IMG/VR virus record: IMGVR_UViG_3300020214_000114
Span: 1-24,854 of that record
DNA: 24,854 bases
Direction: 5' to 3' (one strand)
From: a virus
Shown here: positions 1 to 24,854 of the stretch, one piece after another
Layout: every line of letters begins with the position of its first letter
Numbering within the stretch: position 1 is the first letter of the stretch
Made by a program: the position numbers and the translations under genes
The notes under the pieces: model-generated
Told to the model about the DNA's origin: nothing
The model's input: only the letters and a program-made list of their open reading frames with translations
Database searches by the model: none

Positions 1-810
1 TTCAAGAGTAGCAGACGTACAGGTATGGTTTGGCAGACAATGTTTGATATAGATGAAGAAAATCCATTTGATACTGAACAAGATAAGAATATAGCTAAAC
101 TTTATATCCAGCTAAAAAAAGATAAAATAAACGCTGCAAATATTTATTTTAATTTAAGAAATTTAAAAGAAAAATGGAATATTTTTAAATATGTAATTTG
201 CTGTCTGCGGCAAGAATCAATGTTTGAATTTTGGGCAATGGTTTTTCCTAAACAAATCCATTCTCAAAAAACTGGAATAAATCTTTATGATTTTAGAGAA
301 GTTTATTTTATTCCTAAGAAAAATCAATTCTTATCGTATAATCCATTAGTAGATTTTGTATCAGGTATAACTCTAGAACAAGCTGGATTGACTGCAAATA
401 ATACTTTATCTGGTGTTCCTGGCTCTGGATTTACCTTTATACAACCAATAGACAATATTGGCATTGGTCAAGTTGCATTTAATTCTAATGAAGTTAGAAA
501 TTTTATTGGCACTGTAAGTGGTTTTAGCTTTGCATATGCTGGACCAGGAACAAATATGGATTTGACGGGATATCCGAATGCATTTAAGAATATAGCTGTA
601 GGTGCAGCATTAGCAGTAAATACCCCAGCAACTGCACAACAATTCTCTATGGGTCAAGTAGTCAAAATGACTGCAATTGATTGGAAAACAATAAGTGGAA
701 TAAGTATTGACGAAACATTCTATCAAAATAACAGATATCTTTTTATGTTTGATTCTCAAAATGATAAAGAAGGTTTCTGCGATGGTGGTAGTATTACAAT
801 AACATCATAA
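1..810 (+). CDS. Unknown baseplate-region protein, 5'-truncated
   Basis: The reading frame is open from the first base of the window, so the true start probably lies upstream. The first ATG in frame is at 25 and has no clear ribosome-binding site. I do not recognise the family. The first 100 or so residues are charged and helical-looking, with a Trp/Cys-containing stretch around residues 60-90. The rest is Gly/Thr/Ser/Asn-rich and looks like a beta-structured virion protein (for example GVPGSGFTF and VSGFSFAYAGPG). It ends one base before the next ATG and precedes a hub-like gene, gp25 and gp6, so a baseplate or tail-hub role is inferred from position only. It might be the upstream part of a hub protein whose C-terminal domain is the next gene. 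Confidence 0.6.
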   Translation, partial: FKSSRRTGMVWQTMFDIDEENPFDTEQDKNIAKLYIQLKKDKINAANIYFNLRNLKEKWNIFKYVICCLRQESMFEFWAMVFPKQIHSQKTGINLYDFREVYFIPKKNQFLSYNPLVDFVSGITLEQAGLTANNTLSGVPGSGFTFIQPIDNIGIGQVAFNSNEVRNFIGTVSGFSFAYAGPGTNMDLTGYPNAFKNIAVGAALAVNTPATAQQFSMGQVVKMTAIDWKTISGISIDETFYQNNRYLFMFDSQNDKEGFCDGGSITITS

Positions 811-811
811 C

Positions 812-1516
812 ATGCCAAATAAAAAAATTAAAAATATTTCTACAATAGGTATTCAAGCTGTATCACCAGCTGAAAAATTTATTGAAATTAAAGAATACAA
901 ATGTGCTAATCCAGATGCTGTCGAAAAAGGTGGTCCTATTTCTATAGCAAAATGTGAAGAATTATATTTTCAAAATTATACTGGAGTTACATTTAAACCA
1001 CAAGAGGCAGAGCCATCAGATTCTCAATTAGACGCTGCATTTGAAAATTTAAAGGGATGTAGTTTCATATCAGATAATATGGGAAACGATTATCTAGGAT
1101 GCTATATCGAAGATCCAGATGCATTTTTTAGTTGCAATTGCCCAAAAGTAGGAAAAAAATTTCCAAAATTATTGAAATTTGCTACTAAAAATTCCACCTT
1201 TTGGAATACAGATTTAAGAACACCATTGGCAAGAAATTCTTTTGTAAGTATCCTATCTTCTTTTAAAGTAACAATTGTAGTAAATGGAAATTTTAGATTA
1301 TATCCTGGTGCTATTATAGAAATTATTGATAATCCTTTGCCGGGTTATCAATACAACACCCCTAAATTATCAGGAAAATGGTTTGTTCTTTCTGCCATCC
1401 ATTCTATAGGAAAAGATAGACATCATGAAACAACATATATTTTATCTGCCATACCAAATAATAACTGGTTCGATACTCTAAAAAGCTCAATAGACCAAAT
1501 AAATATTCAGAGATGA
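812..1516 (+). CDS. Putative baseplate hub protein (gp27/late-control-D-like C-terminal domain)
   Basis: This 234-residue protein has a C-terminal half resembling the beta-barrel end of contractile-tail hub proteins of the phage D/gp27 type. A strand with LYPGAIIEI (a 'G-x-x-x-x-PG-x-x-I-x-I' pattern) is followed by LSGKWFVLSAIHSIG and an HHETTYILSA strand. The N-terminal half is cysteine-containing (CKNP-like segment, KCEEL, SCNCPKVG) and not recognised. It starts one base after the previous stop and its TGA overlaps the gp25 ATG (ATGA), so it is translated in the baseplate operon. A hub subunit is missing from the rest of the window, and the position next to gp25 and gp6 fits. The family call rests on a short pattern, so an unrelated tail protein remains possible. 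Confidence 0.5.
   Translation: MPNKKIKNISTIGIQAVSPAEKFIEIKEYKCANPDAVEKGGPISIAKCEELYFQNYTGVTFKPQEAEPSDSQLDAAFENLKGCSFISDNMGNDYLGCYIEDPDAFFSCNCPKVGKKFPKLLKFATKNSTFWNTDLRTPLARNSFVSILSSFKVTIVVNGNFRLYPGAIIEIIDNPLPGYQYNTPKLSGKWFVLSAIHSIGKDRHHETTYILSAIPNNNWFDTLKSSIDQINIQR
1498..1505 (+). promoter_or_regulatory. T4-type late-promoter octamer AATAAATA upstream of gp25
   Basis: AATAAATA differs from the T4 late consensus TATAAATA only at the first base, where relatives are often variable. It lies inside the end of the previous gene, 7 bases before the gp25 ATG at 1513. The intervening CAGAG gives at best a weak ribosome-binding site. Because this genome is AT-rich, a single hit is weak evidence. The support comes from the repeated placement of the same octamer before other starts. 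Confidence 0.4.
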
Positions 1517-1872
1517 AAAAAAATCTAGACATTTATTTCAGAGCAAATACGAGAAAATCAATAAGTTCGGTTGATGAATCTTTTCACATAAAGCAACAAA
1601 TTAAAAATTTATGTTTATCTGAATTAGGAGAATTTAGATTCAATAATCAAGTAGGATCTTTGATTAACGAGTTCAAATTTGATAAAGGGCTAGCAAGACA
1701 ATACTATATTTTGAATGTTCTTGAGAACAAATGCAAAAATCATATAAGGGGACTTAATAAAATTAACATAACCGTTGTTGAAAATGATCTGAAAAATCGT
1801 AGAATTTTTATAAATGTGAATTATGTTGTTTATGGTAAGGATTCTTCGTTTAGGTTTTATTTGAATAAATAA
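1513..1872 (+). CDS. gp25: Baseplate wedge subunit gp25
   Basis: This 119-residue protein belongs to the GPW/gp25 family, which joins the wedge to the central hub and helps start sheath assembly in contractile tails. T4 gp25 has 132 residues. The family signature, 'L-x-E-x-GE-x-R-F-x-x-x-x-GS', is visible at residues 35-49 (LSELGEFRFNNQVGS). It is followed by the usual helix and a C-terminal strand pair (RIFINVNYVVYG). Its ATG overlaps the preceding TGA, which implies translational coupling. It directly precedes gp6, as in T4-like and many other myovirus genomes. Confidence 0.87.
   Translation: MKKNLDIYFRANTRKSISSVDESFHIKQQIKNLCLSELGEFRFNNQVGSLINEFKFDKGLARQYYILNVLENKCKNHIRGLNKINITVVENDLKNRRIFINVNYVVYGKDSSFRFYLNK
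1864..1871 (+). promoter_or_regulatory. Late-promoter octamer AATAAATA before gp6
   Basis: AATAAATA overlaps the gp25 stop codon and ends 5 bases before the gp6 ATG at 1877. No Shine-Dalgarno sequence is present between octamer and start. T4 late promoters initiate roughly 5-7 bases after this octamer, so a transcript from here would begin at or very near the ATG. Confidence 0.5.
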
Positions 1873-1876
1873 TTCT

Positions 1877-3604
1877 ATGAACGAGCCAAAAAACATAGAT
1901 CTAGTCAATATAAATTGGGACTCTTTAAGAGAAAATTTAGTAAATTATCTCAAAAGCACCGATTTTGCAAATGACTATGATTTTGACAGCAGAGGAACAA
2001 CTACAGATTTACTGTTAGGTCTATTTTCCTACAACACTACCATTGCATTACACTATCTTCATATTTTAAATAACGAAAGCTTCATTTATTCTGCTCAGAA
2101 TAATTCATCTTTAGTTAAGCTTTTACAGACATATGGGTATACTGCTAATCGTTTTAAATCATCAACTGCTTTGGTGACATTCACTAAAAACGATAGTTCT
2201 CTATCTCAAGTAGATACATATGCCACTTTAAATTCAAAAAATGATAAAAACACAAATGTAAATTTCTATTACATTGGGCCTAAAGTTACTCTTGATCTTT
2301 CAACCACTTTGCCTTTTTATGCTGGAATTAAGTTGGTAAAAGAACAAATAGTCTCTGTTAATTTTGTTAATCAAGAATTTGAAATACCAGACCGTGTAGA
2401 TATTCGTACAATAGTAATTAAAGTTAATGACGATTATTGGATAAATTTTACCAATGAATCTGTTAGAGGCACTGATGAGACTTCTAAGATATTTTTCATA
2501 GTTAATAAAGGTGATAAAATCTTTGTAAAATTTGGAAAAAATATTCAGAATGTAGAAACTACAAAGGGTAAATCTATTAAATCTACTGATACTGTAAAAG
2601 TATCTTATGTTGTTCCTAACGGCGACGAAGGAAATAATGTCTCATTTGATTCGTTATCTCAATTCAGAAGCAATGGAACACTTACCGTTCCTACTAATAT
2701 TTCCATAAAATCAAATATATCCAGTGGTGGGGATTCAGAAATAGATTTAGAATATCTAAAATACCTTGCCCCAAGAGCATATGGATATTCATCCTTAGTT
2801 ACAAAATCTGACTACCAATATGTAATTTCAAACTCTGGTCTGCTTCCTGAAATAACAAATGTTGATCAGAGATTGTCAGTATTCGATGGTCAGGGTTTTG
2901 ATGATGTAGGCGGAACCGTTTACTATTCTATAATTGATTTGGATGTAGATTCGGAAGAAGTTGATTCTATCAACCAGCTAATTCAAGAAAAGCAAATAAT
3001 TGGTCTTTCTACTGAATATCTTCCAAGTGATGATTTTACATGCAATATTACTGTTGCTTGCTCTTTCGATTCAAGAAAATCTACTTCAAATAAAAATGTA
3101 TTGAAGGACGAATTAATTACCGAAATCGAAGATTCTTATGGAACAAAATTGTTCTTTAATAATGTATCCAAAAGCGATATAATTTCAAAGGTTGTAAATA
3201 AAGATAAAGGACTTTCTGTATCTGAATCTAATATAGTTTTTAGTTTCGAAAAGAATTTAGATCTTTCAACCCAAAGAACTATTAGATTCTATAATGGCAT
3301 TTCATCTATAACTAGCGATTTAGTTCTGACCAATCTTTCGGCATCTGAAGTTAAATTTGATAGCACATCGACAACCGTTCCAGGTCTTAATGGTTTTTAT
3401 TATCTGGCTGCATACAATTCTTCGGGAACTCTAATTAAAAATAAAGTCGGCGTATTCAACCCAAACACCGGATTGATTGTGTTCTACGATTCGGTAGTTC
3501 CTGCTGCTGCCTTTGACTTAATTATATCCCCTTCATCTGCATCTATAGTAGCTATCAATAATATGGCTATAACCTATGCAATAGATTCCTTTATAATAAC
3601 ATGA
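1877..3604 (+). CDS. gp6: Baseplate wedge subunit gp6
   Basis: This 575-residue protein is the wedge core subunit; T4 gp6 has 660 residues. It belongs to the gpJ/gp6 family that dimerises in each of the six wedges and closes the inner baseplate ring. The N-terminal family pattern is clear: a 'YDF-x-S-x-G-T-x-x-D-L-L-x-x-L-x-YNT' segment at 34-54, NNESFIYSAQ at 65-74 and LLQTYGYTA at 82-90. The second hallmark, 'AP-R-x-Y-x-x-x-x-x-V-T-x-x-DY', is at residues 298-313 and is followed by the strand GGTVYYSIIDLD. It follows gp25, and its TGA overlaps the next ATG. A late-promoter octamer sits 5 bases before its start and no ribosome-binding site is visible. Confidence 0.92.
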   Translation: MNEPKNIDLVNINWDSLRENLVNYLKSTDFANDYDFDSRGTTTDLLLGLFSYNTTIALHYLHILNNESFIYSAQNNSSLVKLLQTYGYTANRFKSSTALVTFTKNDSSLSQVDTYATLNSKNDKNTNVNFYYIGPKVTLDLSTTLPFYAGIKLVKEQIVSVNFVNQEFEIPDRVDIRTIVIKVNDDYWINFTNESVRGTDETSKIFFIVNKGDKIFVKFGKNIQNVETTKGKSIKSTDTVKVSYVVPNGDEGNNVSFDSLSQFRSNGTLTVPTNISIKSNISSGGDSEIDLEYLKYLAPRAYGYSSLVTKSDYQYVISNSGLLPEITNVDQRLSVFDGQGFDDVGGTVYYSIIDLDVDSEEVDSINQLIQEKQIIGLSTEYLPSDDFTCNITVACSFDSRKSTSNKNVLKDELITEIEDSYGTKLFFNNVSKSDIISKVVNKDKGLSVSESNIVFSFEKNLDLSTQRTIRFYNGISSITSDLVLTNLSASEVKFDSTSTTVPGLNGFYYLAAYNSSGTLIKNKVGVFNPNTGLIVFYDSVVPAAAFDLIISPSSASIVAINNMAITYAIDSFIIT

Positions 3605-4359
3605 TTATATTTTTTAACCAAAATAAAGATCAAGTTTTTACTGTAAATCAGCTAAACACAAGTGCTGGTGCAGAATATGCTATTAAGCTTATAAACTCCA
3701 CATATAATCTTTCGGAAACATTAAACGAAAGACGAAATTTTACTTATTTTGTGGAAAATCAGTTTCCTAACTGGCTAATAAAGGATGTAGAAGAAAATAG
3801 TTCTTATAAGATTATTGATTTTGTGCAAGAATTGTATAATTGGATCTATTCACCAGACGGTCTTGATCTCTATCCAAATTTTGAAAATTTACAAAATGCA
3901 TTCTATACAAACGAAGATTCTTTGAGGAAAATATATTCTTCGATATTTACAGATTTTGATTTTGAAGATTTCACTAATCTAGATTCTTTAAGAGAATTTT
4001 TGATTTCAAATAAGAAAAAATTCGTAGAGAAAAAAGGTACACAGAATTCAATACAGTACTTCTTGGAAACATTCTTCGGAAGTCAACTCAATGACTATAC
4101 TATTGAATATGGAGTAAACGATGTCTTTGTACTCAACAGTTCAAATACAAATGAAGACACTTTATCTAATGGATCCTCTTTACAGGAATATTCCATAAGA
4201 TTAGAAGCTGACATTGACGAGAAGTATCAAGACGATTTGATTAATCTCATTAAGCCGATGGGATTTAATTTTGATTTGGTCAAGGCAGAAAATAGTATTT
4301 ACTCTGGATCTGTTACGGGAACCTATAAAATAGAGCCATATGAAATAGTGGTTTCTTGA
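3601..4359 (+). CDS. Baseplate wedge protein, gp7/tail-protein-I-like
   Basis: This 252-residue protein is probably the third member of the wedge core, equivalent to phage P2 gpI or to the segment of T4 gp7 that bundles with the gp6 dimer. Visible support is a QFPNWL motif near residue 55, followed by helices, then a segment around 125-155 with LREFLISNKKKFVEKKGT and SIQYFLETFFG. The 'K-x-x-x-x-KGT-x-x-SI-x-Y-F-L-x-x-x-F-G' pattern is typical of tail protein I/wedge proteins. The C-terminus contains a second small domain (DDLINLIKPMGF). The ATG overlaps the gp6 stop, so the two are translationally coupled, which suits a gp6-gp7 heterotrimer. It is far shorter than T4 gp7 (about 1030 residues). 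The assignment is from pattern and position. Confidence 0.62.
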   Translation: MIIFFNQNKDQVFTVNQLNTSAGAEYAIKLINSTYNLSETLNERRNFTYFVENQFPNWLIKDVEENSSYKIIDFVQELYNWIYSPDGLDLYPNFENLQNAFYTNEDSLRKIYSSIFTDFDFEDFTNLDSLREFLISNKKKFVEKKGTQNSIQYFLETFFGSQLNDYTIEYGVNDVFVLNSSNTNEDTLSNGSSLQEYSIRLEADIDEKYQDDLINLIKPMGFNFDLVKAENSIYSGSVTGTYKIEPYEIVVS

Positions 4360-4361
4360 TC

Positions 4362-4369
4362 TATAAATA
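4362..4369 (+). promoter_or_regulatory. Perfect late-promoter octamer TATAAATA before the gp8-like gene
   Basis: An exact T4 late-promoter octamer lies in the 15-base gap between two genes. It ends 5 bases before the ATG at 4375. No Shine-Dalgarno sequence is present near the start. Transcription would be expected to begin at about the A of the ATG. Confidence 0.62.
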
Positions 4370-4374
4370 ACTGT

Positions 4375-6246
4375 ATGCCAAACGATTCGTCATCTAGATA
4401 TTCATCATCTATTGAAAAATTCATAAATAGTGCCATAGCCAATGATTACTATGTTGGCTTGGGCGTAGAATCTGTCGGTTATGAAGACCACGATACCAGA
4501 CTGAGTAAAAAGGTATCTAATGTCGCAAGCTTAGTTAAAAGAGTTAATATAAGCGAAATCAGTGCTGCTTTTGAAAGAAATTCGTGGTCTGAAGGAAAAT
4601 CGTTCAAAGTATTTGATTCAACAGATCCTGATGTAAAAAATAGCACATGCTATAACTCTTCGACAAACGAGTTATTTCTCTGCATAGAAAATGAATCCAA
4701 TAATCTTTTTAGTAGAAGAGATCTGAACAATAGATCAAAATTTGCTCCATCTGGTTCCAATGGCACAATAATTGTGTTGAATGATGGATATAAGTGGCTA
4801 AAGATCAATTATGATCCATCCCCAATATCCACCAATTATATTAAAATTTTTGGCATAGAATCTCTACAAAACTTCAAGGGATTCACTGCTGACTCCCAGG
4901 GTCCAACAGCAGCCGCTACGACCCTTCATGGAGCCTCTGGCCTTACCTATGGTACATGCTGCCTATATGTCAAGGAAGCCTTTATTGAGCCTATAACAGG
5001 AAAAACTTATGCAGTGGGAGACATTTTAGCAGCGTATAAAGTTCCAAATGCATGGAGTTGTGATCTATTAGGATCATTAACTAATTTACAGCCAGTATTC
5101 AAAACTAGCGTTACTGGTACTGAATATGGAGGATTCTTCAATATATCTGGTACAGCTGGCTGTACTCCTTGTGATGCCACAAACGCAAATGTAACTCCTA
5201 TTCTTTCTTATACTTCTGGCGGTTCTGCTGGTTATGGATCGACAAATTCGTTCAAGAAAAATTATGAAATACTTAGTTCTATTCCTTCTGGGTGTATCTT
5301 AAATGCTGTTTTAAATGACGATACTTCCATCAATTATTATGTTGGCGAAGAAAGACCAGAAATTAGATTATCAGTAGATGGTAACATCGGTTCATGTAAA
5401 GCTTACTTAAAAACTGAATTTGTAGGCGGGACAAACGGATGGAAAGTCATTGGCATTGAATTAGAAAATCAGTTAACCAGCAGCAACATAACATATGTTG
5501 AACCCATTAATCTTGTTACAGCTATTGGATCTGCATCTGAGGGCAAATTCTCAAAGCTATTGGCTGCAATACAATTTAATTTAGCCCCAATCACAAAAAC
5601 TGGAGAATCTTATCTTTCAGTTTATGATCTATTACGAACTAAGCTCCTGTCAGTTACATCAAATATCAATTCAACAGATGTTCAAACTTATATAACAACT
5701 GCTGGAGCTACCTTCAACTATTCAAGCGCATTCCTTATAGGAAATGTGAAAAATTCAAATAGTTACAAACTTGCACCAAAGGTTTATAGAGATTATACAG
5801 AATTCTCAAAGGCAAGCTCTACTGTAAAAATAGAATCTATCGAAGGAAATATAAACGACATTACTTTCGAAACAACTTGCACAGATATTGCATCATCTTT
5901 ATTATCGGATGATTACTTTATCAGTAAGGCAGGTTTTGATAAGAGTATAGGAGATGGTTCAACTGAATTTGAACCATTTAAGACCGTATCCAGTTACAAT
6001 TTAGGATTTGATAATGTAAGTTCTGGAAATACTACCGGGACGTTTGAACTTTCTCATTATTCCGCCTATTCATTAGGAACTGGTGGAACTTATTATTATG
6101 AAGATGTTGGAAGCACTGGAGGAATATTCCAGATTACCGGAGTTACAGCAAGTTCAATAAATATATCTGACTGTGATGTTCTTTTTGCGACGGACACCAC
6201 ATTCAATGAGTCCAAGACATCACTAACACTAATTTTCAATATCTAA
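4375..6246 (+). CDS. gp8: Baseplate wedge protein gp8-like, with long extra region
   Basis: This 623-residue protein has a first third resembling T4 gp8, the wedge subunit that sits on gp6/gp7. It begins with a short lead and then YYVGLGVESVGYEDHDTRL, where T4 gp8 has its 'Y-I-x-x-G-x-x-x-W' region. It continues through VKRVNISEISAAF and FKVFDSTDPDVKNSTCYN (matching the 'V-Y-C-x-x' display segment) to LNDGYKWLKINYDP (matching 'DGYVWEYLFEI'). T4 gp8 has only 334 residues. Here roughly residues 165-480 form a long Gly/Ser/Thr-rich, cysteine-containing region (CCLYVKE, AGCTPCDA). The C-terminus is Gly/Thr-rich and ends with a hydrophobic strand. The extra part may carry a surface or fibre-attachment domain. 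The gp8 assignment is moderate. Confidence 0.6.
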   Translation: MPNDSSSRYSSSIEKFINSAIANDYYVGLGVESVGYEDHDTRLSKKVSNVASLVKRVNISEISAAFERNSWSEGKSFKVFDSTDPDVKNSTCYNSSTNELFLCIENESNNLFSRRDLNNRSKFAPSGSNGTIIVLNDGYKWLKINYDPSPISTNYIKIFGIESLQNFKGFTADSQGPTAAATTLHGASGLTYGTCCLYVKEAFIEPITGKTYAVGDILAAYKVPNAWSCDLLGSLTNLQPVFKTSVTGTEYGGFFNISGTAGCTPCDATNANVTPILSYTSGGSAGYGSTNSFKKNYEILSSIPSGCILNAVLNDDTSINYYVGEERPEIRLSVDGNIGSCKAYLKTEFVGGTNGWKVIGIELENQLTSSNITYVEPINLVTAIGSASEGKFSKLLAAIQFNLAPITKTGESYLSVYDLLRTKLLSVTSNINSTDVQTYITTAGATFNYSSAFLIGNVKNSNSYKLAPKVYRDYTEFSKASSTVKIESIEGNINDITFETTCTDIASSLLSDDYFISKAGFDKSIGDGSTEFEPFKTVSSYNLGFDNVSSGNTTGTFELSHYSAYSLGTGGTYYYEDVGSTGGIFQITGVTASSINISDCDVLFATDTTFNESKTSLTLIFNI

Positions 6247-6247
6247 A

Positions 6248-6958
6248 ATGAGCACCAATTACCCATTTGACAATCAATTTCCCCTAACCAACTACCCATA
6301 TTCAAGTAGATCTTGGGGGTTGAATGTAGATTCTGATACAAAGAAGAACTACAACTTTGTAGGATTTAAACCAAAATCTAGACTTCAGGCTTCAGAACTG
6401 AATGAGATTCAAGAAATTTTTGCTATGCAAAATACTCTTAATCTTAATATGATTAGAGAATGGTTTAACGAAATTAATGGAACTACATGCGATGGTCCTG
6501 CTTGGAATGGAGCCACGCCATTGTTTCCTAAATCGCATCCATCAGGCGGTACTTTTGAAGCTTTGGTTGGATATTCCTACACAGGAACTGGTGGTATTAC
6601 TTTAACTTTTAACGAAGGTTGGTATTTAATTACCCTTGATTCAGGAATCAAGCAATGGATCTATCTCAATAGCGAGAAGAACACAAATATAGTACCATCA
6701 TCAACCATTCAATATTATTCTGGTCTTTCTTTCAGCCCAGATTATATTGATTGTACAGAAGATAGAAGTTTGCTTGATAATTCTTCAGGATCGCCTAGCC
6801 AGTCAATCTGCGGAGCAGATAGATATCAAATAAATTTCACTACGGCGGGAATTACTGGAGTAACTGGTTTCAACGAAGGCACATTCCAAAAAATTGTAAA
6901 ATTCACCTTGACAGGTTCTACATTATCAGTAAGTTATATTAATGGTTTAACTATTTGA
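6248..6958 (+). CDS. Baseplate/tail appendage protein (DUF4815/gp10-like N-terminus)
   Basis: This 236-residue protein starts one base after the previous stop. Residues about 34-70 contain NFVGFKPKSRLQASELNEIQ. That matches the 'F-x-PG-x-x-LQA-x-EL-x-x-x-Q' motif found near the N-termini of many phage baseplate and fibre-base proteins, including DUF4815 and T4 gp10-type proteins. The rest is beta-rich with aromatic and Gly residues (YSYTGTGGITLTF, GWYLITLDSGIKQWIYL) and ends in a TGxTGFNEGTFQ segment typical of trimeric appendages. It sits at the end of the wedge cluster, where fibre-connector genes usually occur. The exact role, connector or short fibre, is not clear. Confidence 0.5.
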   Translation: MSTNYPFDNQFPLTNYPYSSRSWGLNVDSDTKKNYNFVGFKPKSRLQASELNEIQEIFAMQNTLNLNMIREWFNEINGTTCDGPAWNGATPLFPKSHPSGGTFEALVGYSYTGTGGITLTFNEGWYLITLDSGIKQWIYLNSEKNTNIVPSSTIQYYSGLSFSPDYIDCTEDRSLLDNSSGSPSQSICGADRYQINFTTAGITGVTGFNEGTFQKIVKFTLTGSTLSVSYINGLTI

Positions 6959-6971
6959 AATAGGATTTTTT

Positions 6972-7595
6972 ATGATGAAGAAAAAACCGTGTGGTTGTGG
7001 AAAGGTATCAACAAAAAATACTAGTGTTCCTATAGAACAAAAAAAAGAAGAACCGAAATTATTTTCTGAGTCTCCATTAAAAACAATTAATTCTGGAATT
7101 TTTAGGGGTCTTAGCATGGTTCAAAGCTATGCAATATCTCTTATTTCGCGTGGTATTTCTTCTAAAAAGGTAGAACCCATGACAAAGCAATTAAGAACAA
7201 TAAGTTGTTTTGGAAATATAAATGACGGCGGTGAATTACCTCCATGTTCACATTTAATGAAATCTGAAACAGAAGGCAAGTATTACTGTGGAGCATGTGG
7301 TTGTGGCGATAAACCCAGTACTTGGTTAAATGGAAAAGATTCTGAATATAGCAAATTAGATTATCCATCTCTTTCATGCCCTTTAACAATGCCAGGATTT
7401 ACCAATTATTCTCCTAGCCCACCAAACGAATGGCAAGATCCAATCACAAGAAAAAAATATATTGAAACAATGAAAGTCGTTGATATCAAAAAAGTAGATA
7501 TTACAGTAAATGAAATTCCATTAGAGGTACTGGAAGTAATTAAAAAACTTCAAGAAAATACTAGTCAGAAAATAGATGATCCACCAGATGCATAA
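6972..7595 (+). CDS. Cysteine-cluster protein, possible metal binder, unknown role
   Basis: This 207-residue protein is not recognised as a T4 protein. It has CGCG at residues 7-10 and then a cluster of six cysteines: C79, C92, C106, C109, C111 and C136, with H94 nearby. The spacing is C-x12-C-x13-C-x2-C-x-C-x24-C, including CGACGCGD and SCPLTMPGF. This suggests a zinc- or iron-sulphur-binding domain. The N-terminus is Lys-rich. Residues about 40-62 are hydrophobic and helical (IFRGLSMVQSYAISLISRGI) but too polar for a sure membrane span. The C-terminus is a charged helix. Two adjacent ATGs (6972 and 6975) follow an AGGA at 6962-6965. It lies between baseplate and neck genes, so it may be a structural or assembly protein. 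Confidence 0.6.
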   Translation: MMKKKPCGCGKVSTKNTSVPIEQKKEEPKLFSESPLKTINSGIFRGLSMVQSYAISLISRGISSKKVEPMTKQLRTISCFGNINDGGELPPCSHLMKSETEGKYYCGACGCGDKPSTWLNGKDSEYSKLDYPSLSCPLTMPGFTNYSPSPPNEWQDPITRKKYIETMKVVDIKKVDITVNEIPLEVLEVIKKLQENTSQKIDDPPDA

Positions 7596-7598
7596 ATA
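7591..7598 (+). promoter_or_regulatory. Late-promoter octamer CATAAATA before gp13
   Basis: CATAAATA overlaps the stop codon of the cysteine-cluster gene and ends 6 bases before the gp13 ATG at 7605. No ribosome-binding site lies between. The arrangement matches those before gp6 and the gp8-like gene. Confidence 0.5.
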
Positions 7599-7604
7599 AA
7601 TTAA

Positions 7605-8408
7605 ATGGCGAAACCAAATTCAAAAGAATCACTTATTGAATATACTTTTAGGCAGCTTGGAGCACCTGTAGTTGAAATAAATGTCGATTATCAGCAAGCA
7701 TTGGACCGTATGGACGATGCATTACAATTCTTTTCTGAAAGACATTTCGATGGTGTTGAAAAAGCATATTTTTCTTATCAGCTTACTGATACAGATATAA
7801 CAAATAAGTATATTAATACGAATTCCTTTGGTCCTATTGTTGGCGCATCGGGCGGGGATCCAAATGGATATGATATTTTATCCATAATTAGAGTATTTCC
7901 CTTTGGTACATTAAGTACAAATGAGCTTTTTGATATAAGATATCAACTAGCTCTTAATGATGTTTATGGTATCAATACCAATCTTGGATTTGTAAATTCG
8001 GCTCCAATTGCAAATTTCGATCTGACAAAGAGATACATTCGTCTTATTGAAATGATGTTTGATCCAGAAAGAACAATTCGTTTCAATAAAGTAACAAATA
8101 AACTATACATTGAAACTGATTGGACTGCTTTGAAGGCTGGAACATATATCGCAATTGAAGCTTATGTAAACCTTGATCCGGATCTTTATCCGGAGATCTA
8201 TAACGATAGAATGCTAAAGAAATATTTCACTGCATTGATAAAGAAACAGTGGGGACAGAATTTAGCTAAATTTGATGGTGTTGCTCTTCCCGGTGGAGTT
8301 CAGCTAAGAGGCGGAACAATACTAGCAGAAGCAGAAAGAGAAATAGCATTATTGGAAGATCAGATTATTTCTGCATATGAACTTCCACCAGACATGATGA
8401 CGGGATAA
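7605..8408 (+). CDS. gp13: Neck protein gp13
   Basis: This 267-residue protein is homologous to T4 gp13 (309 residues), which with gp14 closes the filled head and forms the neck that receives the tail. The N-terminus has the typical pattern: LIEYTFRQLGAPVVEINVD, then QALDRMDDALQFFSERHFDG. The family's middle and end are also recognisable: FDIRYQLALNDVYG, DLTKRYIRLIEMMFDPE, a tryptophan-containing LYIETDW strand, and AYVNLDPDLYPEIYNDRMLKKYFTALIKKQWGQNL broken over residues about 185-220. It is followed directly by gp14, as in other T4-like genomes. Confidence 0.92.
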   Translation: MAKPNSKESLIEYTFRQLGAPVVEINVDYQQALDRMDDALQFFSERHFDGVEKAYFSYQLTDTDITNKYINTNSFGPIVGASGGDPNGYDILSIIRVFPFGTLSTNELFDIRYQLALNDVYGINTNLGFVNSAPIANFDLTKRYIRLIEMMFDPERTIRFNKVTNKLYIETDWTALKAGTYIAIEAYVNLDPDLYPEIYNDRMLKKYFTALIKKQWGQNLAKFDGVALPGGVQLRGGTILAEAEREIALLEDQIISAYELPPDMMTG

Positions 8409-8409
8409 T

Positions 8410-9348
8410 ATGGCTTTAAATCCATACTTAAGATTTCAATCTACCGAACAAGATGTCGTTGAAACGAACATCATAGAAATTATTCGTATGATGGGAAAGA
8501 ATGTATATTACATTCCAAGAGAAAATGTTCAATTAGATAGATTATTTGGTGAAGATCCTTTGAATAAGTTTTCAAACGCCTATCAAATAGAAATGTATGT
8601 TGCTTCTGTTTCTGGATTCCAAGGAGCAGATATTGTTAGTAAGTTTGGTCTAGAAATAAGGGATAGCGTAAGTTTAGTTGTAAGTAAAAAAAGATTTACA
8701 AGAGAAGTAACAGAAAAAAATCAAGACATAATCCGTCCTAGAGAAGGAGATATAATTTATTTTCCTTTGAGTAAGACTATGTTTGAAATTATATTTGTCG
8801 AACATGAGCAACCTTTCTATCAACTTGATAAGAACTATGTCTTTACTTTATCTTGCGAGACATTTGCTTACTCTATGGAAAATTTCGAAACTGGTACTCA
8901 GGACGTGGATGCTATTACAGATTTCAAGCAGCCCATATTCAATTTCTTGATTGGTGCTACTGCAAACGGATTTACTGCTGCTTATAACAGAACAGTTCGT
9001 GGTGAAAAGCTATATGTCCCTGGAAAAATTTCTGGAACTAATTCTTTCTTCAGAGTATTGGATTTGGATCTATTAGGAAAGACGCTAACAGTAGAATTGC
9101 TATCCATAGATGGAGTTACATTCCAAAATCCAACACAGCTTATCAGCTCAGTATCAGGTCTTACCTTTGAAATTAAGAGTTACAGTAGGACTCATTCATA
9201 TGGTATTATTAATACAGTGCTTGATGATGTAGAAGGTGAAGTGCCGCCGCTTGATTACCAGAGAGGATTTACTGGCTCTGGAAAGAGGTATGACGAGCCA
9301 ATCATAAACTTTACAGAGATAGATCCATTCTCAGAAGGTAATTACTAA
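8410..9348 (+). CDS. gp14: Neck protein gp14
   Basis: This 312-residue protein is the partner of gp13 in the head-tail neck; T4 gp14 has 256 residues. Recognisable features are the N-terminal 'Q-x-x-E-Q-D-V-V-E-x-N-I-I-E-I-I-x-M-x-G' segment and VYYIPRENVQLDRLFGEDPL, in which the 'D-x-x-x-GED' element is typical. These are followed by YQIEMYVASVSGFQG, FGLEIRDSV and RPREGDIIYFP, then FEIIFVEHEQPFYQL. It begins one base after the gp13 stop, and its TAA overlaps the gp15 ATG (TAATG). The extra length is mostly near the C-terminus. Confidence 0.92.
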   Translation: MALNPYLRFQSTEQDVVETNIIEIIRMMGKNVYYIPRENVQLDRLFGEDPLNKFSNAYQIEMYVASVSGFQGADIVSKFGLEIRDSVSLVVSKKRFTREVTEKNQDIIRPREGDIIYFPLSKTMFEIIFVEHEQPFYQLDKNYVFTLSCETFAYSMENFETGTQDVDAITDFKQPIFNFLIGATANGFTAAYNRTVRGEKLYVPGKISGTNSFFRVLDLDLLGKTLTVELLSIDGVTFQNPTQLISSVSGLTFEIKSYSRTHSYGIINTVLDDVEGEVPPLDYQRGFTGSGKRYDEPIINFTEIDPFSEGNY

Positions 9349-10430
9349 TGTTTAATACATTCAATAATCAATCGATAAGAAAACTTGTTGTTGCATTTGG
9401 TTCATTATTTGATGAAATTTATGTTCTTAGAAAAAACAATACCACTGATGTAGAAGATAAAATAAAAGTTCCAATTACTTATTCCTCAAAGGAAAAATTT
9501 ATAAGAAGATTGGAACAGAATTCATCTATTTCGGATAATGTAAAAACTCAAATTAATTTGCCATATATGAGTTTTGAAATATCTGGTATAGGTTACGATA
9601 ATAATAGAAAAAGAAATAAACTTAGAATGGCTTCTACGTCAGAAACTACTACAGACAAACAAGATATTACTTATAAAACATTTGCAGAAACTCCAATTTC
9701 CATTGGAATGAATTTGTATTTTTATACAAGAAATTTAGATGAAATATTTCAAATAATTGAACAAGTTTCTTCTTATTTTAATCCAGAATTTAATATAAGA
9801 CTAAATTTAAACGAAATTCATAAAAATATAAATGTTCCTATTTCTTTGAGAGATATCAAAATAAATGATGATCATGAAGGAAATTTTGGTTCTAAAAGAA
9901 CACTTATAGGAACAATATCATTTGTTGTTTCTAGTTATCTTTTTGGTGAGATTAAAACAGGAGATTCTATCGGCACTTTTATTTTTACCCAAGATCCAGA
10001 TACAGATCCTGTGACTTATGCTGAATTATTAAATGCTAAGGGATCAAGTATTGTTATGAATACTAGTTATTCTAATCAATTTTATTATCTTTCTTCCAAT
10101 TCTACTGATTTTATTTCTAATTTTACATGGGAAGAAAATAATGTAACTGATTTACAAACAACAATTCAATTATTAGATTTAGCAAATAATAAAATTATTT
10201 CACAAATTAGAAAAAATGCAAATACTTTATCACTAACCCAGAATGATGTAGATATAATATTAAAAAACCTTACTGTTTATATTGGAGCAAATCCTTTAGA
10301 TACAGATCCTTGTATTCAAGAAACATATTTAATTGATTATATAAAACCAAAATATTATTTTAAGATTTCTAACGGAAGCATTAGCACTACATTTAAGGCA
10401 AATATAAATTCTATAGCAGTTTGTCAGTAA
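9348..10430 (+). CDS. gp15: Tail sheath stabiliser/terminator gp15
   Basis: This 360-residue protein corresponds to T4 gp15 (272 residues), a hexameric ring that caps the finished tail and binds the neck. T4 gp15 and this protein share a similar start (MF-x-x-F-x-N-x-S-x-R), KVPITYSSKEKFIRRL at residues 40-55, LPYMSFEISGIGYD, and then YFYTRNLDEIFQIIEQ with SSYFNPEFN. About 90 extra residues at the C-terminus have no recognised match. The gene is among the most AT-rich parts of the window (17% G+C by hand count in 9721-9780), in sharp contrast with the terminase genes that follow. Translation is coupled to gp14. Confidence 0.9.
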   Translation: MFNTFNNQSIRKLVVAFGSLFDEIYVLRKNNTTDVEDKIKVPITYSSKEKFIRRLEQNSSISDNVKTQINLPYMSFEISGIGYDNNRKRNKLRMASTSETTTDKQDITYKTFAETPISIGMNLYFYTRNLDEIFQIIEQVSSYFNPEFNIRLNLNEIHKNINVPISLRDIKINDDHEGNFGSKRTLIGTISFVVSSYLFGEIKTGDSIGTFIFTQDPDTDPVTYAELLNAKGSSIVMNTSYSNQFYYLSSNSTDFISNFTWEENNVTDLQTTIQLLDLANNKIISQIRKNANTLSLTQNDVDIILKNLTVYIGANPLDTDPCIQETYLIDYIKPKYYFKISNGSISTTFKANINSIAVCQ

Positions 10431-10445
10431 TAGTGAAATAGTTTT

Positions 10446-10862
10446 ATGGAAAATCTAGATAATTTTTTTAATATTGAACAACCTAGTAAAGGATCAACTG
10501 CAATAGAGCAAGTTTCTCCTGATAAGGATTTTGATTACGCCAAGCGTAATATGTACGACATCATTGAGAAATCCAAGGTTGCACTTGAAGGGATTTTGAA
10601 GGTTGCTTCTGAAGGCGATTCCCCCAGAGCATATGAAGTTGTAACTCAAATGCTGAAAACCATGTCTGAGATTAACAAGGATCTCATAGATCTTGAGAAG
10701 ATCAAGAACGAAGCAAACAATACTACCATAAAGTCAACGACAAACAATTCGTTCTTTATTGGTTCTACAAGTGATCTTCAGGATCTAATCAATCCTGAGC
10801 GGAGCAAGAAAAAGGCTCTAGATATAATTGATGCGGAAGTGAAGAATGTCGAGGAAATTTAA
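10446..10862 (+). CDS. gp16: Terminase small subunit gp16
   Basis: This 138-residue protein is of the T4 gp16 type, a ring-forming DNA-recognition and regulatory subunit of the packaging motor. The segment from about 28 to 90 is two long helices (YAKRNMYDIIEKSKVALEGI and AYEVVTQMLKTMSEINKDLI), matching the coiled-coil core of gp16. After this come a Thr/Asn-rich linker and FFIGSTSDLQDLI, the family's C-terminal signature. It overlaps the start of gp17 by 17 bases. Base composition rises from AT-rich to moderate from about 10530 onward. Confidence 0.88.
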   Translation: MENLDNFFNIEQPSKGSTAIEQVSPDKDFDYAKRNMYDIIEKSKVALEGILKVASEGDSPRAYEVVTQMLKTMSEINKDLIDLEKIKNEANNTTIKSTTNNSFFIGSTSDLQDLINPERSKKKALDIIDAEVKNVEEI

Positions 10863-12489
10863 AGGTTACTTAGGTAATCCAAACCTAAAAGAAGCTGGAG
10901 TAAAGATTGACTATACCGAAGAACAGATTCGGGAGTACGTTCGTTGCTCTCAGGATCCATCATACTTCATCAAGAAATATGTGAAAGTTGTCTCTCTGGA
11001 TAAGGGGCTAGTTCCGTTTGAACTATACGATTATCAGGAGGACATGGTTACTAAGATGCATAACAATCGTTATATCATTGCCAAACTCCCTCGTCAGTCT
11101 GGTAAGAGCACCACGATTGTAGCATTTATACTACACTATATTCTCTTCAACCAGAGCATGAGCGTAGGTATTCTGGCAAACAAAATGAATACTGCCAGAG
11201 ATATTCTTGGCAGACTTCGCCTAGCCTACGAGTATCTTCCCAAATGGCTTCAGCAGGGCATTATTGAATGGAACAAGACTTCTATTCACTTGGAGAACGG
11301 CTCCAAGGTCATGGCCTCTGCTACTTCATCGTCTGCCGTTCGTGGTGGTTCGTTCAATCTAATCTTCTTGGACGAGTTTGCCCATGTCCCTCAGAATGTA
11401 GCAGAAGAATTCTTTAGCTCTGTTTACCCAACCATTACATCAGGTCAGACCACCAAGGTTTTCATGGTATCTACTCCAAACGGCCTGAACATGTTCTATA
11501 GCTTCTGGAAGGGGGCTACAAGGAAGCCTGGGGACGAGGGGAAGAACGAGTATGTTCCCATAGAGGTATCGTGGAGACAAGTTCCTAAGTACCCCGGCGG
11601 GCCTTTAAGGGACGAAGAGTGGAAGCAGCAGATGATTGCCCAGACCAGCGAACAGCAGTTTGAGCAAGAGTTTGAATGTTCGTTTCTTGGTTCTTCAAAT
11701 ACTCTTATCAGTGCCAGTAAACTAAATTTATTACAGTTTGATAAACCTTTGGTTAGAGAGCCAAGCGGCCTTTATATTTACGATGAACCAAAAGATGATA
11801 ATGTGTATTTTATTATGGTTGATACGGCAAGGGGCCAAGGAAAAGACTACACAGCAATGGTTGTGGTAGATTCTACAGAAAAACCTCACAGAGTAGCGGC
11901 AAGGTATAGAAACAATACCATTTCACCTTTCGATGTTCCTCCTGAGCTATACGCGCTGGCAACGAAATACAACAATGCTTACTTGCTCATCGAAGTAAAT
12001 GACATCGGTGGTCAAATTGCCGATGTAATGCATGAAGAGTTTGAGTATGAAAACATTATCCAAACCACCATGATGGGTAGGGCAGGGCAGAAAGTTTCTT
12101 TAGGCTTTGGGCGCGGAACTAAACAAAGAGGTGTTAGAACCAGCGCAGCAGTCAAAAAACTTGGCTGTGCTGTTCTAAAAACACTAATTGAACAAGACAA
12201 ACTGCTTGTTAGGGATTATGACATCATTCAAGAATTGATGACATTTATCTCTAAACATCAAACATTTTGTGCGGATGATGGATATACGGACGATTTAGTA
12301 ATGTGTTTGGTTTTGTTTGGATGGCTGACCCGACAAGGTTACTTCGAAGAGATCATAGACATACAACGGAAAAAAATCATACATAAAAGCGAGCAGGAGG
12401 AAGAAGAAAATACCACTTTTTTTGTTGGTCCAGACAAATTTGATAATGCATTTAAGGATTCAGACACCCTCTGGTTCACACAGGAATAA
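10846..12489 (+). CDS. gp17: Terminase large subunit gp17
   Basis: This 547-residue ATPase-nuclease pumps DNA into the prohead and cuts it. T4 gp17 has 610 residues. The N-terminal ATPase shows the adenine-binding YDYQEDM at 61-67, Walker A LPRQSGKS at 81-88, Walker B LIFLDEFAH at 172-180 (D176/E177) and coupling motif STPNG at 209-213. The C-terminal RNase H-fold nuclease shows D326 in MVDTARG, E383 in LIEVND and an aspartate pair in YTDDLV at 480-485, the three acidic positions expected. All key residues are present, so it looks active. It overlaps gp16. The first two thirds use more G/C-ending codons than the flanking genes. Confidence 0.96.
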   Translation: MSRKFKGYLGNPNLKEAGVKIDYTEEQIREYVRCSQDPSYFIKKYVKVVSLDKGLVPFELYDYQEDMVTKMHNNRYIIAKLPRQSGKSTTIVAFILHYILFNQSMSVGILANKMNTARDILGRLRLAYEYLPKWLQQGIIEWNKTSIHLENGSKVMASATSSSAVRGGSFNLIFLDEFAHVPQNVAEEFFSSVYPTITSGQTTKVFMVSTPNGLNMFYSFWKGATRKPGDEGKNEYVPIEVSWRQVPKYPGGPLRDEEWKQQMIAQTSEQQFEQEFECSFLGSSNTLISASKLNLLQFDKPLVREPSGLYIYDEPKDDNVYFIMVDTARGQGKDYTAMVVVDSTEKPHRVAARYRNNTISPFDVPPELYALATKYNNAYLLIEVNDIGGQIADVMHEEFEYENIIQTTMMGRAGQKVSLGFGRGTKQRGVRTSAAVKKLGCAVLKTLIEQDKLLVRDYDIIQELMTFISKHQTFCADDGYTDDLVMCLVLFGWLTRQGYFEEIIDIQRKKIIHKSEQEEEENTTFFVGPDKFDNAFKDSDTLWFTQE

Positions 12490-12492
12490 AAT

Positions 12493-13665
12493 ATGCCACA
12501 GATAAACATTACAGAAAACTCACCAAACCTATCAGGCGCAGTACAATCTCAAAGTTCTTCCCATGTTTCTGTTTTTATGTGTGGTGCTTCTTTCATGGCA
12601 AAGCTAACAGAAGGAGATAGTCCTGTTCCAGCTTTCAAACAATATAATACGCCGCAGGAACTAATTTCTGAATTTAATACAGAAGTTCTTGCTGGAACTT
12701 CAAGTGGGTTTATTTCTAGTGGACCAGAAAAAGGTTTTAGCGGTGGTACTACTCTTGACAGAGAATTACATGCAGCTTTAAATTATCTAGAATACGGTGG
12801 TATTTTGATCGCAGCAACTGGTGCTACATCAATGGCAGCATCAAATATGAAAATTGATTCTACTTTCTACGAAAGAAGAGATAAATTTGATGATGTTGTT
12901 GCTTTAGTAAATATTTTTGAAGATGTTATTGGTGTTGTTGGTTCATCATTTGAATTCCATAATGGTTCTACTAGTAACTATCCAATAGAATTTGATAGTG
13001 GATTTGGAGTAACCGGAATATCGGGTGTTTCTGGTTCTACTTTTGATAATAATATTTTTTCTGTAATAGGTAGAAAAGAAAGAACAAGACTATATGGTGG
13101 AGAAACTGCTAATATTTCAATTCTAATGGTTTCTGATGCAGCAGGATGCTTGGCAAGAACAGATAGCAGTTTCTTCCCATGGTATGCTCCAGCAGGAATA
13201 ATCAGAGGAGCAGTAAATACAATTTCTAAACTATATCCATCAATCGATGATACAGACATTACTAATTTACAAAATCAAAATGTAAATGCATTTAATAATG
13301 TTTTAGGAATTGATGGAATCTTCTTATTGGGCGATAAAACTTGCGAACTTACAACTGAAAATAAGAAACAAATTGGTGTAACTCGTCTAATTAATTACAT
13401 CAGTCGTGCAATCAAACCCATAGTTGCTGAAGCACTTTTCGAACTCAATGACGCAGAAACAAGATCAAAGATTCTATCTGCGTTGACTTCTATAATGGAA
13501 TCTGTCAAGTCTGGTAGAGGAATTTCATCATATGTCGCAATATGTGATGAAACCAATAATACTCAAGCAATTGTTGATGCAAGACAAATTGTTGTCGATC
13601 TATCATTCAAACCAATATTCTCTGTAAATCAAGTTTCGTTCAGATTTGTAATTAATCAATCTTAA
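12493..13665 (+). CDS. gp18: Tail sheath protein gp18, first copy
   Basis: This 390-residue contractile sheath protein drives injection by shortening around the tube. Support is the sheath-family C-terminal domain: RLINYISRAIKPIVAEALFE, 'N-D-x-x-TR-x-K-I' and SYVAICDETNNT, ending in VVDLSFKPIFSVNQVSFRF. Earlier comes 'SD-x-x-GC-x-AR-x-x-x-x-x-PWYAPAG-x-I-RG' around residues 215-238. It is much shorter than T4 gp18 (659 residues) and close in size to minimal sheaths such as those of R-type pyocins, so the outer protruding domains are probably missing. An AGGA lies 9 bases before the ATG. Its TAA overlaps the ATG of a second sheath-like gene. Confidence 0.9.
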   Translation: MPQINITENSPNLSGAVQSQSSSHVSVFMCGASFMAKLTEGDSPVPAFKQYNTPQELISEFNTEVLAGTSSGFISSGPEKGFSGGTTLDRELHAALNYLEYGGILIAATGATSMAASNMKIDSTFYERRDKFDDVVALVNIFEDVIGVVGSSFEFHNGSTSNYPIEFDSGFGVTGISGVSGSTFDNNIFSVIGRKERTRLYGGETANISILMVSDAAGCLARTDSSFFPWYAPAGIIRGAVNTISKLYPSIDDTDITNLQNQNVNAFNNVLGIDGIFLLGDKTCELTTENKKQIGVTRLINYISRAIKPIVAEALFELNDAETRSKILSALTSIMESVKSGRGISSYVAICDETNNTQAIVDARQIVVDLSFKPIFSVNQVSFRFVINQS

Positions 13666-14954
13666 TGGATGATTTAACATTCAATTTTGAAGTAATAGAA
13701 AGTAAAAAGGATATAGACATAGGAATATTGATCTATGATTCCACATATATCAACTTTCTACGCCTTCAAAATGAAAAATATTACAAAATTGATTCTCAAA
13801 CAAAACTTACAGATTTAATAAAAAATGGAGATTATACACAGATATCAACAACCCCTGCTATAACTACATTTGAAGATTTTTTAGATTTAGTTACAACTAC
13901 ATCTGGACCATATACGGCAGAATACAAAAAAGCAAGAAAAGTTAATTTTTATAATAATTTTTTGCTAGATTGTTCGCATTATAATTTTAATATAATTCTT
14001 ATCAATTGTTCTGTGGGTGAAGTTTCAGCAATAAAGAAAGCATTTAATGAAAATTATATAAAAGCTTTTTGCTATGATCCTTTGCGTACTGAGATCAATT
14101 CTGATTTAAAAAACATTATTAAAGGAAAAAAATGTCCAATAATTTTTAATTCATTAGATAAATCAAATAAATTATTGGAAGAATCGTATATAGTATCAAA
14201 TAGAATACCCAGTTCAATTGCATTAAATGAGCTTAATCTTAGAAATTTCAACGATGAAGATTTCCAAATTCTTTCTTATTCGATTGCTGGAATTAAGAAA
14301 AAATTTGCTTATTACAGAGCAACTGGTATTTCTGTTAATGATAAAAAGCTATTGCCGATATCTTTAATGACAGATGCCGTTGGTTGTTTTGCTAGAAGTT
14401 TAGCATCTATTCCTTGGCTACCTCCAGCAGGGTATGTTCGTGGAAAATTACTAAATCAGGACTTTGAAACTATAGAAATTCCTATATCAACATCTCCAAT
14501 GGAAGGGATAATACCAACTACTCCTTCAAATCTAAATGATCTTGAAGCTGTTTATAATAAAGGTATAAATCTTGCGATTGAAATAATTGGGGCCAATAAC
14601 CTAAAAGCATTTTATATTAATAGCGATGTGTCTGGATATACAGGAAGTGCATATCCACTAAAACAATCAATTTCATATTCTAATTTGATTTTTGATGTAA
14701 TAAGCAATATTCAATATATTTTAAATAGTACATTATTTGAGTTTAACGATGAAGCTACACGAAATATCATAAAAGTCAGAATTGAACAATATTTACTATT
14801 TGCGAAAATAAATTCTGGAGTTGATGATTTTATAGTAGTTTGTGATGCATCAAATAATAATGAAACTGACTATATCAATCGAAAAGTCAACGTTGATGTA
14901 TCGATAAAGCCATCACAAAGCATAAATTTTGTTGAATTGAGCTTTACTACATAA
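13665..14954 (+). CDS. Tail sheath-like protein gp18, second copy
   Basis: This 429-residue paralogue of the preceding gene is coupled to it by a TAATG overlap. Shared elements in the same order are a 'L-M-T-D-A-V-GC-F-AR-x-x-x-x-x-PWLPPAGYVRG' segment at about 225-255, TLFEFNDEATRNIIK, DFIVVCDASNN, and the ending VNVDVSIKPSQSINFVELSF. The first 200 residues are diverged, Lys/Asn-rich and AT-rich (for example KKDIDIGILIYDSTYINFL), unlike the first copy. It may form part of the sheath at specific rings, cap the sheath, or be a separate minor tail protein. No frameshift or stop interrupts it, so it is not a pseudogene. Confidence 0.8.
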   Translation: MDDLTFNFEVIESKKDIDIGILIYDSTYINFLRLQNEKYYKIDSQTKLTDLIKNGDYTQISTTPAITTFEDFLDLVTTTSGPYTAEYKKARKVNFYNNFLLDCSHYNFNIILINCSVGEVSAIKKAFNENYIKAFCYDPLRTEINSDLKNIIKGKKCPIIFNSLDKSNKLLEESYIVSNRIPSSIALNELNLRNFNDEDFQILSYSIAGIKKKFAYYRATGISVNDKKLLPISLMTDAVGCFARSLASIPWLPPAGYVRGKLLNQDFETIEIPISTSPMEGIIPTTPSNLNDLEAVYNKGINLAIEIIGANNLKAFYINSDVSGYTGSAYPLKQSISYSNLIFDVISNIQYILNSTLFEFNDEATRNIIKVRIEQYLLFAKINSGVDDFIVVCDASNNNETDYINRKVNVDVSIKPSQSINFVELSFTT

Positions 14955-14957
14955 TAC

Positions 14958-15464
14958 ATGGCATCTATTACGAGTTTCATTTCAAATTTCAAGGGCGGCA
15001 CAAGAAGAAACAGATTTTTAGTTTCTGCCTCTTGGCCCACTGGAGTTCCTAATAATTCAAGCACATATCACATTATTTCCGCCACTATGCCTCCATCAGA
15101 TCTTGGAAGAGTATCAATGCCGCATAGAGGTAGACTCATTCATTTTGCTGGTGATAGAAGTTATAGAGACTGGGATATAGCAATACTTGATGATACAGAA
15201 AAAGCTCTATGGAATTCCTTTCAAGAGTGGCATAAAAAAATAAATTCACATGTTTCTAATACCCATTCTGCATCATCTGATGCCTTTAAAAATTTAAAAA
15301 CAGATTGGACAATAAAACATTTGGATTTAAATGGAAGTATTTTAAAAACTATGACTCTTAAGGGGTGTTTTCCTGCCTTAGTAGGTGGAATAGAATTTGA
15401 TATGAATTCTCAGATATACAATACTTTTTCTGTCAAATTATCTTACGACTATTTCACTGGCTAA
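14958..15464 (+). CDS. gp19: Tail tube protein gp19, first copy
   Basis: This 168-residue protein of the T4 gp19 type (163 residues) stacks in hexamers to make the inner DNA-conducting tube. Visible features are 'F-x-x-x-F-KGGTRRNRFLVS' at the start, SATMPPSDLGRVSMPHRGR, then HFAGDRSYRDWDIAILDD, 'W-x-x-F-x-x-W-H-x-x-IN-x-HVSNT', and a closing strand pair with LKGCFPALVGGIEFDM and FSVKLSYDYF. It begins three bases after the second sheath gene. No strong ribosome-binding site is seen. A second tube gene follows. Confidence 0.9.
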   Translation: MASITSFISNFKGGTRRNRFLVSASWPTGVPNNSSTYHIISATMPPSDLGRVSMPHRGRLIHFAGDRSYRDWDIAILDDTEKALWNSFQEWHKKINSHVSNTHSASSDAFKNLKTDWTIKHLDLNGSILKTMTLKGCFPALVGGIEFDMNSQIYNTFSVKLSYDYFTG

Positions 15465-15476
15465 TTGGAGAACTAA

Positions 15477-16007
15477 ATGGCTCAATCAATAAATGACTTT
15501 AAAACAAACTTTGTAGGCGGAACTAGAAAAAATCGTTTCCGCGTAACTGGTAATTTTCAATATGGTGGTGCATTCAATATTTTTCAAGTAATGGCTGCAT
15601 CTCTTCCTCAAAATAATCTATATGTTATCGAATATGATTATAGAGGTAGAAAACTCAAATTACCTGGAGATAGGACATATGGAAGCCAAGGAAGCAGCAT
15701 ATGGGAAGTAGCTATTCTAGACGATGCAAATACAAATCCATCACAAATATGGAGTAAATTGCATGACTGGAGCAATAATATCAACGAGCATGTTAGTAAC
15801 ACTGGTGATCAAATATCTCCGTCTTTGTATAAAGCTAATGGTTGGAAAGTAGAGCAATTAGATTTAAATTGCACTAATGTTTTAAAGACTGTTAATTTAT
15901 TTGGATGTTGGCCAATTTCAGTAGGTGAAATCGCCCTAGATATGAGAGTGCCGAACGAATTTGTGACATTTAATGTGGCATTTTCTTTTGATTATATCGA
16001 TCAATAA
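15477..16007 (+). CDS. gp19: Tail tube protein gp19, second copy
   Basis: This 176-residue paralogue of the preceding gene shares the same landmarks: FVGGTRKNRFRVTG, 'YDYRGRKLKLPGDRTY', WEVAILDDANT, 'W-S-N-N-IN-E-HVSNTGD', LDLNC-x-x-VLKTVNLFGCWP and the ending VTFNVAFSFDYID. Unlike the first copy it has a strong GGAG ribosome-binding site at 15466-15469, 7 bases before the ATG. That suggests high expression and makes it a good candidate for the main tube subunit. Both copies appear intact. Confidence 0.9.
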   Translation: MAQSINDFKTNFVGGTRKNRFRVTGNFQYGGAFNIFQVMAASLPQNNLYVIEYDYRGRKLKLPGDRTYGSQGSSIWEVAILDDANTNPSQIWSKLHDWSNNINEHVSNTGDQISPSLYKANGWKVEQLDLNCTNVLKTVNLFGCWPISVGEIALDMRVPNEFVTFNVAFSFDYIDQ

Positions 16008-16021
16008 TATGGAGATTTGAA

Positions 16022-17557
16022 ATGGATTTTAAGCTTTTTGGTTTTAGATTAATAAAAGATACAAAAGAAGATCAAGTAAATCTTCAAAACTTTACACCAC
16101 CAGAAGAATTTGATGGAGCATATACCCTTGAAGGTTCTGGAGTCTATGGAACATTTATTGATTTCATGGGTTCTGCCAAGGACGAACAGGCAACTATTTC
16201 TCAGTATAGAGCAATGGCATTGTTTCCTGAAGTGGATACTGCTATTGACGAGATCACCAATGAGGCAATTGTTTTAGGTGTAGATAGAAAACCTGTAAAA
16301 TTAGACTTATCTAAAATCAATTTTTCAGAAAATATAAAGAGTAGAATATATTCAGAATTTGATTCCATCCTTCAACTTCTTGATTTTCAAGATAAATCAC
16401 ATGAAATTTTTCGTAGATGGTACATCGATTCAAAGCTTTATTTTTATATTTCAATCGACATGGATGATCCGTCTTCTGGCATCAAGCAATTGATTCCATT
16501 AGATTCTACAAAGATCAAGAAAGTCAGAAAAGTAAAATCAAATCCAATAAAACAAAATTACGAATCATTATCAATTATTCAAGATGTAGAAGAATTTTAT
16601 GTTTATTCGAATAATGATAAAAACTCAATAATTGGAACTAGTGTAGGTGGTCTTAAAATTTCTCCGGATTCTATCTGCTATGTTCATTCTGGAATGGTCG
16701 ATATGAACTCAAAGAGGGTTCTAGGATTCCTTCACAAGGCAATTAGACCCCTAAACATGCTAAGACAGGTAGAAGATGCAATTGTTGTATATCGCATCTC
16801 CCGTGCTCCAGAGCGTAGAATTTTTTATGTAGATGTAGGTAATTTACCAAAGCAAAAGGCCGAACAGTATGTTCGTGAGCTTATGAACAAATACCGCAAT
16901 CGTATGGTTTACAACCAGACAACGGGCGAAATCAAAGACGATAGAAACCAAATGGCAATGCTTGAGGACTTCTGGCTTCCAAGAAGAGAAGGTGGTAGAG
17001 GGACCGAAATTACCACCCTTGATGGGGGACAGAATCTAGGTGAACTTGCCGATGTGGAGTATTTTAAGAAAAAGTTATATTTTGCCCTTAATATTCCTCC
17101 GTCAAGATTGGTAGGAGAAAATGGTTTCAATATTGGAAGATCAGCTGAAATTACGCGAGATGAGGTAAAATTCTATAAATTCGTTGAAAGAGTGCGTTAT
17201 AAGTTCTCAGGGGTATTCTCTCAATTGCTAAGAATTCAGTTGATCTTAAAGGGAGTAATTACAGAGGATGATTGGAATCTAATTTATCCTCATATTAATT
17301 TCATATTCAATAAAGATTCATATTTTAATGATTTAAAGGATGCAGAAATTCTGTCTTCTAGAATGGAATTGGCAGCTCAGATGGAGCCAATGATCGGAAG
17401 ATATTATTCAAGTAACTATATCCGTAAAAATATTCTAAAGCAAACCGAAGAGGAAATGGATCTTATTAACCAAGAAATGGCTATAGATATAGCCAAACAA
17501 AAACAAGAACAGTTAGAACAAATGCAAATAGAACAGCAGGCTCAGGCTCAAGAATGA
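16022..17557 (+). CDS. gp20: Portal vertex protein gp20
   Basis: This 511-residue portal (T4 gp20 has 524 residues) forms the dodecameric DNA entry channel on which the prohead starts. Highly conserved gp20 segments are present: YRAMALFPEVDTAIDEITNE near residue 62, 'AIRPLNMLRQVEDA-x-V-x-YR-x-x-RAPERR-x-FY-x-DVGNLP' near 240-280, and KYRNRMVYNQTTGEI. They continue with 'D-R-N-Q-M-x-M-LEDFWLPRREGG-RGTEI-TTLDGGQNLGE' near 300-340 and 'NIPPSRL-x-x-x-x-x-FN-x-GRS-x-EITRDE-x-KF'. The C-terminus is a Gln-rich helix. A GGAG lies upstream of the ATG. The conserved middle part is less AT-rich than both ends. Confidence 0.95.
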   Translation: MDFKLFGFRLIKDTKEDQVNLQNFTPPEEFDGAYTLEGSGVYGTFIDFMGSAKDEQATISQYRAMALFPEVDTAIDEITNEAIVLGVDRKPVKLDLSKINFSENIKSRIYSEFDSILQLLDFQDKSHEIFRRWYIDSKLYFYISIDMDDPSSGIKQLIPLDSTKIKKVRKVKSNPIKQNYESLSIIQDVEEFYVYSNNDKNSIIGTSVGGLKISPDSICYVHSGMVDMNSKRVLGFLHKAIRPLNMLRQVEDAIVVYRISRAPERRIFYVDVGNLPKQKAEQYVRELMNKYRNRMVYNQTTGEIKDDRNQMAMLEDFWLPRREGGRGTEITTLDGGQNLGELADVEYFKKKLYFALNIPPSRLVGENGFNIGRSAEITRDEVKFYKFVERVRYKFSGVFSQLLRIQLILKGVITEDDWNLIYPHINFIFNKDSYFNDLKDAEILSSRMELAAQMEPMIGRYYSSNYIRKNILKQTEEEMDLINQEMAIDIAKQKQEQLEQMQIEQQAQAQE

Positions 17558-17584
17558 AAAATTCTAAATATAAAGGAAATAAAA

Positions 17585-17839
17585 ATGAAAAGCAAAAAAA
17601 TAATTCACTCAATTTTATCAGAAAACGCAATTGACGCTAAGAAGCTAATCCAAGAGGATTTAGCCATAAAGCTAGGAGAAAGACTTGCTGAAGAATATGT
17701 TCGTGTTGCTAAATTATCATTTGCCGATGGCGAAGAGGGCGAAGAGGGCGAAGAGGGCGAATCAACCCCGGTAACGCCAAGACAAAACCCCAAACAGACT
17801 CCAACCGGATTTGATGTTCGTTTGGCATACAACGACTAA
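17585..17839 (+). CDS. gp67: Prohead core protein gp67
   Basis: This 84-residue protein matches T4 gp67 (80 residues), a small acidic scaffold-core protein encoded between gp20 and gp21. T4 gp67 is processed by gp21 and leaves an acidic internal peptide in the head. As in T4, it has a helical N-terminal part with alternating hydrophobic and charged residues (IDAKKLIQEDLAIKLGERLA) followed by an acidic tail, here DGEEGEEGEEGES at residues 48-60. The tail comes from a 9-base tandem repeat. A Pro/Thr/Gln-rich end follows, which T4 gp67 lacks. Four L/I-x-E sites (LSE, IQE, LGE, LAE) fit cleavage by the gp21 protease. AAGGAA precedes the ATG. Confidence 0.8.
   Translation: MKSKKIIHSILSENAIDAKKLIQEDLAIKLGERLAEEYVRVAKLSFADGEEGEEGEEGESTPVTPRQNPKQTPTGFDVRLAYND
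17729..17761 (+). repeat. 9-base tandem repeat GGCGAAGAG, about 3.7 units
   Basis: Three exact copies of GGCGAAGAG plus GGCGAA lie inside the gp67-like gene and encode Gly-Glu-Glu repeats. The unit is in frame, so gain or loss of copies would change the length of the acidic tail without a frameshift. It is G-rich in an AT-rich setting, which suggests recent expansion by slippage. Confidence 0.92.
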
Positions 17840-17841
17840 AA

Positions 17842-18486
17842 ATGAAATTAATAACAGAAACAGTAGAAGATGTATCGTACCTAACCGAAAACAAAGACGG
17901 TGAAAAGCAATTTTTCATCGAAGGAGTTTTCATGCAGGCCGAACAAAAGAACAAGAATGGCAGAGTTTATCCAAGACAAATTCTTTCTAAAGAAGCCAAT
18001 CGCTATCTTAATGAATATGTAAATAAAAATCGCGCTCTTGGAGAACTAAATCATCCAACTGGCCCCTCAGTAAATCTAGATCGTGTTTCCCATAAAATTA
18101 TTTGGTTAAATGAGAATAATAATGATTTCTATGGTAAGGCTAAAATTCTTGACACTCCCTGTGGTCAGATTGTTAAAAATCTGATGAATGAAAATATAAA
18201 AATGGGCGTTTCAACTCGCGGTATGGGATCTTTAGAAAAGCGGGGGGGAGTAAATTTTGTGAAAGAAGACTTCATGCTTGCTGCCATTGATATCGTTGCA
18301 GATCCATCAGCTCCAAATGCTTTCGTCAATGGAATCATGGAAGGCAAGGAATGGGTATGGGATAACGGTCTTCTTAGAGAACAGCAAATTGCTGAGTATC
18401 AGAATACACTGAAGAAGACACCTTCTAGAAAATTACAAGCCGAATCAATTAGGCTCTTTGCAGATTTTTTAAGGAAAATTAGATGA
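17842..18486 (+). CDS. gp21: Prohead maturation protease gp21
   Basis: This 214-residue serine protease (T4 gp21 has 212 residues) degrades the scaffold and trims capsid proteins after L/I-x-E. It has the herpesvirus-protease-like fold of the family. Likely catalytic residues are H71 in GELNHPTGPSVNLDRVSH and S124 in GVSTRGMGS. An acidic residue follows in the DIVADPSAPNAFVNGIMEG segment (D150/D154). The N-terminal 'GVFMQAEQKNKNGRVYPR' element is typical. It starts two bases after gp67, and its TGA overlaps the next ATG (ATGA). A run of seven G bases at 18242-18248 lies between the codons for the serine and the acid segment. Confidence 0.94.
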   Translation: MKLITETVEDVSYLTENKDGEKQFFIEGVFMQAEQKNKNGRVYPRQILSKEANRYLNEYVNKNRALGELNHPTGPSVNLDRVSHKIIWLNENNNDFYGKAKILDTPCGQIVKNLMNENIKMGVSTRGMGSLEKRGGVNFVKEDFMLAAIDIVADPSAPNAFVNGIMEGKEWVWDNGLLREQQIAEYQNTLKKTPSRKLQAESIRLFADFLRKIR

Positions 18487-19286
18487 AGAGATTAAATCCA
18501 AAAGAATTAAGATCGTTAAATGAGTGTGCCTATCACACTATGTCCAATCAACAATTGGATGAAAGTATTTTTGGAGCTATTGGTAAATTAGTAACAAAAG
18601 GTGCTGCTGGTGCTGCTAAAGCAGGAAGTGTTGCTGCAAGAAGCACTAGTGCAGTTGGTCGTTCGGGTTTAAAAAGAGCAGCTACAGTTAGAATTGGTAG
18701 AGCCAGACAAGGAATTCAAAGATTAGGACAAGATATAGCGGACAAAATAAGTGATATTAGAACAGGAACTACAACTGCATCTAGTACTAGAGCAGCCCAA
18801 AGAGCAGCTTCTGCACCAGGAGCAGCGCAAAGAGCAGTTTCAGCTAGACGAGTACTAAAAGATAGACAAGCCACGATACGAGATGCATTAAACGCATCAA
18901 GAAACACACCAATGTCTACAAGTGATGCAGCAAAAAGAATAAGTGCAGAAAAAGCACTAGCAGCTGGCAAATTGGATGATGCAGAATTAGTTTTAGGTCT
19001 AAAGCAACCTATTACAGCCACACAAGCCACACACGCCGCACGTGCCGCTAGAGGCGGTTCTGGTCTTGCTACAGCTGCTGCTGGGGCAGCGGGTGGTGCT
19101 GTTGGTTCATCCGCAGGAAAAAAGAGAGGATTCTTATCAAAACAATTTGGTGAAGTAGAAGATGCGGCTTTAGCAGGTGTAGGTGAAAATCTTTTCGGTG
19201 ATTTAAAAAGAACACTTGAACTTAGCGGAAGGGCCACAGGTTCTAGAATAAATATACAAAATAGATTCAGAGGATTAAAATACTAA
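18483..19286 (+). CDS. Basic Ala-rich protein, putative internal head protein with protease-cleaved leader
   Basis: This 267-residue protein of no recognised family lies between the prohead protease and scaffold genes and is translationally coupled to gp21. It is rich in Ala, Arg, Ser, Gly and Thr, poor in acidic residues and nearly lacks aromatics, so it is strongly basic and probably binds DNA. Gly/Ala-rich, helix-prone stretches occur at about 31-52 and 190-213. The only two L/I-x-E protease sites are at its N-terminus: LNE at 12-14 and LDE at 25-27, in NQQLDESIFG. T4 internal proteins likewise carry a short N-terminal capsid-targeting sequence cut by gp21. A basic internal protein packed with DNA and possibly injected is inferred. 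A gp68-like core protein is an alternative. Confidence 0.65.
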   Translation: MKRLNPKELRSLNECAYHTMSNQQLDESIFGAIGKLVTKGAAGAAKAGSVAARSTSAVGRSGLKRAATVRIGRARQGIQRLGQDIADKISDIRTGTTTASSTRAAQRAASAPGAAQRAVSARRVLKDRQATIRDALNASRNTPMSTSDAAKRISAEKALAAGKLDDAELVLGLKQPITATQATHAARAARGGSGLATAAAGAAGGAVGSSAGKKRGFLSKQFGEVEDAALAGVGENLFGDLKRTLELSGRATGSRINIQNRFRGLKY

Positions 19287-19287
19287 A

Positions 19288-19295
19288 TATAAATA
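19288..19295 (+). promoter_or_regulatory. Perfect late-promoter octamer TATAAATA before gp22
   Basis: An exact T4 late octamer begins just after the preceding stop. It is followed by GGAG at 19300-19303 and the gp22 ATG at 19310. This is a conventional late-promoter plus ribosome-binding-site layout for a head gene needed in quantity. A second, weaker AATAAATA at 19247-19254 lies inside the upstream gene. Confidence 0.72.
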
Positions 19296-19309
19296 AAACG
19301 GAGAATATA

Positions 19310-20290
19310 ATGATACCACAAAATAATCAATCAGACGAACAGGACATCATTGGCGGTGGGGTTTTTGATACCACTGGTAAGGGAGTTGTTTTAAACGAGC
19401 CAGTTGGCGATTTCTACGCCCAAAACGCCGCTTCGATTCAAACCCCAAAGTCAGGAGCACCAGTACAAATGCCTGGTTCTCCAATGGGTACTGAAGATGA
19501 AATGGAAGAAGAAGATATGGAAGCAGAATCAGAAGAATCCTTAAAAGAACATCTTGCTGCTCTATTTGCAAATTATAATCTTTCAGAAGATTTCGTTGAA
19601 AGAGCAAAGACAATTTTTGTCGCTGCCTTAAATGAAAAATTAAATAAAAGAGCAATAAAGATTAATGAAGCATATAAAGCTTCATATACCAATAATCTAA
19701 ATGATACAGTTTTAAAAATAACTGATAAGGTTGATGATTATCTTACCTATGTCGTTGAAGAATGGGTAAACGAAAATCGTCTACAAGTTGAGAGGGGAAT
19801 CAAGGTAGAACTCGCTGAAAACTTCATCTTTGGTCTAAAGAAACTCTTTGAAACTAACTTCATTGATGTTCCTGACGAAAAGTATGATGTTCTAGACGAA
19901 CTCTACAGTCAAATCGATGTTCGGTCGAAGCAACTAAACAAGAGCATTCACGAAAATGTAAATCTTCGTAAGAAGCTTCTTAATACCGCTGCTGTAGCAG
20001 TTTTTGCTGAAGAAACATCTGGTTTAGCTGCAACTCAAGTTGATAGACTAGCCAATCTAGCAGAAGGCGTTCATTTCGACAATCCAGAAGAATTCCGTAG
20101 AAAACTTAAAATTATCAAGGAAAGCTTCTTTGCTCGTCCAGATGTAGCACCACAACAAGTACAACCAAGAATTCAACCAGCCAAACGCACTATTGACATT
20201 CTTGAGACATCAACAGTACCAGAAACACTAACGGAAAGTACTGTTAATACTTATGCAAATGCGATTAGTAGACACCTTAAGCACAGATAA
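19310..20290 (+). CDS. gp22: Prohead scaffolding core protein gp22
   Basis: This 326-residue major scaffold protein (T4 gp22 has 269 residues) is the internal core around which gp23 assembles and which gp21 then digests. Typical features are an acidic block at about 61-75 (EDEMEEEDMEAESEE) and long charged helices. The conserved centre 'EEWVNENRLQVERGIKVELAENF' and 'GLKKLFE-x-x-F-I-DVPDEK' is followed by a coiled-coil-like region around 200-220. Thirteen L/I-x-E tripeptides are spread along it, as expected for a protein reduced to peptides by gp21. It has its own late-promoter octamer and a GGAG ribosome-binding site. The Pro/Gln-rich segment near 275-290 resembles a linker to the C-terminal capsid-binding helix. 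Confidence 0.92.
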   Translation: MIPQNNQSDEQDIIGGGVFDTTGKGVVLNEPVGDFYAQNAASIQTPKSGAPVQMPGSPMGTEDEMEEEDMEAESEESLKEHLAALFANYNLSEDFVERAKTIFVAALNEKLNKRAIKINEAYKASYTNNLNDTVLKITDKVDDYLTYVVEEWVNENRLQVERGIKVELAENFIFGLKKLFETNFIDVPDEKYDVLDELYSQIDVRSKQLNKSIHENVNLRKKLLNTAAVAVFAEETSGLAATQVDRLANLAEGVHFDNPEEFRRKLKIIKESFFARPDVAPQQVQPRIQPAKRTIDILETSTVPETLTESTVNTYANAISRHLKHR

Positions 20291-20292
20291 TT

Positions 20293-20300
20293 TATAAATA
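20293..20300 (+). promoter_or_regulatory. Perfect late-promoter octamer TATAAATA before gp23
   Basis: An exact late octamer lies in the short gap before the major capsid gene. It is followed by AGGAG at 20310-20314 and the ATG at 20320. With an expected start about 6 bases downstream of the octamer, the message would have a short leader with a good ribosome-binding site, as for T4 gene 23. Confidence 0.75.
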
Positions 20301-20319
20301 AAAATATACAGGAGATACA

Positions 20320-21729
20320 ATGTACGAAGATTCAACACCATACGATATTTTAACTGAGAAGTGGGAGCCAGTTTTAAGCCATAGCGCACTCCCTGCAATT
20401 GAAGATAGTTACAAGACAAAAGTTACCGCAGTTCTTCTTGAGAACCAAGAGTCTGCAATGCGTGCTCAGAGACTAACCGAAGACAACGTTCTCGGCGGAC
20501 CCGTCAGCAACGTCTTAGGTGGCGCATCCACCAACATTGCTGGTTACGATCCAATCCTAATCAGCCTCGTTCGTCGCGCAATGCCAAACCTCATTGCTTA
20601 CGACATCTGCGGCGTTCAGCCCATGACCGCTCCTACCGGACTCATCTTCGCAATGCGTCCCAAGTATGATCCCACTGGTGGACCTCGCAAAGAAGCCATG
20701 TACCAGGAAGCATTCGTACCATTCGGTGGTTCTGGTGGTACTAGTGCATCTTATACCAACTACTTTGGTGGTTCAGCCGATTACGGTCTAACCCTATTCT
20801 CTGGTACAACTGGTGCAACCAGAGGTGCATTCCACGGTGATGACTTCAAGGGTATGCTTGTTGGTACTGCTGAAACCCTCGGTGGATCCGATGGTAAGCC
20901 TTTCCAAGAAATGGCATTCACCATCGACAAGGTTGCTGTTCAGGCTAAGACTCGTGCTCTAAAGGCCGACTATACTACTGAACTTGCTCAGGACCTCAAG
21001 GCTGTTCACGGTCTTGACGCTGAAACCGAACTCGCCAATATTCTCAGCACTGAAATTCTTGCTGAAATCAACCGCGAAGTTGTCCGTGGTATCTACCGTG
21101 TTTCCAAGCTCGGCGCACAGCAGACAGACTTGTTTGCCAAGTCAGCTTCTTCAGGCCCAGCCTCTGCTGGTGGCGTGTATGACCTACTCGTTGACTCTGA
21201 CGGTCGTTGGTCAGCTGAACGCTTCCGTGGCCTCATGTTCCAGATCGAACGCGAAGCTAACACAATTGCTAAGGAAACTCGTCGTGGTAAGGGTAACTTA
21301 GTCATCTGCTCGTCAGATGTTGCTTCAGCCCTCGCCATGGGTGGATTCCTTAACATTAGCCCAGCTCTAAACAACCAGCTTGAAGTTGATGATACCGGCA
21401 ACACTTTTGCTGGTGTACTAAACGGCAAGATGCGCGTTTACATCGATCCTTATGTTCAGGCTGGTGTTGACTTCTGCTGTGTCGGATACCGTGGTGCAAG
21501 CCCATACGACGCTGGCTTGTTCTACTGCCCATACGTTCCACTCCAGATGGTCCGTGCAGTCGATCCTGATACCTTCCAGCCCAAGATCGGCTTCAAGACT
21601 CGCTACGGCATGGTCGCTAATCCATTCGTCTTGAATGATAGTGGTACTTCAGACGGAGAAGCCTTGACCGCTAATATCAACCAGTACTACCGCATCTTCC
21701 GCGTATTAAACCTACACGGCAACGCCTAA
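20320..21729 (+). CDS. gp23: Major capsid protein gp23
   Basis: This 469-residue HK97-fold capsid protein is homologous to T4 gp23 (521 residues). The diagnostic segment LISLVRRAMPNLIAYDICG with VQPMTAPTG follows at residues 80-107. Later come 'FEMAFTIDK' territory with VAVQAKTRALKADYTTELAQ, DLKAVHGLDAETELANILS, 'EINREVVRGIY', and the C-terminal PFVGYRGASPYDAG-like element (VGYRGASPYDAGLFY CPYVPL). The N-terminal prodomain contains L-T-E at 52-54, in QRLTEDNVLGG. That is a fitting gp21 cleavage site next to the start of the mature shell protein. Codons end in C/G far more often than in neighbouring genes (57% G+C by hand count in 20581-20640), as expected for a highly expressed gene. Confidence 0.97.
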   Translation: MYEDSTPYDILTEKWEPVLSHSALPAIEDSYKTKVTAVLLENQESAMRAQRLTEDNVLGGPVSNVLGGASTNIAGYDPILISLVRRAMPNLIAYDICGVQPMTAPTGLIFAMRPKYDPTGGPRKEAMYQEAFVPFGGSGGTSASYTNYFGGSADYGLTLFSGTTGATRGAFHGDDFKGMLVGTAETLGGSDGKPFQEMAFTIDKVAVQAKTRALKADYTTELAQDLKAVHGLDAETELANILSTEILAEINREVVRGIYRVSKLGAQQTDLFAKSASSGPASAGGVYDLLVDSDGRWSAERFRGLMFQIEREANTIAKETRRGKGNLVICSSDVASALAMGGFLNISPALNNQLEVDDTGNTFAGVLNGKMRVYIDPYVQAGVDFCCVGYRGASPYDAGLFYCPYVPLQMVRAVDPDTFQPKIGFKTRYGMVANPFVLNDSGTSDGEALTANINQYYRIFRVLNLHGNA

Positions 21730-21760
21730 TAATACTGTTTGACAAGTTAAATTCGGAGAT

Positions 21761-21780
21761 AGGAGCCAGAAATGGCTCCT
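21761..21780 (+). terminator. Perfect hairpin with GAAA loop after gp23, overlapping the next start
   Basis: AGGAGCCA, loop GAAA, then TGGCTCCT form an uninterrupted 8-base-pair stem with a GNRA tetraloop. A T-rich tract (GTTTTCTTTTCT) follows directly. It lies 32 bases after the gp23 stop, which fits an intrinsic terminator. It also contains both the AGGAG ribosome-binding site and the ATG at 21772 of the next gene, so it could instead, or also, control that gene's translation. Confidence 0.75.
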
Positions 21781-22320
21781 GTTTTCTTTTCTACATACTT
21801 TATGCCCAATCCGCCCAATCCAATAATTAATACTCTTGGAATCAATTATTTTCACTTTGAACTACAAAGAATTCCAACTGTAGTTTACAATTGTACAGAG
21901 GCATCTCTTCCAAATTTAACAATGGCTGCTGCCGAACAGCCTACTACATTAGGTATTCCTGTAAAAAGACCAATAGGAAAATATAATTTCGAAGATCTCG
22001 TCATAACTTTTATGGTTGATGAAAATTTAGTAAATTGGTTAGAAATTTATAGATGGATGAGAGCACTTGGAAATATTGATGATGATTGTACAAATAATTC
22101 ATTAAGTTTTAATTCATGGATGACAACTGCTACTTTGTATCTTACAAAGGGAACTTATAAAGATAATATAAAAGTAATATTTCATGAACTTTTTCCGATA
22201 GGTTTATCAGGATTAAAATTTACAAGCACAGCCAGTTCTGCTGCTCCCCAATACGCAACTGCAAGATTCTCATATACTTACTACAGGTTTGAACCAGATC
22301 CGGGATCACCGTCTTCTTGA
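21772..22320 (+). CDS. Third tail-tube-like protein (gp19-like fold)
   Basis: This 182-residue protein resembles tube-fold tail proteins: 'NYFHFELQRIPTVVYNCTEASLPNL' followed by AAEQPTTLGIPVKRPIG, then FEDLVITFMVDENLVNWLEI with YRWMRALG. It ends in a conserved-looking strand segment with NIKVIFHELFPIGLSGLKF and ATARFSYTYYRFE. The order (N-terminal strand, 'LP', loop, F-x-D/E-L-x-x-x-F-x-x-D-E, Trp, C-terminal strands) is the gp19/tube-initiator plan, but identity to the two tandem copies is low. It might be a tube initiator, terminator or minor tube protein. The first ATG has AGGAG at 21761-21765 but sits inside a hairpin. A second ATG at 21802 would avoid the hairpin but lacks a ribosome-binding site. 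Confidence 0.65.
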   Translation: MAPVFFSTYFMPNPPNPIINTLGINYFHFELQRIPTVVYNCTEASLPNLTMAAAEQPTTLGIPVKRPIGKYNFEDLVITFMVDENLVNWLEIYRWMRALGNIDDDCTNNSLSFNSWMTTATLYLTKGTYKDNIKVIFHELFPIGLSGLKFTSTASSAAPQYATARFSYTYYRFEPDPGSPSS

Positions 22321-22343
22321 TTTTATCGTAATATGTGTATAAT
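22317..22343 (+). promoter_or_regulatory. Possible sigma70-like promoter before uvsY
   Basis: TTGATT (22317-22322) and a perfect TATAAT (22338-22343) are separated by 15 bases, slightly short of the usual 16-18. The expected start would fall at about the ATG at 22350. A host-type promoter ahead of recombination genes would separate them from the late head genes. In such AT-rich DNA it may be chance. Confidence 0.35.
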
Positions 22344-22349
22344 TACATT

Positions 22350-22784
22350 ATGAATTTTGACGAACTAAAACAACAAGTACAAGAAGACTTAAAGATTGAT
22401 TCCACCGAACTAGCAATAGAATCGGTCAATACTCCACAGATTCATAACAAGTACCTTCTATTCCTTAAGAAGCACAAGGAAGCCCTTGCAGATGACGAGA
22501 GAACGCTCCGCGTCATGCGGAAGTACAAATGGCTGTATTACACAGGGAAGCTGTCTAAAGAAGAGCTAGACCGTTTTAAATGGGAGCAATTTGACCTAAA
22601 TATTCTCAAGACAGATGTAGATCGGTTCATTGACGCGGATGATGATGTTATTCGTCTTGAAAAACAGATCACCGAAAAGAAAGAACTGGTGAGTTATTTG
22701 GATGGGGTTGTAAAGATCGTAGGCAATAGACAATGGAATATACGATCCGCTATTGAATGGATCAAATTCAGTCATGGGCAGTGA
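22350..22784 (+). CDS. uvsY: Recombination mediator UvsY
   Basis: This protein loads the phage UvsX recombinase onto single-stranded DNA by remodelling gp32-coated strands. The first in-frame start is a GTG at 22335, but I choose the ATG at 22350 (144 residues). From there the sequence (MNFDELKQQVQEDLKIDSTEL) lines up with the start of T4 UvsY (137 residues), which has a similar 'L-x-x-L-Q-x-E-L-K-x-D-x-x-IDST-x-L' pattern. Then come 'N-KYL-x-F-L-KKHKEAL', KYKWLYYTGKLSKEE and the C-terminal oligomerisation helix ending IRSAIEWIKF. No ribosome-binding site is evident. The end overlaps the uvsW start by 11 bases. Confidence 0.9.
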   Translation: MNFDELKQQVQEDLKIDSTELAIESVNTPQIHNKYLLFLKKHKEALADDERTLRVMRKYKWLYYTGKLSKEELDRFKWEQFDLNILKTDVDRFIDADDDVIRLEKQITEKKELVSYLDGVVKIVGNRQWNIRSAIEWIKFSHGQ

Positions 22785-24246
22785 AGAAGTAAAAATAGAA
22801 AAAATCGATGGTACATTCATCAAGATTCATTGCGAAAATTCAGTAGCAAAGGAGATATCCGATTATTTCACATTCAAGGTCCCAAACTCCCAATACTCTC
22901 CAGCATATAAGCGTAGAGTCTGGGATGGCCAAATTCGTTTATTTAACTACTTCACGCGCAAGATTTATACTGGTCTTCGAAACAAAATAGTACAGTTTTG
23001 CCTTGATAGAAATTACGAATGCAAGTTTGAAAATTTTAAGGAGGAGTTCTTTGAGGATTATAAGTCTTATATTGATGACCTACCTCTATACTCAGATTCT
23101 GGCGAAATCCAGCTCAGAGACTATCAGAGAAGGGCTGTGGAAATGGCTCTTGATCATAAGCGTAGTCTACTGATATCCCCAACAGGTAGCGGCAAGTCGT
23201 TGATCATTTACTGTATTCTGCGCTATCTTCTCAGCAAAAACAAAAGAGTTCTCATTCTTGTTCCTACCACAAACTTGGTTCACCAAATGAGATCGGATTT
23301 CATTGAATATGCGGGTAAGGATTGGAACGCAGAAAAGAACATTCACATAATATATGCAGGCAGAGAGAAAGAAACCACTAAGCCTATTGTTATATCTACA
23401 TGGCAAAGTGTATATGAATTGCCAGAGAAAACATTTGCAGATTACGACGCAGTAATCGGTGACGAGTGCCACCTTTTTAAGGCAAAATCATTGGTCAAAC
23501 TAATGACTAAGCTCAGAAATTGTCATATTCGCATTGGCACTACGGGTACATTAGATAATGTCCAGGTGCATAAGTTAGTTCTGGAAGGGCTGTTTGGTCC
23601 GCCTATTCGTGTCACAAGCACAAAGAATCTCATCGATAACAAAATTCTTTCTCAGTTAGACATCAATTGTGTTCAATTGAAATACGCAAAAGAAGAATGC
23701 GATTTGATGAAATACAAGACATATCAAGATGAAATTGAATATATTATTTCACATGAAAGAAGAAACAAGGTTACAGAAAAACTTTGCTCCTTGCTCAAAG
23801 GAAACAGTCTAATTCTTTTCTCGCAAGTACAAAAGCACGGTCTTCCGTTCTATCAATCTCTACAGAAAAAATGTACAGACAAGAAAGTGTATTTCATTTC
23901 TGGAATGACCGATGTAGAAGATCGAGAAGAGATTCGTAAAATTGTGGATAAGTCTAGTGATTCTATTCTCGTTGCGTCTTACGGTACATGCAGCACTGGT
24001 ATAAATATTAAGAACATACACAATATTGTATTTCTTCATCCTTCAAAATCAATAGTTCGTGTTTTACAATCAATTGGTCGCGGTCTTAGAATATCAGAAA
24101 CAAAAGATCATGTGATGATTTACGATTTAGTTGATGATCTTCGTCACAAAAAATATAAAAATCATGTATTTGATCATTTCCTTGAACGAATAAAAATTTA
24201 CGAAAACGAATCTTTCAATTTCAAACTAGTTCCGATAGATATCTGA
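22774..24246 (+). CDS. uvsW: DNA helicase UvsW
   Basis: This superfamily 2 helicase acts on branched recombination and stalled-fork intermediates and on R-loops. T4 UvsW has about 500 residues. An in-frame ATG lies at 22753, but the ATG at 22774 (490 residues) leaves a start resembling T4 and a normal 11-base overlap with uvsY. The N-terminal substrate-binding domain contains RRVWDGQIRLFN. Motifs numbered from the chosen start are Q-motif-like LRDYQRRAV at about 114, Walker A PTGSGKS at 136-142, motif Ia VLILVPTTNLVHQM, DECH at 230-233, motif III TTGT at 256-259, ASYGTCSTGINIK and motif VI QSIGRGLR at 432-439. All are intact. Confidence 0.94.
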   Translation: MGSEEVKIEKIDGTFIKIHCENSVAKEISDYFTFKVPNSQYSPAYKRRVWDGQIRLFNYFTRKIYTGLRNKIVQFCLDRNYECKFENFKEEFFEDYKSYIDDLPLYSDSGEIQLRDYQRRAVEMALDHKRSLLISPTGSGKSLIIYCILRYLLSKNKRVLILVPTTNLVHQMRSDFIEYAGKDWNAEKNIHIIYAGREKETTKPIVISTWQSVYELPEKTFADYDAVIGDECHLFKAKSLVKLMTKLRNCHIRIGTTGTLDNVQVHKLVLEGLFGPPIRVTSTKNLIDNKILSQLDINCVQLKYAKEECDLMKYKTYQDEIEYIISHERRNKVTEKLCSLLKGNSLILFSQVQKHGLPFYQSLQKKCTDKKVYFISGMTDVEDREEIRKIVDKSSDSILVASYGTCSTGINIKNIHNIVFLHPSKSIVRVLQSIGRGLRISETKDHVMIYDLVDDLRHKKYKNHVFDHFLERIKIYENESFNFKLVPIDI

Positions 24247-24249
24247 AAG

Positions 24250-24257
24250 GATAAATA
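24250..24257 (+). promoter_or_regulatory. Late-promoter octamer GATAAATA before the last gene
   Basis: GATAAATA lies in the 16-base gap after uvsW and ends 5 bases before the ATG at 24263. An AAAGGA at 24246-24251 overlaps the octamer and could serve as a ribosome-binding site on read-through messages. On a message started from this octamer that site would be lost. Confidence 0.48.
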
Positions 24258-24262
24258 GTCAT

Positions 24263-24854
24263 ATGGAAACTACTTGCAGATTACTCAAGCTGAGAAGTGG
24301 GGAAGAAGTTCTGTGTCTGCTAGCGGGAGAGAATGAATCAACGATTCATGTTTTACGCCCAATGGTTATCAAATCTCATATGACACATGATAACTTTGGT
24401 GTTACTAGAGAAATAACAGTTCTTCGTAATTGGCTAGAATTTACAGAAGCAAAAGAAGTTGATATTCCAAAAGATCATATCGCTACTATTTTAAAGCCTA
24501 GCGATAGCACAGTAAACTTATATCAAAACAGCATTCGTAAAGAAGAAAAAACAAAGAAAGCTGTCGAAGACGCACAAAAACAACTTGATGAAATTTTAGG
24601 CGATGAAGATACTTTCAATAAAATGCTAAAAGATTTGATGGGAGAAGAACCATCAGATGATGTAGAAAAACCAAAAGATAATCTTCCTAAATCACCAATG
24701 ATGCCATTTCCGTTTGGTCCTAATGGGAATAATGTTGGGATGTATTTTTCAATTCCTCCTAATATTTTTGAAGACCTTTTAGAAAATGGTCTTTTAGATT
24801 TTGATGCCCTCATGGGTCCTATGGATGATGAAGAAGATGATATTAGGCAAATCC
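24263..24854 (+). CDS. Conserved T4-like phage protein, Sm-like-looking N-terminus, 3'-truncated
   Basis: The frame is open from the ATG at 24263 to the window edge (197 codons, no stop). The first 80 or so residues look like a small beta-barrel: LLKLRSGEEVLCLLAGE, IHVLRPMVIKSHM, EITVLRNWLEFTE and VDIPKDHIATILKPSDS. Proteins with this 'L-R-SGEE-V-x-x-x' start occur next to uvsW in marine T4-like phages. The pattern recalls Sm/LSm folds, but this is my reading and not a secure family match. An acidic helical region (about 95-135), a Pro/Phe/Met segment (PMMPFPFGPNG) and a strongly acidic stretch (DDEEDD) follow. An RNA-binding or regulatory role is speculative. Confidence 0.6.
   Translation, partial: METTCRLLKLRSGEEVLCLLAGENESTIHVLRPMVIKSHMTHDNFGVTREITVLRNWLEFTEAKEVDIPKDHIATILKPSDSTVNLYQNSIRKEEKTKKAVEDAQKQLDEILGDEDTFNKMLKDLMGEEPSDDVEKPKDNLPKSPMMPFPFGPNGNNVGMYFSIPPNIFEDLLENGLLDFDALMGPMDDEEDDIRQI

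Follow-up and report, generated by a model that had tools for sequence, protein, structure and literature searches.

What does the protein encoded between the prohead protease and the scaffold of a T4-like phage do? The window, by which the whole analysed stretch of 24,854 nucleotides is meant, is 24.9 kb of sequence from a T4-like myovirus recorded in IMG/VR, and its head operon runs in the order gp20, gp67-like core protein, gp21 protease, the gene under study (here called X), gp22 scaffold and gp23. The original prediction placed a strongly basic open reading frame at 18483-19286 between the protease and scaffold genes, and this is correct: its neighbours are gp21 and gp22 by Pfam, and the net charge of X is +24. 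The genes of the operon are the following.

16022-17557: gp20
17585..17839, + strand: gp67-like prohead core protein (PF17634, E 7e-4, under the curated cut-off; PHROG 1064)
17842..18486, + strand: gp21-type prohead protease, the predicted X-processing enzyme (PF03420, E 2.7e-33)
18483..19286, + strand: X, basic and Ala/Arg/Ser-rich, 267 aa, a predicted leader-bearing internal head protein
19310..20290, + strand: gp22 scaffold (PF25623, E 1.8e-58)
20320-21729: gp23 (PF07068)

A 2-bp gap separates the gp67-like gene from gp21, and the start of X overlaps the stop of gp21 (ATGA, 18483-18486). When aligned to T4 gp21, the window gp21 is seen to retain the ELNHP, GVSxRG and Asp/PSAP motifs. A 173-aa open frame lies antisense to X (18716-19237, - strand); its source is probably the Ala-rich codon use of X.

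The consensus [LI]xE, expected for cleavage by gp21, occurs in X as LNE from residue 12 and as LDE from residue 25 and nowhere else, so the motif scan agrees with the two sites claimed before. With F1 denoting X's own family and A1 its alignment of 11 members, the predicted parts of the protein can be listed as follows.

18483..18563, + strand: predicted capsid-targeting leader of 27 residues, MKRLNPKELRSLNECAYHTMSNQQLDE
18516..18524, + strand: first predicted gp21 site, L12-N13-E14, invariant in A1 and present in all F1 homologs
18555..18563, + strand: second predicted gp21 site, L25-D26-E27, with the cut before S28, invariant in A1 and present in all F1 homologs, where it starts at residue 25-27
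18564..18623, + strand: predicted post-cut N-terminus, SIFGAIGKLVTKGAAGAAKA, hydrophobic and Gly/Ala-rich
18564..19283, + strand: predicted mature body, basic, predicted helical, fast-evolving and mosaic

The body of the window X contains zero consensus sites; one or two body sites occur in some of the F1 homologs. The AlphaFold model of X, made from the 11-row alignment, is poor (mean pLDDT 45), and therefore the body yields no clue to function. Comparison of X with PHROGs, Pfam and PDB sequences gave nothing above chance-level matches, and thus no clear match to a non-head family; tblastn in 50,697 phage records gave no match, and the bacterial and archaeal genomes scanned with the family alignment gave no relative. 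Close relatives of X were found in viral contigs only, and all homologs with both flanks present sit between gp21 and gp22. Given that no named head protein in PHROGs, Pfam or the phage records matches X in sequence, and that accessory genes do insert into T4-like operons, it could be argued that X is a non-head accessory gene which entered the head operon by chance and whose N-terminal motif is incidental.

An N-terminal site in one protein alone is indeed weak evidence, and the locus itself has to be considered. Every ORF of at least 80 aa between gp21 and gp22 was collected from all fetched loci without regard to the motif, three starts were reset to the ATG that overlaps the gp21 stop, and families were formed by single linkage of blastp matches with E below 1e-3. 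The resulting 42 proteins fall into 18 families, mutually without detectable similarity. All 18 families have an [LI]xE motif within residues 1-45, compared with 5.0 +/- 1.9 expected from shuffled sequences; the N-terminal sites number 32 (6.1 expected), those in the bodies 5 (22.7 expected), and in 15 of the 18 families the sites are confined to the first 45 residues (1.8 expected). A distribution this extreme did not arise in any of 5000 shuffles, and the pattern over the 18 families exceeds chance. The other genes of the window, which served as control, lack this pattern: 10 of 21 have an N-terminal site and 2 of 21 have sites only in the N-terminal part.

The leader of X is also under strong purifying selection. 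Thirteen of the 18 invariant columns in A1, including both LxE motifs, fall within the 27-residue leader. In pairwise codon comparisons of diverged F1 members the leader has pN of 0.015-0.09 (about 0.03) and pS mostly of 0.3-0.9 (about 0.4), whereas dN/dS of the bodies is mostly 0.3-1.0, a range that mosaic blocks and errors of alignment push upwards; near-identical pairs are uninformative. The low leader pN, set against the dN/dS of the body, indicates that the leader is held while the body drifts. The original prediction had proposed that comparison with related genomes should reveal such a contrast, and A1, the 18 families and the codon comparison all bear it out. On the one hand, therefore, site enrichment at the N-terminus goes together with depletion in the body across the families; on the other hand, purifying selection is concentrated in the leader of X. 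Both aspects argue against a chance insertion with an incidental motif, which we regard as very improbable. Ten related contigs were also searched for the leader at other places, and the X gene was the sole match.

Whereas the bodies of the different families are unrelated, some of their leaders resemble one another. Such similarity, expressed as shuffle z, was obtained for F1/F4 (6.2), F4/F16 (5.9) and F9/F15 (4.8); F1, F4 and F16 thus have leaders that are alike and bodies that are unalike, which is the pattern expected from fusion of a leader to a cargo. Judged by eye, the leaders of F9 (MLSFKQYLREA) and F15 (MKLQFKQLLNEA) resemble the leader MKTYQEFIAEA of T4 ipII/ipIII; the leader of the window family has no visible similarity to the T4 leader. 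Past residue 45 the net charge is positive in 16 of the 18 family representatives and slightly acidic in the other two. Twenty further proteins of the locus gave weak matches only when compared with PHROGs.

The presence of X is not a general property of T4-like phages. Nine named T4-superfamily phages (T4, HTVC008M, C48C1, Melnitz-3, S-CAM1, Moby, phiMAM1, PC-Liy1 and CP30A) carry nothing comparable between gp21 and gp22; in all of them except HTVC008M gp22 directly follows gp21, as it also does in most viral contigs. The small ORF at this place in HTVC008M was considered as a relative of X and rejected; its sequence looks like the split-off N-terminus of gp22. The gene is absent from most relatives, and contig L186 has X-type cargo whereas its near neighbours L184 and L185 are without it. 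The history of the surrounding genes is also discordant. In the gp21 tree the window groups with phages carrying F2, F4 and F16 cargo (99/97), whereas in the gp22 tree it groups with F1 phages (98/99). Nucleotide identity at about 17750-18490 is highest to L171 (up to 93%), and on both flanks the F1 phages are nearest. This tree conflict, together with sliding identity, delimits the following feature, the downstream junction of which is the gp21/X boundary.

17750..18490, no strand assigned: recombinant segment from an L171-like lineage, covering the end of gp67 and gp21

Judging by these sequence comparisons, the X gene is accessory and swapped, and the interval between gp21 and gp22 serves as a slot for content that phages exchange. 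Presence or absence of the gene and family swaps among close relatives fit accessory cargo; unrelated, mostly basic proteins, all with an apparently protease-cut tag and all at one spot, make the interval look like a slot for swappable cargo that is packed in the head and probably enters the cell together with the DNA.

If X is a substrate of gp21, its motif may be compared with those of the other presumed substrates. The gp22 of the window has 13 [LI]xE sites along its whole length, unlike X, and sites throughout are expected for a scaffold that is degraded. For gp23, alignment to the N-terminus of T4 gp23 gives one site.

20473..20481, + strand: predicted gp23 maturation site, L52-T53-E54

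LxE, with Leu at P3, is present at this position in 31 of 34 rows from X-bearing phages and in 16 of 150 others, in which Gly, Ala and Gln are common at P3; the rows are not independent, because X-bearing phages are related, and the site itself is inferred by alignment. With this restriction, the leader motif of X and the inferred gp23 site agree in the X-bearing lineage. The shift at P3 of gp23 from Leu in X-bearing phages to Gly, Ala or Gln in most relatives suggests a change in the specificity of the protease.

The known proteins that X resembles most are the internal proteins of T4. T4 IPI, a head-packed protein, is able to inactivate a restriction enzyme of the host as the DNA enters; to our knowledge, few proteins of this kind are known, and homology misses them because their bodies vary. 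In IPI, IPII and IPIII a short N-terminal leader ends in [LI]xE, which is the sole such site in the protein, and in X the sites are likewise confined to the leader; moreover, both the T4 proteins and X are net positive and combine a conserved leader with a variable body. For targeting, ten residues of the IPIII leader are enough (PMC9026906). According to Rao and Black, the internal proteins of T-even phages are highly diverse defence proteins that have the targeting sequence alone in common (PMC3012670). There are differences as well: the leader of X is longer and has two sites, no similarity to the bodies of the T4 proteins was found, and the T4 ip genes are neighbours of e and 57B, a long way from the head operon, whereas X lies between gp21 and gp22. 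A comparable arrangement is present in phage SPN3US, where gp47, gp53 and gp54 have a propeptide that a gp21-type protease removes, cutting behind a motif whose last residue is Glu, and the protein is kept in the head, and where gp53 and gp54 have identical N-termini and diverged bodies (PMC5694885). These propeptides are mostly longer than 100 residues, compared with 27 in X.

Taken together, X is probably (roughly 0.75) a counterpart of the T4 internal head proteins: its leader would direct it to the prohead, gp21 would process it there, and it would remain inside the head. The 27-residue leader would act as a capsid targeting sequence and bind X into the gp22/gp67 prohead core; at maturation gp21 would cleave behind each of the two sites, L12NE and L25DE. 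With the leader peptides gone, what remains in the head between the packaged DNA would be the body from S28 onwards, which is basic and lacks sites. Packing in the head is suggested by analogy with the T4 internal proteins, and the positive charge points to a possible association with DNA. If the analogy extends further, the body could be ejected into the cell with the DNA, and its fast change would be that of a protein acting on a host-specific target, e.g. a defence or restriction enzyme. What the comparisons show is the conserved leader with its sites, the enrichment of such sites at the N-terminus, the variable bodies, the position of the gene and its exchange; that X is cleaved, lies in the head, touches the DNA, is ejected and counters host defence is inferred.

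The main rival of this reading is a role in the core similar to that of T4 gp68, in which X would help to assemble the core or to set the size of the head and would be cleared or degraded rather than ejected. The layout of T4 gp68 is similar to that of X: all five of its [LI]xE sites form an N-terminal cluster in residues 4-67, the C-terminal tail is very basic, and the gene belongs to the core operon. In addition, the window has no gp68-type gene after the gp67-like gene and before gp21, which is the position of gp68 in T4. However, hhalign detected no profile match between X and gp68 (probability 0.2%), and X is located after gp21 and not between gp67 and gp21. X is accessory and exchanged: it is absent in most relatives, differs in presence even between close ones such as L184/L185 and L186, and gives way to unrelated bodies, which would not be expected of an essential component of the core. 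A gp68-like role is therefore unlikely.

The new N-terminus raises a different possibility, namely that X is an ejection or pilot protein acting on membranes, in which the cut exposes a Gly/Ala-rich segment that inserts in the host membrane and aids the entry of DNA or protein. The original prediction had suggested that this segment could form an amphipathic, membrane-active helix, which the sequences support in part. Compared with their own bodies, the post-cut segments of the families are more hydrophobic (p = 0.0008) and richer in Gly/Ala (p = 0.017), but their hydrophobic moment is not raised (p = 0.37), and an amphipathic helix as a general feature of the families is not upheld; in X, the 18 residues past the cut have a Kyte-Doolittle mean of 0.99 and a moment of 0.38. 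A segment resembling a membrane span immediately past the predicted cut is present in the Gly/Ala-rich F3 (L016, L182, L188) and in F17 (L186), and in the giant-phage ejection protein SPN3US gp47 a transmembrane domain is predicted at the N-terminus of the mature fragment (PMC5694885). By contrast, F8, F10 and F18 would acquire a hydrophilic N-terminus, and a conserved entry function is unlikely to be so freely lost or swapped. On balance, a membrane-acting role appears rather improbable.

Returning to X as an internal protein of the T4 type, a broader reading of the locus can be offered tentatively, with somewhat less than even confidence: the interval between gp21 and gp22 may be a dedicated slot, in which leader modules have been fused to at least 18 unrelated bodies and recombined at or near the gp21/X junction, each body being a phage-specific injected protein for anti-defence or takeover. 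Diverse internal proteins sharing a conserved capsid targeting sequence are known from T-even phages; what appears to be new, in the literature searched, which included few subscription journals, is the slot in the head operon, the uncultivated lineage that has it and how varied the cargo is. A fixed slot and a simple leader rule make such cargo searchable, and one locus has given 18 mutually dissimilar candidate families. If the slot reading is true, the leader rule would allow injected phage effectors to be listed directly from metagenomes; new tags for capsid targeting would be a further gain, and the arms race over injected proteins could be studied in uncultivated phages.

Three further observations concern the neighbourhood of these genes. 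At L014:4032-4930 two cargo-like ORFs stand in tandem between gp21 and gp22, each with a leader-like N-terminus. In relatives that lack X, ORFs located before gp21 (L031:3597-3923 and L038:3650-3949) have N-termini, such as MKSFKDLKQELLEAK and MKTFQQMSRELSEAK, that recall the T4 capsid targeting sequence. In the window, two tandem tail-sheath-like ORFs (12493-14954) are followed by two tail-tube-like ORFs (14958-16007), as suggested by their position and by reading of the translations.
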